Shown here: in pieces, positions 1-64,000 of the stretch
Numbering within the stretch: the stretch's first letter is position 1
Layout: every line of letters begins with the position of its first letter
NCBI RefSeq assembly: GCF_035918235.1
Contig: NZ_CP109485.1
Span: forward strand, 8,099,001 to 8,163,000
Direction of reading: 5' to 3'
DNA: 64,000 bases
DNA from: Streptomyces sp. NBC_01445
Lineage (GTDB): Bacteria; Actinomycetota; Actinomycetes; Streptomycetales; Streptomycetaceae
The notes under the pieces: model-generated
Seen by the model: only the letters and a program-made list of their open reading frames with translations
The model's database searches: none
What the model was told of the DNA's origin: nothing
Made by a program: the position numbers and the translations under genes

Positions 1-480
1 GACGCGCTGCGGCGCTGGATCGCGGCGGCCTCGCTGGTCAGACCGCAGGGGACGGGCGGCACGGTGGTGATCGTGGCCGAGCCGACGCTGCGTCCCGTGC
101 AGGCGCTGGTGCGGTGGGACCCGGTGGGGCACGCCGTGCGGGAGCTCTCCGAGCGGGCCGAGCTCGGCTTTCCTCCGGTGTCGCGGATGGCGGCGGTGTC
201 GGGTGCGCCCGAGGCGCTCGCCGGGTTCCTGGCGGCGGTGGAACTGCCGGGTGACGCCGAGGTGTTGGGCCCTGTCCCGGTGCCGGACGCGGCGCCGGGA
301 CCGTCACGCCGTCCCGGTGCGCCGCCGCCGGGGGAGCATTGGGAGCGCGTCCTGGTCAGGGTCCCGCCCGGCAGCGGCGCGGCACTCGCCTCGGCGCTGA
401 AGCATGCTCAGGCGGCCCGGATGGCCAGGGGCGGCACGGAGCCGGTACGGGTGCGGGTGGATCCGCCGGACATCGGCTGA
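1..480 (+). CDS. priA: Primosomal protein N' (PriA), C-terminal fragment
   Basis: The frame is open from the first base of the window and encodes the last 159 residues of a larger protein; the start lies outside. Motifs typical of the PriA C-terminus are visible: VVIVAEP, the LVRWDP segment, RAELGFPP and, near the end, VRVRVDPPDIG. PriA is a helicase-like protein that restarts stalled replication forks; actinobacterial versions often lack parts of the helicase motifs, which cannot be judged here. Lying just upstream of fmt and rsmB, in this orientation, is the usual arrangement in Streptomyces. The downstream hairpin at 578-615 probably ends the transcript. Confidence 0.88.
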   Translation, partial: DALRRWIAAASLVRPQGTGGTVVIVAEPTLRPVQALVRWDPVGHAVRELSERAELGFPPVSRMAAVSGAPEALAGFLAAVELPGDAEVLGPVPVPDAAPGPSRRPGAPPPGEHWERVLVRVPPGSGAALASALKHAQAARMARGGTEPVRVRVDPPDIG

Positions 481-577
481 GGTGGTGGACGTGGCGCGGG
501 TGGCGCACCCGGGGCCGCCGGTGGCAATCGGCCTCTCCGGGTGCTGCCCCGAACAATTCAGTACGCCCCAACGCACC

Positions 578-615
578 TCTGCCTCCCCGTACTTGACGAT
601 GTGAAGGGAGGCAGA
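578..615. terminator. Bidirectional terminator-like hairpin between convergent genes
   Basis: A perfect 10-bp inverted repeat (TCTGCCTCCC at 578-587, GGGAGGCAGA at 606-615) with an 18-nt loop sits between the end of priA and the end of the leftward HTH gene. There is no clear T-run, as is common in Streptomyces. Confidence 0.6.
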
Positions 616-627
616 CAGCAGGTGAGG

Positions 628-1247
<620 letters not shown>

Positions 1248-1275
1248 GCGCCAGTTGGTGAGGGGTCACGCTGGA

Positions 1276-1322
1276 GGGGCGTATGCGCATATGCGCAGGG
1301 CGCGCGTCCCTGCGTACGCCCC
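1276..1322. other. Nested palindrome/hairpin upstream of fmt
   Basis: GGGGCGTA (1276-1283) pairs with TACGCCCC (1315-1322), and CGCAGGG (1294-1300) with CCCTGCG (1308-1314). The right arm is continuous, and the left arm carries a 10-nt bulge. A perfect 14-bp palindrome, TGCGCATATGCGCA (1284-1297), overlaps the bulge. It may be part of the fmt leader or a binding site. Confidence 0.5.
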
Positions 1323-1425
1323 CAGGGGGAGGCGGCCCCGAATACCGGAGGAACGGGCCCGTGGAACGGCCATAGACTGGTGTGCTGCCCGTCAAGTCCC
1401 TGCCCCGAGAGGCCGAAAGACACCT

Positions 1426-2370
1426 ATGAAGCTCGTCTTCGCAGGCACCCCCGAGGTCGCCGTTCCCGCTCTGGACGCCCTGATCGCCTCCGACCGGCAC
1501 GAGGTCGCCGCGGTCGTCACCCGGCCGGACGCTCCCGCGGGCCGCGGCCGCAGGCTCGTCGCCAGTCCGGTCGCCGAGCGTGCGGAGGAGGCGGGGATCG
1601 AGGTCCTGAAGCCGGCGAAGCCGCGCGACGAGGCATTCCTGGCCCGGCTGCGCGAGATCGCGCCCGACTGCTGCCCGGTCGTCGCCTACGGCGCGCTGCT
1701 GCCGAAGGTCGCCCTCGACGTTCCCGCCCGCGGCTGGGTCAACCTGCACTTCTCGCTGCTGCCCGCCTGGCGCGGCGCCGCCCCCGTACAGCACGCGATC
1801 ATGGCCGGTGACGAGATCACCGGAGCGTCCACGTTCCTGATCGAGGAGGGGCTCGACTCCGGGCCCGTCTACGGGACGGTGACGGAGATGGTGCGGCCCA
1901 CCGACACGAGCGGCGACCTGCTCACCCGGCTGGCCTTCGCCGGCGCCGGACTGCTCTCCGCGACCATGGACGGCATCGAGGACGGTTCCCTGAAGGCTGT
2001 GGCGCAGCCAGTCGACGGCATCACGGTCGCCCCGAAGATCACCGTCGAGAACGCGCACGTGGACTGGGCGGCGCCCGCCCTGCGGGTCGACCGCGTCGTC
2101 CGCGGCTGCACGCCCGCGCCCGGCGCCTGGACCGTGTTCCGCGACGAGCGCCTCAAGCTCATCCAGGCCGTCCCCGTCCCGGCCCGCACCGATCTCGCGC
2201 CCGGCGAGCTCGCCGTCGGCAAGAAGAACCTGTACGTGGGGACCGGGTCTTACGCGGTGGAGCTGCTGTGGGTGCAGGCCCAGGGCAAGAAGCCGATGGC
2301 CGCGGCCGACTGGGCGCGCGGGGTGCGGATCGCCCCGGGCGAGCGGCTGGGCGGGACCGACGTAGGCTGA
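1426..2370 (+). CDS. fmt: Methionyl-tRNA formyltransferase
   Basis: Transfers a formyl group from 10-formyl-tetrahydrofolate to initiator Met-tRNA. The 314-residue length is normal. The N-terminus [16 protein letters not shown], the formyl-transferase core motif [17 protein letters not shown] (about residues 105-121) and the [15 protein letters not shown] segment are diagnostic; the C-terminal OB-like domain follows from about residue 205. ATG 1426 is chosen because homology begins there, with GAAAGA upstream; the frame is open further 5' but that extension is not conserved-looking. It is followed after 34 nt by rsmB, so the two are probably cotranscribed, linking initiator tRNA and rRNA modification. 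Confidence 0.97.
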
Positions 2371-2404
2371 ATGGGTTCGAGCCGATACCAGCAGCGGAGC
2401 ACCT

Positions 2405-3871
2405 TTGAACGACCAGCCCGGCCGGCGACCCCAGAAGTCGGGTAAGCCCGGCACCTCCGGGAAGCAGGGAAAGCCGTACCGCCGCCCTCAGAAGGACCCG
2501 GTCCGCTACCTCGCCTTCGAGGCGCTGCGGGCCGTGGACGAGCGCGATGCGTATGCGAACCTCGTGCTCCCGCCGCTGCTGCGCAAGGCCCGAGAGAAGG
2601 AGGGGCCCGAAAAGTTCGACGCCCGTGACGCCGCGCTCGCCACGGAGCTGGTCTACGGGACGCTGCGCCGGCAGGGCACGTACGACGCGATCGTCGCCGC
2701 CTGTATCGACCGGCCGCTGCGGGAGGTGGACCCGCCCGTTCTCGACGTGCTGAACATGGGCGTCCACCAGCTGCTCGGCACCCGGATCCCCACACACGCC
2801 GCCGTGTCGGCCTCCGTGGAGCTGGCGCGGGTCGTGCTCGGTGACGGGCGCGCCAAGTTCGTGAACGCCGTGCTCCGCAAGGTCGCGCAGGACGACCTCG
2901 ACGGCTGGGTGGAGAAGGTCGCGCCCCCGTACGACGAGGACGCCGAGGACCACCTCGCCGTGGTGCATTCGCATCCGCGATGGATCGTGTCGGCGCTGTG
3001 GGACTCCCTCGGCGGGGGCCGCGCGGGCATCGAGGACCTGCTGGAGGCCGACAACGAGCGGCCCGAGGTCACGCTCGTGGCGCGGCCGGGCCGGACGACC
3101 GCGGACGTCGTCCTGGACGAGGTCGGCGAGGAGTCGGCGCTGCCGGGGCGCTGGTCGCCGTACGCCGTGCGGCTCACCGAAGGCGGTGAGCCCGGCTCGC
3201 TCGACCCCGTGCGGACCGGCCGAGCCGGTGTCCAGGACGAGGGCAGCCAGCTCGTGGCGATCGCCCTCGCGAACGCGCCCCTGGAGGGCCGCGACGAGAA
3301 GTGGCTCGACGGCTGCGCAGGACCCGGCGGCAAGGCGGCCATGCTCGCTGGCCTCGCCTCCGAGCGCGGCGCCGCCCTGCTCGCCGCCGAGAAGCAGCCC
3401 CACCGCGCCCGCCTCGTGGCGAACGCGCTCGCGGGCAACCCCGGCCCGTACCAGGTCATCGCGGCCGACGGGACCCGTCCGCCGTGGGGGCCCGGTACCT
3501 TCGACCGCGTCCTCATGGATGTGCCGTGCACCGGTCTCGGCGCGCTGCGCCGCCGGCCCGAGGCGCGCTGGCGGCGGCGGCCCGAGGACCTGGAGGGTTT
3601 CGCGCCGCTCCAGCGCTCGCTCCTGACCACCGCCCTCGACTCCGTACGGGTGGGCGGCGTCGTCGGCTACGCGACCTGCTCGCCGCACCTCGCCGAGACC
3701 CGCGCGGTCGTGGACGACGTCATGAAGCACCACCCCGGCGCCGAACTCATCGACGCGCGCCCGCTGCTGCCCGGCGTACCGGCGCTCGGGGACGGCCCCG
3801 ACATCCAGCTCTGGCCGCATCTGCACGGCACGGACGCGATGTATCTGGCCCTGATCCGGCGCACCGCCTGA
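2405..3871 (+). CDS. rsmB: 16S rRNA (cytosine-5-)-methyltransferase, RsmB/Sun type
   Basis: Methylates a cytosine in 16S rRNA (C967 in E. coli numbering). The 488 residues comprise a basic N-terminal tail, an NusB-like RNA-binding domain (about 30-190) and a SAM-dependent methyltransferase domain with DGCAGPGGKAAMLA, a DVPCTGLGALRRRPEARW motif containing one catalytic Cys, and YATCSPHLAETR containing the second. The TTG start at 2405 has GGAG 5 nt upstream. A strong terminator follows at 3908-3952. Confidence 0.95.
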   Translation: MNDQPGRRPQKSGKPGTSGKQGKPYRRPQKDPVRYLAFEALRAVDERDAYANLVLPPLLRKAREKEGPEKFDARDAALATELVYGTLRRQGTYDAIVAACIDRPLREVDPPVLDVLNMGVHQLLGTRIPTHAAVSASVELARVVLGDGRAKFVNAVLRKVAQDDLDGWVEKVAPPYDEDAEDHLAVVHSHPRWIVSALWDSLGGGRAGIEDLLEADNERPEVTLVARPGRTTADVVLDEVGEESALPGRWSPYAVRLTEGGEPGSLDPVRTGRAGVQDEGSQLVAIALANAPLEGRDEKWLDGCAGPGGKAAMLAGLASERGAALLAAEKQPHRARLVANALAGNPGPYQVIAADGTRPPWGPGTFDRVLMDVPCTGLGALRRRPEARWRRRPEDLEGFAPLQRSLLTTALDSVRVGGVVGYATCSPHLAETRAVVDDVMKHHPGAELIDARPLLPGVPALGDGPDIQLWPHLHGTDAMYLALIRRTA

Positions 3872-3907
3872 TCCGGACCCCGCCGCCTGACACGGACACA
3901 CGGCTGA

Positions 3908-3952
3908 CCGCCGGTCCCGCGCGCCTCCAGGTGCCGGGGCCGGCGGCCTTTT
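3908..3952 (+). terminator. Rho-independent terminator after rsmB
   Basis: CCGCCGGTCCCG (3908-3919) pairs with CGGGGCCGGCGG (3935-3946) over 12 bp, with one G-T wobble, followed shortly by TTTT. Confidence 0.8.
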
Positions 3953-4069
3953 CGGTCTCGCCGATCCGGGTCGCTCACCGTGGCACGGGGGCCCTGGCAC
4001 GGCATCCGGGAAGCGAGACAGGTCTGGACCGGGGGGAGCAACCGGCGCCGGGCATGGCAGTCTTGGGTC

Positions 4070-4756
4070 ATGGCCGTGCAGATCAACCCCAGCATCCTGT
4101 CCGCGGACTTCGCCCGCCTTGCCGAGGAGGCAAAGGCCGTCGAGGGCGCCGACTGGCTCCATGTCGACGTCATGGACAACCACTTCGTCCCGAACCTGAC
4201 CCTCGGGGTGCCGGTCGTGGAGTCCCTGGCGCGGGCCACGGACATCCCGCTGGACTGCCATCTGATGATCGGGGACGCCGACCGCTGGGCCCCGCAGTAC
4301 GTCGAGGCCGGCGCCGGCTCCGTCACCTTCCACGCGGAGGCCGCGGCCGCCCCCATCCGGCTGGCCCGCGAGATCCGCGCCAAGGGCGCGCGCGCCTCCA
4401 TGGCGCTCAAGCCGGCGACCCCCATCGAGCCGTACGAGGACCTGCTCCCCGAGCTGGACATGCTGCTGATCATGACCGTCGAGCCGGGCTTCGGGGGGCA
4501 GGCCTTCCTGGACCTCATGCTGCCGAAGATCCGCCGCACCCGGGAGCTGATCAGCAAGCACGGCCTCGAACTCTGGCTTCAGGTCGACGGCGGCGTCTCG
4601 GCCTCCACCATCGAGCGCTGTGCGGAGGCGGGAGCCGACGTCTTCGTCGCCGGCTCCGCCGTCTACGGCGCCGCCGACCCCGCCCAGGCGGTACGTGCAT
4701 TGCGCACGCAGGCCGAGACGGTGTCGGCCGCCGCGGCCTGGGCATGCGGCCACTGA
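4070..4756 (+). CDS. rpe: Ribulose-phosphate 3-epimerase
   Basis: Interconverts ribulose 5-phosphate and xylulose 5-phosphate in the pentose phosphate pathway; cytoplasmic TIM barrel of 228 residues. Diagnostic segments: [16 protein letters not shown] at the N-terminus, the metal-binding [18 protein letters not shown], the [10 protein letters not shown] loop, and [11 protein letters not shown] before the phosphate-binding end (FVAGSAVY). ATG 4070 fits the family start; upstream frame extension to about 3980 is not conserved-looking. The preceding terminator suggests an independent promoter. Confidence 0.97.
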
Positions 4757-4834
4757 GCCACGGGAACGTGAACGCCGCCCATCAGGGCAGATCAAGCCCG
4801 CCACATCTGCAAGGATGAACGGCGAGTCCAGGTT

Positions 4835-5878
4835 GTGAACAGCAGTGAGGAGATCGCCGTGTCGGCACTGTCGCCGGGTCGCTCAGCGATGCGGATGGGA
4901 CCCGCGGAGCTGGTGCAGGCGGCGGCCATGGCCCGCCGCTTCTATCTCGAGGGCAAATCCAAGATCCAGATCGCCGAGGAGTTCGGCGTGAGCCGCTTCA
5001 AGGTGGCCAGGGTCCTGGAGACCGCGCTCGAACGTGATCTCGTACGCATCGAGATCCGCGTACCGGCCGAGCTCGACGCGGAGCGCTCCGACGCGCTGCG
5101 CGCCCGCTACGGCCTGCGGCACGCCGTGGTGGTCGAGTCCCCGGCCGAGGCCGAGGAGTCGCCCGACCCCGAGAACCTCGGCGAGGTGGCGGCCGACCTC
5201 CTGGGCGAGCTGGTCTCCGAGGGCGACGTGCTCGGCCTTGCGTGGGGCCGGTCGACCATCCACATGGCGGCCGCGCTCGACCGGCTGCCGCCCTGCACGG
5301 TCGTGCAGCTCACGGGCGTGTACGACGCCGGGACCGCCGAGCGTGGCTCCGTCGAGGCCGTGCGGCGCGCCGCCCAGGTCTCCGGCGGCGAGGCCCACCC
5401 GATCTACGCCCCGATGCTGCTGCCCGACCCGGCCACCGCGGCCGCGCTGCGCAGCCAGACGGGCATCGCCCGCGCCTTCGAGTACTTCGACAAGGTCACG
5501 GTCGCCTGCGTCTCCATCGGCTCCTGGGAGCCGGGCATCTCCACCGTCCACGACATGCTCAGCGACGAGGAGCGGGCCCACTACGCCTCGCTCGGCGTCG
5601 CCGCCGAGATGTCCGCGCACCTCTTCGACGCCGAGGGCCGCCGCGTCGGCCGTGACCTGGGCGAGCGGTGCATCACGGTCGAGGCGGACCGTCTGCGGCG
5701 CATACCGGAGGTCGTCGCCATCGCGGGCGGCCAGCGCAAGGCTGCCGCGATCGACGCGGTGCTGAGGTCGGGGCTCGTCACCAGCCTGGTCACGGACACG
5801 GCCGCCGCGGACTTCCTCCTCACGGCGGGTCCCACGCCCAAGCCGGCGCTGAACCGGGCCGACCCGGACGGCGTCTAG
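4835..5878 (+). CDS. SorC/DeoR-type sugar-binding transcriptional regulator
   Basis: A 347-residue regulator with an N-terminal helix-turn-helix (AMARRFYLEGKSKIQIAEEF then GVSRFKVARVLETA, about residues 30-65) and a C-terminal SorC-type sugar-phosphate-binding domain (GLAWGRSTIHMAAAL; GERCITVEADRLRRIPEVVA; IDAVLRSGLVTSLVTD). Such proteins repress sugar or pentose catabolic genes and respond to a phosphorylated sugar. Its position next to rpe makes a pentose or sugar-phosphate effector plausible, but that is inference. Start: GTG 4835 is used by analogy with relatives; GTG 4859 has a stronger ribosome-binding site (GAGGAG, 6 nt spacing) and would give 339 residues. Its stop codon lies inside a dispersed repeat. 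Confidence 0.9.
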   Translation: MNSSEEIAVSALSPGRSAMRMGPAELVQAAAMARRFYLEGKSKIQIAEEFGVSRFKVARVLETALERDLVRIEIRVPAELDAERSDALRARYGLRHAVVVESPAEAEESPDPENLGEVAADLLGELVSEGDVLGLAWGRSTIHMAAALDRLPPCTVVQLTGVYDAGTAERGSVEAVRRAAQVSGGEAHPIYAPMLLPDPATAAALRSQTGIARAFEYFDKVTVACVSIGSWEPGISTVHDMLSDEERAHYASLGVAAEMSAHLFDAEGRRVGRDLGERCITVEADRLRRIPEVVAIAGGQRKAAAIDAVLRSGLVTSLVTDTAAADFLLTAGPTPKPALNRADPDGV

Positions 5879-5901
5879 GGCCTCCCGTTTGGATGATGCT
5901 G
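5874..5901. repeat. Dispersed intergenic repeat, copy 1
   Basis: TCTAGGGCCT, 3 nt, GTTTGGAT, 3 nt, GCTG. A 28-nt segment matches 42148-42175 at 23 positions. It begins at the stop codon of the SorC gene. A related inverted end (read on the minus strand, CGTTCGGATCAGG near 5950) lies about 60-70 nt away. Confidence 0.55.
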
Positions 5902-6044
5902 GGCTCGCGGGGTCTGGCACGCACGCCCTCAAGCTCTCAGATTCAGCCTGATCCGAACGAAAGACCGCAGGGCCCCAGTCCCGTCGCGCGCTGCTCACGT
6001 CGTGTACCGCGCTCACCGGAGGCGGCTGTGGCAGCATCGGCGGC

Positions 6045-6473
6045 ATGCTGCCGCGGCTTCTCACCCGCCTCCCTGACCGCCTCCCCGCTCTCCTCCTGGG
6101 GGCGCTGCTCGCCGCCCTCGCCCTGCCGGCCACCGGGTGCTCCGCACAGGACACCCGGGCCGCCCCCGGCCGCTCCACGCCCGCCTGGGCCCACGGCATG
6201 GCCACGGTCCCCGAATCCCGGCTCCCCGCAGAGGCCCGTACGACCCTCGGCCTCATCGACAAGGGCGGGCCGTTCCCGTACACCAAGGATGGCGCCGTCT
6301 TCGGGAACTTCGAGCGGGAGCTGCCCCGGCAGAGCCGCGGCTACTACCACGAGTACACCGTCCCCACACCCGGCGAGCGGGACCGCGGCGCCCGGCGCTT
6401 CGTCACGGGGCAGAGCCACGAGACGTACTACACCGATGACCACTACGAGTCGTTCAAGGCGGTGCTGAGATGA
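6045..6473 (+). CDS. RNase Sa-like guanyl-specific ribonuclease, exported or lipid-anchored
   Basis: A 142-residue protein with a leader (about residues 1-32) ending in a lipobox-like ALPATGC, then a catalytic domain closely resembling Streptomyces RNase Sa: LPAEARTTLGLI, GPFPYTKDGAVFGNFE, YYHEYTVPTPG, RGARR and YYTDDHYESF. By alignment from memory the catalytic residues are Glu103, Arg118 and His133. It cleaves RNA after G. The only Cys is Cys32 of the lipobox, so the domain lacks the disulfide of RNase Sa. It overlaps the barstar gene by 4 nt (ATGA), so enzyme and inhibitor are translationally coupled. It could be a secreted nutrient RNase or an antagonistic toxin; the sequence does not decide. 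Confidence 0.92.
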   Translation: MLPRLLTRLPDRLPALLLGALLAALALPATGCSAQDTRAAPGRSTPAWAHGMATVPESRLPAEARTTLGLIDKGGPFPYTKDGAVFGNFERELPRQSRGYYHEYTVPTPGERDRGARRFVTGQSHETYYTDDHYESFKAVLR

Positions 6474-6829
6474 CCGGAGGTCCTCCCGACAGGATCCGTG
6501 TCCTCGACCTCGAGGGCGTCAAGGACAAGGCCGGGTTCATGGACAGGTGCGTGCGCGACCTGGAGCTGCCGGACTGGTTCGGCCGCAACTGGGACGCGCT
6601 GTTCGACGTCCTGACCGATGTCTCCTTCTGGCCCGACGGCAGCGACCAGGCGCTGCTCCTGTCCGTCGTGGGCTGGCGGGCCTACGCCAGTGCCAGGCCC
6701 GAGGACTGGGAGACCGCGCTCGATGTGTTCACGGACGCGGTCGACCGCAGGCGTGGCCGGAATCCGAGGCTCGTGATCGCCCTGACCCTTGGAGGATCCG
6801 ACCACGCCCCCTCCCGACCGCCTGTGTAA
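6470..6829 (+). CDS. Barstar-family ribonuclease inhibitor
   Basis: A 119-residue cytoplasmic protein whose core LPDWFGRNWDALFDVLTDV (about residues 33-51) is the barstar helix that plugs the RNase active site; Asp42 and Asp46 correspond to the acidic contacts of barstar. The remaining strands and helices (ALLLSVVGWRAY; WETALDVFTDAVDR; RLVIAL) fit the fold. It starts in an ATGA overlap with the RNase Sa-like gene, so it should bind that enzyme before export and protect the producer. The C-terminal tail (SDHAPSRPPV) looks dispensable. Confidence 0.9.
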   Translation: MTGGPPDRIRVLDLEGVKDKAGFMDRCVRDLELPDWFGRNWDALFDVLTDVSFWPDGSDQALLLSVVGWRAYASARPEDWETALDVFTDAVDRRRGRNPRLVIALTLGGSDHAPSRPPV

Positions 6830-6896
6830 TCGTCCGTGGGCATGTGGTAGCGGCGGCATGGGACACTGAAGTACGTGCTTTTCCCCCACGGGCTGA

Positions 6897-8381
<1,485 letters not shown>

Positions 8382-8402
8382 TCGCTCCACCGCAGGACCC
8401 GG

Positions 8403-8443
8403 CCCCGCGCCCCCGATTTCGAGGGCGCGGGGTTTCGCTTTTT
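8403..8443 (+). terminator. Rho-independent terminator after guaB1
   Basis: CCCCGCGCCC (8403-8412) pairs perfectly with GGGCGCGGGG (8423-8432), followed by TTTCGCTTTTT. Confidence 0.85.
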
Positions 8444-8453
8444 CCGGAGAAGA

Positions 8454-8538
8454 ACGCAACGGACGAAACGGACTGCGCAACGTTCGTCCACACCCGCGCG
8501 CACCACGCAACGTTCATGCGCGCATACGCAAGGTTGCT
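8454..8538 (+). promoter_or_regulatory. Four phased regulator boxes upstream of the permease
   Basis: Four 13-nt boxes of consensus RCGCAACGNNCGN begin at 8454, 8475, 8505 and 8526 (steps of 21, 30 and 21 nt). Boxes 2 and 3 share CGCAACGTTC; box 4 (ACGCAAGGTTGCT) shows a GCAA/TTGC dyad. Roughly whole-turn spacing suggests cooperative binding on one DNA face, as Lrp/AsnC proteins do. The last box ends 3 nt before the -35. Confidence 0.65.
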
Positions 8539-8541
8539 GCA

Positions 8542-8571
8542 TTACAGCTGGGAAGAGAAACCCTTTAGAGT
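8542..8571 (+). promoter_or_regulatory. Predicted sigma-70-type promoter of the permease
   Basis: TTACAG (8542-8547), an 18-nt spacer and TAGAGT (8566-8571), placed directly downstream of the four boxes and about 125 nt before the permease start. Confidence 0.55.
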
Positions 8572-8694
8572 CAAGCGCTGTACGTGGCGTGGCGGGGACG
8601 GCCTGCTCGGCGGTTCCCCGGTCTGTGTGGGCTGCCGTTGCTTGTTGTTCCCGGTGCGCGCCCACCTGACCGGCAGCGATGAAGGAGCCAGCCC

Positions 8695-10167
8695 GTGCTC
8701 GACCACGGCGCACCACCGCGCACCCGAACAACCGAGACCCCCACCCCGGGCCTCGGCGCCAGGCTGATGCGGCGCAAGCCGGTAGAAGCCCTGGTCGCGG
8801 AGGGTGGCCAGGGTGAAGGCGGCAGTCTGCGCCGCTCGCTCGGCATGTGGCAGCTGACCATGATCAGCATCGGCGCCACGCTCGGCACCGGCATCTTCGT
8901 GGTGCTCGGCGAGGCCGTCCCGAAGGCGGGCCCAGCGGTCACCCTGTCGTTCGTGATCGCCGGTCTCACGGCCCTCTTCTCGGCGCTCTCGTACGCCGAA
9001 CTGGCTGGGACCATACCGGTCGCGGGCTCCTCCTACTCGTATGCGTACGCAACGATGGGCGAGCTGATCGCCTGGATCTGCGGCTGGTGTCTGGTCCTCG
9101 AGTACGGCGTGTCGGTCGCGGCCGTCGCCGTCGGCTGGGGCGAGTACCTGAACGAGCTCCTGGACGGCACGATCGGCGTCACGATCCCCGACGCCCTGTC
9201 CGCGCCCCCTGGCGACGGCGGCATCTTCAACCTGCCGGCGCTGATCGTCGTGCTCCTCGCGATGGCGTTCCTGCTCGGCGGCGCCCGTGAGTCCGCCCGC
9301 GCCAACACGATCATGGTCGCCGTCAAGATCGTGGCGCTGCTGCTGTTCTGCGCCATCGGCATCAAGGGCTTCCAGTCCGGCAACTACGAGCACTTCATGC
9401 CGCTCGGCATGGCCGGAGTGAGCGCGGCCGGTGCGACGCTCTTCTTCTCGTACATCGGCTTCGACGCCGCCTCCACGGCCGGCGAGGAGGCCAAGAACCC
9501 GCAGCGCGATCTGCCGCGCGCCATCATGCTCTCCCTCGTGATCGTCACCGCGCTGTACGTCCTCGTGGCCGCCGTCGCCGTCGGCGCGCGCCCCTGGAAG
9601 CAGTTCAACGACTCCGAGGCCGCCCTGGCCGGGATCATGAAGGACGTCACCGGGCAGTCGTTCTGGGCGACGCTGCTCGCCGCCGGCGCCGTCATCGCCA
9701 TCGCGTCCGTCGTGCTGACCGTGCTCTACGGCCAGACCCGCATCCTGTTCGCGATGTCCCGCGACGGCCTCGTGCCCAAGGTGTTCTCGAAGGTCCACCC
9801 GAAGACCGGCGCACCGCGCGCCAACACGGTGATCGTCTCGCTCTTCTGCGGTGTCCTCGCCGCCGCGATCCCGCTCGGCCAGCTCGCCGACGCGACCAGC
9901 ATCGGCACGCTCTTCGCGTTCGCCCTGGTCAACATCGCGGTCGTGGTCCTGCGCCGCACACGCCCCGAAATGAAGCGCACCTTCCGCGTGCCGCTCTCGC
10001 CGATCCTGCCGGCGCTCGGCTTCGGGTTCTGCGTCTGGATGATGGGCAGTCTGTCCACCGTCACCTGGGTGGTCTTCGGCGTGTGGATGGCCGTCGGCCT
10101 CGTGTTCTACTTCCTTTACGGGGCCCGTCGCTCCCGACTCGCCTCCGCGCCTGCCCAAGAGAAGTGA
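8695..10167 (+). CDS. APC-superfamily (CAT-type) cationic amino-acid permease
   Basis: A 490-residue inner-membrane transporter with about 12-14 hydrophobic segments. Family marks: GATLGTGIFVVLGEAV in the first membrane span, SALSYAELAGTIPVAGSSYSY, FFSYIGFDAASTAGEEAKNP and TILYGQTR-like LYGQTRILFAMSRDGL. This pattern fits the CAT branch that carries arginine and lysine. GTG 8695 has AAGGAG 7 nt upstream. The Lrp gene follows after 10 nt, so the two form an operon. The shared box motif with the amidase/monooxygenase operon suggests it imports their amino-acid substrate (inference). Confidence 0.9.
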   Translation: MLDHGAPPRTRTTETPTPGLGARLMRRKPVEALVAEGGQGEGGSLRRSLGMWQLTMISIGATLGTGIFVVLGEAVPKAGPAVTLSFVIAGLTALFSALSYAELAGTIPVAGSSYSYAYATMGELIAWICGWCLVLEYGVSVAAVAVGWGEYLNELLDGTIGVTIPDALSAPPGDGGIFNLPALIVVLLAMAFLLGGARESARANTIMVAVKIVALLLFCAIGIKGFQSGNYEHFMPLGMAGVSAAGATLFFSYIGFDAASTAGEEAKNPQRDLPRAIMLSLVIVTALYVLVAAVAVGARPWKQFNDSEAALAGIMKDVTGQSFWATLLAAGAVIAIASVVLTVLYGQTRILFAMSRDGLVPKVFSKVHPKTGAPRANTVIVSLFCGVLAAAIPLGQLADATSIGTLFAFALVNIAVVVLRRTRPEMKRTFRVPLSPILPALGFGFCVWMMGSLSTVTWVVFGVWMAVGLVFYFLYGARRSRLASAPAQEK

Positions 10168-10177
10168 ACCACCTGCC

Positions 10178-10630
10178 TTGCTGAACGATCTCGACGAACG
10201 CATCGTGCACGCCCTCGCCGAGGACGCCCGCCGCTCCTACGCCGACATCGGCCAGCTCGTCGGCCTGTCCGCGCCCGCCGTCAAGCGGCGCGTGGACCGG
10301 TTGCGGGCCACCGGAGCCATCACGGGTTTCACGGTGAGGGTCGACCCGGCCGCGCTCGGCTGGGAGACCGAGGGGTTCATCGAGATGTACTGCCGCCGCA
10401 ACACCTCGCCCGAGGCCATCAAGCGCGGCCTCGAGCGGTACCCCGAGGTCGCGTCCGCGTCCACCGTCACCGGTGACGCGGACGCGATCGTCCAGGTCTT
10501 CGCCTCGGACATGCGGCACTTCGAGCGGGTACTGGAACGCATCGCGGGGGAGCCGTTCGTGGAACGGACCAAGTCGGTGCTCGTCCTGTCGCCGCTGATG
10601 CGGCGCTACACGTCGGGCTCGCCCGCGTAA
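10178..10630 (+). CDS. Lrp/AsnC-family transcriptional regulator
   Basis: A 150-residue regulator with an N-terminal winged helix-turn-helix (LDERIVHALAEDARRSYADI then GQLVGLSAPAVKRRVDRL, residues 4-42) and a C-terminal RAM ligand-binding domain (FIEMYCRRNTSPEAIKRGL; VTGDADAIVQVFASD). It starts with TTG 10 nt after the permease. Lrp proteins of this size sense amino acids and bind phased sites; it is the best candidate to recognise the boxes at 8454-8538 and 11345-11410, and so to control uptake and catabolism together. That link is inferred from position and box geometry. Confidence 0.9.
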   Translation: MLNDLDERIVHALAEDARRSYADIGQLVGLSAPAVKRRVDRLRATGAITGFTVRVDPAALGWETEGFIEMYCRRNTSPEAIKRGLERYPEVASASTVTGDADAIVQVFASDMRHFERVLERIAGEPFVERTKSVLVLSPLMRRYTSGSPA

Positions 10631-10634
10631 CACC

Positions 10635-11186
10635 TCACTGTGTGGGATACACCGGGCGCCACGGCAGCACCTTGAAGTCGCCGGTGCCCTTCTTGACCGT
10701 CTCGAAGGGCGCCGAGCCCAGGCACTGCGGCACCTTGTTCTTCTCCGTGTCGGGGCTCACCCAGCTGTATCCGACCCGGTCGTGCCGGCCGTCGTCCTGG
10801 ACGGTGATGCCGACCCGCTTCCCCTTGAAGGGGGTGTCGGAGTCGGTGACGACGCCTGTCATCACGGCCACCTTGCCGCCCGTCAGCAGGCAGTCGACCC
10901 GGCCTTTGGCCCAGCCGCCCTTGCCGTGCAGGTAGTGGCTGAAGGCGAAGGTGCCGTACGCCTTCTCCGGCTCCATGTTGTCCTTCGCCGCCAGGTGCGC
11001 GTCGAAGGTGAAGGTGATGTCGTCGCCGAGCGGCCGGTACAGCTTGGCCGAGCCGGTCAGCGCGGCGGCCTCCCGCTCCGCGTGCGGCCGGTGTGCGACC
11101 CCGTCGTCCGCGGTCGCCGCCGCCGGGCCCGCCGCTGCCGCCACCAGAAGTGCCGCTGTCGCCGTCAGGACGTGAATGCGCGCCAT
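10635..11186 (-). CDS. Secreted protein of unknown function, 183 aa
   Basis: A leftward gene with a clear Sec signal peptide (MARIHVLTATAALLVAAAAG, cleavage near AAA-TAD at about residue 26). The mature part is beta-rich: FTFDAHLAAKDN, AYGTFAFSHYLHG, GRVDCLLTGGKVAVMTGVV and VGITVQDDG. This alternating pattern with a G-x-V-x-C-L strand and a final F-x-V-L-P-W-R motif recurs in secreted actinobacterial proteins of unknown role. Two Cys residues could form a disulfide. It is convergent with the Lrp gene, only 4 nt away. No function can be assigned. Confidence 0.8.
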   Translation of the reverse strand: MARIHVLTATAALLVAAAAGPAAATADDGVAHRPHAEREAAALTGSAKLYRPLGDDITFTFDAHLAAKDNMEPEKAYGTFAFSHYLHGKGGWAKGRVDCLLTGGKVAVMTGVVTDSDTPFKGKRVGITVQDDGRHDRVGYSWVSPDTEKNKVPQCLGSAPFETVKKGTGDFKVLPWRPVYPTQ

Positions 11187-11344
11187 GGGATCCCCCTGAG
11201 TTCACCGTGCTCACCCGGTCCGTCCGGGCGGGATCACGATCCCGCGAAGGCGGCACCCGGCACGTCGGGCCACGGTCGGCTTCCCGCCTCCGCCGCGCGG
11301 CGGAGACCACCCCGTGCGGACTGCGACCAAAGGCTCACCCGGAC

Positions 11345-11410
11345 GCGCAACAAATCGCCGTCGACGGCCCCTGAGGCGCAACGGATCGTACGAGAAGACG
11401 CAACAGTCCC
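11345..11410 (+). promoter_or_regulatory. Three phased regulator boxes upstream of the amidase
   Basis: Boxes GCGCAACAAATCG (11345), GCGCAACGGATCG (11376) and ACGCAACAGTCCC (11398) repeat the motif found at 8454-8538, with steps of 31 and 22 nt. The last box ends 3 nt before the -35, the same geometry as at the permease promoter. Confidence 0.6.
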
Positions 11411-11413
11411 GTC

Positions 11414-11443
11414 TTGTCCCGTCGGTCCGCGGAAACGTACCGT
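11414..11443 (+). promoter_or_regulatory. Predicted promoter of the amidase-monooxygenase operon
   Basis: TTGTCC (11414-11419), an 18-nt spacer and TACCGT (11438-11443). About 50 nt of leader precede the amidase start. Confidence 0.5.
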
Positions 11444-11492
11444 CTTATCCGATCCCCCTCCCCCTTTTTTTCGCACGCTCCCTAGGACGCCC

Positions 11493-12290
11493 ATGCCGCC
11501 GCTGCGCACCGCCCTGCTCCAGAGCTCCGGCCGCCCCGGGTCCGTCGACGAGAACCTCAAGGTGCTCGATGACGCCGCCGGCCGCGCCGCCGCGACCGGA
11601 GCCCGGCTCCTGGCGGCCCCCGAGATGTTCCTGACCGGGTACGCGATCGGCGACGACGTGGCCCGCCTCGCCGAGCCCACCGACGGGCCCTCCGCGCAGG
11701 CCATCGCCGGGATCGCGGCCCGGCACGGCGTCGCCGTGGCGTACGGCTACCCGGAGCGCGACGGGGAGCTGGTGTTCAACTCGGCCCAGCTGATCGCCCC
11801 CGACGGCACCCGCCTCGCGAACTACCGCAAGACCCACCTCTTCGGCTGCTTCGAGCGCGACTCGTTCACGCCCGGCGACCAGGCCGTCGTCCAGGCCGAC
11901 CTCGACGGTGTCCGCATCGGCCTCATGATCTGTTACGACGTCGAGTTCCCGGAGAACGTGCGCGCGCACGCCCTCGCCGGCACCGACCTGCTCCTCGTAC
12001 CGACGGCCCAGATGCACCCGTACCAGTTCGTCGCCGAGTCCGTCGTCCCCGTGCGGGCCTTCGAGAACCAGATGTACGTCGCGTACGTCAACCGGGTCGG
12101 CCAGGAGGGGGAGTTCGAGTTCGTCGGGCTCTCCACGCTCGCCGGCCCCGACGGTGTCGCCCGGGCGCGCGCAGGCCGCGGCGACGAGCTGATCTGTGCC
12201 GACGTGGACCCCGCCTTCCTGGCCGCGTCCCGCGACGCCAACCCGTACCTCAGCGACCGCCGCCCGGGCCTGTACACGCCGCTGATCTGA
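11493..12290 (+). CDS. Carbon-nitrogen hydrolase, DavA-like 5-aminovaleramide/4-guanidinobutyramide amidase
   Basis: A 265-residue nitrilase-superfamily enzyme with the Glu-Lys-Cys triad visible in PEMFLTGYAIG (Glu), NYRKTHLFG (Lys) and MICYDVEFPENVR (Cys). It resembles Pseudomonas DavA, which hydrolyses the amide made by lysine 2-monooxygenase. The next gene encodes exactly such a monooxygenase, so the product amide is the likely substrate: 5-aminovaleramide from lysine or 4-guanidinobutyramide from arginine. ATG 11493 is chosen for the family start, with AGGA upstream; the longer open frame is not coding-like. Confidence 0.88.
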   Translation: MPPLRTALLQSSGRPGSVDENLKVLDDAAGRAAATGARLLAAPEMFLTGYAIGDDVARLAEPTDGPSAQAIAGIAARHGVAVAYGYPERDGELVFNSAQLIAPDGTRLANYRKTHLFGCFERDSFTPGDQAVVQADLDGVRIGLMICYDVEFPENVRAHALAGTDLLLVPTAQMHPYQFVAESVVPVRAFENQMYVAYVNRVGQEGEFEFVGLSTLAGPDGVARARAGRGDELICADVDPAFLAASRDANPYLSDRRPGLYTPLI

Positions 12291-12349
12291 GCCCCGAGCC
12301 GCCGCCCCGAACCTTCAGTACCTCAGTTCCCGCAAGGAGTCCGTACCCC

Positions 12350-14053
12350 ATGACGTCCACGGTGCCCAACGCCGTCCAGCACACCGACGCGCAGCCCCCC
12401 ATCACGATGTTCGGGCCGGACTTCCCGTACGCGTACGACGACTTCCTCGCGCACCCCGCGGGCCTCGGCCAGATACCGGCGACCGAGCACGGCACCGAGG
12501 TCGCGGTCATCGGCGGCGGCCTCTCCGGCATCGTCGCGGCGTACGAGCTGATGAAGATGGGTCTCAAGCCCGTCGTGTACGAGGCGGACGAGATCGGCGG
12601 CCGGCTGCGCACCGTCGGCTTCGAGGGCACCCCCTCCGAGGCCGCCGGGCTGACCGCGGAGATGGGCGCGATGCGGTTCCCGCCGTCGTCGACCGCGCTC
12701 CAGCACTACATCGACCTGGTGGGCCTCGAGACGCGGCCCTTCCCCAACCCGCTCGCCCCCGAGACCCCGTCGACCGTCGTCGACCTCAAGGGCGAGTCCC
12801 ACTACGCGAACACCGTCGACGACCTGCCGCAGGTCTACCGCGACGTCATGAACGCGTGGAACGCCTGCCTCGAAGAGGGCGCCGACTTCTCCGACATGAA
12901 CCAGGCCATGCGGGAGCGCGACGTGCCGCGCATCCGCGAGATCTGGTCGAAGCTCGTCGACAAGCTCGACAACCAGACGTTCTACGGGTTCCTCTGCGAC
13001 TCCGAGTCCTTCAAGTCCTTCCGGCACCGGGAGATCTTCGGGCAGGTCGGCTTCGGCACCGGTGGTTGGGACACCGACTTCCCGAACTCCATCCTGGAGA
13101 TCCTGCGCGTCGTCTACACCGAGGCCGACGACCACCACCGCGGCATCGTCGGCGGTTCCCAGCAGCTCCCGCTGCGCCTGTGGGAGCGCGAGCCGGAGAA
13201 GATCGTCCACTGGGCGTACGGCACCTCGCTCGCCGAGCTGCACGACAGTCGGAAGCCGCGCCCGGCCGTGACCCGCCTGCACCGCACTGCGGGCAACCGC
13301 ATCACGGTCACCGACGCGTCGGGTGACATCCGCACCTACCAGGCGGCGATCTTCACCGCACAGTCCTGGATGCTGCTGTCCAAGGTCGCGTGCGACGACT
13401 CGCTCTTCCCGATCGACCACTGGACGGCGATCGAGCGCACCCACTACATGGAGAGCTCGAAGCTCTTCGTCCCGGTCGACCGGCCGTTCTGGCTGGACAA
13501 GGACGAGGAGACCGGGCGGGACACGATGTCCATGACGCTCACCGACCGCATGACGCGCGGCACCTACCTGCTGGACGACGGTCCGGACAAGCCGGCCACC
13601 ATCTGCCTGTCGTACACGTGGTGCGACGACAGCCTGAAGTGGCTGCCTCTGTCGGCGAACGAGCGCATGGAGGTCATGCTCAAGTCGCTCGGCGAGATCT
13701 ATCCGAAGGTCGACATCAGGAAGCACATCATCGGCAACCCGGTGACCGTGTCCTGGGAGAACGAGCCCTACTTCATGGGCGCGTTCAAGGCGAACCTGCC
13801 GGGTCACTACCGCTACCAGCGCCGCCTGTTCACGCACTTCATGCAGGACCGCCTCCCCGAGGACAAGCGGGGCATCTTCCTCGCGGGCGACGACATCTCC
13901 TGGACGGCGGGCTGGGCCGAGGGCGCCGTGCAGACCGCGCTCAACGCCGTCTGGGGCGTGATGCACCAGCTCGGCGGCGCGACGGACGGCACGAACCCCG
14001 GCCCCGGCGACGTGTACGACGAGATCGCTCCGGTCGAGCTGCCGGAGGACTGA
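12350..14053 (+). CDS. Flavin amino-acid 2-monooxygenase, DavB-like (lysine or arginine)
   Basis: A 567-residue FAD enzyme of the amine-oxidase superfamily. It has the N-terminal FGPDFPYAYDDFLAHPAGLG segment, the dinucleotide-binding VAVIGGGLSGIVAAYELMKM (from about residue 50), EMGAMRFPPSS, QVGFGTGGWDTDFPNS and a C-terminal flavin motif around FLAGDDISWTAGWAEGAVQT. Length and all these segments match lysine 2-monooxygenase (DavB), which oxidatively decarboxylates lysine to 5-aminovaleramide; Streptomyces are also known to degrade arginine by an analogous oxygenase route to 4-guanidinobutyramide. The sequence does not tell which is preferred. It follows the amidase by about 60 nt and ends at a strong bidirectional terminator. 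Confidence 0.88.
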   Translation: MTSTVPNAVQHTDAQPPITMFGPDFPYAYDDFLAHPAGLGQIPATEHGTEVAVIGGGLSGIVAAYELMKMGLKPVVYEADEIGGRLRTVGFEGTPSEAAGLTAEMGAMRFPPSSTALQHYIDLVGLETRPFPNPLAPETPSTVVDLKGESHYANTVDDLPQVYRDVMNAWNACLEEGADFSDMNQAMRERDVPRIREIWSKLVDKLDNQTFYGFLCDSESFKSFRHREIFGQVGFGTGGWDTDFPNSILEILRVVYTEADDHHRGIVGGSQQLPLRLWEREPEKIVHWAYGTSLAELHDSRKPRPAVTRLHRTAGNRITVTDASGDIRTYQAAIFTAQSWMLLSKVACDDSLFPIDHWTAIERTHYMESSKLFVPVDRPFWLDKDEETGRDTMSMTLTDRMTRGTYLLDDGPDKPATICLSYTWCDDSLKWLPLSANERMEVMLKSLGEIYPKVDIRKHIIGNPVTVSWENEPYFMGAFKANLPGHYRYQRRLFTHFMQDRLPEDKRGIFLAGDDISWTAGWAEGAVQTALNAVWGVMHQLGGATDGTNPGPGDVYDEIAPVELPED

Positions 14054-14058
14054 CGGGC

Positions 14059-14090
14059 GTGCGGGCCCCGGCAGGAGCCGGGGCCCGCAC
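14059..14090. terminator. Bidirectional terminator
   Basis: A perfect 14-bp stem (GTGCGGGCCCCGGC at 14059-14072; GCCGGGGCCCGCAC at 14077-14090) with a 4-nt loop lies between the convergent monooxygenase and LLM genes. Confidence 0.8.
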
Positions 14091-14093
14091 CGC

Positions 14094-15023
14094 TCAGACC
14101 CCGGCCGCGCGTGCCGCCGTGAACACCTCGGCCGCGACATCCGTCAGCTCGTCGGCGTCGCGGACGAGGCCCTGGAGGTCGATCAGGATCTCCTCGAGGC
14201 CCACCGCGTTGTGCGCGGCCAGGTCCTCGACGATCTGCGCGACGCTGCCCTGGAACGGGCGGCGGTCGTCGCCCTTGTACTCGTCCCGCGTGTAGACCGT
14301 GTTCACCCGCAGCACGCTCTGGATGGGCTCCTTGCGGCCGCGCTCCTCGGCCAGTTCCTGCAGATTCCGCCACTGCTCGGCGAGCTGCTCGGCGCCCGCG
14401 GCCCCCGGCATCCAGCCGTCCGCGCGGTCCACGAGCCGGCGTGCGGCCTTCGGGCTGTTCGCCGGCAGGAGCACCGGGATCGGCCCGGCGGGCTTCGGCC
14501 CCACCACGGACGGCGCGATCGTCGTGAGCTCACCCTCGTAACTCACCGGGTCGGGGCCCCACACGGCCTCGAACACGTCGAGCAGCTCGTCCAGGACCTG
14601 GCCTCGCTTCTCGAACGGGGCCACGGAAGCGGCCGCGTACTCGTCGTGGGACCACCCCGTGCCGATGCCCGCGACGACGCGGCCACCGCTCGCCGCGTCC
14701 AACGAGGCCAGGGCGCGCGCCAGTTGGAACGGCACGTGCAGAGGGCCGACAAGCACGCTCGTGCCGAGCCTGGCCCGCTCGGTGACGGCGGCGGCCAGGG
14801 TGAGCGAGACCAGCGGGTCGGCGACCGAGCGGTACTGGTCCGGCCAGGGGAGGCCCGGAACCCCGTACAGGCCCTGGCGGGCGGGCTCGGGGAAGAGGAT
14901 CCGCTCGAAGACCCACAGGCTCTCGTAGCCGATCTCCTCGGCGGCGCGTGCCACCGCCGGGATGTCGCGCCCGATGTCGTACTGCTTCATCTGGGGGAGG
15001 CTGAGGCCGAGTCGGGTCGCCAT
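14094..15023 (-). CDS. LLM-class F420- or FMN-dependent oxidoreductase
   Basis: A 309-residue luciferase-like TIM barrel. Typical segments: RLGLSLPQM at the start, AAEEIGYESLWVFERILFPE, RARLGTSVLVGPLHVPFQLARAL, SGGRVVAGIGTGW and ADGWMPG. Most actinobacterial members use F420; the substrate is unknown. ATG 15023 is chosen because AAGGAG lies 8 nt upstream. It is convergent with the monooxygenase operon. One box-like sequence (ACGCAAGCGATCC on the minus strand, 15051-15063) sits just upstream, so it may belong to the same regulon, although the distance to the start is short. Confidence 0.88.
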   Translation of the reverse strand: MATRLGLSLPQMKQYDIGRDIPAVARAAEEIGYESLWVFERILFPEPARQGLYGVPGLPWPDQYRSVADPLVSLTLAAAVTERARLGTSVLVGPLHVPFQLARALASLDAASGGRVVAGIGTGWSHDEYAAASVAPFEKRGQVLDELLDVFEAVWGPDPVSYEGELTTIAPSVVGPKPAGPIPVLLPANSPKAARRLVDRADGWMPGAAGAEQLAEQWRNLQELAEERGRKEPIQSVLRVNTVYTRDEYKGDDRRPFQGSVAQIVEDLAAHNAVGLEEILIDLQGLVRDADELTDVAAEVFTAARAAGV

Positions 15024-15127
15024 GCCGGTGCTCCTTCGCGTTCGCATCAGGGATCGCTTGCGTAACTCCTCGTCAACGTACAGCGATCACGTGGGAGTTC
15101 CGTGGCGAAGGCGGGCGCGTGGCCGAA

Positions 15128-15832
15128 TCAGTCCGGCAGGGGGGTGAGCATCATGCGGCCCACCAGGCCCACCGAGGTGTCGAGGCGCCGGACGAACTCC
15201 TCGGTGACGTCCGGGAATTCACGCAGCACCCACAGGGCGCGGGCCGCGGCCCAGGCGCCGTCCCTGGCGCGCTCCAGGGTCCAGGAGCCGAGCAGATGGG
15301 TGAGGGGATCGGCGATCTGGAGCAGATCGGGGCCCGGCATCAGATCTTCGCGGATGCGCTCCTCCAGCGAGACGAGGAGATCGCCCACGCGGTCGAACTC
15401 ATCCTCCACGTCCGCCGGTTCGCAGCCGAGCGTACGGCAGGTGTCCACGACGGCGAGCGCAAGATCGTGGCCGATGTGCGCATTGATGCCCGCGAGCGCG
15501 AACTGCAGGGGGCGTACCCCGGGATGGCGCCGGTACTGGAGCAGCGGACGCCAGCAGGCGGGCGGACGGTGGTCCGTGGAGCGGGTTTCGACGGCGGCCA
15601 GATAGCGCCCGGCGAAGCGAACGTCCAGCGTGGCCGCGGCTTCGGTGTCGGCGAACCGGCCGCCGTCGATGTGCCGGTCGACCTCTTCCGTGACGGACAG
15701 ATAGACCCGGTTGAAGACGGCCACACCGTCGCAGGCGGGCCAGGACGCGGCCAGCTCACGCATCCGGGCCACCACGGAGTCGACCCCGCGCGCGGCGGGC
15801 GTGCACTTCGCGAACCGTTCCAACTGCGCCAT
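15128..15832 (-). CDS. DUF5995 family protein
   Basis: A 234-residue cytoplasmic protein without signal peptide. Segments VFNRVYLSVTEEV, FADTEAAATLDVRFAGRYL, WRPLLQYR and the His-containing FALAGINAHIGHDLALAVV match the DUF5995 pattern as remembered; the function of the family is unknown. The conserved INAHIGHDL could be a metal or haem site, but this is speculation. It starts at ATG 15832 and is divergent from the GH6 gene. Confidence 0.82.
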   Translation of the reverse strand: MAQLERFAKCTPAARGVDSVVARMRELAASWPACDGVAVFNRVYLSVTEEVDRHIDGGRFADTEAAATLDVRFAGRYLAAVETRSTDHRPPACWRPLLQYRRHPGVRPLQFALAGINAHIGHDLALAVVDTCRTLGCEPADVEDEFDRVGDLLVSLEERIREDLMPGPDLLQIADPLTHLLGSWTLERARDGAWAAARALWVLREFPDVTEEFVRRLDTSVGLVGRMMLTPLPD

Positions 15833-15940
15833 GGGGGCAGGTTCTCAAGCCTAGGCTGGCGCGCGCGCAGCCTGGCCGGGGGCTTCCCCAGAACGGGGGA
15901 ACGGGCCGGGGTCTGTGCGTGGGGGGAAGGGGAGAACAGC

Positions 15941-17131
15941 GTGTCAGGCTTACGTGCGCAGCGACTGGCCGAGCGTCGCGCCGAGCGCAGGGGCGCCGCC
16001 CGCAGGGGCGCCATGGCGGCGGCCGCGTCGGTGGTCGCCGCGGTCGGGGTGGTCGCCGGGATGGTGTCGGCGCTCGACGGGTCCGAGGGCGGCGACGTGG
16101 CCCGGCCCCGCGCGACGCGGTCGCCCGACCTGCTGCCGCTGCCGGCCGTGCCGAGCGCGACATCTGCCTCGGCCTCGCCCAGCCCGTCGGCCGGCCCTTC
16201 GCGGACCGCGAGGAAGAAGCCGACGCCCACTCCCAAGGCGTCCGACGGCCGGTCCGCGGCGCCCGCCTCCACACGCCTGTACCGGCACACCGACTCCCAA
16301 GTGCTCGACTGGGTGAGGACCCATCGCTCGGACCCGCGGCGCGCCCTCATCGAGTCCCGGATCGCCGACCGGCCAGCCGCGGTCTGGTTCGCCGACTTCC
16401 GGCCCGGCACCGTCACGTCCCGGGTGCGCGCGGTGACGTCCACGGCGGCGCGCGAGGGCCGGGTCCCGGTGCTCGTGCCGTACGCGATACCCGAGCGCGA
16501 CTGCGGAGGCGCGTCGGAGGGCGGGGCGCCGGACATCGCCGCGTACGACAGCTGGGCCCGGAAGTTCGCGGCGGGCCTCGGCTCCGGCGAGGTCGTCCTG
16601 ATCCTCGAACCCGACGCGCTCTCCCAGACCGAGTGCCTCTCCGTCGGGCAGCTCGCCGACCGTTACGCGGCGCTGGCCCGCGCGGGCCGCGCCTTCAAGT
16701 CCGCGAACCCCAGGGCCCGGGTGTACTACGACGCCGGGCACTCCGACTGGAACCCCGCCGGTACTCAGGCGGCCCGGCTGCGTGCGGCGGGCGCCGCGTC
16801 GCCCGACTCGTCGGACGGCGTTTTCACGAACGTCTCCAATTTCAACCGCACGTCCGCCGAAGTGGCCTACGCCCGCCGGGTCCTGGTGGCGATGGGCGGC
16901 CCGCCGTCCCTGGGCGCCGTGATCGACACCAGCCGCAACGGCAACGGCGCCCCGGCGAACGGCGCGTGGTGTGACCCCTCGGGCCGCAAACTGGGGCAGG
17001 CGCCGACCCTGCGCACCGGGGAGCGCGGGATCGACGCCTACTTGTGGGTGAAGCTGCCGGGGGAGTCGGACGGCTGCAAGGGCGAGCCGGGATCGTTCGC
17101 CCCTGACTACGCCTACGACTTGGCGGACTGA
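15941..17131 (+). CDS. Glycoside hydrolase family 6 (endoglucanase/cellobiohydrolase-like), exported
   Basis: A 396-residue protein with an N-terminal basic stretch and hydrophobic segment (about residues 27-46, signal anchor or signal peptide), a Ser/Pro/Ala-rich linker (about 55-110) and a GH6 catalytic domain. Both GH6 signatures are present: VPYAIPERDCGGASEGG and LILEPDALSQ, each carrying a catalytic Asp. WNPAG, NVSNF and a WCDPSGRKLG loop follow. GH6 enzymes invert beta-1,4-glucan bonds; no cellulose-binding module is present, so a soluble or cell-attached substrate is possible. GTG 15941 has GGGGAG upstream. Its end overlaps the convergent permease by 19 nt. Confidence 0.9.
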   Translation: MSGLRAQRLAERRAERRGAARRGAMAAAASVVAAVGVVAGMVSALDGSEGGDVARPRATRSPDLLPLPAVPSATSASASPSPSAGPSRTARKKPTPTPKASDGRSAAPASTRLYRHTDSQVLDWVRTHRSDPRRALIESRIADRPAAVWFADFRPGTVTSRVRAVTSTAAREGRVPVLVPYAIPERDCGGASEGGAPDIAAYDSWARKFAAGLGSGEVVLILEPDALSQTECLSVGQLADRYAALARAGRAFKSANPRARVYYDAGHSDWNPAGTQAARLRAAGAASPDSSDGVFTNVSNFNRTSAEVAYARRVLVAMGGPPSLGAVIDTSRNGNGAPANGAWCDPSGRKLGQAPTLRTGERGIDAYLWVKLPGESDGCKGEPGSFAPDYAYDLAD

Positions 17132-18519
17132 CCGCCGTCGTCCGAGGACGGCTCGTCGTACGTCGAGGTCCCCTCGTCGAGCAGCGGCTCCTGCGTCTTG
17201 AGGTGCGCGGGGGCCATGGCCCGCAGTGCGTGGTAGCCGGTGATGACGACGATCGTGCCGAGGGCGATGCCGCTCAGCGAGAAGTTGTCGGTGAACTTCA
17301 GGGACACGTTGCCGATGCCGATGATGATGCCCGCGGCGGCCGGGACGAGGTTCAGCGGATTGCGCAGGTCGACCTTGGCGTTGATCCAGATCTGGGCGCC
17401 GAGCAGGCCGATCATGCCGTAGAGGATGACGGTGATGCCGCCGAGCACGCCGCCCGGGATGGCGGCCACGATCGCGCCGAACTTCGGGCACACGCCGAAG
17501 AGCAGGGCGAAACAGGCGGCGGCCCAGTACGCGGCGGTCGAGTAGACGCGGGTCGCGGCCATCACGCCGATGTTCTCGGAGTACGTCGTGTTGGGCGGGC
17601 CGCCGACCGCGGTGGAGAGCATGGAGCCGACGCCGTCGGCGGAGATCGCCGTGCCGAGCTTGTCGTCGAGGTTGTGGCCGGTCATCTCGCCGACGGCCTT
17701 GACGTGTCCGGCGTTCTCGGCGATCAGCGCGATCACGACGGGCAGCGCTACGAGGATCGCCGACCACTGGAACGAGGGGGCGTGGAAGGAGGGCAGGCCG
17801 ATCCAGTCGGCCTTGCCGACGGCGGACACGTCGAGGCGCCAGTGGTCGACGGCCTCGGTGCCGCCGGTGACCGAGTGGATCTTGCCGAAGACGCGATCGA
17901 AGACCCAGGAGATGCCGTAGCCGAAGAGCAGCCCGAGGAAGATCGCGATGCGCGACCAGAAACCGCGCAGGCAGACCACGGCCAAACCGGTGAACAGCAT
18001 CACCAGAAGCGCGGTCCACTGGTCCTGCGGCCAGTACGTCGATGCCGTCACCGGCGCGAGGTTGAAGCCGATCAGCATGACGACCGCGCCGGTGACGATC
18101 GGAGGCATCGTGGCGTGGATGATCCGCGCGCCGAACTTCTGCACGGCGAGCCCCACCAGGAACAGCGCGGCGCCGACCACGAACACCGCTCCGGTCACCG
18201 TGGCGCTGGACCCGCCCTGCGCCCGGATCACGGCGGCGACGCCGACGAAGGAGAGCGAGCAGCCGAGATAGCTGGGCACCCGGCCGCGGGTGGCGAGCAG
18301 GAAGATCACGGTCGAGACGCCGGACATCATGATCGCGAGGTTCGGGTCGAGACCCATCAGGACGGGCGCCACGAAGGAGGCGCCGAACATCGCGACCACG
18401 TGCTGAGCGCCGAGCCCGAACGTGCGCGGCCAGGACAGCCGCTCGTCCGGGCGCACGACGGCGCCTGGAGCCGGGGTGCGCCCGTCGCCGTGAAGTTTCC
18501 AGCGCACACCGAGGTCCAT
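17113..18519 (-). CDS. NCS2-family uracil/xanthine permease
   Basis: A 468-residue membrane transporter with 12-14 spans. The NCS2 features are the GLGAQHVVAMFGASFVAPVL first span with its Gln-His pair, and IALIAENAGHVKAVGEM with the substrate-binding Glu. AVGGPPNTTYSENIGVMAAT follows, typical of UraA/uracil-xanthine permeases. It probably imports uracil by proton symport. ATG 18519 begins the conserved part; the frame continues upstream without conserved-looking sequence. It is divergent from the alginate-lyase-like gene. Confidence 0.92.
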   Translation of the reverse strand: MDLGVRWKLHGDGRTPAPGAVVRPDERLSWPRTFGLGAQHVVAMFGASFVAPVLMGLDPNLAIMMSGVSTVIFLLATRGRVPSYLGCSLSFVGVAAVIRAQGGSSATVTGAVFVVGAALFLVGLAVQKFGARIIHATMPPIVTGAVVMLIGFNLAPVTASTYWPQDQWTALLVMLFTGLAVVCLRGFWSRIAIFLGLLFGYGISWVFDRVFGKIHSVTGGTEAVDHWRLDVSAVGKADWIGLPSFHAPSFQWSAILVALPVVIALIAENAGHVKAVGEMTGHNLDDKLGTAISADGVGSMLSTAVGGPPNTTYSENIGVMAATRVYSTAAYWAAACFALLFGVCPKFGAIVAAIPGGVLGGITVILYGMIGLLGAQIWINAKVDLRNPLNLVPAAAGIIIGIGNVSLKFTDNFSLSGIALGTIVVITGYHALRAMAPAHLKTQEPLLDEGTSTYDEPSSDDGGQSAKS

Positions 18520-18645
18520 GTGAGTTCTGCTTTCTGTGGTGCTTTTGTGGCTCGAAATGATCGCCGCCATGTTAATGCGCCGTAAGGCCCTTTTCGCGCC
18601 ACGGCCGACGGCCTCGATCCCATCCATGAATCCCTGTCAGGGGCA

Positions 18646-18674
18646 TTGTCACGCCCACCTCGGAGCTCTACGCT
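18646..18674 (+). promoter_or_regulatory. Predicted promoter of the alginate-lyase-like gene
   Basis: TTGTCA (18646-18651), a 17-nt spacer and TACGCT (18669-18674), about 50 nt before the start codon. Confidence 0.5.
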
Positions 18675-18723
18675 CGCACGGCTCAATCCATGAACGTCGT
18701 TCAGATATGTGATGGGAGTTGTG

Positions 18724-20004
18724 ATGCGTGCCAGATCCCGTGTGCGTCTCGGTGCCCTGCTCACCGCGGCGGCGGCCCTCGTCGCCGTCGTCGCCGTCCC
18801 GGTGTCGGCCCAGTCCGCGACGGCCCGCGTGAGCGCCCCGCGCACCGCCGTCCTCGACGGTGAGCGCCTGCTGCGGACCAAACAGCGCCTCGACCACGGC
18901 GACCCGCAACTCAAGCGCGCGGTTGGGGACTTGACGGCCCGAGCCGACACCTGGCTGGACCAGGGCCCCTGGACCGTCGTCGACAAGCCGAAGCCCGCGC
19001 CGGGCGGCGACGTCCACGACTACCTGAGCCAGGCCCCCTACTGGTGGCCCTCACAGACGCCCACCGCCGACAACCCCTGGGGCTGCCCCTACGTCCAGCG
19101 AGACGGGCAGCGCAACCCCGAGGTCGACACCGGGACCGACCGCCAGGACGTGGAGAAGGTCTTCGACTCGACGTACGACCTCGCCCTGGCCTGGTACTAC
19201 ACGGGCCGCAAGGAGTACGCGGAGAAGGCCGCCACCGTCCTGCGCACCTGGTTCCTCGATCCGGCTACGCGCATGAACCCGAACCTGGACCACGCGCAGT
19301 TCATCCCCTGCAAGTACGACGGCCGGGCCATCGGCATCATCGACTTCTCGCAGTCGTACACGAGCGTCACCGACGCCGTCGCCCTGCTCGGCACGGGCGC
19401 CCCCGGCTGGTCGAAGGGCGACCGCTCCGCGATGGGGGAGTGGAACAAGGACTTCCTCGGCTGGCTCGTGGACAGCGACTTCGGCAAGCAGGAGGGTGCC
19501 GCCGAGAACAACCACGGCACGTTCTACGACCTCCAGGTCGCGGCCCTCGCCTACGCGACCGGCGACACCGCCCTCGCCCGCCGCACCGTCCTCGACGCCC
19601 GCACCAAGCGCATCGCCCCGCAGATCGCGGGCGACGGCAGCCAGCCGCAGGAGCTCGCCAGGACCCGCAGCTGGCACTACTCGACCTTCGACCTGGTCGC
19701 CTACACCCGGCTCGCCGCGATCGGGCGGCATGTGAGCGTGGACCTGTGGTCGTACCGGGGCCCGGACGGTCAGAGTCTGTTCAAGGCCGTCGACTATCTG
19801 CTGCCCGCGGCCACCGGGGCGACGGCGTGGCCGCACCCCGAGCTGGAGTTCCACCGGTTCGCGGCGAGCGACATCGTGCACGCGGCCGCCGACGCCGGGA
19901 GCGCGGCAGCGAAGCGAGCGGTCCCGCACCTGGAGGCGCCGCCCGGCGGGGACCTGTGGGCGCTGCGCCCGGCGGCCGAACAGCTGGACTCGATCGCGGG
20001 CTGA
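18724..20004 (+). CDS. Secreted alginate-lyase-family protein
   Basis: A 426-residue protein with a Sec signal (residues 1 to about 31, ending VSAQSA). The mature part is an alpha/alpha barrel with the signature segments SQAPYWWPSQTP, ENNHGTFYDLQ (catalytic Asn/His region of polysaccharide lyases of this fold) and ARTRSWHYSTF. The family includes alginate and related uronate lyases; the true polymer is unknown. Of several possible starts, ATG 18724 is chosen because GGGAG lies 5 nt upstream. Confidence 0.88.
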   Translation: MRARSRVRLGALLTAAAALVAVVAVPVSAQSATARVSAPRTAVLDGERLLRTKQRLDHGDPQLKRAVGDLTARADTWLDQGPWTVVDKPKPAPGGDVHDYLSQAPYWWPSQTPTADNPWGCPYVQRDGQRNPEVDTGTDRQDVEKVFDSTYDLALAWYYTGRKEYAEKAATVLRTWFLDPATRMNPNLDHAQFIPCKYDGRAIGIIDFSQSYTSVTDAVALLGTGAPGWSKGDRSAMGEWNKDFLGWLVDSDFGKQEGAAENNHGTFYDLQVAALAYATGDTALARRTVLDARTKRIAPQIAGDGSQPQELARTRSWHYSTFDLVAYTRLAAIGRHVSVDLWSYRGPDGQSLFKAVDYLLPAATGATAWPHPELEFHRFAASDIVHAAADAGSAAAKRAVPHLEAPPGGDLWALRPAAEQLDSIAG

Positions 20005-20034
20005 GCGGGTCGCGTCCCGCCCCGACCTGGCCTG

Positions 20035-20050
20035 CTGAGCGTTTGCTTAG
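20035..20050. promoter_or_regulatory. Possible operator upstream of the thioesterase
   Basis: CTGAGC-GTTT-GCTTAG is an inverted repeat matching at 5 of 6 arm positions, 53 nt before the thioesterase start. It resembles short TetR-type half-sites, but no regulator gene is adjacent. Confidence 0.25.
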
Positions 20051-20102
20051 TCAAAGGTCGTACGATGGGGCTCTTGTACGTACCGCATCAGGAGCCCCAC
20101 CC

Positions 20103-20561
20103 GTGACCGCCGAAGCCCTCGCCCGCCCCGCCCAGTCTTACGGACAGCTCGTCCCCGTCACCGTGCACTTCGACGACCTCGACGCGCTCGGTCTGCTCCA
20201 CAACGCCCGCTACCCGGTGATGGTCGAGCGGGCCTGGACCGCGCTGTGGGCGGAGCGCGGCCTCGTCTTCGAGGGCGACTGGGTGGCGGCCGGCGACTTC
20301 TGCAACGCCGTCAAGGAACTGCGCATCACCTACGACGCGCCGGTCAACCGCCCCGGCGCGTACGCCGTGCACCTCTGGCTCGACCGGCTCGGCACCACCG
20401 GCCTGACGTACGGCTTCCGCTTCTGCTCGGCGGACGGTGGGACGACCTACGCCCGAGGCACCCGTGTGCTCGTCCGCCTCGACCCGGCCACCCTGCGCCC
20501 CGCCCCCTGGAGCGAGATGTTCAGGACCCTTGGCCGTGAGCTCCTGCGGACGCAGGACTGA
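20103..20561 (+). CDS. Hot-dog fold acyl-CoA thioesterase
   Basis: A 152-residue 4-hydroxybenzoyl-CoA thioesterase-like protein. The motif HFDDLDALGLLHNARYPVMVERAW contains the catalytic Asp and the His-Asn pair of the YbgC/FadM type; ELRITYDAPV and FRFCSADGGTTYARGTRVLVRLD complete the fold. It hydrolyses acyl-CoA esters of unknown chain. GTG 20103 fits the family start. Its 3' end overlaps the convergent MFS gene by 41 nt. Confidence 0.9.
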   Translation: MTAEALARPAQSYGQLVPVTVHFDDLDALGLLHNARYPVMVERAWTALWAERGLVFEGDWVAAGDFCNAVKELRITYDAPVNRPGAYAVHLWLDRLGTTGLTYGFRFCSADGGTTYARGTRVLVRLDPATLRPAPWSEMFRTLGRELLRTQD

Positions 20562-21741
20562 CCTCGGCCTGCTTCGTCGGCTTACGGTCCCCCGTGCGCA
20601 GCACCCCCGCGAACACCGCGAGCCCGCACGCCAGGAACGTCACCAGGCCGAAGGACACCACCAGGCTCGTCGCGTCGGCGACCGTCCCGATCGCGGAAGG
20701 GGCGACGAGGCCCGAGGTGTACGTGATGGTGGCGACACCGGCGATGGCCTGGCTCGGATTCGGCCCGCTGCGACCCGCCGCCGCGAAGGCGAGCGGCACG
20801 ACGACCGCGATCCCGAGGCCCATCAGGCCGAATCCGGCCATCGCGACCGCCGGGTTCGGCGCCACCACGACGAGCAGTCCGCCGAGCGCGGCGCCCACCC
20901 CGCCGACCCGCACGGTGCGCACCGCGCCGAACCGGTCCACGATCCTGTCGCCGACGAGCCGCGCCACGGCCATCGTGAGCGTGAACGCGGTGGTGCACGC
21001 TGCCGCGAGTCCGGCGGACGTGTCCAGGACGTCCCGCAGATAGACCGCCGACCAGTCCAGGCTCGCCCCCTCGGCGAAGACGGCGCAGAAGCCGACAGCG
21101 CCGATCAGCAGCGCCGACCTGGGCGGCAGCGCGAAGCGCGGTGGCGGCTCCTCGTCCTCCGTGGGGCGCAGGTCCAGCACGCCTCCGCACGCGATGAAGC
21201 CCACGACCGTCAGCGTCGCCGCGGCGAGCAGGTGGTGCAGCCGGGCGTCGGAGCCGAGGTGCGCGGCCAGCGTGCCGGCCGCCGAACCGATGAGGGCGCC
21301 CACGCTCCACATGCCGTGCAGGCTGGACATGATCGACCGGTCGAGGCGGTTCTCCACCTCGACGCCCAGCGCGTTCATCGCCACGTCCGACATGCCCGCC
21401 GACGCGCCGTACGCGAAGAGAGCCACGCACAGCACCAGCAGATTCGGCGCGAGCGAGGGCAGGATCAGCGCGAGCGTCCACAGGGCCAGCAGCCCGCGCA
21501 GCGCCGTGCGCGCGCCGAACCGATGGCTCACCCAGCCCGCGATCGGCATCGCCACCGAGGCGCCGAGCGCGGGGAAGGCGAGCGCGAGTCCCAGCTGGCC
21601 CGCGCTGACCCCCGCGTGCTCCTGGATCCAGGGCACCCGGGTCGCGAACGACCCGGTGACCGCTCCATGGACGCAGAAGACGGCCGCGACCGCATAGCGG
21701 GCACGCTTCAACTCCCTTGCCCCGTAACCGACTTCACTCAT
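20521..21741 (-). CDS. MFS transporter (FucP/YbjJ-like)
   Basis: A 406-residue, 12-span major facilitator. MFS marks include GSFATRVPWIQEHAGVS in loop/span 1 and GWVSHRFGARTALR after span 2, with GMSDVAMNALGVEVE and SLHGMWSVGALIGS typical of the YbjJ-like sugar or small-molecule exporters. It is divergent from a ROK regulator across a 140-nt region containing a perfect inverted repeat, so it is probably the regulated target of that repressor. Confidence 0.88.
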   Translation of the reverse strand: MSEVGYGARELKRARYAVAAVFCVHGAVTGSFATRVPWIQEHAGVSAGQLGLALAFPALGASVAMPIAGWVSHRFGARTALRGLLALWTLALILPSLAPNLLVLCVALFAYGASAGMSDVAMNALGVEVENRLDRSIMSSLHGMWSVGALIGSAAGTLAAHLGSDARLHHLLAAATLTVVGFIACGGVLDLRPTEDEEPPPRFALPPRSALLIGAVGFCAVFAEGASLDWSAVYLRDVLDTSAGLAAACTTAFTLTMAVARLVGDRIVDRFGAVRTVRVGGVGAALGGLLVVVAPNPAVAMAGFGLMGLGIAVVVPLAFAAAGRSGPNPSQAIAGVATITYTSGLVAPSAIGTVADATSLVVSFGLVTFLACGLAVFAGVLRTGDRKPTKQAEVSPASAGAHGQGS

Positions 21742-21785
21742 CCAGCGTGCCCTTCCCGATACCGTCCCAGGCTACTGGCGTAAAC

Positions 21786-21806
21786 TATCAGGAACCCTGC
21801 CTGATA
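21786..21806. promoter_or_regulatory. Candidate ROK operator between MFS and ROK genes
   Basis: TATCAGG (21786-21792) and CCTGATA (21800-21806) form a perfect inverted repeat with a 7-nt spacer, in the middle of the divergent intergenic region, in locally AT-rich sequence. Confidence 0.55.
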
Positions 21807-21881
21807 AATAGCCGGTTTCCCACCGGTCTCCCCGTACGGCCCCGGTCCCGGCAGCGAAGGCGATCTGGAAGGATCCGCGCC

Positions 21882-23075
21882 ATGCCCGCATCACCGAGTA
21901 CCGCCAGGGCCATCAACGACCGGCTCGCCCTGCGCCTCCTGCAGAGCGAAGGGCCCCTGACGGCCGGGCAGTTGAAGGAGCTCACCGGCCTGTCCCGGCC
22001 CTCCGTCGCCGACCTCGTCGAGCGGCTCACGGCCCAGGGCCTGATCGAGGTCGTCGGGGAAGCCGGCGCCCAGCGCCGCGGCCCCAACGCCAAGCTCCAC
22101 GGGATCGTTTCCGGGCTCGCCCATCTCGCCGCGCTCGACGTCCGGACCGAGGGCGTCACCCTCACCGTCGCCGACCTGGTGGGCACGGTCCTCGCCGAGG
22201 CGTCCGCGCCCATCGACGACGAGGAAGGCACCGGCCCCGCCGTCGAACGGGCCGTCGCACTGGTCGAGCGCACGGCGAAGGAGGCGGGCGCCGAACGCCT
22301 GCACACCGTGGGAATCGGCGCGCCCGGTCTCATCGACCCCGTCACCGGCGAACTGCGCGACTCGTCGGGCCTGCCCGAGTGGCACCGCCGCCTCGTCGCC
22401 GCCCTCCACGAACGCCTGCCCGCCCGCGTCCTGGTCGAGAACGAGACCAACCTCGCCGCCCTCGCCGAACAGCGCGACGGCGCGGCCCGCGACCGCGACA
22501 CGTTCGCCCTGCTCTGGCTCGGCCACGGCATCGGCGCCGCGGTCGTCCTCGACGGCGTCCTGCGCCGGGGGGCCTCCGGCGGCACCGGCGAGATCGGCTT
22601 CCTGCCCGTGCCAGGGACGTCCGGACTCCCGTCCGCGACCGGGTGCGACGGAGGCTTCCACTCGCTGGCCGGATCCGCCGCCATCGCCGAACTCGCCCGT
22701 GCGCACGGCCTGGTGGGCCCGACGGCTGCCGCACCGGGGGAGCCGGCCGCCGCGGCGCTCGTGCGTGAAGCGGTGCGGGCGGAACCCGGGACGCCCGCCG
22801 CCCGCTTCCTCGACGCACTCGCCGACCGGCTCGTCCTCGGCGCCGCCTCGGTCGTCGCCGTCCTCGACCCCGGCTGCCTCGTCCTGGGCGGCGAGGTCGG
22901 CCGCGCCGGAGGCGACCGCCTCGCGACCCTGGTCGCCAGCCGCCTCGCCGCCATGTCCCCCCTGCCCACCGAGGTGCGGGCCGGCGCCCTCGGGGGCGGC
23001 GCGGTGCTGCGCGGAGCGCTGCTCATGGCGCGTGACGGGGCGCAGGACGACCTCTTCGCGCCGACGGACCGCTGA
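21882..23075 (+). CDS. ROK-family transcriptional regulator
   Basis: A 397-residue regulator with an N-terminal winged helix (NDRLALRLLQSEGPLTAGQL then KELTGLSRPSVADLVERL) and a ROK sugar-kinase-like domain: IGAPGLIDPVTGEL, VENETNLAALAEQRDGA and LLWLGHGIGAAVVLDG. The usual Cys-x-Cys-Gly-x-x-Gly-Cys zinc motif is degenerate here (GCDGGFHSLAG), so metal binding may be lost or altered. It probably represses the divergent MFS gene through the inverted repeat at 21786-21806 in response to a sugar. ATG 21882 has GGAAGGA upstream. Confidence 0.9.
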   Translation: MPASPSTARAINDRLALRLLQSEGPLTAGQLKELTGLSRPSVADLVERLTAQGLIEVVGEAGAQRRGPNAKLHGIVSGLAHLAALDVRTEGVTLTVADLVGTVLAEASAPIDDEEGTGPAVERAVALVERTAKEAGAERLHTVGIGAPGLIDPVTGELRDSSGLPEWHRRLVAALHERLPARVLVENETNLAALAEQRDGAARDRDTFALLWLGHGIGAAVVLDGVLRRGASGGTGEIGFLPVPGTSGLPSATGCDGGFHSLAGSAAIAELARAHGLVGPTAAAPGEPAAAALVREAVRAEPGTPAARFLDALADRLVLGAASVVAVLDPGCLVLGGEVGRAGGDRLATLVASRLAAMSPLPTEVRAGALGGGAVLRGALLMARDGAQDDLFAPTDR

Positions 23076-23094
23076 CCCCGCGCACGCACCCGGG

Positions 23095-23841
23095 TCAGCT
23101 CGCGGGGAACCGCCGCGCGAGGAACTCCTCGAACGTGCCCTTGCCCACTGCCCGTTCGGGCGTCAGATGCCCACCGTCCCGCATGCCCTTGTACGCCTTC
23201 CCGGCCAGGCGCACCTCGACGACCGTCCGGCGCCGACGGCTCGCGCGCAGGTAGGCGCGCGCCAGATCCGGGGCCGTACGCACCTCGGGACCACCCATGT
23301 CCGCCACGCGCCCCGCAGGTGCGCCCGTCGCCAACTCCACCAGGCGGTCGGCCACTTCGGCGACATCGACCGGCTGGTCGGCGACCCCCGCGGGAAGGAG
23401 CATCACCGGCAGCCTGGCCAGTGTCTGAAGCCCCTGGAACACCAGGTCGTGGAACTGCGTCGTGCGCAGCACCGTCCAGCCGAGACCCGACTCCTCGACC
23501 AGCTTCTCGACCGCGTGCTTGGACTTGTAGTAGCCGAGCGGCACCCGGTCCACGCCCACGATCGAGATGTACAGCAGATGCGACACCCCGGCCCGCCGCG
23601 CGGCCTCGATCAGATGCCCGGCCGCCTTCTCGTCACCGCCGCGCGGCGTGCTCGCGCAGTGCACGATCGCGTCCACACCCGCGACGGCCTCGTCCAGGCC
23701 TGGTCCGCCCTCGCGCAGGTCCACCGCGTACGGCCGCGCGTGCCGGCTGAGCACGCGCACCTCGTGCCCGCCCGCGCGCAGCCGCTCGGCGACGAGCCTG
23801 CCGAGGGTTCCCGTGCCGCCGGTCACCAGGATCGTGGTCAT
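23095..23841 (-). CDS. NAD(P)-binding atypical short-chain dehydrogenase (NmrA/SDR-a type)
   Basis: A 248-residue single-domain Rossmann protein: ILVTGGTGTLGRLVAERL is the dinucleotide site, followed by IVHCASTPRGGDEKAAGHLI and LLYISIVGVDRVPLGYYKSK with a Tyr-x-x-x-Lys. These proteins bind NAD(P)H and many act as sensors or isomerase-like reductases on quinones; the substrate is unknown. GGAG is 9 nt before ATG 23841. It is convergent with the ROK gene. Confidence 0.88.
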   Translation of the reverse strand: MTTILVTGGTGTLGRLVAERLRAGGHEVRVLSRHARPYAVDLREGGPGLDEAVAGVDAIVHCASTPRGGDEKAAGHLIEAARRAGVSHLLYISIVGVDRVPLGYYKSKHAVEKLVEESGLGWTVLRTTQFHDLVFQGLQTLARLPVMLLPAGVADQPVDVAEVADRLVELATGAPAGRVADMGGPEVRTAPDLARAYLRASRRRRTVVEVRLAGKAYKGMRDGGHLTPERAVGKGTFEEFLARRFPAS

Positions 23842-24121
23842 CGCAGTTCAGCTCCTTCGCGCACCGGACGCTCCACGGTGGAACGTCCCTCGCCAGGTGA
23901 GACTGGTGACGGCGCGAAAATGTGACATCGTCCGCGAGGCGCCTCGGGATTCCGCCGGCACGCCGCCCACCTCGGCGGTTGCGATCGTCACGCTCTTGCC
24001 CTGGCAGAGGGGACCGCCCGGAACGCTGCGCGAGTCCACGCACACGGCCTGTGAGCCAGCCCACAGCCGATCACCCGTTTGGCCCACGCGGGGACGTGGC
24101 ACACTGGCCCTGTACCAGAAG

Positions 24122-24252
24122 CAGCGCACTCCGGGGTCGGTGAAAGTCCGAACCGGCGGTTACAGTCCGCGACCCGGTCGCTTCCAGCGGCCGGTTGACC
24201 AGGTGAAATTCCTGGACCGACGGTTAAAGTCCGGATGGGAGGCAGTGCGCGG
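24122..24252 (+). ncRNA. FMN riboswitch (RFN element)
   Basis: The conserved RFN blocks are visible in order: CTCCGGGG, GGTGAAAGTCCGAACCGGCG, GGTTACAGTCCGCGAC, a variable stem, GGTGAAATTCCTGGACCGAC, GGTTAAAGTCCGGATGGGA and the closing GGCAGTGCGC. It binds FMN and reduces expression of the downstream riboflavin operon. The first gene starts about 300 nt further on, leaving a long expression platform. Within it GGGACA (24299-24304) could pair either with TGTCC at 24291-24295 or with TGTCC at 24329-24333, a possible switch helix. Confidence 0.95.
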
Positions 24253-24404
24253 CGGGCGGGCATTCGTGCGCGTCGCCGTCTGTTTCGACGTGTCCTCAGG
24301 GACAGGTCTCATTCGGCGTCGGCCTCGGTGTCCTCGCCCGTACGTTCTGTCGCCGTATCGCGACAGTGCCCCGGAGTCCGTGCCCGAAGAGGCAGGAGGA
24401 CCCG

Positions 24405-24554
24405 GTGGCCCCCACTTCCGCAGTGCCCGCCCGGCGAGCAGCCGTGCGCCCGCACGCGTCCTTCGCTCCTTCAGGAATCCCCGCCGGCCCTGAGGCGTTG
24501 CGCCTCACCGCCACCCTTGTCGGCCCCGCGGCCCCTGCAGCGAAGGAGCACTGA
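24405..24554 (+). CDS. Candidate 49-aa leader ORF between FMN riboswitch and ribE
   Basis: A small ORF with a perfect ribosome-binding site (AGGAGG 24394-24399, 5 nt before GTG 24405). Its stop codon TGA (24552-24554) is separated by one nucleotide from the ribE GTG, so translation would be coupled. The product is Ala/Pro/Arg-rich with no recognisable domain. About three quarters of third positions are G/C, lower than in the neighbouring genes, so it may be a regulatory uORF rather than a conserved protein, or simply chance. Confidence 0.4.
   Translation: MAPTSAVPARRAAVRPHASFAPSGIPAGPEALRLTATLVGPAAPAAKEH
24474..24499 (+). promoter_or_regulatory. Candidate sigma-R-type promoter inside the riboflavin leader
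   Basis: GGAAT (24474-24478), 18 nt, GTT (24497-24499), matching the Streptomyces sigma-R consensus. It lies downstream of the riboswitch and 57 nt before ribE, so a transcript from it would lack the riboswitch. One such match is roughly expected by chance in a window of this size. Confidence 0.35.
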
Positions 24555-24555
24555 A

Positions 24556-25164
24556 GTGTTCACCGGAATCGTCGAAGAGCTGGGCGAGATCACTGCCGTC
24601 GAGGAACTCGGCGACGCCTCCCGCTTCAGGCTGCGCGGCCCCGTCGTCACCGAAGGGGCGCGGCACGGCGACTCCATCGCCGTCAACGGCGTCTGTCTGA
24701 CGGTCGTGGAGCACGAGGGCGACGAGTTCACCGCCGACGTCATGGCGGAGACCCTCGACCGGTCCAGCCTCGGCGCCCTCGCTGTCGGCTCCCGGGTCAA
24801 CCTGGAGCGCCCCACGGCTGTCGGCGCCCGCCTGGGCGGACACATCGTGCAGGGCCACGTCGACGGCACGGGCAGCATCGTCGAGCGCAAGCCGTCGGAG
24901 AACTGGGAGATCGTCAAGGTCTCGCTCCCTGCGCACCTCGCGCGCTACGTCGTCGAGAAGGGCTCCATCACCGTCGACGGAGTGAGCCTCACGGTCGTCG
25001 ACGCGGGCCCCGACTACTTCACCATCAGCCTCATCCCCACCACCCTCGCCCTGACCACGCTCGGCCTGAAGCAGGCCGGCGACCCGGTCAACCTCGAGGT
25101 CGACGTCATCGCCAAGTACGTCGAGCGGCTGCTCGGCGACCGTGCCCAGGAGGCGACCAAGTGA
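24556..25164 (+). CDS. ribE: Riboflavin synthase, alpha chain
   Basis: Dismutates 6,7-dimethyl-8-ribityllumazine to riboflavin. The 202 residues form two lumazine-binding repeats: [12 protein letters not shown] to about residue 95, with [14 protein letters not shown], and the second with [12 protein letters not shown] and [18 protein letters not shown] 24556 has GGAG 7 nt upstream. It is the first conserved gene of the operon controlled by the FMN riboswitch and overlaps ribM by 4 nt (GTGA). Confidence 0.97.
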
Positions 25165-25811
25165 GCCTGAACTGGCTGAACTCCGAGGCGTTCACGCTCT
25201 TCGGCCAGCACATCATGTGGTCCGACATGATCGGCAACACCGTCGGTCTGGTCGCCCTGGCGCTCGGCTGGCGCCGCTCGATCTGGACCTGGCCCGCGCA
25301 GCTCGTCTCCGGCCTCATCCTCCTCACGGCCTTCGCCACCGCCCACCTCTCGGGCAGCGCGGGCAAGCAGCTCGTGGTCATCGTCGTCGCCGCGTGGGGC
25401 TGGTGGCAGTGGAACCGCGGCAAGGGGCAGGCCCAGGACGGCTCCCTCGCCGTCCGGTTCGCCACCTGGCGCGAGCGCGGCTACCTGCTGGGCGCCGCCG
25501 CACTCGGCACCCTGGCGGTCGGCGGCCTGTTCACCGCATTCCCCACGCTGTCGTGGGACCCCTGGCCGGACGCGTACATCTTCGTCGGCACGATCGTCGC
25601 CATGTACGCCCAGGCGCGCGGCATGGTCGAGTTCTGGTTCGCCTGGCTGCTCGTCGACCTGGTGGGCGTACCGCTGAACTTCGCCAACGGATTCGCCTTC
25701 TCCGGTTTCGTCTACGTGATCTACGGCGCGCTCGTCCTGTGGGGCATGCGCGACTGGTGGCTGCGGTCCCGCTCGGCCTCGCAGCCCGCCCTGGAAGGAG
25801 CACCGGCATGA
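25161..25811 (+). CDS. ribM: Riboflavin transporter RibM (PnuC family)
   Basis: A 216-residue membrane protein with about six hydrophobic segments. The PnuC-type features are [33 protein letters not shown] with its Trp-rich motif, and [20 protein letters not shown]. Actinobacterial RibM proteins take up riboflavin by facilitated diffusion. It overlaps both ribE (GTGA) and ribBA (ATGA) by 4 nt, so the three are translationally coupled, joining synthesis to uptake under one riboswitch. Confidence 0.92.
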
Positions 25812-27106
25812 CCACGGCACCCGTCTGGTACAGCACCTCGCACGACGAGGACAACTCGGACCTGTCGCTCGACCCCGTCGAGCAGGCGATCCGCGACATC
25901 GCGAACGGCCGGCCCGTCGTGGTCGTCGACGACGAGGACCGCGAGAACGAGGGAGACCTCGTCATCGCGGCCGAGAAGGCCACCCCCGAGATCGTCGCGT
26001 TCATGATGAGCGAGTGCCGCGGCCTGATCTGCGCTCCCATGGAGAACGACGAGCTGGAGCGCCTCCAGCTGCCGCAGATGGTCGAGAACAACACCGAGTC
26101 GATGCGCACGGCCTTCACGGTCTCCGTCGACGCGGGCCCCGCGCACGGCGTGACCACCGGCATCTCCGCCGCCGACCGCGCCACCACGCTCCAGCTCCTG
26201 GCCGGCGGCACCGCCGAGGCCGGCGACTTCGTACGGCCGGGCCACATCTTCCCGCTGCGCGCCAAGGCCGGCGGCGTCCTGGTCAGGAACGGCCACACCG
26301 AGGCAGCGGTCGACCTCGCCCGGCTCGCGGGCCTGCGCCCCGCCGGAGCGATCGTCGAGATCGCGGGCGAGGACGGCACGATGCTCCGCCTGCCCGAGCT
26401 GATCCCGTTCGCCCGCAAGCACGGCCTGACGATCATCTCCATCGAGGACCTGATCGCCTACCGCCGCTCCTCCGAGCCGACGGTCCGGCGCGAGGCCGAG
26501 GTCAATCTGCCCACCGCCTTCGGTGACTTCACCGCGTACGGCTACCGCTCCACGGTCGACGGTGTCGAGCATGTGGCCCTCGTTCACGGCGAGATCGGAG
26601 ACGGCCAGGACGTCCTGGTGCGGGTCCACTCCGAATGCCTCACCGGCGACGTCTTCCACTCGCTGCGCTGCGACTGCGGCCCCCAGCTGGAGGAGTCCAT
26701 GCGGCGCATCACCGAGGAGGGGCGCGGCATCGTCGTCTACCTGCGCGGTCACGAGGGGCGCGGCATCGGCCTGCTCTCCAAGCTGCGCGCCTACGAGCTT
26801 CAGGAGCGCGGCCGCGACACGCTGGACGCCAATCTGGAGCTCGGCCTGCCGGCCGACTCGCGGGACTACGCGGCGGGCGCCCAGATCCTCGAGGACCTCG
26901 GCGTGCGCGGCCTGCGCCTGCTGACCAACAACCCCGACAAGACCGACGCGCTCCTGCGGCACGGCCTCAAGGTCGTCGCCCGCGAGTCCATGCCGGTCCA
27001 GGCGGGCGAGCACAACCTCCGTTACCTGCGCACCAAGCGGGACCGGATGGGCCACGACCTGCCCTGGCTGGACGCCCCCACGTCCACGACCTGCGCGAAC
27101 CAGTAG
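25808..27106 (+). CDS. ribBA: Bifunctional 3,4-dihydroxy-2-butanone-4-phosphate synthase / GTP cyclohydrolase II
   Basis: A 432-residue fusion supplying both riboflavin precursors. The DHBP synthase half (to about residue 220) contains [20 protein letters not shown] and [14 protein letters not shown]. The GTP cyclohydrolase II half has [18 protein letters not shown], whose three Cys bind zinc, plus [20 protein letters not shown] and [11 protein letters not shown] 25808 overlaps the ribM stop. The start matters because the same frame is open upstream inside ribM. Confidence 0.97.
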
Positions 27107-27172
27107 CCCGTACCCCTTTCAGACGGCATACCGAACACCGAACACAGCACCACACAAGCACTGAGGAGCAAC

Positions 27173-27658
27173 GTGAGTGGCAAGGGCGCACCCGAACTGT
27201 CCGTACGCAACTGCGGTGACCTGCGCGTCGCCGTCATCGCGGCGCAGTGGCACGAGAAGGTGATGGACGGCCTCGTGGACGGCGCCCTGCGCGCCCTGCA
27301 CGAGCTGGGCATCGACGAGCCGACCCTCCTGCGGGTCCCGGGCAGCTTCGAGCTCCCCGTCGTCGCCAAGGTCCTTGCGGGCCGCGGCTACGACGCGATC
27401 GTCGCCCTCGGAGTCGTCATCCGCGGCGGCACACCGCACTTCGAGTACGTGTGCCAGGGCGTCACCATGGGGCTCACCCAGGTCAGCATCGACACCGGCG
27501 TTCCCGTCGGCTTCGGCGTGCTGACCTGTGACACAGAGGAGCAGGCCCTCGACCGCGCCGGGATCGAGGGCTCGAACGAGGACAAGGGCCACGAGGCCGT
27601 CACCGCGGCGGTCGCCACGGCGGCCACACTGCGCTCGGTCAGCGAACCCTGGCGCTGA
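27173..27658 (+). CDS. ribH: 6,7-dimethyl-8-ribityllumazine synthase
   Basis: Condenses the pyrimidine and butanone precursors; 161 residues assembling into pentamers or icosahedra. Visible active-site parts are [38 protein letters not shown] with the catalytic His, and [19 protein letters not shown] 27173 has GAGGAG upstream. The gap to ribBA is 66 nt. Confidence 0.97.
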
Positions 27659-27692
27659 GTGGCCGGGCGTACCCCGTAGTCTTAGGGCCATC

Positions 27693-27965
27693 ATGGCGAA
27701 CAAAACCTTCGAAGAGCTCTTCGCCGAGCTTCAGCTCAAGGCCAAGAACGGCGACCCCGCGACGTCCCGCACCGCCGAACTGGTGGACAAGGGCGTCCAT
27801 GCCATCGGCAAGAAGGTCGTCGAGGAGGCCGCCGAAGTCTGGATGGCCGCCGAGCACGAGGGCAAGGAGGCCGCTGCCGAGGAAATCTCGCAGCTGCTGT
27901 ACCACGTCCAGGTGATGATGGTGGCCCGGGGAATCTCCCTCGACGACGTCTACGCCCACCTCTAG
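27693..27965 (+). CDS. hisE: Phosphoribosyl-ATP pyrophosphohydrolase
   Basis: Second step of histidine synthesis, hydrolysing phosphoribosyl-ATP to phosphoribosyl-AMP. The 90-residue all-alpha protein shows the MazG-like metal-binding pattern [16 protein letters not shown] and [14 protein letters not shown]. It begins 34 nt after ribH and precedes hisG, the arrangement common in Streptomyces, so histidine genes may share the riboflavin transcript or have a local promoter. Confidence 0.96.
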
Positions 27966-28038
27966 AGCCGGCGCCCGGTTCACCGCCGCACGCGACACGC
28001 CCCTCTTTCACGTCTCTCACGCAAAGGAATCCGACCTC

Positions 28039-28887
28039 ATGCTGCGCATCGCCGTCCCCAACAAGGGTTCACTGTCAGGACCTGCGTCGGCGATGCTCCA
28101 TGAGGCCGGATACCAGCAGCGCAAGGAGTCCAAGGAGCTCGTCCTCGTCGACCCGGTCAACGAGGTGGAGTTCTTCTACCTCCGGCCCAAGGACATCGCG
28201 ATCTACGTGTCGTCGGGCAAGCTCGACATCGGCATCACCGGCGAGGACCTGCTGATCGACTCCGGCGTCAACGCCGAGGTCATCCTGCCGCTCGGCTTCG
28301 CCCGCTCCACGTTCCGCTTCGCCGCCAAGCCGGGCACCGTCTCCGGTCTCGGGGACCTCGCGGGCAAGACGATCGCCACCTCCTACGAGGGCATCGTCGG
28401 CAAGCACCTCGCCGAGTCCGGCGTCGACGCGTCCGTCGTCCACCTCGACGGCGCCGTCGAGACGGCCATCGAGCTGGGTGTCGCCCAGGTCATCGCGGAC
28501 GTCGTCGAGACCGGCACCTCCCTGCGCAACGCGGGCCTCGAGGTCTTCGGCGAGCCGATCATGAAGTCCGAGGCCGTCGTGATCCGCCGCTGCGGCGCGG
28601 CCGCGGAGGAGCCCAAGGTCCAGCAGTTCCTGCGCCGCCTCCAGGGCGTCCTGGTCGCCAGGACGTACGTGATGATGGACTACGACTGCCGCGCCGAGCA
28701 CCTGGAGCAGGCCGTGGCCCTCACCCCGGGCCTCGAGTCGCCCACGGTCTCGCCGCTGCACAACGAGGGCTGGGTCGCCGTCCGTGCGATGGTCCCCGCC
28801 AAGGACGCCCAGCGCATCATGGACGACCTGTACGAACTCGGCGCGCGGGCCATCCTGACCACGGCCATCCACGCCTGCCGCCTTTGA
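28039..28887 (+). CDS. hisG: ATP phosphoribosyltransferase, long form
   Basis: First and feedback-regulated step of histidine synthesis. The 282 residues include RIAVPNKGSLSGPASAML, DIGITGEDLLIDSG, GKTIATSYEGIV (phosphoribosyl-diphosphate site region) and VADVVETGTSLRNAGL, plus a C-terminal regulatory domain (MMDYDCRAEHLEQA; SPTVSPLHNEGWVAVRAMV) that marks the hexameric long form inhibited by histidine. It starts 73 nt after hisE. Confidence 0.97.
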   Translation: MLRIAVPNKGSLSGPASAMLHEAGYQQRKESKELVLVDPVNEVEFFYLRPKDIAIYVSSGKLDIGITGEDLLIDSGVNAEVILPLGFARSTFRFAAKPGTVSGLGDLAGKTIATSYEGIVGKHLAESGVDASVVHLDGAVETAIELGVAQVIADVVETGTSLRNAGLEVFGEPIMKSEAVVIRRCGAAAEEPKVQQFLRRLQGVLVARTYVMMDYDCRAEHLEQAVALTPGLESPTVSPLHNEGWVAVRAMVPAKDAQRIMDDLYELGARAILTTAIHACRL

Positions 28888-28898
28888 GGACCGCAGTC

Positions 28899-29351
28899 AT
28901 GCCCGAAGTCCCCACGCTGCCCGTCACCTTCCGGCCGGCCCGCACCCGGGCCGTCCTGCTCGGCCTCGGCGGAGCGATGTTCGTCACTCTCACGGCCATC
29001 GCCCTCATGCTGGGCGGCCTCAACCCGGGCGACCGCCTCACCTTCATCTTCACCGGGGCGCTCCTCCTCGGCGGGCTCGTCCTGCTCGCCCGGCCCAAGA
29101 TCGTGGCGGACGACGAGGGCGTCACCGTCGTGAACATCGCCCGCAGCCGCCGCCTGGCCTGGGCGGAGATCGTCCAGGTCACGCTGCGGCCCGGCGACCC
29201 CTGGGTGTTCCTCAACCTCAGCGACGGCACGAGCCTGGCCGCCATGGGCATCCAGCCCGCCATGGCCAAGGAGCGTGCCCTCACCGACGCGCGTGCCCTG
29301 CGCGCCCTCACCGAGGCCCGTTCCACGGCCTCCGGGGAACTTCAGGGCTGA
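28899..29351 (+). CDS. Membrane-anchored bacterial PH-domain protein
   Basis: A 150-residue protein with two transmembrane helices (about residues 23-42 and 48-64) followed by a small beta-rich domain (VADDEGVTVVNIARSRRLAWAEI split over about residues 72-95) typical of bacterial PH domains. Function unknown. It begins immediately after hisG, where it is commonly found in Streptomyces. ATG 28899 is chosen; a TTG overlapping the hisG stop would add five residues. Confidence 0.85.
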   Translation: MPEVPTLPVTFRPARTRAVLLGLGGAMFVTLTAIALMLGGLNPGDRLTFIFTGALLLGGLVLLARPKIVADDEGVTVVNIARSRRLAWAEIVQVTLRPGDPWVFLNLSDGTSLAAMGIQPAMAKERALTDARALRALTEARSTASGELQG

Positions 29352-29352
29352 C

Positions 29353-29431
29353 TCAGGGCCGCACGCCCTGACGCTTCCACCCCTGTCTTGATTAACCTGG
29401 TGGCGGGGCGCGCGCACATCGCCGCCCCGCC
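29353..29431. terminator. Two tandem hairpins in the CNNM leader region
   Basis: TCAGGGC/GCCCTGA (29353-29371, 5-nt loop) and GGCGGGGCG/CGCCCCGCC (29402-29410 with 29423-29431, 12-nt loop). The first probably terminates the his transcript. The second may belong to the CNNM leader. Confidence 0.5.
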
Positions 29432-29582
29432 CCCGACGACGGGTCCGCCAGGGCCCCGGGGGTTTCCTGCTACCCGAGGAGTGACTCCCTCCGGCGATGG
29501 ACGGTTCGTCCTGCAGTACATGCGCCGCCCCCTCCCGACATAGCGCGACCGAATTGCGCGTTGTGTGCGCGGAGGCGGCGGC

Positions 29583-30917
29583 ATGACCATCCCCTTGTTG
29601 CTCCTCGGAGCGGCATTCCTGCTGATCCTGGCCAACGGCTTCTTCGTGGCGGCCGAGTTCGGCCTCGTCACGGTGGAGCGCGCCGACGCCGAGAAGGCAG
29701 CGGCCGACGGCGACCGACGGGCCCGTACCGTCGTGAACGCCCTCAAGGAGCTGTCCTTCCAGCTCTCCGGCACCCAGCTCGGCATCACCATCACCTCGCT
29801 GGTCGTCGGCATGCTCGCCGAACCGGCGCTCGCGACGCTGCTCGCGGGGCCCTTCACCGCCGTCGGCATCCCGGAAGGCGCCGTCGGAGGCGTCTCCGTC
29901 GTCATCGGCATGCTGCTGGCCTCCGCCGTGCAGATGGTGATCGGTGAGCTGGTGCCGAAGAACTGGGCGGTGTCCAAGCCGCTCCAGGTCGCACGGTTCG
30001 TCGCGGGCCCCCAGCACGCGTTCTCGCGCCTCTTCCGGCCCGTGATCGCCCTGCTCAACGCCGTGGCCAACCGCGCCGTACGCGCCCTGGGCGTCGAGCC
30101 CGCCGACGAGCTGGCCTCGGCCCGCACCCCCGGCGAGCTCGTCTCCCTGGCCCGGCACTCCGCACAGGCGGGCACCCTGGAGCAGGACACGGCGGACCTG
30201 TTCGTCCGCACCCTGTCCCTCGGAGAGCTCACCGCCCAGCACGTCATGACGCCGCGCGTGAAGGTCAGCGCGCTCCAGTCCTCGGCGACCGCCGAGGACG
30301 TCGTCAACCTCACACGCGCCACCGGCCTCTCCCGCTTCCCGGTCTACCGCGAGCGGATCGACGAGATCGTCGGCATGGTGCACCTCAAGGACGCCCTCGC
30401 GGTGCCCGCGCACGACCGGCTGCGCACCCCCGTGAGCCGCATCGCCCAGGCCCCGCTGCTCGTCCCGGAGACGCTGCCCGTGCAGCCCCTCCTGGAGCGC
30501 CTGCGCAGTGAGCAGCCCATAGCCGTCGTCGTCGACGAGTACGGCGGCACGGCCGGGGTCGTCACCCTGGAGGACATCGTCGAGGAGCTCGTCGGCGAGG
30601 TCCGCGACGAGCACGACCGCCTCGACCTGCCCGAACTCGCAGTCGCCCCGTCCGAGGACGGCCGCCCCGCGTGGGACGCCGACGGCAGCTGCCGGGTCGA
30701 CATCCTGCGCCGCATAGGACTCGACGTGCCGGAAGGCCCGTACGAGACCGTCGCCGGTCTCGTCGCCGATCTGCTCGGCCGGATCCCCGCGCCCGGCGAC
30801 CGGGCCGAGCTGCCCGGCTGGCGGCTCGCGGTGCGTCAGGTCGACCACTACCGCGCGGAGCGCGTCCGGATCGTCCGGACCGCGGACGCCACCCAGCCGG
30901 CGGAGGCCGCCCGATGA
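29583..30917 (+). CDS. CNNM/CorC-family (hemolysin-like) membrane protein 1
   Basis: A 444-residue protein with a DUF21/CNNM transmembrane domain (FFVAAEFGLVTVERADAEKA; GTQLGITITSLVVGMLAEPA; VIGELVPKNWAVSKP), a CBS pair (about residues 215-335; VMTPRVKVSALQSS, FPVYRERIDEIVGMVHLKDA, VVDEYGGTAGVVTLEDIVEE) and a C-terminal CorC_HlyC domain. The family is linked to Mg2+ or Co2+ transport; the label hemolysin is historical. It overlaps its paralogue by 4 nt. A hairpin-rich 5' region precedes it. Confidence 0.92.
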   Translation: MTIPLLLLGAAFLLILANGFFVAAEFGLVTVERADAEKAAADGDRRARTVVNALKELSFQLSGTQLGITITSLVVGMLAEPALATLLAGPFTAVGIPEGAVGGVSVVIGMLLASAVQMVIGELVPKNWAVSKPLQVARFVAGPQHAFSRLFRPVIALLNAVANRAVRALGVEPADELASARTPGELVSLARHSAQAGTLEQDTADLFVRTLSLGELTAQHVMTPRVKVSALQSSATAEDVVNLTRATGLSRFPVYRERIDEIVGMVHLKDALAVPAHDRLRTPVSRIAQAPLLVPETLPVQPLLERLRSEQPIAVVVDEYGGTAGVVTLEDIVEELVGEVRDEHDRLDLPELAVAPSEDGRPAWDADGSCRVDILRRIGLDVPEGPYETVAGLVADLLGRIPAPGDRAELPGWRLAVRQVDHYRAERVRIVRTADATQPAEAAR

Positions 30918-32011
30918 GCGCCCTCCAGCTCTTCTTCGCCCTGCTCCTCGTGCTGGCCAACGGTTTCTTCGTGGGGGCCGAGTTCGCCCTCGTCTCCGTG
31001 CGCCGCAGCCAGATCGAGCCCATCGACAACAACCGGGCCCGCCAGGTCCTGTACGGCCTGGAGCACCTGCCGCAGATGATGGCGGCGGCCCAGTTCGGCA
31101 TCACCGTCTGCTCCTTGACGCTCGGCGCGGTCGCCGAGCCGACGGTCGCCCATCTGCTGGAGCCGCTCTTCGAGGCGATGCACCTGCCCGAGGGAATGAT
31201 CCACCCCCTCGGCTACGTGATCGCGCTCGCCGCCGTCGTCAGCCTCCACCTCGTCATCGGCGAGATGGTCCCGAAGAATCTCGCGATGGCGGCGCCGGAG
31301 AAGGCCGCGCTGTGGTTCAGCCCCGGCCTCGTCGCCTTCGCCCGGCTGTGCCGGCCGGTCACCGTCGCCCTCGGCGCCTGTGCCCGGCTCGTGCTCAAGC
31401 TGTTCGGGGTCGAGCCGCGGGACGAGGTCGAGGCGGTCTTCACCAGCGTGCAGCTCGGCCGTCTCGTCGAGGACTCCGGACAGGCGGGGCTCCTCGAACC
31501 AGAGGCGCAGGAACGCCTGGAGGACGCCCTGGAGCTGGGCTCGCGCCCGGTCACCGACGTCCTGCTCGACCGGTCGTCCCTCGTCACGGTCGGCCCCTCG
31601 GTCACCCCGGGCCAGGTCATCGAGCTGACGGGCCGTACGGGCTACTCCCGCTTCCCCGTCTGCGCGGAGGGGGGTGCCTTCATGGGCTATCTGCATGTGA
31701 AGGACGTCCTCGACCTGATCGACTCCGCGGACCACGACCGCGCGGTGCCGCAGCAGATCTGGCGTCCCATGACGACGCTGCGCGCCGAACTCCCGCTCGA
31801 CGACGCCCTGACGGTGATGCGCCGCGCCGCGACGCACCTCGCGCAGGTCGCCGACGCCTCGGGCCGGGTCCTCGGCCTGGTCGCCCTGGAGGACGTCCTG
31901 GAGATGCTCGTCGGCGAGGTCCGTGACCCCGCGCACCGGGACGCTCCGGCGCCCGGGGCAAGGGTCGCGGAGCCGCGGGCCGAGGCGCCGGAGGAGGCGC
32001 TGGCCGGCTGA
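30914..32011 (+). CDS. CNNM/CorC-family membrane protein 2
   Basis: A 365-residue paralogue of the previous gene, with the same CNNM membrane domain (FFVGAEFALVSVRRSQIEPI; AAAQFGITVCSLTLGAVAEP; VIGEMVPKNLAMAAP) and CBS pair (FPVCAEGGAFMGYLHVKDVL; VLGLVALEDVLEMLVGEV) but without the C-terminal CorC_HlyC domain, ending in an Ala/Glu-rich tail. The ATGA overlap suggests equal expression, and the two may form a heterodimeric metal transporter. A bidirectional terminator follows. Confidence 0.92.
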   Translation: MSALQLFFALLLVLANGFFVGAEFALVSVRRSQIEPIDNNRARQVLYGLEHLPQMMAAAQFGITVCSLTLGAVAEPTVAHLLEPLFEAMHLPEGMIHPLGYVIALAAVVSLHLVIGEMVPKNLAMAAPEKAALWFSPGLVAFARLCRPVTVALGACARLVLKLFGVEPRDEVEAVFTSVQLGRLVEDSGQAGLLEPEAQERLEDALELGSRPVTDVLLDRSSLVTVGPSVTPGQVIELTGRTGYSRFPVCAEGGAFMGYLHVKDVLDLIDSADHDRAVPQQIWRPMTTLRAELPLDDALTVMRRAATHLAQVADASGRVLGLVALEDVLEMLVGEVRDPAHRDAPAPGARVAEPRAEAPEEALAG

Positions 32012-32024
32012 CAGGCGCACACGG

Positions 32025-32060
32025 CGAAGGGGCGGGTCCCGGATCGGGCCCGCCCCTTCG
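32025..32060. terminator. Bidirectional terminator
   Basis: CGAAGGGGCGGG (32025-32036) pairs perfectly with CCCGCCCCTTCG (32049-32060), between the convergent CNNM and AAA genes. Confidence 0.85.
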
Positions 32061-32065
32061 TCATG

Positions 32066-33940
32066 TCACATCGCGGACGGATCCTGGGGCCCGCGCCCCG
32101 AGAGGACCTCACCGTACGCCTGCATCAGATCGGGCAGCCGCAGTGTCGACAGGTCGTCCCGCGTCGGCGTCGTCGTGTATCCCGTCAGCCGCAGGTCCCG
32201 GTAGGCGCACGACTTCTCGTACAGCGTCCGCAGGAAGCGGCCGTTGCCGAGCTCGTCGATCCAGCCCTGGTCGACGACGTGCCCGCTGATGGAGCGCAGC
32301 TCGTCGAGGGCCTCCTCGTCCCACACGTCACCGTTCTCCGCGGCGAGCACCTCGCCGATCGCGGTGAGTTCGAGGGGCCGGTACGAGGGGAAGTCGACCC
32401 GCGTCGTGAAGCGCGAGGACAGTCCGGGGTTCGCCGCGAGGAGGCGGTCCATGCCCTCCGGGTAGCCCGCGAGGATCACCACCAGGTGGTCCCGGTTGTC
32501 CTCGGCGCGCTTCAGGAGCACCTGGAGCGCCTCGTCGCCGTACGCGTCTCCCTTGCCATAGCCCGAGTTCGACAGGGCGTACGCCTCGTCGACGAAGAGG
32601 ACGCCGCCGATGGCCGAGTCGATCAGTTCGTTCGCCTTCACGGCCGTCTGGCCCAGATACTCGCCGACCAGGTCGGCACGCTGGGCCTCCACGAGATGGT
32701 CGCCGCCGAGCAGCCCGAGCGCGTAGAAGACGCGGCCCAGGATGCGGGCCACGGTGGTCTTGCCGGTGCCGGAGGGGCCCGAGAAGACGAAGTGCCGTTT
32801 CGGCGGCTGCACGGGCAGGCCCTGCCCGGCCCGCAGGCGCGCCATGTTGAGCTGCGCCGACAGTGCCTTGACCTGTCGCTTCACGGGTTCCAGGCCGACC
32901 ATCCGCTCCAGCTCGGCGAGTGCCTCCTCGAGGAGCGCCGGGTCGGCGGGCCCGGCGGGCAGCTGCGGCGTGATCGGTACGACGGCCTTCTCGCGGACCG
33001 CGTCGGTCTCGGCCGGCACCGCGCCGGGCGGCGGCAGATCGGGCTCGCTCACCTTCAGGTCCCGGCCGTCGCCCTCGTACAGCGGGTCCATCGACTCGGA
33101 GCCGTCCAGCACATCCTGGCCGAGCCCGGTCATGGTGAGGGGACTGAGGTCGGTGCCGTCGCCGAAGTCGCCGTAGCCGTCGCCCTCGGCGATGGCCGCG
33201 AGGCGGGCCGAGGTGTCCATGAAGGCGGGGTCCACGCGGTGCACGGCCCGGTACAGGGGGAGCGCGGCGGCGGAGCGGCCGGTGCCCTCGTGCGCGCGGG
33301 CCAGCCAGTAGCGCAGCTCCTTGCGCTGGGGCTGCTCGCTCCGGCAGCGCATCAGCGCTGCGGACAGCAGCGGCTCGGCCTGCCCGTACATCTCCAGGCG
33401 CACCCGGGCCATTCCGCCGAAGAGCCCGGCCTCGATGCCGAGGAGCCCGTCGTCGAGCAGCGGATCGGTATGCCGGACCAGCTGCTCCCAGTCCTTGACG
33501 AGGTAGGCGCGGCAGGCGTGCAGGAACCGCACCTGCGGATCGGCGTCCACGCGCGGCAGCGTCGCCAACGCCCCGTCCAGGTCCGGGACATGGCGCCCGT
33601 CGAGCCAGTGCGACGCGTGTGCAAGGAGCAGATCGCGCGGCCGCTCCAGGACGGGCTGCACCCACCAGCCCAGCCAGTACCAGGAGTTGAGAGTGCGCCG
33701 GTGCCGGGTGCGCTGCTCGCCGAACCGGTCGCGGTGCCGGAACATGCGCAGCAGCGCCGTCGTCGTGTCGATGCGTAACGCGTGCAGCCCCAGCCAGCCG
33801 TCGGCCATGCCGGGATCCATCCGGACCGCGGCCCGGAACTCCTCCTCGGCCTGCGGATAGGCGCCCATGGTGTAGGCGTCCACGCCACGCACCCAGGCGA
33901 GGTCGGCCGGGCCGGGCGAGCCCTGTGTGCCGAAGTCCAT
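32066..33940 (-). CDS. AAA+ ATPase of the CbxX/CfqX-EccA type with N-terminal TPR-like region
   Basis: A 624-residue cytoplasmic protein. Residues 1 to about 270 are helical and TPR-like (YPQAEEEFRAAVRMDPGMADGW), followed by an acidic linker and a CbbX/EccA-type AAA+ domain from about 350: Walker A FSGPSGTGKTTVARILG, Walker B GGVLFVDEAYALSNS, then LVVILAGYPEGMDRLLAANP and SRF(T)TRVDFPSY. This architecture matches EccA of type VII secretion systems, but no other type VII gene is in the window, so it may act as a general remodelling ATPase. ATG 33940 has GGGGGA upstream. Confidence 0.88.
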   Translation of the reverse strand: MDFGTQGSPGPADLAWVRGVDAYTMGAYPQAEEEFRAAVRMDPGMADGWLGLHALRIDTTTALLRMFRHRDRFGEQRTRHRRTLNSWYWLGWWVQPVLERPRDLLLAHASHWLDGRHVPDLDGALATLPRVDADPQVRFLHACRAYLVKDWEQLVRHTDPLLDDGLLGIEAGLFGGMARVRLEMYGQAEPLLSAALMRCRSEQPQRKELRYWLARAHEGTGRSAAALPLYRAVHRVDPAFMDTSARLAAIAEGDGYGDFGDGTDLSPLTMTGLGQDVLDGSESMDPLYEGDGRDLKVSEPDLPPPGAVPAETDAVREKAVVPITPQLPAGPADPALLEEALAELERMVGLEPVKRQVKALSAQLNMARLRAGQGLPVQPPKRHFVFSGPSGTGKTTVARILGRVFYALGLLGGDHLVEAQRADLVGEYLGQTAVKANELIDSAIGGVLFVDEAYALSNSGYGKGDAYGDEALQVLLKRAEDNRDHLVVILAGYPEGMDRLLAANPGLSSRFTTRVDFPSYRPLELTAIGEVLAAENGDVWDEEALDELRSISGHVVDQGWIDELGNGRFLRTLYEKSCAYRDLRLTGYTTTPTRDDLSTLRLPDLMQAYGEVLSGRGPQDPSAM

Positions 33941-34373
33941 CACGTCCCCCACAAACCGTGCCCCCGTGGTGCGCCGCCGGGCCGGTGCCCGCCGGCTCCT
34001 GCGCCGAACCGATGTGCTGTGGACGGGAGTTGTCACGGTACGGGCCGCGAGCCGTCCGTAGGCCGCACCGAAAGGCATCGTACCTGCGCAGGAGTCGTCG
34101 GCCGAGGGCGCCGCAGGGCCGGATCCAAGGCGGACGGCGCAGGTGGAGGCGGGGCCGGACGGTGACCGAGGGTGAACGAAGCGGGGCTCACCGCACCCCT
34201 GAAAGGGTGAACAGGGCAGAACGAAGCCCCCGATCACGGGGGAACAACCGGGGGCTTCGCGTCTGCGGGCGACCCCGTAAGGCCGCACATTCAGAACGTA
34301 AGTCCTGTACGGCCCCTCGGTCAAGCCGAGTTGAGGCACTCGCGGAAACTGGCGGAAGGCGTCTCGGGAGCGT
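33941..34373. other. Gene-free stretch with an isolated hairpin
   Basis: No convincing gene. It contains direct GGGTGAAC repeats (about 34170 and 34204) and a perfect 11-bp hairpin (CGAAGCCCCCG 34222-34232, CGGGGGCTTCG 34249-34259), which probably terminates the leftward kinase transcript. On the minus strand a TACGAT -10-like hexamer lies near 34080, but no good -35 accompanies it. Confidence 0.5.
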
Positions 34374-35015
34374 TCAGCGCGCTGCCGACGGCCCCTCACG
34401 GTGAGTGACGGAAGGCGTCGAAAGTCCGGTCCCGGGAGGCATCTGACGTGCCTCGTAGCCCTCCGGACACTCTCGTACCAATGTCTGAGCGAAGGGGCGC
34501 GAGGGGTCGTCGGCGAAGTGCGCGCGCTCCGCACGGATCCAGCCGTCCCAGAACTCCCTCTGCGCCGGTCCGTCCCGTCGCCGCCCCCGTTCCCAGGACG
34601 CCTCCTCGGGTGTGTCCATCCACAACAGTCCCGCCAGGAAAGGCCGTACGGCCCGCCGGCCCGCGCCCACGCCCTCCATCAGGACCACCGGCGCGGGCGC
34701 CAGAGCGCGTGGGGCGCCGAAGCTCCGGGCGTTCCAGTCGTACGGCTCGTACCGGGCGCTCTCGCCGCGGGAGAGCGGATCGATGACCTGCTCGCGCAGC
34801 CGCGCCGTCCAGTCGAAGAGGGCGTCGTGGCTGGCGAGATCGTCGAGGTGCAGGACGGGCGCCTGCCCGAGCGCCCCGGCGAGCCGGGCGGCGAACGTCG
34901 ACTTGCCGGAGCCCGCGTGGCCGTCGACGGCGACCAGCCGGACCGGGCCGCAGGAGGGCGGCAGGGCCCGCAGGGTCGCGGCGAGCCGGGGGAGCGGGAG
35001 GTGCTGGAAGGTCAT
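34374..35015 (-). CDS. Uridine kinase-like P-loop NTPase
   Basis: A 213-residue soluble protein with a Walker A motif (LVAVDGHAGSGKSTFAARLA) and a following acidic switch (VLHLDDLASHDALFDW) typical of the uridine kinase/phosphoribulokinase group; VVLMEGVGAGRRAVRPF is the third conserved element. It probably phosphorylates a nucleoside or small alcohol; the substrate is not evident. ATG 35015 starts the conserved region; upstream frame extension to 35090 looks non-coding. Confidence 0.8.
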   Translation of the reverse strand: MTFQHLPLPRLAATLRALPPSCGPVRLVAVDGHAGSGKSTFAARLAGALGQAPVLHLDDLASHDALFDWTARLREQVIDPLSRGESARYEPYDWNARSFGAPRALAPAPVVLMEGVGAGRRAVRPFLAGLLWMDTPEEASWERGRRRDGPAQREFWDGWIRAERAHFADDPSRPFAQTLVRECPEGYEARQMPPGTGLSTPSVTHREGPSAAR

Positions 35016-35216
35016 CGCCCGCAAGGGTACGGGAGGTACCCGGCCGGTTTCCCGCGCGCCGCCGCAGGTCATGCCAGTGGTACAGGCCAATATTGGTAGC
35101 GATGACCGGCCCGGAAACGCTGGTGGAAGTCAGCGGGTACCGGCCATAGTTGGCGCACTGTCGTGCACCTCACCCGCCCCTTTACGGATATCTCGTCGAC
35201 TGGGGGAGCCCCGCCC

Positions 35217-36584
35217 ATGACCCGACCCGAACCTCTGTCCCGCAGAACCCTGCTCACCGCCGCCGCGGCCACCGCGGGCGCAGCGGCGCTCGCCACGACG
35301 GCGGGCACCGCCGTCGCCGGCACCGGCGCCCCGGCGCGCACTCACGCGGCCCCGCGCCTCGTGGACAACCACGCCTGGACCTCGCACTCGGACTGGCGCT
35401 CCGGAACGGCGGCCGGCACCCGCGCGGTCGCCGGGTCCCGCCCCGGGCTCACGCTCGCGACCCCCGAGGGCCGCACCGACTACACGGATCCGCACACGGG
35501 CAAGACCGCCACCTGGGAGTACGGCCGGTGGACCTCCCCGGCGCACCGCCTGTCGGTGCCCGCCACGGAGGTCATCGCCTCCTGGAACGCGCGGACACCG
35601 GCCGGTACCTGGATCCAGATCGAGCTCCAGGGCACTTACTCCGACGGCGCGGCGACGCCCTGGTACGTGATGGGCCGCTGGGCCGCGGGTGACCAGGACA
35701 TCCGGCGGACCTCCGTCGACGACCAGTCGGACGGCAAGTCCAGTATCTGGACGGACACCTTCGCCATCGACGACGCGGCCTCGGGCCTGCGCCTCGTCTC
35801 GTACCGCCTGCGGCTGACCCTGTACCGCGCGCCGGGCTCCAAGGCATCGCCCCTCGTGTGGCGGCTCGGGGCCATGGGCTCCGACGTGCCCGACCGCTTC
35901 TCGGTCCCGGCCTCGAAGCCGGGGCTCGCCAAGGAGCTGTCCGTTCCGCGCTACTCGCAGAGCATCCACGCGGGCCAGTACCCCGAGTACGACAACGGCG
36001 GCGAGGCCTGGTGCAGCCCCACCTCCTCGCAGATGATCGTCGAGTACTGGGGCCGCGAGCCCTCGTCGGACGACCTCTCCTGGGTCAACCCGGACTACAC
36101 GGACCCGCAGGTCTGCCACGCGGCCCGCTTCACGTACGACTACCAGTACGAGGGCTGCGGCAACTGGCCCTTCAACGCGGCCTACGCGTCGACGTACAAG
36201 GACCTCCAGGGAGTCGTCACGCGGCTCGGTTCGCTCGGTGACCTGGAGACCCTGATCGCGGCGGGGATCCCGGCCATAACGTCGCAGTCGTTCCTCAAGG
36301 AGGAGCTGACAGGCGCGGGTTACGGGACGTCCGGACACCTCATGACGGTGATCGGCTTCACCGCGGACGGTGACGTGATCGCCAACGACCCGGCGTCGCC
36401 GAGCGACACGGCCGTGCGCCGCGTCTACAAGCGGGCCGAGTGGGAGAAAATCTGGCTGCGTACCAAGAGGTACAACGCCAGTGGCAGCGTCGTGTCCGGC
36501 ACCGGCGGCGTCTGCTACCTGTACTTCCCGGCCCACCCGACCCCGAAGCAGCGCCGCGCGCTCGAGGCGGTCGGCGTCCGCTGA
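35217..36584 (+). CDS. Exported C39-family cysteine peptidase
   Basis: A 455-residue protein with a twin-arginine-like leader (LSRRTLLTAAAATAGAAALA, with SRRTLL). A beta-rich N-terminal half (about residues 50-230) precedes a papain-like C39 domain: EAWCSPTSSQMIVEYWG has the catalytic Cys, GTSGHLMTVIGFTADGD the His and VIANDPASPS the Asp. Secreted C39-2 peptidases are common in Streptomyces; the substrate is unknown. ATG 35217 is chosen because the leader begins there. A strong terminator follows. Confidence 0.88.
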   Translation: MTRPEPLSRRTLLTAAAATAGAAALATTAGTAVAGTGAPARTHAAPRLVDNHAWTSHSDWRSGTAAGTRAVAGSRPGLTLATPEGRTDYTDPHTGKTATWEYGRWTSPAHRLSVPATEVIASWNARTPAGTWIQIELQGTYSDGAATPWYVMGRWAAGDQDIRRTSVDDQSDGKSSIWTDTFAIDDAASGLRLVSYRLRLTLYRAPGSKASPLVWRLGAMGSDVPDRFSVPASKPGLAKELSVPRYSQSIHAGQYPEYDNGGEAWCSPTSSQMIVEYWGREPSSDDLSWVNPDYTDPQVCHAARFTYDYQYEGCGNWPFNAAYASTYKDLQGVVTRLGSLGDLETLIAAGIPAITSQSFLKEELTGAGYGTSGHLMTVIGFTADGDVIANDPASPSDTAVRRVYKRAEWEKIWLRTKRYNASGSVVSGTGGVCYLYFPAHPTPKQRRALEAVGVR

Positions 36585-36591
36585 GGAACCT

Positions 36592-36630
36592 GCCACGGCC
36601 CCTCCCCGCGCGACAGGGAGGGGCCGTGGC
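36592..36630 (+). terminator. Terminator after the C39 peptidase
   Basis: A perfect 15-bp stem (GCCACGGCCCCTCCC 36592-36606; GGGAGGGGCCGTGGC 36616-36630) with a 9-nt loop. Confidence 0.8.
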
Positions 36631-36711
36631 GTGCCGCGATGACTTCTGCCGCCGCGCCCGGTCTGCCGTAGACGTGGAGAGTTGGGTGACAGCTCCCGAG
36701 AGGAGACCGCG

Positions 36712-37203
36712 ATGCGGCAGCGGAACACCAACCACCCCGCCCTGCGCCGGCTCGACCCGCTGGTCGGGCACTGGCACATGTACGCGCTGGTGGACGATGT
36801 GCCGGGCGGCCGGCTCGGGCCCGTCCGCTCCGTCCACGAGTGGACGGACGACGGCGGATTCCTCGTCCAGCGCGCCGACCTCGACCCCGGGGCCGCCCTC
36901 GACATGCCCGATCTCTGGCGGGAGAACCTGCCCTTCCCCACCGTCTCGCTCACCGGCTACGACGACACGGACGAGCAGTTCACGATGCTGTATGCCGACG
37001 GCCGCGGCGTGTCCCGCGTCTACGGGCTGAGCCTCACCGACGGCGAACTGCGGATGTGGCGCGCGGCTCCCGGCTTCCACCAGCGCTTCTCCGCCCGCTT
37101 CGACGGGAGTGGCGACGCCCTCGCCGGCGCGTGGGAGCGCTCGGAGGACGGAGAGGCGTGGGTGAAGGACTTCGGGGTGCTCTACGAGCGGATCAGCCCG
37201 TGA
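36712..37203 (+). CDS. DUF1579-like lipocalin-type protein of unknown function
   Basis: A 163-residue protein without signal peptide. It starts LRRLDPLVGHWHMYALVDDV, with the G-x-W of a lipocalin-like barrel, and continues through alternating strands (GGFLVQRADLD, FTMLYADGRGVSRVYGLSL, ELRMWRAAPGFHQRFSARF) to EAWVKDFGVLYERI. This is the pattern of small ligand-binding barrels annotated as DUF1579-like. ATG 36712 has GAGAGGAG 6 nt upstream. Confidence 0.75.
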   Translation: MRQRNTNHPALRRLDPLVGHWHMYALVDDVPGGRLGPVRSVHEWTDDGGFLVQRADLDPGAALDMPDLWRENLPFPTVSLTGYDDTDEQFTMLYADGRGVSRVYGLSLTDGELRMWRAAPGFHQRFSARFDGSGDALAGAWERSEDGEAWVKDFGVLYERISP

Positions 37204-37432
37204 CCGGATGCGCGACCCAGCCCGGGTGCCTGGGAGTGGCGGGCTGCGAGACCGGTCCCGTCAGGGCGGCCGGCATCGGCCCGGGCACTGCCCCGGTGTC
37301 ACCGATGTGAAGCGGACGACGCCACGGCGTAGTTGTGCGTGACCAAGCTCTCGCCCACAACCGGCCGAGGCGGTGGCATGGTGGACGGGTCAGTGGGGGG
37401 ATGCCACTGCCGGACGACCTCAGCGAGATGCC

Positions 37433-37579
37433 ATGACCGCGACCACCGCCACGAACCGCGCCGCCCGGACCCGCACCGGCGGCCCCAAGGACAACGGCCC
37501 CAAGATCCTGGAGCACGTCCTCGGCTGGACCTTCGTCGTGGTCCTCGCCATGTTCGTCACGCAGGCCGGACTGATGTGA
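37433..37579 (+). CDS. Small single-span membrane protein, 48 aa
   Basis: A 48-residue protein with a basic Thr/Arg/Gly-rich N-terminus (about 25 residues) and one predicted transmembrane helix (VLGWTFVVVLAMFVTQAGLM) at the C-terminus. It has coding-like third positions but a weak ribosome-binding site. Topology would be N-in. Function unknown. Confidence 0.6.
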   Translation: MTATTATNRAARTRTGGPKDNGPKILEHVLGWTFVVVLAMFVTQAGLM

Positions 37580-37599
37580 CCCGGCTCTCATGGCCGCCC

Positions 37600-37877
37600 G
37601 GCCCGACGCGCCAGTGCCGGTCCGGGAGCCCCACGAGCCCGTAGAGCCACCGCACGGGAGAGCGCAGCGGGACGAGCCCCGCGACACCGCGAACAGCGGC
37701 AGCCCGGCCCAGGCCCCCGCCAGCCGCACCAGAACGCTCGCGGACAGCGCCCCGGCGAACGGCAGCCCGTACACCCCGGCCCCGCGATCGCCACCGCGAC
37801 CACCCGGGGTACCCCGCGGTCCTCGTCCGCTCCGGGCAGCGCCCACCTCTCCACGACCCGGCCTCCGCCCCTCGGAA
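37600..37877 (-). pseudogene. Possible frame-disrupted remnant of a membrane-protein gene
   Basis: Hydrophobic, protein-like pieces occur in three different minus-strand frames in succession: VVAVAIAG, then GVYGLPFAGALSASVLVRLA and LFAVSRG, then RWLYGLVGLPDRHWR. No single frame is convincing. It lies directly downstream of the decayed DUF6230 gene and may be a second decayed gene. Confidence 0.3.
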
Positions 37878-38186
37878 GCGCTTCTTGCCGCCGGTGCTCA
37901 CAGCGACCTTCATGCCCCTGAGCCGGAAGTTCCCGCCGGTCGCGGACCAGGCGTGCGACCTGACCTCGGCGACCTCGATGCCGCGCGCCTGGAGCCCGAA
38001 CTTGCCCCGCCCGCCCTGCCCCTTGGCGTCGACGTCCCGGTCCGTCGGGACGTACGACGAGAGCCCCAGGCTCTTCAGGTTGTCCGAGGAGACCAGGAAG
38101 CTGCTGCCGGAGACGGCGAACGACGCGGCGAGCGCGCCCTGCGCCATCTTCCAGTCGGTTCTGCCGTGCCGCTGTGCTTCGCTCAC
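37878..38186 (-). pseudogene. Internally deleted DUF6230-family gene
   Basis: The readable part (103 codons, GTG 38186 with GAGGAA upstream) keeps pieces of the DUF6230 family: the GALAASFAVSG segment, SYVPTDRDVDAKGQG, and the C-terminal VRSHAWSATGGNFRLRGMKV. Compared with the usual length of about 200-220 residues (from memory), the hydrophobic N-terminal span after DWK and most of the middle are missing, and the frame runs on into non-coding-like sequence. The family is secreted or surface-linked and of unknown role, usually paired with DUF6114. It is divergent from a TetR gene. Confidence 0.55.
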
Positions 38187-38297
38187 TGTTCCTCGCGTAC
38201 GTCGTCCGCATGCGCAGGGAGCGCGCGGGAAAGGGGGAGTGCGTGGGAAGGTTCAAACTGCGGATGTCCCGCCGGCAGTTGGAGACCAGGGCTGAAA

Positions 38298-38957
38298 TTG
38301 AGTAACAGTCAACAGCGTGGAGCGGGCTCCGGTCTCGGGCGCCCGCAGGCGCGCGGCACCGACCGGTCCGTGGCGCGCCGCGCCGAACTCATCACCATCG
38401 GGCGGAAGTTGTTCGCGGACACGTCCTACGACGCGCTGTCGATGGACGACATCGCCCGGCACGCGGGCGTCGCCAAGGGGCTGATCTACTACTACTTCAA
38501 GTCGAAGCGCGGCTACTACCTCGCGATTGTGGAGGAGTCCGTCGCCGACCTGGTCGCGCGCGCGGGTGGCGTCGGCGACCTCACGCCCGTGGACCGCGTG
38601 CACCGCACGATCGACGGCTATCTCCGTTACGCCGAGCACCACCAGGCCGCGTACCGCACCGTCATCAGCGGCGGCGTCGGCTTCGACGCCGAGGTGCACG
38701 CCATACGGGACGGTGTGCGCGAGGCGATGATCGCCACCATCGCCGAGGGCGCGTACGGCCGCAGCGACATTCCACGGGTCGCGCGGATGGCGCTGCTCGG
38801 CTGGCTGCACAGCGTCGAGGGGGTCACGCTCGACTGGATCGGCGACCGCACGCCCGCCAGGGACACGGTGCGCGAACTCCTGGTGCGCCTGCTCGGCGAG
38901 ACGCTGCGGGTCATCGAGCAGTTCGAGCCGGACTGCCCGGCGCCCGCGAGGCCCTGA
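38298..38957 (+). CDS. TetR-family transcriptional regulator
   Basis: A 219-residue repressor. The N-terminal helix-turn-helix is RRAELITIGRKLFADTSYDA then LSMDDIARHAGVAKGLIYYYF (about residues 28-70); the rest is the helical ligand domain (DRVHRTIDGYLRYAEHHQAA; GRSDIPRVARMALLGWLHSV). It resembles Streptomyces regulators of fatty-acid or acyl-CoA genes; an acyl-CoA dehydrogenase lies 1.7 kb away. The start is probably TTG 38298, preceded by AGGG. A hairpin terminator separates it from the convergent chitinase gene. Confidence 0.88.
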   Translation: MSNSQQRGAGSGLGRPQARGTDRSVARRAELITIGRKLFADTSYDALSMDDIARHAGVAKGLIYYYFKSKRGYYLAIVEESVADLVARAGGVGDLTPVDRVHRTIDGYLRYAEHHQAAYRTVISGGVGFDAEVHAIRDGVREAMIATIAEGAYGRSDIPRVARMALLGWLHSVEGVTLDWIGDRTPARDTVRELLVRLLGETLRVIEQFEPDCPAPARP

Positions 38958-38970
38958 CGCGACGTGCGAA

Positions 38971-39001
38971 GGGGCGGGGGACGCCGCGCATCCCCCGCCC
39001 C
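38971..39001. terminator. Bidirectional terminator
   Basis: GGGGCGGGGGA (38971-38981) pairs with TCCCCCGCCCC (38991-39001), between the TetR and chitinase genes. Confidence 0.75.
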
Positions 39002-39020
39002 AAGTGCCACACTCAGAAGG

Positions 39021-40262
<1,242 letters not shown>

Positions 40263-40377
40263 CGTGTCTCCTCGTGGGGGAGGGGAGCGTGGGGGGATTT
40301 GCTGTGGACCTCGGGGGCGTCGTCACGCGATCCGTGTCACGAGTCTTTGGCATGAACGCGTTAAGACGTTGCAGGGA

Positions 40378-40421
40378 ACCTTAGGAGGACTAGACCAGTG
40401 GGGTCAATGGTGCGGACCAAT
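40378..40421 (-). promoter_or_regulatory. Chitinase promoter with DasR-like site and direct repeats
   Basis: On the minus strand: TTGACC (40407-40402), 18 nt, TAAGGT (40383-40378). The spacer holds ACTGGTCTAGTCC (40399-40387), which with its flank matches the 16-nt dre consensus at 12 positions. A second copy, ATTGGTCCGCACC (40421-40409), lies 22 nt upstream beside the -35, giving the direct-repeat arrangement of chitinase promoters. Confidence 0.7.
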
Positions 40422-40693
40422 GTGCTCGGCTCCCGGCGTGGGCTCCGGGAGTCGCCGGTGAGGGCTCGGGGCCGCCCCCGGCCGCCTTGCCGCCGTCCTT
40501 TCGGTATCTTTGAAGTAAGCGGTCGTTAACTGGTGACTGGCCGCCGTCGAACGGGCATACTCAACGGGCCGCAGCCGCTGGTCAGCGCCCGTCCGAGACC
40601 CGGAAGGGAGCCCTCGGCGGCGGCTCGAACACGGCGCCGCCGCACACCCCGCGCGCGACCGCCGCAGTGCCCGACAGGGAGGAGAGCGTCGAT

Positions 40694-41866
40694 ATGCCCG
40701 ACCGCGCCCCGCAGCCGGTGGACCGTCAACTGCCCACGGACGAGGCCCGGGATCTGTTCTCGCTCGTACGTGAGCTCGTGCAGCGTGAGATCGCCCCGAG
40801 CGCGGCCGAGGAGGAGGATGCCGGACGCTTCCCGCGCGAGACGTTCTCACTGCTCTCCGAGTCGGGCCTGCTCGGCCTCCCCTACGATTCCGACTTCGGC
40901 GGCGGCGACCAGCCGTACGAGGTCTATCTCCAGGTCCTCGAGGAGCTCGCCGCCGCCCGGCTCACCGTCGGCCTCGGCGTCAGTGTCCACTCGCTGGCCT
41001 GTCACGCACTGGCCAATTTCGGCACCAAGGAGCAGCGGGCGGAGCATCTGCCCGCCATGCTCGGCGGCGGCCGCCTCGGCGCGTACTGCCTCTCGGAGCC
41101 GTCGTCTGGATCGGACGCCGCGTCCCTGCGGACCAAGGCCGTCCGCGAAGGCGACGACTGGGTGATCACCGGCACCAAGGCATGGATCACGCACGGCGGC
41201 ATCGCCGACTTCTACACCGTCCTGGCGCGCTCCGGCGGCGAGGGGGCGCGTGGCATCACCGCGTTCCTGGTCCCTGGCGACGCGGAGGGGCTGAGCGCGG
41301 CGGCGCCCGAGAAGAAGATGGGGATGAAGGGCTCGCCTACGGCACAGGTTCACTTCGACGGGGTGCGCGTGAGTGACGCGCGCCGGATCGGCGACGAGGG
41401 GCAGGGCTTCGCGATCGCGCTTTCTGCCCTCGATTCCGGGCGGCTCGGCATCGCGGCCTGCGCGATCGGCGTGGCCCAGGCGGCCCTCGACGAGGCCCTC
41501 GCGTACGCCACGGGGCGTGAGCAGTTCGGGCGGCCCATCGCCGACTTCCAGGGCCTGCGCTTCATGCTCGCCGACATGGCCACGCAGATCGAGGCCGGCC
41601 GCGCGCTCTATCTGACGGCGGCCCGCCTGCGCGACGCGGGCCGGCCCTTCTCCAAGCAGGCCGCCATGGCCAAGCTGATGTGCACGGACACGGCGATGAA
41701 GGTCACCACGGACGCCGTCCAGGTGCTCGGGGGGTACGGCTACACGGCAGACTTCCCGGCCGAGCGCTATATGCGCGAGGCCAAGGTGCTCCAGATCGTG
41801 GAGGGCACCAATCAGATCCAGCGGATGGTCATCGCCCGGCACCTCGCCGGTCCTGAAACCCGCTGA
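40694..41866 (+). CDS. Acyl-CoA dehydrogenase
   Basis: A 390-residue FAD enzyme that alpha,beta-desaturates acyl-CoA. Three domains are visible: helical N-terminus (to about 120), beta domain with GAYCLSEPSSGSDAASL and ITGTKAWITHGG, and C-terminal helices with GREQFGRPIADFQGLRFMLA, VLGGYGYTADFPAERYMREA and IVEGTNQIQRMVIAR, whose Glu is the usual catalytic base. It resembles short-chain types. ATG 40694 has GGAGGAG upstream. The last 38 nt overlap a small convergent gene. Confidence 0.93.
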   Translation: MPDRAPQPVDRQLPTDEARDLFSLVRELVQREIAPSAAEEEDAGRFPRETFSLLSESGLLGLPYDSDFGGGDQPYEVYLQVLEELAAARLTVGLGVSVHSLACHALANFGTKEQRAEHLPAMLGGGRLGAYCLSEPSSGSDAASLRTKAVREGDDWVITGTKAWITHGGIADFYTVLARSGGEGARGITAFLVPGDAEGLSAAAPEKKMGMKGSPTAQVHFDGVRVSDARRIGDEGQGFAIALSALDSGRLGIAACAIGVAQAALDEALAYATGREQFGRPIADFQGLRFMLADMATQIEAGRALYLTAARLRDAGRPFSKQAAMAKLMCTDTAMKVTTDAVQVLGGYGYTADFPAERYMREAKVLQIVEGTNQIQRMVIARHLAGPETR

Positions 41867-42089
41867 ACTGCCCGGTGCTGACCGGGGACGCCACCAGCCG
41901 GGCCCACTCCGGGTCGTGGCGTCCCGGCAGGGTCTTGCCGCGGTCGGCCCAGTGTCTGACCAGGGCGTGGTAGATCGGCGGGTCCGGGGGTGCGGGGCGC
42001 TCCGGGGGCGGCGGCTGCGGAACCGATTCTGCGGTGGCGGGGGTGAGGAGCCGGCGGCGCCGGCCGGTGGCGCTCTGCGTAGGGGGCAT
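41829..42089 (-). CDS. Small conserved-looking protein, 86 aa
   Basis: An 86-residue basic, Pro-rich protein without a membrane segment. The C-terminal half, PIYHALVRHWADRGKTLPGR followed by HDPEWARLVASPVSTGQFSG, resembles short uncharacterised Streptomyces proteins as remembered, and third positions are strongly G/C. It overlaps the acyl-CoA dehydrogenase end by 38 nt in convergent orientation. Function unknown. Confidence 0.55.
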   Translation of the reverse strand: MPPTQSATGRRRRLLTPATAESVPQPPPPERPAPPDPPIYHALVRHWADRGKTLPGRHDPEWARLVASPVSTGQFSGFQDRRGAGR

Positions 42090-42147
42090 GTCCGGGACAA
42101 CGCGCCCGCGCCGGGCAGGTCACCGTCCAGGGCATGGGGGCGTGAGT

Positions 42148-42175
42148 TCTAGGGCCTTGCGTTTGGATCGGGCTG
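42148..42175. repeat. Dispersed intergenic repeat, copy 2
   Basis: TCTAGGGCCT, 3 nt, GTTTGGAT, 3 nt, GCTG, matching 5874-5901 at 23 of 28 positions. It is followed by short GGATCGGAT direct repeats (about 42179-42201). The rest of the 42090-42359 gap shows nothing else convincing. Confidence 0.5.
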
Positions 42176-42359
42176 TTTCGGATCGGATGGGATCGGATCA
42201 GGGTCGGCCCCGCGCGCCCGGCCTGATCCGGCCATCGCCAGGTCCGGGTCGGCGCACGCATCTGGCTCCGGCGGCTCAGCTGACGTACCGTCAACTCCGC
42301 CGCCGGGGGCCGCACCCCTCCGGGCGACGTCAACCGCCGTACGCCCAGGGAGGGAACGC

Positions 42360-43484
42360 GTGGCAGACGACCGCCCCGTCGCACTCGACGAATACCCGGT
42401 CCACCAGGTGCCGCTGTCCATGAAGCACGTCGCGACCGGTGACCGTAACGCGTACGACCGCTGCATCTTCCATCTCGTCGACCCCACCGGGGAGTTCCTG
42501 CTCATCCTCGGTCTCGGTGTCTACCCGAACCTCGGTGTCATCGACGCGTACGCGACCCTGCGCGTCGGCGACACCCTCCACGCGGTCCGTGCCTCCGACG
42601 CCCTGCGCGACGACGCCCGCATGGAACTGGCCGTCGGTCCGCTCCGGATCCACGTCGAACGCCCCTTGAAGGACTTCGTCCTGACCTGCGCGGCCGACCC
42701 GGCCGACCCCGACGGACTCTCGTACGAGATCAACTGGTCGGCGGCCTTCCCGGCCCTCTGGGAGCCCCACCACACCCAGCGCCGCGGCGGCCGCCTCACC
42801 CTTGAGGGCAGGCGCTTCGTGCAGGCCGGGCGCTGTGACGGCCGGCTCCGCGTCGGCGGGCGAGAGGTGTCCCTCGACGGCTGGACCGGCACCCGCGACC
42901 GAAGTTGGGGCGTGCGCCCGGTCCCCGGCGAGGAGGGCGGCCGGCTCGCCGAGGAGAACAGGACCGAGGGCTTCCACTGGATCTGGTCACCGGTCCGCTT
43001 CGACGACCGCTTCCTGATGGTTATCGTCCAGGAGGACGCGGACGGCTACCGCACCCTCAACGACGCCACCCTCGTCCGCGACGGCCACCCGGACCTCCAA
43101 CTCGGCTGGCCCCAGGCCGACATCACCTACCGGACCGGCACCCGCCACCCCGAGAGCGCCGTCGTGCATCTCACCGACCCGCTGTCCCGCAAGCCCGTGG
43201 AACTCGGCGTCGAGATCCTCGCCTCGTCCCCGCTCGCCGTCGGCGCCGGATACCCGCCCGCGGACGACTGGCAGCACGGCACCTGGCGCGGCCGCGACTG
43301 GACGGACCGCCGCAGCTACGACCTCTCCGACCCCGCCGCCCACCCGCTGGCCGCCTACGGCGTCATCGACCACGCGGCGCGCTTCACCCTGGACGGCCGG
43401 GTCGGCCACGGCATCTTCGAGCACGGCAGCTTCGGCAGGCACGACCCGAGCGGCTTCACCGGCTACGACTCCGTGGCGCCCTGA
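42360..43484 (+). CDS. DUF7064/7065-like (AttH/lipocalin-type) protein
   Basis: A 374-residue soluble protein. N-terminal strands (YDRCIFHLVDPTGEFLLILG; LGVYPNLGVIDAYATLRVGD) and a second half with GWTGTRDRSWGVRP, FHWIWSPVRFDDRFLMVIVQ and the ending GHGIFEHGSFGRHD are typical of the double-barrel AttH-like proteins labelled DUF7064/7065. Members often adjoin phosphotransferases, as here (12 nt gap). The function is unknown; a hydrophobic ligand is plausible. GTG 42360 has GGGAGG upstream. Confidence 0.8.
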   Translation: MADDRPVALDEYPVHQVPLSMKHVATGDRNAYDRCIFHLVDPTGEFLLILGLGVYPNLGVIDAYATLRVGDTLHAVRASDALRDDARMELAVGPLRIHVERPLKDFVLTCAADPADPDGLSYEINWSAAFPALWEPHHTQRRGGRLTLEGRRFVQAGRCDGRLRVGGREVSLDGWTGTRDRSWGVRPVPGEEGGRLAEENRTEGFHWIWSPVRFDDRFLMVIVQEDADGYRTLNDATLVRDGHPDLQLGWPQADITYRTGTRHPESAVVHLTDPLSRKPVELGVEILASSPLAVGAGYPPADDWQHGTWRGRDWTDRRSYDLSDPAAHPLAAYGVIDHAARFTLDGRVGHGIFEHGSFGRHDPSGFTGYDSVAP

Positions 43485-43496
43485 AAGGAGCCTGCG

Positions 43497-44591
43497 ATGG
43501 CGACAGCACCCAGACCGCGCACCAGCACCCGCGACCCGGAGGAGGTGTCCCGAAGGCTCACGTCCTGGCTGGCCGCCCGACTGCCGGGCGCCGAAGCGGT
43601 GAACGTGACCGTCCCCGAGTCCAACGGCATGTCCAGCGAGACCCTGCTCTTCGACATCGAACACCCCGAACCCCCGGTCCGGGCCTGCGCGTTGAGACTC
43701 GCCGCCGACCCGTCCGCGTACTCGATCTTCCCGGACTACGACATGCCGCGGCAGTACCGCACGATGCGGCTCGCCGCAGATCGGACCGGGCTGCCGGTGC
43801 CGCGCGTGCTGTGGCTGGAGGAGGATCCCGGGCCGCTGGGCGCTCCGTTCTTCGTGATGGAGCGCGTCGAGGGCCGCGTACCGCCGGACGTCATGCCCTA
43901 CACGTACGAGGGCAACTGGCTGCACGCCGCGACGGACGCCGAGCGCGCGCGGCTCCAGGACGCGACCGTGCGGCTCATCGCCCGGCTGCACGACGGAGTC
44001 CCGGCGTCCGAGGCCGAGTTCCTCGCCGCACCCGGAAAGGGCAGCGCACTGCGCCGCCACGTCGAGGCCCAACGCGCCTACTACGCCTGGGTGGTGGACG
44101 GACTGCCGCCGTCACCGCTCATCGAGAGCGCCTTCGACCGGCTCGCCGAACTCTGGCCCGCCGACGAGGGCGAACCCGTCCTCAACTGGGGCGATGCCCG
44201 CATCGGGAACATCATCTACGACGGCTTCGAACCGGCTGCCGTGCTCGACTGGGAGATGGCGGCCCTGGCCCCGCGCGAGGTCGACCTCGGCTGGACCGTG
44301 TACCTGCACCGCTTCTTCCAGGACCTGACCGAGAGCTTCGGCCAGGCCGGCCTGCCCGGCTTCCTGCGCCGCGAGGACATCGAGCGCCGCTACGCCCAAC
44401 TCACCGGCCACGTACCGCGCGACATGGACTTCCACACCCTGTACGCCGCCCTGCGCCACGCCGTCGTGATGCTGCGCGTCGCCTACCGGCAGGCGTACTT
44501 CGGAGAGGTGGCCGTGCCGGACGATCCGGACACACTGATCCTGCACCATGCCAGTCTGCGGGCCATGGTGCAGGGCAGTTACTGGAGTTGA
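43497..44591 (+). CDS. Aminoglycoside-phosphotransferase-fold kinase
   Basis: A 364-residue kinase of the APH/ACAD10-like family: the N-lobe contains SNGMSSETLLFDIE and ACALRLAADP (ATP lysine region replaced by Arg), then GAPFFVMERVEGRVPPDVMP; the catalytic loop is VLNWGDARIGNIIYDG (Asp base and Asn) and AAVLDWEMAALAPREVDLGW binds metal. The substrate is unknown; relatives act on hydroxyacyl-CoA or other small molecules rather than antibiotics. It is co-operonic with the preceding lipocalin-like gene. Confidence 0.88.
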   Translation: MATAPRPRTSTRDPEEVSRRLTSWLAARLPGAEAVNVTVPESNGMSSETLLFDIEHPEPPVRACALRLAADPSAYSIFPDYDMPRQYRTMRLAADRTGLPVPRVLWLEEDPGPLGAPFFVMERVEGRVPPDVMPYTYEGNWLHAATDAERARLQDATVRLIARLHDGVPASEAEFLAAPGKGSALRRHVEAQRAYYAWVVDGLPPSPLIESAFDRLAELWPADEGEPVLNWGDARIGNIIYDGFEPAAVLDWEMAALAPREVDLGWTVYLHRFFQDLTESFGQAGLPGFLRREDIERRYAQLTGHVPRDMDFHTLYAALRHAVVMLRVAYRQAYFGEVAVPDDPDTLILHHASLRAMVQGSYWS

Positions 44592-44598
44592 GGCGTCG

Positions 44599-45039
44599 TC
44601 AGGCGGCCGTGCGCCGCACCTGCTCGGGGACGCGCAGCGGGCGCGAACCCGGGCCGCCCACGTGCGAGAAGGGCTGCATCCGCCAGTCGAGGCCCTGAGG
44701 GAGCGTCAACAGGAGGGCGGTGTCCTGCTCCTGAGCCTCCGTCGAGTCGTCGGCGGGCCGGGCGTCGGCCGCCGGGCGGCCCGTACCGGCGCAGACCGTG
44801 AGACCGAACGGGTTCCACGGCGAGGCGCACAGCGCGTGCTCGGGCAGCACGTCCTCGTCGGCGAGCAGCGCGATCGGCTGCGCGCAGTCCGGGCAGAACA
44901 CCCGGTACATCTCGAAGGTGTCGTACTCGTCGAACGCGTCGATGCCGGTGTCCGCCGGTTCGACACCCTCCGGCTCGGGTTCGATCGCCGGCTGCTGCCG
45001 ACTGCGGGCAGGACGACCGGGACGCTTCACATTCTGCAT
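44599..45039 (-). CDS. Conserved hypothetical protein with CPDC motif, 146 aa
   Basis: A 146-residue soluble protein. A basic N-terminal tail is followed by an acidic stretch (EPEPEGVEPADTGIDAFDEY), then MYRVFCPDCAQPIALLADED with a Cys-Pro-x-Cys pair and a second Cys pair further on (CASPWNPFGLTVCAGTGR), suggesting one zinc site. The end (GLDWRMQPFSHVGGPGSRPL) is well structured. ATG 45039 has GGGGAG upstream. Function unknown; it is convergent with the kinase. Confidence 0.75.
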   Translation of the reverse strand: MQNVKRPGRPARSRQQPAIEPEPEGVEPADTGIDAFDEYDTFEMYRVFCPDCAQPIALLADEDVLPEHALCASPWNPFGLTVCAGTGRPAADARPADDSTEAQEQDTALLLTLPQGLDWRMQPFSHVGGPGSRPLRVPEQVRRTAA

Positions 45040-45263
45040 GGGACTCTCCCCCTCGGGTGGGCCGACAAGGCGCTGCGGCCTCGACCACAGCAAGCACTTC
45101 CCGTCCCGTCGTGGGGGTAATCGTGGCACGCGCCTGGACACGGTTCGACAGGTGTGGTCTTCGTCACATGCTGATTGCGGATGCCCGGCAGCAGGTAGGC
45201 GTGTCCGCCCCCATGGCCCGCTCGGGTATCCCCGGGGATCAAGGGCCCTGTAGGTTCTGCGCC

Positions 45264-45704
45264 ATGGAGGAGCTCGACCGACAGATCGTGCAGCTGCTCG
45301 TCAAGGACGGGCGGATGAGTTACACCGACCTGGGCAAGGCCACAGGCCTGTCCACGTCCGCGGTGCACCAGCGCGTGCGCCGACTCGAACAGCGCGGGGT
45401 CATCCGCGGCTATGCCGCGGTCGTCGACCCCGAGGCGGTCGGCCTGTCGCTCACCGCCTTCATCTCGGTGAAACCGTTCGACCCCAGCGCCCCCGACGAC
45501 ATCGCGGAACGCCTCGCGGGCGTCCCGGAGATCGAGGCGTGCCACAGCGTCGCCGGCGACGAGAACTACATCCTCAAGGTCCGCGTGGAAACCCCGCACG
45601 ACCTGGAGAACCTGCTGGCCCGGGTGCGCTCCCTCGCCGGCGTCTCCACCCGCACGACCGTGGTCCTCTCCACGCCGTACGAGGCACGGCCGCCCCGCGT
45701 CTGA
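45264..45704 (+). CDS. Lrp/AsnC-family transcriptional regulator
   Basis: A 146-residue Lrp protein: helix-turn-helix LDRQIVQLLVKDGRMSYTDL then GKATGLSTSAVHQRVRRL, and a RAM domain with ISVKPFDPSAPDDI and CHSVAGDENYILKVRVE. It is a different branch from the protein at 10178-10630 (its ligand loop GDENYILK is typical of amino-acid sensors). It precedes an amidohydrolase by about 70 nt on the same strand, which it may control. Confidence 0.9.
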   Translation: MEELDRQIVQLLVKDGRMSYTDLGKATGLSTSAVHQRVRRLEQRGVIRGYAAVVDPEAVGLSLTAFISVKPFDPSAPDDIAERLAGVPEIEACHSVAGDENYILKVRVETPHDLENLLARVRSLAGVSTRTTVVLSTPYEARPPRV

Positions 45705-45772
45705 CCGACGCGGGTCCGACCGCTGGGGCCCCCGGGTGCGGCCCTGGGGCACAAACGCGGGAAACTGTCCCC

Positions 45773-47410
45773 ATGAGTACGACCCCCACGCCGCCCGCAC
45801 CGGCTGAGTCCCGCACCTTCCTTCTGCGCGGTGGCGACGTCCACAGCCCCGCCGACCCCTTCGCCACGGCCATGGTCGTCGAGCGGGGGCACGTCGCCTG
45901 GGTCGGTTCCGAAGGCGCGGCAGACGCATTCGCCGAGGGGGTCGACGAGGTCGTCGACCTCGAAGGCGCCCTCGTCACTCCCGCGTTCACCGACGCCCAC
46001 GTCCACACCACGTCGACGGGGCTCGCCCTGACCGGCCTCGACCTCTCCGCGGCCCGCACCCGGGGCGAGGCGCTCGCCCTCGTCCGCGCCCACGCGGCCG
46101 CCCGCCCCACGGACCGGATCCTCCTCGGCCACGGCTGGGACGCCGCCCGCTGGCCCGACGGCGCGCCCCTCACCCGCGCCGAGCTCGACGAGGCCACCGG
46201 CGGCCGCCCGCTCTACCTCTCGCGCATCGACGTCCACTCGGCCGCCGTCACCACGGCCCTGCTCGACCTCGTCCCCGGCATCGCGGACCGCCCCGGATTC
46301 ACCCCCGACGGACCCCTCACCCGCGACGCCCACCACGCCGTCCGCGCCGCCGCCCACGCCGCCGTCACCCCGCAGCAGCGCACGGAGGCCCAGCGTGCGG
46401 CCCTGCGGCACGCGGCCTCCCTGGGGATCGGGTCCGTGCACGAGTGCGGCGGTCCCGACATCTCCTCCGAGGAGGACTTCACCGGACTGCTGCGGCTGGC
46501 CGCCGAGGAGTCCGGCCCCCGGGTCGTCGGCTACTGGGCCGACCGGGACATCGACCGGGCCCGCGCGCTGGGCGCCGTCGGTGCCGCCGGTGACCTGTTC
46601 GTGGACGGCGCCCTCGGCTCGCACACGGCCTGCCTGCACGAGCCGTACGCAGACGCGGCCGCCGGGCACACCGGCACCTCCTACCTGGACGCCCACGCCG
46701 TTGCCGGCCACGTTGTCGCCTGCACCGAGGCGGGGCTCCAGGCGGGCTTCCACGCCATCGGGGACGCCGCGGTGACCGCCGTGGTGGACGGCGTGCGCGC
46801 CGCCGCCGAGAAGGTCGGCCTCGCCCGTGTCAGGGCCGCGCGGCACCGCGTCGAGCACGCCGAGATGCTGTCGCCGGAAACCATCGCCTCCTTCGCCGAG
46901 TTCGGCCTCACCGCTTCCGTTCAGCCCGCGTTCGACGCCCTGTGGGGCGGCGAGGACGGCATGTACGCGGACCGCCTCGGCGCTGAACGGGCCCGCGCCC
47001 TCAACCCGTTCGCCGCGCTCCTGCGCGCCGGGGTGCCGCTGGCCTTCGGCTCCGACAGCCCCGTCACCCCGCTCGACCCGTGGGGCACGGTCCGCGCCGC
47101 GGCCTTCCACCGCACACCCGAGCACCGGGTGTCCGTGCGGGCCGCGTTCACCGCGCACACCCGCGGCGGCTGGCGCGCCGTCGGCCGGGACGACGCGGGA
47201 ATCCTGGTCCCGGGCGCCCCGGCGGACTACGCCGTGTGGCGCACCGAGGAGCTCGTCGTCCAGGCGCCGGACGACCGCGTCGCGCGCTGGTCGACCGATC
47301 CGCGCTCCGGGACGCCCGGTCTCCCCGATCTCACGCCGGGGGCCCAACTTCCGCTCTGCCTGCGCACGGTGGTCGGCGGGCGGACCGTGTACGTAGGGCC
47401 GGACGAGTGA
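45773..47410 (+). CDS. YtcJ/NfdA-like amidohydrolase
   Basis: A 545-residue metal-dependent hydrolase of amidohydrolase family 3. Metal ligands are visible in FTDAHVHTTSTG (HxH), GFHAIGDAAV (His), RHRVEHAEMLS (His) and FGSDSPVTPLDPW (Asp). The N-terminal beta-sandwich is completed by the C-terminal GAPADYAVW strand. Such enzymes act on N-substituted amides or cyclic amides; the substrate is unknown. ATG 45773 begins the conserved part. Confidence 0.88.
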   Translation: MSTTPTPPAPAESRTFLLRGGDVHSPADPFATAMVVERGHVAWVGSEGAADAFAEGVDEVVDLEGALVTPAFTDAHVHTTSTGLALTGLDLSAARTRGEALALVRAHAAARPTDRILLGHGWDAARWPDGAPLTRAELDEATGGRPLYLSRIDVHSAAVTTALLDLVPGIADRPGFTPDGPLTRDAHHAVRAAAHAAVTPQQRTEAQRAALRHAASLGIGSVHECGGPDISSEEDFTGLLRLAAEESGPRVVGYWADRDIDRARALGAVGAAGDLFVDGALGSHTACLHEPYADAAAGHTGTSYLDAHAVAGHVVACTEAGLQAGFHAIGDAAVTAVVDGVRAAAEKVGLARVRAARHRVEHAEMLSPETIASFAEFGLTASVQPAFDALWGGEDGMYADRLGAERARALNPFAALLRAGVPLAFGSDSPVTPLDPWGTVRAAAFHRTPEHRVSVRAAFTAHTRGGWRAVGRDDAGILVPGAPADYAVWRTEELVVQAPDDRVARWSTDPRSGTPGLPDLTPGAQLPLCLRTVVGGRTVYVGPDE

Positions 47411-47926
47411 TGTAGGCACGCGCAGTACCGCCGACAGCGGTCCGCCGCACGCTCGCGCGACCTGCGAGTCCTCGGCGCTGACCAGGTGGTTTCCTCAATC
47501 ACCGCAGATCAAACGGGTGTTGACAGCTGGGCGCGGTCGACGGGTAGGTTCGGCCGGGTCCACCACTGGACGTCCGACCGGGGAACCTCCGCGCAGTCGA
47601 TGAACGCCGCTGGGTCATGGGCGGTGTGCCGCACCGGCGCACCGCCACTGGGAGCCAGGCCCAGCACCCGCGCCATGGGGCGCTGGAACGTTCCGGCCGG
47701 ATGGGGGTCCCTCCCTGCTCCGCGGGAGCACGGGGGAAGGTGCGACCCGGGTGGGGCCCGGACGCTCAGTAGACAACGGCTCTCGGTAGACCCGCAGCCA
47801 GCGGTCCCAGGCCGGCCCGAAGGGCACCGGGCCCCGATCCCGCAGTCCCGCGCAGGGCGCCTTACCAGCGCCGACAAGCACTCTCGCTATGGTGGTCCCC
47901 TCGTACAGGAGTCTTAAGGGGAAGCT
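47411..47926. other. Gene-free stretch upstream of ppm1
   Basis: About 515 nt without a convincing gene. A promoter-like TTGACA (47520-47525), 19-nt spacer, TAGGTT (47545-47550) would give a leader of more than 350 nt for ppm1. A hairpin TGCTCC-GCG-GGAGCA lies near 47718-47732. A 122-codon minus-strand frame (47509-47877) is open but unconvincing. The last 30 nt hold an inverted repeat around the ppm1 ribosome-binding site. Confidence 0.45.
47896..47922 (+). promoter_or_regulatory. Inverted repeat enclosing the ppm1 ribosome-binding site
   Basis: TCCCCT (47896-47901) is complementary to AGGGGA (47917-47922), which is the Shine-Dalgarno sequence of ppm1 (GTG 47927). The hairpin, with a 15-nt loop, could hide the site. 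Confidence 0.4.
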
Positions 47927-48688
47927 GTGAACGACGGCGGTGGGCGGCAGTTCGGCCCTCTCGGTACGGCGCTGGTGATCATCCCGACCTACAACGAGGC
48001 GGAGAACATCAAGTCGATCGTCGGCCGGGTGCGCGCGTCCGTGCCCGAGGCGCATGTCCTCGTCGCCGACGACAACAGCCCCGACGGCACGGGAAAGCTC
48101 GCCGACGAGCTCGCCTCGGGCGACGAGCAGGTGCGGGTCCTGCACCGGCAGGGCAAGGAAGGTCTGGGCGCGGCCTATCTCGCGGGCTTCCGCTGGGGCC
48201 TCGAGAACGGCTACGGCGTCCTGGTGGAGATGGACGCCGACGGCTCTCACCAGCCCGAGGAGCTGCCCCGGCTGCTGACCGCGCTGAAGGGCTCCGACCT
48301 CGTGCTCGGCTCGCGCTGGGTGCCCGGCGGACGGGTCGTCAACTGGCCCAAGTCACGTGAGTTCCTCTCCCGCGGCGGCAGCACCTACTCGCGGCTGCTG
48401 CTCGACGTGCCGATCCGGGACGTCACCGGGGGCTTCCGTGCCTTCCGCCGCGAGACCCTCGAAGGCCTCGGGCTCGGCGAGGTCTCCTCGCAGGGCTACT
48501 GCTTCCAGGTCGACCTCGCGCGCCGGGCGGTCAGGGCCGGCTATCACGTCGTCGAGGTGCCCATCACGTTCGTCGAGCGCGAGCTCGGCGACTCCAAGAT
48601 GAGCCGTGACATCGTCGTCGAGGCGCTGTGGCGGGTCACCGCGTGGGGCTTGGGGGAGCGCATGGGGCGTGTGATCGGCCGCAAGTAG
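47927..48688 (+). CDS. ppm1: Polyprenol monophosphomannose synthase
   Basis: Transfers mannose from GDP-mannose to polyprenyl phosphate, making the donor for protein O-mannosylation; in S. coelicolor it is needed for the phiC31 receptor. The 253-residue GT2 enzyme shows VIIPTYNEAENI, VLVADDNSPDGTGKLADEL, the metal-binding VEMDADGSHQPEELPRL and DVTGGFRAFRRETLEGL. It lacks the N-acyltransferase domain found fused in some mycobacteria. GTG 47927 has AGGGGA upstream. The ppm1-fxsA-rbpA order is conserved in Streptomyces. Confidence 0.95.
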   Translation: MNDGGGRQFGPLGTALVIIPTYNEAENIKSIVGRVRASVPEAHVLVADDNSPDGTGKLADELASGDEQVRVLHRQGKEGLGAAYLAGFRWGLENGYGVLVEMDADGSHQPEELPRLLTALKGSDLVLGSRWVPGGRVVNWPKSREFLSRGGSTYSRLLLDVPIRDVTGGFRAFRRETLEGLGLGEVSSQGYCFQVDLARRAVRAGYHVVEVPITFVERELGDSKMSRDIVVEALWRVTAWGLGERMGRVIGRK

Positions 48689-48763
48689 GCCTGAGCCGCA
48701 GCCTCCGTCGATCTTGATCTCCCGCTTACGCCACTCGGGCCGGGGCCCAGGCACACTGGGGGC

Positions 48764-49345
48764 ATGACCACTGGCACACCGCCCCCTTCGCGCTCCGCCA
48801 CGCCCCGGCGTTCCCGGGTCCGCACGTTCCTGCCGCTCGGTATCGCCGCGTGGCTGGTCCTGGAGATCTGGCTGCTGACCGTGGTCGCGGGCGCGGCCGG
48901 CGGGTTCACCGTCTTCCTGCTGCTGCTCGCCGGGATCGTGCTCGGCGCCGTCGTCATCAAGCGCGCCGGGCGCCGGGCCTTCAAGAATCTGAGCGAGACG
49001 CTGCAACAGCAGCAGAGCGGCGCGGTCCCGGCGGGCGAGCAGCGCCCCGGGGGCAACGGTCTGCTGATGCTGGCGGGCCTGCTCCTGATGATCCCCGGCC
49101 TGATCTCGGACGCCCTGGGTCTCGTTCTGCTCGTGCCGCCCGTCCGTACGGCCCTGAGCCGCTACACGGAGCGGACCATCGAGCGGAAGATGCAGTCGGC
49201 CACCCCCGGGACCTTCGGTGACGCGTTCCAGCAGGCGCGGATGCACCGGCCGGACGGCACGGTCATCCAGGGCGAGGTGATCAAGGACGATGAGCGGCCC
49301 GCACAGCGCCCCGACGCGGGTCCGCGCCCCCCGATCACTCCCTGA
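48764..49345 (+). CDS. fxsA: FxsA-family membrane protein
   Basis: A 193-residue membrane protein with a basic N-terminus, two or three hydrophobic helices near residues 25-65 (WLVLEIWLLTVVAGAAGGFT, VFLLLLAGIVLGAVVIKRAG) and a hydrophobic hairpin GLLMLAGLLLMIPGLISDAL diagnostic for FxsA, followed by a polar cytoplasmic tail. FxsA in E. coli influences phage T7 exclusion by F; the bacterial role is unclear. Two hairpins separate it from the convergent rbpA. Confidence 0.92.
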   Translation: MTTGTPPPSRSATPRRSRVRTFLPLGIAAWLVLEIWLLTVVAGAAGGFTVFLLLLAGIVLGAVVIKRAGRRAFKNLSETLQQQQSGAVPAGEQRPGGNGLLMLAGLLLMIPGLISDALGLVLLVPPVRTALSRYTERTIERKMQSATPGTFGDAFQQARMHRPDGTVIQGEVIKDDERPAQRPDAGPRPPITP

Positions 49346-49349
49346 GCGC

Positions 49350-49444
49350 GTGCGGGGCTCAGAAGCTCACTGAGCCCCGCACGGCGCCGGACATGCGAAA
49401 AGCCGTGGGCCGGGCACACATGACGTGTGTCCGGCCCACGGCTT
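49350..49444. terminator. Two consecutive hairpins between fxsA and rbpA
   Basis: First, a perfect 12-bp stem (GTGCGGGGCTCA 49350-49361; TGAGCCCCGCAC 49371-49382). Second, a 20-bp stem with one G-T pair spanning 49400-49444 with a 5-nt loop; its arms begin AAGCCGTGGG and end CCCACGGCTT. Together they insulate the convergent genes. Confidence 0.85.
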
Positions 49445-49476
49445 CTGTCAGTCGCGTTCCCGCTGCTCCCGAGGGA

Positions 49477-49851
49477 TCAGGCGGACTTGCGGCTGTCGCG
49501 CGGATGCACCGCGATGTTCATGGCACCTGATCGGAGAACGGCGAGCCGCTCCTCGAGGACCTCTTCGAGTTCCTCGCGAGTGCGCCGCTCCATCAGCATG
49601 TCCCAATGTGTACGAGCGGGCTTGGCCTTCTTCTCCTCAGGGCCGTCTCCGTCGACCAGAAGTGCTTGGGCCCCGCAGACCTTGCACTCCCACTCGGCCG
49701 GAATTTCGGCCTCCACCGAGAAGGGCATCTCAAAGCGATGTCCCTTCTCGCATGCGTACTCCACGGCCTGGCGCGGGGCCAGGTCGATGCCGCGGTCCGT
49801 CTCATAGCTGGTCACTACGAGGCGTGTGCCGCGAAGAGCTCGCTCACTCAT
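49477..49851 (-). CDS. rbpA: RNA polymerase-binding protein RbpA
   Basis: Binds the principal sigma factor and core polymerase and stimulates transcription in actinobacteria. The 124-residue protein shows the N-terminal tail MSERALRGTRLVVTSYETDR, a zinc site (Cys34, His38, Cys56, Cys59), a basic linker (PEEKKAKPARTHWDMLMERR) and the sigma-interacting helix EELEEVLEERLAVLRSG. In S. coelicolor it is part of the sigma-R oxidative-stress regulon; an exact sigma-R promoter match lies upstream at 49914-49939. Confidence 0.97.
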   Translation of the reverse strand: MSERALRGTRLVVTSYETDRGIDLAPRQAVEYACEKGHRFEMPFSVEAEIPAEWECKVCGAQALLVDGDGPEEKKAKPARTHWDMLMERRTREELEEVLEERLAVLRSGAMNIAVHPRDSRKSA

Positions 49852-49913
49852 GAATCGTGCCTCCCGGGCTTGTCGCCCACAGGACAGGTGTCGCTGTCGT
49901 CGTCATCCGGTCA

Positions 49914-49939
49914 ACGTCCGGTCGGCGGTAAAGATTCCC
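49914..49939 (-). promoter_or_regulatory. Sigma-R-dependent promoter of rbpA
   Basis: On the minus strand GGAAT (49939-49935), 18 nt, GTT (49916-49914), an exact match to the sigma-R consensus, about 60 nt upstream of the rbpA start. Confidence 0.85.
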
Positions 49940-50106
49940 GGTTCCGGGTCATGCGTCGCCGTCGTAGCCGCCCCTTGTTGTACCCACCGGCGCCCGGTTT
50001 GTCACATCTGCCAGCAGATGTCACCCAGCGTTTTGCGATATTGACGTGCAGTAACGGTACGCCTGGCAGGCCAAACGCGTACACTACCGGCCTTTGGCCC
50101 CAGGTG

Positions 50107-51465
50107 CTAAATCCGGGTGGGCACGGGATTTCCTGCGGCCCGCACCGCCTGCCTCACCGGAACCCGGGCAAGCAGCACAAAGCCGATCATGAAGAACGCC
50201 ACCAAGGACACGATGGCGTCCCTATAACTGCCGGTCAGCTGGTACGCGAGGCCGAAAACGAGCGGTCCGAGCCAGCTCATTCCCCGGTCGCTCATCTCGT
50301 ATGCGGAGTAGTACTCGGCCTCCTTTCCGGCCGGTACCAGATGGGAGAACAGGGAACGCGACAGCGCCTGCGTGCCGCCGAGGACGAGCCCGATCCCGGC
50401 CGCCAGCGCGAAGAACCACACCGGAGCACCCGACGGCAGGAAGTAACCGGCCCCGATCGTGACCGTCCAGGCGATCAGCGAACCGAGAATCGTGTTCTTC
50501 GCGCCGTACGTACGGGCGAGGCGCCCCATCGCGAGCGCGCCCGCCACGGCGAGGACCTGGACCAGCAGCACCGCCACGATCAGCGTCGACTGGTCGAGGC
50601 CGAGCTCCTCCGAGCCGTACACGGATGCCTGCGAGATCACCGTCTGGATGCCGTCGTTGTAGACCAGATAGGCGAGCAGGAAGGAGAGCGTCAGCGGGCG
50701 GCGGCGCATGTCACGGACGGTCGAGGCCAGCTGGCGCCAGCCGGGCACGGCGGCTGCCCCGTCGCCGGCGGGTGCCGTGCGCCGGTCCCGCAGGCGCCGT
50801 AGCGGTACGAGCGTGAAAGCGCCCCACCACACACCCGCCGAGGCCAGGCAGATCCGGACCGCCGTCGACTCGGAGACGCCGAAGGAGTCGTGGCCGGAGT
50901 ACAGGACGAGGTTCGCCACCAGGACCAGCGCCCCGGACGCGTAGCCGAAGGCCCAGCCGCGCGAGGAGACGGCGTCACGTTCCTCGGGGGGCGCGATCTG
51001 GGGCAGATAGGAGTTGTAGAGCACCATCGACACCGCGAGCGAGGCGTTGGCGACGACGAGCAGGAACCCGCCCAGCAGATAGCGGTCCCCGTCCAGGAAG
51101 AACATCCCGGCGGTCGCCGCGGCCCCCAGGTAGGCCGAGATCGCGAGCAGCGGCTTCTTGCGGCCCGTACGGTCCGCCGCCGCACCCGCGAGCGGCATCA
51201 CCAGGATCGAGATGATCACCGAGGCGGAGACGGTGTACGCGAAGAACGCGCCGGCCCGGACCGGTATCCCCAGGGGGTGCACGAAGCCGTCCGCGTCCGC
51301 CGCCGACTTGGCGACCGCCGTCAGATACGGCCCGAGGAACACCGTGAGGACGCTCGTCGAGTAGACCGAGCAAGCCCAGTCGTAGAAGTACCAGCCGCGC
51401 TGCTCCCGGCGCCGTTGCTCCGCATCGTCCCCCGCCGTCTCCGCCCGCACGGTGTCGCTGCCCAC
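50107..51465 (-). CDS. MFS transporter, UMF1 (Atg22-like) family
   Basis: A 452-residue, 12-span transporter. The opening QRGWYFYDWACSVYSTSVLT is the UMF1 signature; LAGAAADRTGRKKPLLAISA is the MFS loop after span 2-3, and GGTQALSRSLFSHLVPAGKE is a second conserved loop. The substrate is unknown. GTG 51465 is preferred because GAGGGGG lies just upstream; a GTG at 51546 would overlap the next gene. Confidence 0.9.
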   Translation of the reverse strand: MGSDTVRAETAGDDAEQRRREQRGWYFYDWACSVYSTSVLTVFLGPYLTAVAKSAADADGFVHPLGIPVRAGAFFAYTVSASVIISILVMPLAGAAADRTGRKKPLLAISAYLGAAATAGMFFLDGDRYLLGGFLLVVANASLAVSMVLYNSYLPQIAPPEERDAVSSRGWAFGYASGALVLVANLVLYSGHDSFGVSESTAVRICLASAGVWWGAFTLVPLRRLRDRRTAPAGDGAAAVPGWRQLASTVRDMRRRPLTLSFLLAYLVYNDGIQTVISQASVYGSEELGLDQSTLIVAVLLVQVLAVAGALAMGRLARTYGAKNTILGSLIAWTVTIGAGYFLPSGAPVWFFALAAGIGLVLGGTQALSRSLFSHLVPAGKEAEYYSAYEMSDRGMSWLGPLVFGLAYQLTGSYRDAIVSLVAFFMIGFVLLARVPVRQAVRAAGNPVPTRI

Positions 51466-51511
51466 GCGCGCCCCCTCGCTGTCCCCGTGTCCGGACGCGG
51501 CCTGCGGGCCG

Positions 51512-52279
51512 TCAGGTCCAGGCTCCCCGGTCCCTGAGCACGTCACGCAGCGTCTCGATGTGATCGGTCATGATGCCATCCACACCGAGGTCGAGGAGTT
51601 CACCCATCTGCGCGCGGTCGTTGACCGTCCAGACGTGGACCTGGAGCCCGCGCGCGTGGGCCGCGCGGACGAAGCGGCGGTCGACGACGCGTATCCCCGA
51701 ATGGGCCACGGGCACTTGGGCGCACACCGCCGAAGGGCGCAGCGCCGCGGGCAGTCCGAGGGACCGCAGCCGCAGGCCGAGCACGCCACGCGTGCCGTAC
51801 GACGTGGCGAGGCGGGGGCCCGCGAGGGACTGTGCCCTGGCGACCCTGGCCTCCGAGAACGAGCCGACGCAGACCCGGTCCCACGCGTTCGTGCGGCCGA
51901 TCAGGTCGAGCAGCGGGAGCAGCGCGGGCTCGGCCTTGACGTCCACGTTCCAGCGCACGTCGGGGAAGGTCTCCAGGAGTTCCTCGAAGAGCGGCACCGG
52001 TTCGCGGCCCGCCACGCGCGCGTGGCGCACATCGCTCCAGGGGAGGTCCGCTATGCGGCCCGCCGCGTCCGTGACCCGGTCGAGCGTCGCGTCGTGGAAG
52101 GCCACGAGCGTGCCGTCGGACGTGGCGTGCACATCGGTCTCGATATAGCGGTAGCCGAGGTCCACGGAGCGCCGGAACGCCGCCATCGTGTTCTCCAAGC
52201 CGTCGGCCGTCCCGCCGCGATGGGCGAAGGCCAGCGGTCCGGAACGGTCGAGATACGGATGGCGTACGCGCGTGGTCAC
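51512..52279 (-). CDS. Glycerophosphodiester phosphodiesterase
   Basis: Hydrolyses glycerophosphodiesters to glycerol 3-phosphate. The 255-residue TIM barrel has AFAHRGGTADGLENTMAAFR with the first catalytic His, IETDVHATSDGTLVAFHDAT with the metal-binding Glu/Asp and second His, and the C-terminal HVWTVND motif. No signal peptide is seen, so it is probably cytoplasmic. GTG 52279 overlaps the upstream YczE-type gene by 4 nt. Confidence 0.93.
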   Translation of the reverse strand: MTTRVRHPYLDRSGPLAFAHRGGTADGLENTMAAFRRSVDLGYRYIETDVHATSDGTLVAFHDATLDRVTDAAGRIADLPWSDVRHARVAGREPVPLFEELLETFPDVRWNVDVKAEPALLPLLDLIGRTNAWDRVCVGSFSEARVARAQSLAGPRLATSYGTRGVLGLRLRSLGLPAALRPSAVCAQVPVAHSGIRVVDRRFVRAAHARGLQVHVWTVNDRAQMGELLDLGVDGIMTDHIETLRDVLRDRGAWT

Positions 52280-52944
52280 CGCGGAAGTATCGCCCCTTCG
52301 GGTGACGCGCCGGCAACCGCGGTGGGTGCCTCGGGCGGCGCGGGGGCGGCGAAGACCTTCAGGAACACCTGGGCCAGCGGGCCGATCGCCACGGCGTACA
52401 GAACGGTGCCGACGCCGATGGTGCCGCCGAGGGCGAAGCCCGTCGCCACCACCGCGATCTCGATGGTCGTGCGCGCCAGCCGGATCGAGCGCCCGGTACG
52501 CCGGTGCAGTCCCGTCATCAGGCCGTCGCGCGGACCGGGTCCGAAGGAGGCGGCGATGTAGAGGCCCGTCGCCGCGCCGTTCAGGACGATCGCCGCCACC
52601 ATCAGCGGGATCCGGATCCCGAGGGCGTGCACATCGGGGACGACGGCCAGCGCGCCGTCCATCGCGATGCCGACCACGAAGACGTTCGAGACGGTGCCGA
52701 GGCCGGGGCGCTGCTTGATCGGGATCCACAGGAGCAGCACCAGGGCGCCCACGATGATCGACACGACGCCGATGGAGAGCCCTGTGAGCTCGGCGAGGCC
52801 CTGGTGGAGCACGTTCCACGGCTCCAGGCCGAGCCCCGCCTCCACGAGGAGACCGGAACTCACGCCGTACAGCGCCAGGCCGACGTAGAGCTGGAAGAGG
52901 CGCCGGGTGAGACCGGGGCCGGGTGGCGTGGACGACGCGGACAA
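52276..52944 (-). CDS. YczE/YyaS/YitT-family membrane protein
   Basis: A 222-residue protein with five or six hydrophobic segments, starting LTRRLFQLYVGLALYGVSSG LLVEAGLGLEPWNVLHQGLA, then VGALVLLLWIPIKQRPGLGT and ASFGPGPRDGLMTGLHRRTG, which are typical of YczE proteins. The function is uncertain. Members are often divergent from MocR regulators, as here, and are probably controlled by them. TTG 52944 has AGGGGG 6 nt upstream. Confidence 0.85.
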   Translation of the reverse strand: MSASSTPPGPGLTRRLFQLYVGLALYGVSSGLLVEAGLGLEPWNVLHQGLAELTGLSIGVVSIIVGALVLLLWIPIKQRPGLGTVSNVFVVGIAMDGALAVVPDVHALGIRIPLMVAAIVLNGAATGLYIAASFGPGPRDGLMTGLHRRTGRSIRLARTTIEIAVVATGFALGGTIGVGTVLYAVAIGPLAQVFLKVFAAPAPPEAPTAVAGASPEGAILPR

Positions 52945-52966
52945 GTGGAGCCCCCTGTGGTGGTAG

Positions 52967-53008
52967 TGGCCTGTCGCATGACACTCTGTGGCTTGGGAAC
53001 ACAGGCCA
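52967..53008. promoter_or_regulatory. Candidate MocR-binding region
   Basis: TGGCCTGT (52967-52974) and ACAGGCCA (53001-53008) are perfect inverted arms about three helical turns apart; further TGGC-type elements occur at about 52989 and 53013. It lies in the 99-nt divergent region between the YczE and MocR genes. Confidence 0.45.
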
Positions 53009-53043
53009 ACCATGGCCAATTCGGGGAAGGTGGACTGGACTCC

Positions 53044-54543
53044 ATGGCTCAGTGGACTTCGGCGGTCGGCGCGGCCCAGCTCGCCCGACTGCTCACCTCC
53101 CAGCAGACGCGCCCCCCGGGCCCCGGCAGCCGCCGCCCGCCCGCCTACCGCGCCCTCGCCGACGGCATCCGCCTCCTGGTCCTCGAAGGGCGTGTCCCCG
53201 TCGCGGCACGCCTGCCCGCCGAGCGCGAGCTCGCCGTCTCCCTGGCCGTCAGCCGCACGACCGTCGCCGCCGCCTACGAGGCGCTGCGCGGCGAGGGGTT
53301 CCTCGAATCTCGCAGGGGAGCGGGCAGCTGGACGGCCGTACCGGCCGGAAACCCGCTGCCCGCGCGCGGCCTGGAGCCCCTGCCGCCCGAGGCGCTCGGC
53401 TCGATGATCGACCTCGGCACCGCGGCCCTGCCCGCCCCCGAACCCTGGCTGACCCGCGCCGTCCAGGGCGCGCTCGGCGAACTCCCGCCCTACGCCCACA
53501 CCCACGGCGACTACCCGGCGGGCCTGCCCGCCCTGCGCGAGATGCTCGCCGAGCGCTACACCGCCCGCGGTATCCCGACCATGCCCGAGCAGATCATGGT
53601 GACCACCGGCGCGATGGGCGCGATCGACGCGATCTGCCACCTGTTCGCGGGCCGTGGCGAGCGCATCGCCGTCGAGTCGCCCTCGTACGCCAACATCCTC
53701 CAGCTCATGCGCGAGGAGGGCGCCCGGCTCGTCCCGGTCGCCATGGCCGAGGGCCTCGCGGGATGGGATCTCGACCGCTGGCGGCAGGTCCTGCGCGACG
53801 CGGCGCCCCGCCTCGCCTACGTCGTCGCCGACTTCCACAACCCCACCGGGGCGCTCGCCGACGAGGACCAGCGCAGGCAGCTCGTCGACGCGGCGCGCTC
53901 GGCCGGCACGGTGCTCGTCGTCGACGAGACCATGACCGAGCTCCACTTCGACCAGGACCTGGACATGCCCCGCCGCGTCTGCGCGTTCGACCCGGCGGGC
54001 TCCACCGTCATCACGGTCGGCTCGGCGAGCAAGGCGTTCTGGGCGGGCATGCGCATCGGCTGGGTCCGGGCGGCGCCCGATGTGATCCGCAGCCTCGTGG
54101 CCGCGCGCGCCTACGCCGACCTCGGCACCCCGGTCGTGGAGCAGCTGGCCGTGAACTGGCTGCTCAGTACCGGCGGTTGGGAGGAGGCCGTTCAGCTGCG
54201 CCGCAGCCAGGCCCGGGACAACAGCACGGCGCTGGTCGCCGCGCTGCGCCGCGAGCTGCCCGACTGGGAGTTCGACGTGCCGGTCGGCGGTCTGACGCTG
54301 TGGGTGCGTGCCGGAGGCCTGTCGGGGTCGCGGCTCGCGGAGGTCGGCGAACGCGTCGGCGTACGGGTCCCCTCGGGTCCTCGCTTCGGGGTGGACGGCG
54401 CCTTCGAGGGCTACGTGCGGCTGCCGTTCACGGTCTCCGGGGCGGTCGCCGACGAGGCCGCGGTGCGGCTCGCGGCGGCGGCGCGGCTGGTGCGGGAGGG
54501 CGGAGCGTCCGGGGCGGAGCCACCGCGGACGCTCATCGCATAG
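53044..54543 (+). CDS. MocR-family PLP-dependent transcriptional regulator
   Basis: A 499-residue fusion of a GntR-type winged helix (about residues 35-95; LPAERELAVSLAVSRTTVAA) with a class I aminotransferase-like domain: VTTGAMGAIDAICHLF, ADFHNPTGA, VDETMTEL and VGSASKAFWAGMRIGW, whose Lys should bind PLP. MocR proteins are regulators rather than transaminases in most studied cases. It probably autoregulates and controls the divergent YczE gene. ATG 53044 starts the conserved region. Confidence 0.92.
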   Translation: MAQWTSAVGAAQLARLLTSQQTRPPGPGSRRPPAYRALADGIRLLVLEGRVPVAARLPAERELAVSLAVSRTTVAAAYEALRGEGFLESRRGAGSWTAVPAGNPLPARGLEPLPPEALGSMIDLGTAALPAPEPWLTRAVQGALGELPPYAHTHGDYPAGLPALREMLAERYTARGIPTMPEQIMVTTGAMGAIDAICHLFAGRGERIAVESPSYANILQLMREEGARLVPVAMAEGLAGWDLDRWRQVLRDAAPRLAYVVADFHNPTGALADEDQRRQLVDAARSAGTVLVVDETMTELHFDQDLDMPRRVCAFDPAGSTVITVGSASKAFWAGMRIGWVRAAPDVIRSLVAARAYADLGTPVVEQLAVNWLLSTGGWEEAVQLRRSQARDNSTALVAALRRELPDWEFDVPVGGLTLWVRAGGLSGSRLAEVGERVGVRVPSGPRFGVDGAFEGYVRLPFTVSGAVADEAAVRLAAAARLVREGGASGAEPPRTLIA

Positions 54544-54562
54544 GGGCGCTGGGGCCCGGCCG

Positions 54563-56173
54563 TCACCCCTCGGCGGCGACCGCCTGCACCGTACCCACCG
54601 CTTCCACGACGTGGACCGGCTCGGCCGCTTCGACCGGCTCGGGCTCGGGGCTGTCGTCGGCAGGCGTCGTCCGCTGCGGGAGCAGCCCGAGCACCGCCTG
54701 CCGGTGCGCGTCACTCGTCGCGTCGTCGTACGGGTCGGGGGTGGCCGGCACCTGGAGGCGGTGGACGGGCCCCGCGCCGAGGCGCGCGTAGCCCCGTCCG
54801 GCGGGGACGTCCGGGGTGGGCGTCGTGTGGGGCGCGACCCCGAGGACGTCCTCGATCTGGTCGTACGTGGCCGGGCCGAGCACCACGCGCGCGCGTGTGT
54901 GCTGACAGACGGTGTCGGTCAGGGAGTCGAGGCTGTCGAACTGGTCCGCCACGACGACCGTGACGTTGGCCGCGCGCCCGTGCTGCAGGGGGACCTGGAG
55001 CAGGGTCTGCGGGTCCTTGCGCCCGTCGGCCGCGGCCAGATGACCGAGGACGCTGGGCCGGTCGAGCAGGATCCACAGGGGGCGCCGGGTGTCGTCCGGC
55101 GCGGGGTGGCCTGCCTGGCGCGCCCGGTTCGCGGCGATCAGGCGCCGCTCCGTCTCGTGGGCCGCCCATTCCAGGCTGGCCAGCGCGCCGGCGAGCCCGC
55201 ACTCGACGGCCAGGACACCACTGCGTCCGGTGAGGCACGCGTAGTCGCCCGTTCCGTTGCCCTCCACGATGAGGACGTCACCGTGCTGGAGGGCCTGGAG
55301 AGCGATCGAGCGCAGGAGCGAGGTGGTCCCGCTGCCGGGGTGGCCGACGGCGAGGAGGTGCGGCTCGGTGGAGCGCATCCCCGTACGCCAGACGACGGGC
55401 GGTACGTCGCGCCGCTCGTCGCCGTCACCGAGGGGCAGGGTCCGCTGGGTGCCGCTCTCGTCGGTGAAGCCGAGGACCATTTCGCCCGGTGCCGTGACGA
55501 ATCGCTGGGCGGCGATGTCGGTGGGCAGCGGGGGCATGACGGTGACCGTCAGCTGGTTGCCCTCCTCGTCCCACTCGAAGTGGTACTCGCGGCCCCGGCC
55601 CGACTTGGCGTGCAGGAGCTGTTCGATACGGGCGCGGGAGTCGGCCTCACCGTCCGTGAAGTACGCCGGGTAGTGCAGCACGATCCGTGAGACGCGCCCG
55701 TCGTCGTCGAAGTCGTACGACTCGAAGGCCTTCTCCCACTCGCCGCCGTGGGCGAAGAGCGGGTTCGGGTCCTCTGGGACGGAGAAGTACGGGACGAGCG
55801 CCTCGTAGAGCGCGGTGAGCCGCTTGACCTGGGACTCGTCGGGACCGGTCGGCGCCGGCGGGGTCTGGTCCCGGCCCGTCCATGCGGCCGCTGCCATCAG
55901 GGTGATGAGCGCCAGCAGCGGCCCGTACGGAATCAGCACCACGACCAGCACCGAGGCCGCCACCAGGAACAGCAGCGGTCCGCGCCGGTCCTTGGGGGTG
56001 TCGGCCCACTTGTGCCGCCCGGCGGATGCCAGGCGGCCCAGGCCCTTGGTGATCGTGATCAGGGGATGAAGTACGTCGATGGCCCCGTCGGCTGCCGTCC
56101 GTGCCAGTTCCCGGCTCCGGGCGATGGGGGCGCTGCCGTTGCTCAGAATGCGGGGGAGGGGGCGCCGGGCCAC
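54563..56173 (-). CDS. FtsK/TraSA-like membrane NTPase-fold protein with degenerate Walker A
   Basis: A 536-residue protein: basic N-terminus, two transmembrane segments (about residues 68-98), a soluble region, then a P-loop-like domain with LLAVGHPGSGTTSLLRSIAL. The usual Lys of the Walker A motif is Thr (GSGTTS), and the Walker B candidate PLWILLDRPSVL lacks the Glu, so ATP hydrolysis may be lost. VTVVVADQFDSLDSL resembles the FtsK/TraSA later motif. With the small hydrophobic gene upstream it recalls the spd-tra region of Streptomyces integrative elements, perhaps a domesticated remnant. GTG 56173 has AGGAG upstream. Confidence 0.75.
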   Translation of the reverse strand: MARRPLPRILSNGSAPIARSRELARTAADGAIDVLHPLITITKGLGRLASAGRHKWADTPKDRRGPLLFLVAASVLVVVLIPYGPLLALITLMAAAAWTGRDQTPPAPTGPDESQVKRLTALYEALVPYFSVPEDPNPLFAHGGEWEKAFESYDFDDDGRVSRIVLHYPAYFTDGEADSRARIEQLLHAKSGRGREYHFEWDEEGNQLTVTVMPPLPTDIAAQRFVTAPGEMVLGFTDESGTQRTLPLGDGDERRDVPPVVWRTGMRSTEPHLLAVGHPGSGTTSLLRSIALQALQHGDVLIVEGNGTGDYACLTGRSGVLAVECGLAGALASLEWAAHETERRLIAANRARQAGHPAPDDTRRPLWILLDRPSVLGHLAAADGRKDPQTLLQVPLQHGRAANVTVVVADQFDSLDSLTDTVCQHTRARVVLGPATYDQIEDVLGVAPHTTPTPDVPAGRGYARLGAGPVHRLQVPATPDPYDDATSDAHRQAVLGLLPQRTTPADDSPEPEPVEAAEPVHVVEAVGTVQAVAAEG

Positions 56174-56210
56174 GTCTGTCTCCTGAAGTTACGTGCGAAG
56201 GGGGAGGGGG

Positions 56211-56405
56211 TCAGAACTTGATCCCGCCGAGCAGGCTGGCAAGGCTCGCGCCCCCGGCCTTGATGCTCGGGGCGATGGCGGTGCCCGCGAGGTAGAACCC
56301 GAAGAGGGCGCAGGTCAGGCCGTGCGAGGGCTTGAGTCCGTCTTTGCGGAAGAAGAGGAAGACGATGATTCCGAGCAGCACCACGCCTGAGATGGACAGG
56401 ATCAT
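56211..56405 (-). CDS. Small membrane protein, 64 aa (Spd-like)
   Basis: A 64-residue protein with two hydrophobic helices: ILSISGVVLLGIIVFLFFRK and LTCALFGFYLAGTAIAPSIK. AGGAG lies 7 nt before ATG 56405. It precedes the FtsK-like gene by 37 nt and is probably cotranscribed. Small hydrophobic proteins of this type sit beside TraSA-like genes in Streptomyces conjugative elements, where Spd proteins aid plasmid spreading; that role here is inference. Confidence 0.8.
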   Translation of the reverse strand: MILSISGVVLLGIIVFLFFRKDGLKPSHGLTCALFGFYLAGTAIAPSIKAGGASLASLLGGIKF

Positions 56406-56454
56406 TTGAGTTCTCCTGGTTGATGGGGACAGTCACCATGAGTCCTTCCAGGCT

Positions 56455-56512
56455 CACAGCATGTATCTATACGATAAAAGGTGCAAATGGGTGGAATATT
56501 CTTGATTTCACC
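56455..56512. promoter_or_regulatory. AT-rich segment with palindrome
   Basis: An unusually AT-rich segment for this genome, containing TATCTATACGATA (56464-56476), a near-perfect dyad of TATC/GATA. It lies about 50-110 nt upstream of the small membrane-protein gene and may be its operator or a nucleoid-protein target. Confidence 0.4.
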
Positions 56513-56687
56513 CGTTCGGCAGGCGTCCCGTGAGCCTCCTGGGCGTGTGCTGTTCGGCCGTCAGGGCTCTTCGTGATCTTTGCCTCGGTCGGCGCTGCTC
56601 ATGTGCTGAACCGGGCAGTACTCTGTCGATTCACTCGTACGGCCGCACGGTCGTAGCACTCCGTATACGCAAAGGCGGTCTGTTTCG

Positions 56688-57080
56688 ATGAGCGAAGTCC
56701 CCGACCCCGAGGTCGTGGAACTGGCTACCAAGATCTTTGATCTTGCGCGCCGGGGTGAGAGCGAACAGCTCGCTGTCTATGTCGACGCCGGCGTATCCCC
56801 GGACCTCACGAACGACCGTGGCGACTCCCTGGTGATGCTCGCCGCCTATCACGGGCACGCCGAGGCGGTCCGCGCGCTGCTCGCCCGCGGCGCCGACGCC
56901 GACCGAGCCAACGACCGGGGCCAGACCCCGCTCGCGGGCGCCGTCTTCAAGGGTGCGGACGACGTGATCCGGGCGCTGCTCGACGGCGGGGCCGACCCGG
57001 CGGCGGGAACTCCGTCGGCGGTCGACACGGCCCGCATGTTCGGCAAGGCGGAGCTTCTGGAGCTCTTCGGCACTTCCTGA
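56688..57080 (+). CDS. Ankyrin-repeat protein
   Basis: A 130-residue cytoplasmic protein made of an N-terminal helix pair and about three ankyrin repeats: NDRGDSLVMLAAYHGHAEAV, NDRGQTPLAGAVFKGADDVI and a final partial repeat. Each shows the turn GADAD or GADPA. Such small ankyrin proteins mediate protein-protein contacts; the partner is unknown. It is divergent from the FtsK-like pair. Confidence 0.9.
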   Translation: MSEVPDPEVVELATKIFDLARRGESEQLAVYVDAGVSPDLTNDRGDSLVMLAAYHGHAEAVRALLARGADADRANDRGQTPLAGAVFKGADDVIRALLDGGADPAAGTPSAVDTARMFGKAELLELFGTS

Positions 57081-57252
57081 GACACCGCTTTTGACCAGGC
57101 AGAACGGGGGAGCAGGAAATGTGGTCGCGGCGAGAAGAACCGCTGGGTCATCATGACGACGTGATTCACGGACGCGACGGCGGGGCAGATGGTGCCACAC
57201 CGCGTGGGCCGTGAACGGTCCGATTCGGACCACAGACGAGAGGCAGAGGAAG

Positions 57253-57312
57253 ATGGTCTACAGCAAGCAAGAGACGGCGGGCGCCCCGCAGTGTTGTCGC
57301 GTGGCCAGGTAG
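57253..57312 (+). CDS. Candidate 19-aa Cys-Cys leader peptide
   Basis: A mini-ORF encoding MVYSKQETAGAPQCCRVAR, preceded by GAGAGG and AGAGGA elements and ending 46 nt before the HEAT-repeat gene. The Cys-Cys-Arg-Val ending resembles Streptomyces cysteine-containing leader peptides that sense sulfur or cysteinyl-tRNA status. A GCGTCGACGC palindrome lies near 57327, between it and the next gene. Not proven to be translated. Confidence 0.5.
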   Translation: MVYSKQETAGAPQCCRVAR

Positions 57313-57358
57313 TGCAGTTCCCCCGGTTGCGTCGACGCTTGATGTGAGGCTGTTTCCC

Positions 57359-58777
57359 ATGTTCGATCCGGTCATAGCGCCCAGCGGTACGCTGCTCGGC
57401 CTGCTGCAGAGGGGCCGCGGCGACGGCACCCTGCACGCGTTGACGGCGCCGCGCGCCGAAGCGCTCGCGGCTCTGAACCACTGTGTGCTGAGCGACCCCC
57501 GCCACGACTGGCAGGTGGAGAACCGCTCGCTCTACTACGCCCGTCTCTACCTCGACCTCCACGGAGAGCTGGGGGAGATCGAGCGTCACCTCTTCGACCC
57601 CGACGACGTCCTCAATACGGACGAGTCACGCACGGGCCTCGCGCTCGCGGTCCTCGGCCACCTCGCCTCGTACGGCAGGCGCGACGCCCTGGAGCTGCTG
57701 CGCCGCTACGCCGCCTTCGGGGCCAGCTGGGCCTGGGCGCTCGACGAGCTGGCCCTGCGCGACGACGACGCGGGGCTGCGCGTGCTCGCCGCCCCCATCC
57801 TCGACAGATTCCCCGAGGACCCCGAGGGCGACGCCGAACTCGCCGCCGCCGTGCGCGACGCCTATGAACCGCGCCCCTGGCGGCTGTGGGCCGACGACCC
57901 CAGGGAAGCCATCGGCGCCCGCGTGCGCGCCGCCCAGGAACGCGGCTCCTTCGACCAGTGGCAGCGCCAGATGCGCCCCGCCGGGCCACGCCCCGGCTGG
58001 AGCGTGCGGGCCGTCTTCGACTGGGCCCAGGAAGGCCTCGAACGCGGAGCCGTCCTGTACGTGCCCGCCGCGCGCTGCCTGACCGCCGTCGCCGGACCCG
58101 ACGACAGGGCCGAGATCGTCCAGGCCGCGCTCACCGGGCACGACGGCGCCCGCAGCACGGCCCTGCGCTATCTCGCCGACAACCATGATCCCGACGTACT
58201 CGATCTGATCGAGGCCGCCGTGGAGAGCCCCTCGCACGCCGTGGTGGACGCCGCCCTCGACGCCTTCGAACGCATGCGGACGGTCGCCTCCCTGGAGCGC
58301 GCCCGCCGCTGGGCACCCAGGCCCGACGCCCTCGGTGCCGCCGCGGGACGCATGCTCGCCTGCCGCGGCGGAGCCCAGGACACCGAACCGGTCCTGGCCG
58401 CACTGCGCGAGGCGGTGCGCGGCGAAGGCGCCGACGCACCGACCTTGTGGCCCCTGGTCGACGGGGCGGGACGCCTCGGCATCGCCAGCGCCGCCCCCGT
58501 TCTGCGCCACGTCTACAGAGAGACCGCCTCGTCCCACCTGCGCGGCCACGCCGCCAGGGCCCTCGCCGCCACCGACCCCTCCTTCGCCGCAGGATTCGCC
58601 GTCGAATGCCTGTGGGACTGCGAGGAATCCACCCGCGAAGTCGCCGCGCGCCACGCGGAGACAGGCGACGCGCGCGTCGTGGACCAGCTCAGAAGACTCG
58701 CCGCCGACCCGGCCGAGGAGGCCGAGGTACAGACCGCGGTGCGCAGCAGAATAGGCCCGGACGCGACGGCTTTGTGA
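57359..58777 (+). CDS. HEAT-repeat protein
   Basis: A 472-residue all-helical soluble protein built of degenerate HEAT-like repeats, for example HDGARSTALRYLADNHDPDV, ESPSHAVVDAALDAFERMRT and SSHLRGHAARALAATDPSFA. The N-terminal third (residues 1-180) is a distinct helical region. The family in Streptomyces is uncharacterised; the repeats suggest a scaffold. A candidate leader peptide precedes it. ATG 57359 is used; a GTG at 57344 is possible. Confidence 0.82.
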   Translation: MFDPVIAPSGTLLGLLQRGRGDGTLHALTAPRAEALAALNHCVLSDPRHDWQVENRSLYYARLYLDLHGELGEIERHLFDPDDVLNTDESRTGLALAVLGHLASYGRRDALELLRRYAAFGASWAWALDELALRDDDAGLRVLAAPILDRFPEDPEGDAELAAAVRDAYEPRPWRLWADDPREAIGARVRAAQERGSFDQWQRQMRPAGPRPGWSVRAVFDWAQEGLERGAVLYVPAARCLTAVAGPDDRAEIVQAALTGHDGARSTALRYLADNHDPDVLDLIEAAVESPSHAVVDAALDAFERMRTVASLERARRWAPRPDALGAAAGRMLACRGGAQDTEPVLAALREAVRGEGADAPTLWPLVDGAGRLGIASAAPVLRHVYRETASSHLRGHAARALAATDPSFAAGFAVECLWDCEESTREVAARHAETGDARVVDQLRRLAADPAEEAEVQTAVRSRIGPDATAL

Positions 58778-58917
58778 CCGACGGCTTTCCGGGAGGCAAC
58801 GCTCGATGGACGCTGCCTCCCGGCCGTCGGCGAGCGAGGGCCAACGCTCATGGGACGTTCCTCGCCAGGAAAGATCCACGTTGACGTGCCCACGCTCGAC
58901 GCGACGACAACACCGGT

Positions 58918-60042
58918 ATGCGTGTCGTCATCGTCACCGAGTCCTTTCCCCCCGACATCAACGGTGTGGCTCACTGCGCCCTGCAGACCGCCCGGCACCT
59001 CGCCGCGCGCGGTCACGACCCCCTCGTCATCGCCCCGGCCACCGCGCCGGGCCCTGACACCGACACCGATGCCCCCTGCCCCGTCGTACGGGTGCCCTCT
59101 CTGCCGCTGCCGGGCTACCCGCAGGTCCGGGTGGCGCTGCCGAGCCGCCGGGTCGCGGCGGCCGTGGCCGCGCACGGCGCCGAACTCGTCCATCTGGCCA
59201 GCCCGTTCATCCTCGGCGTGCGCGGTATGGCCGCCGCCTCACGGCTGCGGATCCCCGCCGTCGCCGTCTACCAGACCGACCTCGCCGGTTACGCGCGTAC
59301 GTACATGGGGGCAGGAGAGGCCACCGCGTGGCGGCGGATCCGCAGCGTCCACGGTGCCGCCGACCGCACACTCGCCCCGTCCAGCGCCGCCGTGCACGAC
59401 CTGGAGGTGCACGGGGTGCCCCGCGTGCGGCTCTGGCCGCGAGGGGTGGACACCGTCCGCTTCCGGCCCGACCTGCGTGACGAAGCCCTGCGGCGCGAAC
59501 TCGCGCCCAACGGCGAGCTGATCGTCGGCTACGTGGGCCGGCTCGCCCCCGAGAAGCAGGTCGACCTGCTGGCCGGCGCGTGCGCCCTCGACGGCGTGCG
59601 CGTGGTCGTCGTCGGCGACGGCCCCAGCGAGCCCGGCCTGCGCGAGGCGCTCCCCGGCGCCGTCTTCCTCGGCCGCCGCACCGGCGCCGAACTCGCCCGC
59701 ATCTTCGCCTCGTTGGACATCTTCGCCCACACGGGCCCCTACGAGACGTTCTGCCAGACCGTGCAGGAGGCCATGGCCAGCGGCGTACCGGTGATCGCGC
59801 CCGCCGCCGGAGGGCCGCTGGACCTCGTCGCGCACAGCCGGACCGGGCTCCTCGTCGCACCCGGCGACCCGGCCGCCGTCCGCGACGCCGTCTGGTCGCT
59901 CGCCGCTGACCCGCTGCGTCGCCTCGCCTACGGGGCGGCCGGCCGCAGCGCGGTCGAAGGGCGGACCTGGGCGGCCGTCGGGGACCAACTCGTCGGCCAC
60001 TACGAAGAGGTCCTCGACGCGCGGACGGCGGTGGCGGCATGA
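58918..60042 (+). CDS. GT4 glycosyltransferase, alpha-mannosyltransferase-like
   Basis: A 374-residue GT-B enzyme. The acceptor domain opens with VVIVTESFPPDINGVAHCAL; the donor domain contains IVGYVGRLAPEKQVDLLAGA and FAHTGPYETFCQTVQEAMAS, with the E-x7-E motif of retaining GT4 enzymes. FPPDINGVA is typical of actinobacterial GDP-mannose-dependent mannosyltransferases of the MgtA/PimB group. The acceptor is unknown, possibly a glycolipid. It overlaps the next glycosyltransferase by 4 nt. Confidence 0.9.
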   Translation: MRVVIVTESFPPDINGVAHCALQTARHLAARGHDPLVIAPATAPGPDTDTDAPCPVVRVPSLPLPGYPQVRVALPSRRVAAAVAAHGAELVHLASPFILGVRGMAAASRLRIPAVAVYQTDLAGYARTYMGAGEATAWRRIRSVHGAADRTLAPSSAAVHDLEVHGVPRVRLWPRGVDTVRFRPDLRDEALRRELAPNGELIVGYVGRLAPEKQVDLLAGACALDGVRVVVVGDGPSEPGLREALPGAVFLGRRTGAELARIFASLDIFAHTGPYETFCQTVQEAMASGVPVIAPAAGGPLDLVAHSRTGLLVAPGDPAAVRDAVWSLAADPLRRLAYGAAGRSAVEGRTWAAVGDQLVGHYEEVLDARTAVAA

Positions 60043-61256
60043 GCGGGCTGCGGATCGTACGCCTCGCCAACTTCGTCGCGCCCTCCTCGGGCGGACTGCG
60101 CACCGCCCTGCGGGAGTTGGGGGTCGGCTACCGCGCCGCCGGGCACGAGCCCGTACTGATCGTTCCGGGGGAGCGGGCCGGCGAGCACGACAGCACGCAG
60201 GGCCGCGTCATCAGGCTGCCGGGGACGCTGCTTCCCGGCACTGGCGGCTACCGCGTCCTCACCGACCGGCGGCGCGTGACCGAACTGCTCGAACGCCTCG
60301 CCCCCGACCGGATCGAGGTGTCCGACCGCACGACGCTGAGGTGGACGGGGGAGTGGGCGCGGCGCGCCCGGGTGCCCGCCGTGATGGTGTCCCACGAGAC
60401 GGCCGACGGGGTCCTGCGGACCTGGGGCCTTCCCGAGAAAGTCGCCCTGCGCGCCGCCGACGCGCTCAACTCCCGCACCGCGCACGCCTACGCGCGCGTG
60501 GTGTGCACGACCGAGTACGCCGAACGCGAGTTCATCCGCATCGGGGCGCGCAACGTCGTACGCGCCCCGCTCGGCGTCGATCTGGAGCGGTGCCATCCGA
60601 GCCTGCGGGACCCGGCCGTGCGGGAGCGGTACGCGCGGGTGGGCGAGGTGCTGCTCGTCATGTGCTCGCGTCTCTCCGTGGAGAAGCGGCCCGGCACCGC
60701 TCTCGACGCACTGGCCGCGCTCCGTCGCCGCGGGACGCAGGCGGTGCTCGTCGTCGCCGGGGACGGGCCGTTGCGGGCCCGGCTCGAACAGCAGGCGCGC
60801 GCACGGAGGTTGCCGGTGACGTTCCTCGGGCACGTGGCCGACCGCGGGCATCTCGCGGCGTTGCAGGCCGCCGCCGACGTGTGTCTGGCGCCGGGTCCCG
60901 CGGAGACGTTCGGGCTCGCCGCGCTCGAGGCCATGGCCTGTGGCACTCCCGTCGTCGCCAGCGCGTCGTCGGCGCTGCCCGAGGTCGTGGGCCCCGCCGG
61001 GGGAGTCGCGCAGGACACCGGCGAGGCCTTCGCCGTCGCGGTCGACGAGCTCGTCGCGCGGCCCAGGGACGAACGCCGGGAGGCGGCACGCGCGCGTGCG
61101 GAGTGCTTCGGGTGGGGGGCCGCGGTGGACGCCTTCCTGCAGGCGCATGACGCGGTACGGGTGACGGCCGACGCGCCGCGCCAGGCGACCGCCGACGTGT
61201 CTCTCCTGGGGACGGCCGACGTCCCTGTACGGGTGACCGGGTGGGATGCCGTATGA
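60039..61256 (+). CDS. GT4 glycosyltransferase
   Basis: A 405-residue GT-B enzyme: N-terminal IVRLANFVAPSSGGLRTALR, donor domain with VMCSRLSVEKRPGTALDALA and LAPGPAETFGLAALEAMACG (E-x7-E). The last 40 residues (from about HDAVRVTADAP) form a low-complexity tail with three TAD-V units, not part of the catalytic fold. It is sandwiched by ATGA overlaps with the previous glycosyltransferase and the SGNH hydrolase, so the three act in one pathway. Confidence 0.9.
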   Translation: MSGLRIVRLANFVAPSSGGLRTALRELGVGYRAAGHEPVLIVPGERAGEHDSTQGRVIRLPGTLLPGTGGYRVLTDRRRVTELLERLAPDRIEVSDRTTLRWTGEWARRARVPAVMVSHETADGVLRTWGLPEKVALRAADALNSRTAHAYARVVCTTEYAEREFIRIGARNVVRAPLGVDLERCHPSLRDPAVRERYARVGEVLLVMCSRLSVEKRPGTALDALAALRRRGTQAVLVVAGDGPLRARLEQQARARRLPVTFLGHVADRGHLAALQAAADVCLAPGPAETFGLAALEAMACGTPVVASASSALPEVVGPAGGVAQDTGEAFAVAVDELVARPRDERREAARARAECFGWGAAVDAFLQAHDAVRVTADAPRQATADVSLLGTADVPVRVTGWDAV

Positions 61257-62110
61257 GCGCGGTCCTGCGGTTCGTCGCCCTCGGTGACTCCCTCACCGAA
61301 GGGCTCGGCGACCCGGTCGGCGACGGCTGGCGCGGCTGGGCCGTGCTGCTCTCCGCCGGGCTTGCCCCGGACGGCATGCCCGTGGAGTTCCACAACTTCG
61401 CGGCGAGCGGCGCCCAGACGCATGACGTCCTTGCCCGCCAGATGCCGGAGGCGCTCGCTCTGCGGCCCGACATCGCCTCCGTCCTGGTCGGCGTGAACGA
61501 CACCCTGCGCCGCACGTTCGACATCCACGCCGTGGCCGCCCGCCTGGACCATGTGTACGCGGCGTTCACGGAGCAGGGCGCGGTCCTGCTCACGGCGTGT
61601 CTGCCCGACCCCGGCACCATGCTGGGGCTGCCCGGTCTGCTCGGCCGCCCTCTCGCGAGGCGCCAGCAGGCGGTGAACTCGGTCGTCCACGCTCTGTCCG
61701 AGCGCTACGGCGCCGTGCATCTACACGCGGCCGAGGGGGCATGGGTCGCCGACCGCGCCATGTGGAGCGCGGACCGGCTGCACCCCGGCGAACGGGGGCA
61801 CCGGATGCTCGCCGCGCGGTTCCACGCCCTGCTCGAGGCCGACGGGCTCGCCCAGGGCACGTCGCCGTCGCAGCAGCCCGAACGGCCCGCGCCCACGCGC
61901 TCGGCGAGCCTGTTGTGGCTCGCCACGGCGGGCACGGGCTGGGTCGCACGGCGGTGCACCGACCTGCTCCCCCAGCTCCTCACCCTCGCCGCGGACGAAC
62001 TGCGCCACCGGGCCCGCGGCACCAGTGCCCGCCTCGACCTGCGGGCGTCCAGCTCGGTGGTCTCGGCACTCGCGGCGCTGGCGGCCGTGGAACAGGCGGA
62101 CGCGGCGTGA
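61253..62110 (+). CDS. SGNH/GDSL-family esterase
   Basis: A 285-residue hydrolase with the block I FVALGDSLTEG (catalytic Ser), block II NFAASGAQ (oxyanion Gly/Ala), block III VGVNDT (Asn) and block V SADRLHPGERGH (Asp and His). No signal peptide is evident, so it is probably cytoplasmic or peripheral. The tail beyond residue 210 is helical and extra. Coupled by ATGA to the glycosyltransferases, it may deacylate the glycolipid or sugar they make. A hairpin follows. Confidence 0.92.
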   Translation: MSAVLRFVALGDSLTEGLGDPVGDGWRGWAVLLSAGLAPDGMPVEFHNFAASGAQTHDVLARQMPEALALRPDIASVLVGVNDTLRRTFDIHAVAARLDHVYAAFTEQGAVLLTACLPDPGTMLGLPGLLGRPLARRQQAVNSVVHALSERYGAVHLHAAEGAWVADRAMWSADRLHPGERGHRMLAARFHALLEADGLAQGTSPSQQPERPAPTRSASLLWLATAGTGWVARRCTDLLPQLLTLAADELRHRARGTSARLDLRASSSVVSALAALAAVEQADAA

Positions 62111-62152
62111 GGGGCGGACGGCGGGTGAGGTGACGTGGTGAAGGGCGCGCCC

Positions 62153-62173
62153 GGCCACCGTACGACGGTGGCC
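62153..62173. terminator. Terminator between SGNH and pxpC genes
   Basis: A perfect 9-bp stem GGCCACCGT/ACGGTGGCC (62153-62161, 62165-62173) with a 3-nt loop, between convergent genes. Confidence 0.65.
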
Positions 62174-62204
62174 CGGTGGCCGGCGGTCGCTTTGAGGTCT
62201 CCCG

Positions 62205-63074
62205 TCAGCGGCCCGCCGCCAGGACAAAACGGACCGGTGTGCCAGGGGTCGCCTGTGCCGCGGCGGGCAGGTCCGCCTGGCGTACGACGGCGACCACGGG
62301 ATAGCCGCCCGTTGTCGGGTGGTCGGCGAGGAACACGACCGGCCTGCCGTCCGGCGGTACCTGTACGGCCCCCAGGACCATTCCCTCACTGGGGAGTTCA
62401 CCCTCCGACGCCCTGAGCAGAGGCGGGCCCTCCGTGCGCAGGCCGATGCGGTTGCTCGCCGACGACACGCGGTACGCGCGCGTGGTCAGCGTGCGCAGGG
62501 ACGCCGCCGTGAACCAGTCCGCGCGCGGCCCGAGCGAGATCCGCAGCACCAGTTCGCGGGGCGGCCCCGGCTGCGGGGCCACGTCCACGCGCGCGTGCGT
62601 CGACGACACCGTGCCCAGGGGGAGCACCGTGCCGTCCGCGAGGGGGGCGGGGCCGAGCCCGGAGAGCAGGTCGGTCGACCGGCTGCCGAGGACCGGCTCG
62701 ACGGCCACCCCACCGGCGAACGCCGCGTAACTGCGTACTCCGCAGAGCGCGGGTCCGAGGTCGAGGAGCGCCCCGGCCGGGACCCGTACCGGCGCGCCCC
62801 AGGCGACCGGACGCCCGTCCACCGTCACCGCGCACGGCGCGCCCACCACGGCCACCGTCACATCACAACGCGGCTGTACGGCACATCCGTTGAGGGTGGT
62901 CTCCAGGACGGCGGCCCCGTGCGGGTTGCCGACGAGCCGGTTGGCGAGGCGGGCCGCCGGGAGGTCGAGCGCACCGGAGTGCGGCACCCCGAGATGCGCG
63001 TGCCCGGGTCGGCCCTCGTCCTGCACGGTGGTCAGCGCTCCGGCCCGGACGACGGCCATGGCGCGGTCCGTCAC
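62205..63074 (-). CDS. pxpC: 5-oxoprolinase subunit C (KipA/AHS2 family)
   Basis: With PxpA and PxpB, hydrolyses 5-oxoproline to glutamate using ATP. The 289-residue AHS2-domain protein has VRAGALTTVQDEGRPGHAHL near the start, LPAARLANRLVGNP, RSYAAFAGGVAVEPVLGSRS, GPRADWFTAASLRTL and the C-terminal VFLADHPTTGGYPVVAVV. GTG 63074 overlaps the pxpB stop by 4 nt and has GGAGG upstream. Confidence 0.93.
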   Translation of the reverse strand: MTDRAMAVVRAGALTTVQDEGRPGHAHLGVPHSGALDLPAARLANRLVGNPHGAAVLETTLNGCAVQPRCDVTVAVVGAPCAVTVDGRPVAWGAPVRVPAGALLDLGPALCGVRSYAAFAGGVAVEPVLGSRSTDLLSGLGPAPLADGTVLPLGTVSSTHARVDVAPQPGPPRELVLRISLGPRADWFTAASLRTLTTRAYRVSSASNRIGLRTEGPPLLRASEGELPSEGMVLGAVQVPPDGRPVVFLADHPTTGGYPVVAVVRQADLPAAAQATPGTPVRFVLAAGR

Positions 63075-63691
63075 GCGGCCACCTCCGGCACGAAACGGAC
63101 CCGGGTGCCCGGGGTGAGCAGCGCGGCGGGTACGCGCGCGTGGTCCCACAGCACGGTGTCCGTCGTCCCGATCAGCTGCCAGCCGCCGGGCGACGAGCGC
63201 GGGTACACACCCGTGTAAGGCCCCGCGAGCGCCACGGAGCCCGCGGGCACGGACGTGCGCGGCGTCGTCCGGCGCGGCACGTCGTAGCGGGCCGGCAGAC
63301 CCGTCAGATAGCCGAAGCCGGGCGCGAACCCGCAGAAGGCCACCCGGAATTCGGCCTCCGCGTGGATGCGCGGCACCTCCTCGACGTCAACGCCCCACAG
63401 CGCGGCCACATCCGCCAGGTCGGGACCGTCGTAGCGGACGGGGATGTGCACGGCGTCGTCCCCGCGCGGAGGCAGCGGAGGGAGCTTCCAGTGGGGCAGC
63501 TGCGCCGCGAGCCGGCCCGCGGGTTCGTCGAGGCCGTCGAGGAGGACCGTGCGGGCCGCGGGTACGATCTCGCGTACGCGCAGCTCGCCCGCGGCGCGGC
63601 GGCGCAGCAGCTCGGCGTGGAGCGCCGCGGCCTCCTCGCCTCCGGAGACCTCGACGAGCAGCGCCCGGTCGCCGACCGGAAGGGCCCTCAT
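63071..63691 (-). CDS. pxpB: 5-oxoprolinase subunit B (KipI/AHS1 family)
   Basis: The 206-residue AHS1-domain subunit: MRALPVGDRALLVEVSGGEE, HIPVRYDGPDLADVAALWGV, FRVAFCGFAPGFGYLTGLPA, RRTTPRTSVPAGSVALAGPY and SPGGWQLIGTTDTVLWDHAR are all family landmarks. ATG 63691 overlaps the pxpA stop and is chosen because conservation starts there. It forms a complex with PxpA and PxpC. Confidence 0.93.
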   Translation of the reverse strand: MRALPVGDRALLVEVSGGEEAAALHAELLRRRAAGELRVREIVPAARTVLLDGLDEPAGRLAAQLPHWKLPPLPPRGDDAVHIPVRYDGPDLADVAALWGVDVEEVPRIHAEAEFRVAFCGFAPGFGYLTGLPARYDVPRRTTPRTSVPAGSVALAGPYTGVYPRSSPGGWQLIGTTDTVLWDHARVPAALLTPGTRVRFVPEVAA

Positions 63692-64000
63692 GCGAAGGCC
63701 TCCAACCGGACTCCCGCCGACTCCAGCTGCGCCCGCACCCGTCGGGCGAGGTCCACCGCGCCCGGGGTGTCCCCATGCAGGCACAGGGACCGCGCGCGTA
63801 CGGAGATCCGCTCGCCGTCGTGCGAGGTGACCGTTCCGAAGCGGGCCAGGCCGACGGACCGCTCGACCACGGACTCGGGGTCCGTCACCACGGCGCCCTC
63901 GCTGCCGCGGGGCACGAGTGTGCCCCGCGCGGTGTAGGCCCGGTCCGCGAACGCCTCGGTCACCAGGGGCAGTCCGGACTCGTCGGCCACCTTCAGGAGA
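63688..64000 (-). CDS. pxpA: 5-oxoprolinase subunit A (LamB/YcsF family), C-terminal part
   Basis: Only the last 103 or so residues are inside the window; the gene continues beyond the right edge. EAFADRAYTARGTLVPRGSE and VRARSLCLHGDTPGAVDLAR are typical of the C-terminus of LamB/YcsF proteins, which bind ATP and 5-oxoproline. It is the first gene of the pxpABC operon, coupled to pxpB by an ATGA-type overlap. Confidence 0.93.
   Translation of the reverse strand, partial: LLKVADESGLPLVTEAFADRAYTARGTLVPRGSEGAVVTDPESVVERSVGLARFGTVTSHDGERISVRARSLCLHGDTPGAVDLARRVRAQLESAGVRLEAFA

Follow-up and report, generated by a model that had tools for sequence, protein, structure and literature searches.

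The 64,000-nucleotide stretch of Streptomyces sp. NBC_01445 DNA analyzed here (the window) contains genes for a permease, an Lrp/AsnC-family regulator, an amidase and a flavin monooxygenase (Table 1), which we predict, with fair confidence, to constitute an inducible regulon for catabolism of arginine by the oxygenase (arginine 2-monooxygenase) route. The prediction is built on gene content, conservation, pocket residues, the linkage and co-occurrence of a ureohydrolase, and a repeat array shared by the two promoters, all of them sequence-based observations; from these we infer the substrate and products, as well as the array-binding protein, the ligand it responds to and the direction of its control. 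A sequence-only reading had grouped the same four genes, and domain and profile matches bear out their presence and the enzyme classes; it had also begun the module at position 8454, where no gene begins and which is the base preceding a CGCAA repeat array. Because a reverse-strand gene separates the permease and Lrp genes from those for the nitrilase and monooxygenase, we divide the locus into two forward-strand transcription units, 8695-10630 and 11493-14053. The gene set is not a chance assembly, since the nitrilase and monooxygenase genes adjoin in all 20 of the genus loci examined.

Table 1. Genes and putative regulatory elements of the predicted arginine regulon (positions in the window).
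Feature	Position	Strand	Description
Operator-like array, upstream of permease gene	8455..8532	+	CGCAA(C/G) at 8455, 8476, 8506 and 8527; last three spaced 30+21 bp
Permease gene	8695..10167	+	APC superfamily, TIGR00909; putative basic amino acid importer
Lrp/AsnC-family regulator gene	10178..10630	+	10 bp behind permease stop
Gene for protein with signal-like start	10635..11186	reverse	
Operator-like triple array, upstream of nitrilase gene	11346..11404	+	CGCAAC at 11346, 11377 and 11399; spacing 31+22 bp
Promoter-like elements	11414..11443	+	TTGTCC (11414), 18 bp, TACCGT (11438)
Nitrilase-superfamily (CN-hydrolase) amidase gene	11493..12290	+	PF00795; predicted 4-guanidinobutyramide hydrolase
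Flavin L-amino acid 2-monooxygenase gene	12350..14053	+	PF01593; predicted arginine 2-monooxygenase

In the proposed pathway, arginine would be imported by the permease. The flavoenzyme would use O2 to decarboxylate L-arginine oxidatively, yielding 4-guanidinobutyramide, an amide that the nitrilase-family amidase would hydrolyze to 4-guanidinobutyrate. An unlinked ureohydrolase could then strip urea from 4-guanidinobutyrate to give GABA, which would be channeled towards succinate via GABA transaminase. The Lrp protein, probably an arginine-responsive activator, would act on phased CGCAA repeats that lie closely ahead of the amidase-monooxygenase unit's -35 box and also precede the permease-Lrp operon in which the regulator itself is encoded. 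Candidate genes for the amidase, a guanidinobutyrase-like ureohydrolase and GABA transaminase are all encoded in this genome. In S. coelicolor, according to the accessible text of PMC3293853, there is growth on arginine, a standard arginase gene was not found, and gabT doubles with arginine.

The monooxygenase contains PF01593 (168 bits, cut-off 19.8) and is closest, among solved structures, to a lysine-preferring L-amino acid oxidase/monooxygenase, L-AAO/MOG (PDB 3we0; 783 bits over residues 11-564). Alignment of 21 core sequences revealed that Arg102, Trp235, Asp238, Tyr416, Trp418, Phe473 and Trp516 are kept in every one. Asp238 contacts the side-chain charge in complexes with Lys, Orn and Arg, as described in the accessible part of PMC5832979. 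The pocket residues, as aligned, fit a basic substrate, but alone they do not separate arginine from lysine. We also considered residue 515, which is Gly in the window enzyme and Ala in the one lysine enzyme compared (from Pseudomonas); the use of Ala515 as a mark of the lysine subtype is our own criterion, drawn from the single lysine enzyme available and not from a published definition. Apart from that enzyme, all sequences in the comparison carry Gly515, including the tryptophan enzyme and a third monooxygenase class with Phe238, so we downgraded Gly515 as an arginine mark: it gives weak support for arginine, and Ala515 may be no more than a peculiarity of the Pseudomonas enzyme. The third class itself (L079-L083 and L206; 33-40% identical) was rejected as a group of basic amino acid enzymes on account of the Phe at position 238.

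The product had previously been left as either 5-aminovalerate or 4-guanidinobutyrate; we narrow it to the arginine product, 4-guanidinobutyrate, mainly on the basis of ureohydrolase co-occurrence and clustering. Across the class, a ureohydrolase is found in 43 of 45 monooxygenase-positive genomes versus 42 of 251 negative ones. Counted by genus, the association is 8/8 versus 28/106 (p 5e-5), with one of the eight positive genera (g16) counted from a gene fragment, its genome being incomplete. Outside the Streptomyces-like genus, a guanidinobutyrase-like ureohydrolase gene is near the monooxygenase gene in three of the class's 15 non-polyketide loci. The most complete arrangement spans 12 kb in L201 and encodes the nitrilase, monooxygenase, ureohydrolase, a TPP enzyme, two aldehyde dehydrogenases and GABA transaminase; in L193 the ureohydrolase gene is divergent to a regulator-monooxygenase pair, and in L195/L207 a GABA transaminase gene is divergent, with the ureohydrolase gene 9 kb further. 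The L201 enzyme clusters with the lysine enzyme, outside the window's clade, and L193 and L195, which belong to that clade, are without a nitrilase gene beside the monooxygenase gene.

A search elsewhere in the genome for a guanidinobutyrase gene, as the sequence-only reading had proposed, identified an unlinked guanidinobutyrase-like ureohydrolase (G000:C1:6443555-6444526). Its best match is guanidinobutyrase 3nio (287 bits), compared with 230 bits for agmatinase 4dz4, and it also exceeds the NCBIfam agmatinase cut-off (236 vs 174). For the TPP enzyme encoded beside it, the 5-guanidino-2-oxopentanoate decarboxylase model is among the two best, both under cut-off. The GABA transaminase, likewise unlinked, scores 598 bits against a model cut-off of 507. 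The suggestion that genes for further degradation lie outside the window is correct for matches to the arginase-family and GABA-transaminase models, which are all elsewhere in the genome. Two deiminase-like genes in this genome score just under cut-off, and other arginine routes may exist.

Orthologues of the monooxygenase are present in 382 of 392 genomes of the Streptomyces-like genus, and none of 20 genus loci has a ureohydrolase gene nearby. Seven high-quality monooxygenase-negative genomes of the genus form one clade (support 93, GuaB1 tree), so within-genus co-absence represents one event; treating it as many events is rejected by the tree, and the corresponding p of 6e-7 is therefore unusable. 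The eighth negative genome, G320, keeps the ureohydrolase, plus an Lrp gene at a contig edge (C1:1012-1458). The absence of the monooxygenase there is probably an assembly gap, and this genome was accordingly omitted from the negative group; G050 and G079 were set aside as incomplete (82% and 78%).

The permease gene starts with GTG, behind a GAAGGAG ribosome site, and its product scores 623 bits in a profile search with TIGR00909 (cut-off 557). The earlier label of a "CAT-type" permease is a loose one: the CAT C-terminal Pfam domain (PF13906) is present, but the protein scores 331 bits against TIGR00906, the NCBIfam cationic amino acid transporter model, whose cut-off is 682. Within the 20-kb stretches around 20 genus loci, the permease gene is found in 10 and the Lrp gene in 16. 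The Lrp protein combines an AsnC-type HTH domain (PF13404) with a ligand-binding domain (PF01037), both over their cut-offs, and an orthologue 91-99% identical to it is found in five of five monooxygenase-positive genomes tested and in one of 10 negative genomes. The amidase gene has an ATG start; its product matches PF00795 with 178 bits, and its alignments display PEMF, RKTHL and ICYDVEFPE, which we take to be the Glu-Lys-Cys motifs of a nitrilase-superfamily amidase.

The regulatory link between the two units, previously an inference, now has a footing in the DNA sequence, in the form of the repeat array common to both promoters, with triple-array spacing of 30-31 + 21-22 bp. The permease-side array is found in 10 of 11 distinct upstream regions (0.02/11 in shuffles) and the nitrilase-side array in 38 of 43 (0.0/43 in dinucleotide shuffles); a pattern search of the whole genome (11.47 Mb) matched only these two arrays and no third copy. 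The promoter-like elements occur in 41 of 43 nitrilase upstreams, with an 18-bp spacer in each, and in 36 of 38 arrays the conserved -35 box (TTGTC) begins 15 bp downstream of the first base of site 3, as it does in the window. The CGCAA arrays are candidate operators, and the protein that binds them is probably the adjacent Lrp; four loci that have the array (L060, L066, L076 and L077) are without an Lrp gene in the 20-kb stretch.

The monooxygenase also has relatives in arginoketide clusters, in which the polyketide starter is derived from arginine (accessible text of PMC5082578, PMC4572681 and PMC4737276). Paralogues that are 60-64% identical and contain Asp238 have a CoA-ligase gene nearby in 21 of 28 loci, which matches the layout of those published clusters. 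The cage residue at 516 is Phe in each of the 28 arginoketide-type copies compared and Trp in the core enzymes, and a CoA ligase or loading acyltransferase (queries for both came from L042) is found in none of 20 core loci. These queries performed better than counting TACSS motifs over 20 kb to recognize polyketide loci, which was uninformative (0 to 2 matches). The kinship with enzymes of arginoketide-like clusters supports arginine as the substrate. S. lividans is described, in the part of PMC5082578 available, as having no arginine monooxygenase, and azalomycin production there needed fed 4-guanidinobutyramide. Because of the gene's near-universal presence in the genus, S. lividans probably carries the core monooxygenase gene; if it does, that statement, the chief evidence against the arginine assignment, would suggest that the enzyme has no strong activity on arginine or else is tightly regulated.

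The main rival, which we consider unlikely, is a Dav-type lysine module, in which a lysine 2-monooxygenase and a 5-aminovaleramidase would produce 5-aminovalerate, channeled towards glutarate via GABA-transaminase-type enzymes. Such a module would be in keeping with the closest structure being lysine-preferring, with the conserved Asp238 and with the names of public relatives, five of the 120 listed being called lysine 2-monooxygenase; the GABA transaminase adjoining the monooxygenase in L195 fits lysine equally, and the S. lividans statement (PMC5082578, in its accessible part) is easier to accommodate if arginine is not the substrate of the core enzyme. However, a lysine-only function does not explain why a guanidinobutyrase-like ureohydrolase co-occurs with the monooxygenase and is linked to it. 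The missing Ala515 is a weak point against it, and a decarboxylase-family gene (lysine/ornithine/arginine) in the genome could provide another lysine route.

A broad enzyme acting on arginine, lysine and ornithine, with a role varying by diet and strain, seems to us less likely still: the Pseudomonas relative does act on Lys, Orn and Arg (accessible part of PMC5832979), but the genomic partners found are of the guanidino type (the ureohydrolase, and the TPP enzyme, whose two best models, both under cut-off, include the 5-guanidino-2-oxopentanoate decarboxylase one). Nine of the 120 listed public relatives are named tryptophan 2-monooxygenase, which would imply a pairing with indole-3-acetamide hydrolase for auxin synthesis; the enzyme scores 196 bits to 4iv9 and shares Gly515 with the tryptophan enzyme. 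This function is extremely improbable, and we reject it on account of Trp235 and Asp238, where the tryptophan enzyme has Phe and Val; retention of both residues means a charged pocket, and the partners in other loci are guanidino-compound genes.

Arginine catabolism thus remains our preferred function. Somewhat more tentatively, we favor a broader proposal, again drawn from sequence comparison: that Streptomyces degrades arginine by way of a near-universal oxygenase operon with an arginine-sensing Lrp of its own, and that helically phased CGCAA triplets next to a fixed -35 box distinguish the two targets of this Lrp in the genome; that the tryptophan and lysine monooxygenase names in this clade are wrong; and that the arginine monooxygenases of polyketide clusters are relatives of a primary-metabolism family. 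If true, the genus-wide operon would offer a testable answer on Streptomyces arginine catabolism, and names that are now vague or refer to lysine or tryptophan would be corrected for part of the monooxygenase family. Primary arginine catabolism would also be tied to the enzymes supplying antifungal polyketide starter units, and the two-target Lrp regulon would be small enough for dissection. The accessible text of PMC3293853 names two deiminase genes as the identified arginine catabolic genes, describes homologues of the ADC (decarboxylase) route as scattered and suspects ArcB of arginase activity; we found no mention of an oxygenase route for arginine in that text. The literature searched on the enzymes and gene names yielded no gene assignment for a catabolic arginine 2-monooxygenase.

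The arginine oxygenase route is old biochemistry, and the classical arginine 2-monooxygenase, which we take to be the EC 1.13.12.1 activity predicted here, is that of Streptomyces griseus (EC 1.13.12.1), the same genus and predicted reaction as the window enzyme. The L-AAO/MOG of Pseudomonas sp. AIU 813 (3we0, 5yb6-5yb8; lysine 2-monooxygenase, EC 1.13.12.2) is homologous over residues 11-564 and has in common the Asp238 anchor, the aromatic cage Phe473/Trp516, Arg102 and Tyr416; the window enzyme has Gly for Ala515, Ala for Cys254 and His for Gln258 and, unlike the AIU 813 enzyme, its relatives have arginine-type genomic partners. The Pseudomonas davBA lysine module is likewise a flavin monooxygenase and a nitrilase-family amidase; the window differs by its predicted arginine substrate, the permease-Lrp unit and the CGCAA arrays. 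In the guanidinobutyrase route of Pseudomonas aeruginosa (GbuA, AruI, KauB; 3nio), a ureohydrolase also converts 4-guanidinobutyrate to GABA, and the TPP enzyme beside the window genome's ureohydrolase resembles the 2-ketoarginine decarboxylase model; in contrast to that route, entry is predicted to be via the flavin monooxygenase, and the ureohydrolase cluster is unlinked in the window genome. The arginine monooxygenase and 4-guanidinobutyramide hydrolase of arginoketide (marginolactone/lydicamycin) clusters, as presented in the accessible text of PMC5082578, PMC4572681 and PMC4737276, correspond to the same two predicted reactions. The 60-64% identical copies in clusters of this kind share Asp238; unlike those copies, the core loci carry the CGCAA array and Trp516 and are without a CoA ligase.

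All four genes named in the sequence-only reading, encoding a permease, an Lrp/AsnC regulator, a CN-hydrolase (the nitrilase) and a flavin monooxygenase, are present in the window (C1:8099001-8163000 of an 11.47-Mb genome). They make up two transcription units: Lrp and the hydrolase are separated by a reverse-strand gene with a signal-like start (by eye) and no match in Pfam or NCBIfam. An AAGGAG site lies inside the 59-bp gap 5' of the monooxygenase, for which the top NCBIfam match reaches 30 bits.

Features of the window, of the ureohydrolase locus in the same genome (L094) and of loci from other genomes
Locus	Feature	Coordinates	Strand	Remark
Window	GuaB1-type GMP reductase	6939-8381	+	
Window	permease	8695-10167	+	
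Window	Lrp/AsnC	10178-10630	+	
Window	reverse-strand gene	10635-11186	-	between Lrp and hydrolase
Window	CN-hydrolase (nitrilase)	11493-12290	+	
Window	flavin monooxygenase	12350-14053	+	
Window	LLM oxidoreductase	14094-15047	-	F420-dependent (TIGR03619)
Window	DUF5995 gene	15128-15832	-	convergent, 3' of monooxygenase
L094	ureohydrolase	9556-10527		
L094	TPP enzyme	10632-12305		
L201	nitrilase	4641-5435		
L201	monooxygenase	5620-7251		regulator-like gene comes next
L201	ureohydrolase	9347-10369		
L201	TPP enzyme	10366-12102		
L201	two aldehyde dehydrogenases			nearest are succinate-semialdehyde models, below cut-off
L201	GABA transaminase	15449-16795		
L055	second-copy monooxygenase, adjacent own nitrilase	8399-10819		
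L084	second-copy monooxygenase	9044-10744		

A monooxygenase orthologue occurs in 382 of 392 sampled genus genomes (372 of the 380 of high quality). In 20-kb stretches from 20 genus genomes, the nitrilase adjoins the monooxygenase in 20/20 loci, and Lrp and the permease lie within the stretch in 16/20 and 10/20, respectively. The stable core is nitrilase plus monooxygenase, with Lrp as the usual companion and the permease optional. The DUF5995 gene lies within the stretch in 19/20 loci, in some of them with the LLM gene intervening; the latter is near the monooxygenase in 8/20. The GMP reductase gene, which served as tree marker, shares the stretch in 14/20.

CGCAA direct repeats lie upstream of both units: those ahead of the permease are at 8476, 8506 and 8527, with a further one at 8455, and those ahead of the nitrilase are at 11346, 11377 and 11399. 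The motif was spotted first and the test defined afterwards. By that test, 38 of the 43 distinct upstream regions of the nitrilase have a triple array with 31+22 spacing (once 31+21; dinucleotide shuffles, 0.0/43); these 43 are drawn from the window, 20 loci and 29 closest-relative loci and are biased to near kin. An array with 30+21 spacing is found in 10 of 11 permease upstreams (shuffles, 0.02/11). A whole-genome search with a pattern built from both window arrays matched those two places, which it had to by construction, and no third one, and the reversed control pattern matched nowhere in the genome. Spacings of about three and two helical turns would put the sites on the same DNA face. 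TTGTC occurs 15 bp past the start of site 3 in 36/38 arrays and a TTGNCN-18-TA...T promoter in 41/43 nitrilase upstreams; relative to this promoter the array appears to hold the position of an activator. The reverse-strand gene, within the 20-kb stretch in 9/20 genus loci, diverges from the nitrilase with the array in between, and may share it.

In another family, f17, a CGCAA pair (relaxed motif) at exactly 31 bp is present in 5/8 nitrilase upstreams and in 0/122 control upstreams. Five loci in which Lrp has no match (L199, L200, L202, L203, L204) have no such pair. The pair is present in L196, a locus truncated at a contig edge, whose available piece contains no Lrp. Lrp orthologues (91-99% identity) occur in 5/5 tested monooxygenase-positive genomes versus 1/10 negatives (G320). 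We infer Lrp to be the binder of the array; four array-bearing genus loci (L060, L066, L076, L077) are without Lrp inside the 20-kb stretch.

The proposed substrates are arginine, in our main reading, and lysine, its main rival. When the window enzyme and 20 further core sequences (its orthologues) are aligned on 3we0, the Pseudomonas lysine-preferring enzyme, all 21 keep Arg102, Trp235, Asp238, Tyr416, Trp418, Phe473 and Trp516, and all 21 replace Ala515 with Gly, Cys254 with Ala and Gln258 with His. According to PMC5832979, Asp238 binds the charged side chain in Lys, Orn and Arg alike, and the pockets of tryptophan and phenylalanine enzymes are widened by Phe at 235 plus Gly at 515. Given the conserved pocket and this role of Asp238, the window enzyme should accept a basic amino acid. 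Gly515 is common to every sequence compared other than the lysine enzyme, including the tryptophan enzyme and a third monooxygenase class; on this alignment it shows the lysine enzyme as the odd one and gives no sign of arginine preference in the window enzyme. Asp238 is present in 18/19 class-level relatives, the exception (L206) belonging to the third class. That class (L079-L083, L206; 33-40% identical; two copies in L080) has Phe at position 238 and is probably for uncharged side chains.

The named proteins closest to the monooxygenase come from Streptomyces. Among 120 relatives listed of 3701, nine are named tryptophan 2-monooxygenase, five lysine 2-monooxygenase, and most others flavin monoamine oxidase, NAD(P)/FAD-dependent oxidoreductase or nothing, and "arginine" is in no displayed name of these 120, displayed names being shortened. 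A full-text literature search, with subscription journals mostly outside its reach, found arginoketide papers and no gene assigned to the catabolic enzyme. Old work on S. griseus reportedly concerned an arginine oxygenase route.

A guanidinobutyrase-like ureohydrolase is useful to an arginine route and of no use to a lysine or ornithine route. The window genome has two arginase-family matches. One fits HutG, with neighbours read as histidine-degradation genes; the other, in L094, scores best with guanidinobutyrase 3nio (287 bits), followed by proclavaminate amidinohydrolase (258), guanidinopropionase (252) and agmatinase (230), and is also above the NCBIfam agmatinase cut-off (236 over 174). 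Beside it are a PucR-type-like regulator gene (by eye; NCBIfam gave no match at 1e-20) and a relative of sodium-solute symporters that scores 126 bits against a cut-off of 184. A TPP enzyme is also encoded there, with 5-guanidino-2-oxopentanoate (2-ketoarginine) decarboxylase as second-best NCBIfam model (342 bits, cut-off 500). This TPP enzyme, whose pairing with the ureohydrolase recurs in L201, might rescue 2-ketoarginine produced by an oxidase side reaction. A GABA transaminase is also encoded (598 bits, over the model cut-off of 507). Given two deiminase-like genes, just below cut-off, and one decarboxylase-family gene, other arginine or lysine routes may exist alongside.

Among 40 chosen genus genomes, arginase-family matches at E 1e-90 or better occur in 30/30 with the monooxygenase versus 2/10 without (G079, G320); three further negatives have weaker matches, that of G271 being 36% identical to the window genome's. 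All seven negatives of high quality fall into a single clade of the GuaB1 tree, so this co-absence counts as one event. Among 296 genomes of the wider class, 45 have the monooxygenase, 85 the ureohydrolase (E 1e-60) and 43 both, the ureohydrolase occurring in 42/251 genomes without the monooxygenase (Fisher 2e-25, uncorrected for kinship). In the two monooxygenase genomes without it (G460, G620), the monooxygenase copy is near a CoA ligase. Counted by genus, the ureohydrolase is present in 8/8 genera with a non-cluster monooxygenase versus 28/106 others (p 5e-5). Of 19 class-level loci, 15 come from other genera, have no CoA-ligase linkage and do not belong to the third class; the two genes are near each other in three of these 15 (L201, L193, L195/L207). 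L193 has a regulator-monooxygenase pair with the ureohydrolase divergent; in L195/L207 the gene diverging from the monooxygenase encodes a GABA transaminase, and the ureohydrolase is 9 kb off. No nitrilase lies beside the monooxygenase in L193 or L195. Their monooxygenases share one clade with the window enzyme (SH-aLRT 93), and that of L201 branches with the Pseudomonas lysine enzyme.

Counter-evidence to arginine comes from S. lividans, which PMC5082578 states to be without arginine monooxygenase, azalomycin needing fed 4-guanidinobutyramide. Should S. lividans, like most of the genus, carry the core gene, then the core enzyme is no arginine enzyme, was unexpressed, or makes a product that failed to enter the polyketide pathway. 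A core copy (public protein P0013, 87% identical) does occur in the violaceusniger group, among whose members are azalomycin producers.

Some genus genomes have a second copy, 60-64% identical. We compared 28 such paralogue loci: 25 genus loci on the second-copy list, with L200, L203 and L205 added. The CoA-ligase and acyltransferase queries were taken from L042, itself one of the 28. Matches to the CoA ligase lie within the stretch in 21/28, to the loading acyltransferase in 19/28 and to the ureohydrolase in 6/28, two of the six at only 37% identity; each was found in 0/20 core loci searched. Asp238 is present in all 28 paralogues, and their residue at 516 is Phe instead of the Trp of the core. 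The L084 second copy (59% identical, one TAG, Asn at 238), excluded from the set, has a nitrilase of its own (37% identical) beside it, along with a permease-like gene. Large genes, by reading putative polyketide synthase pieces, adjoin second copies in L042, L046 and L055; the one in L055 is very large, and the nitrilase there is 47% identical. In the published accounts, the arginoketide starter pathway comprises an arginine monooxygenase, a 4-guanidinobutyramide hydrolase and a CoA ligase (PMC5082578), the lydicamycin cluster lists a 551-aa amine oxidase (PMC4572681), and six such clusters were found via a characterised arginine oxidase gene (PMC4737276). With their CoA ligase, acyltransferase and putative polyketide synthase genes, the paralogue loci resemble these published arginoketide clusters.
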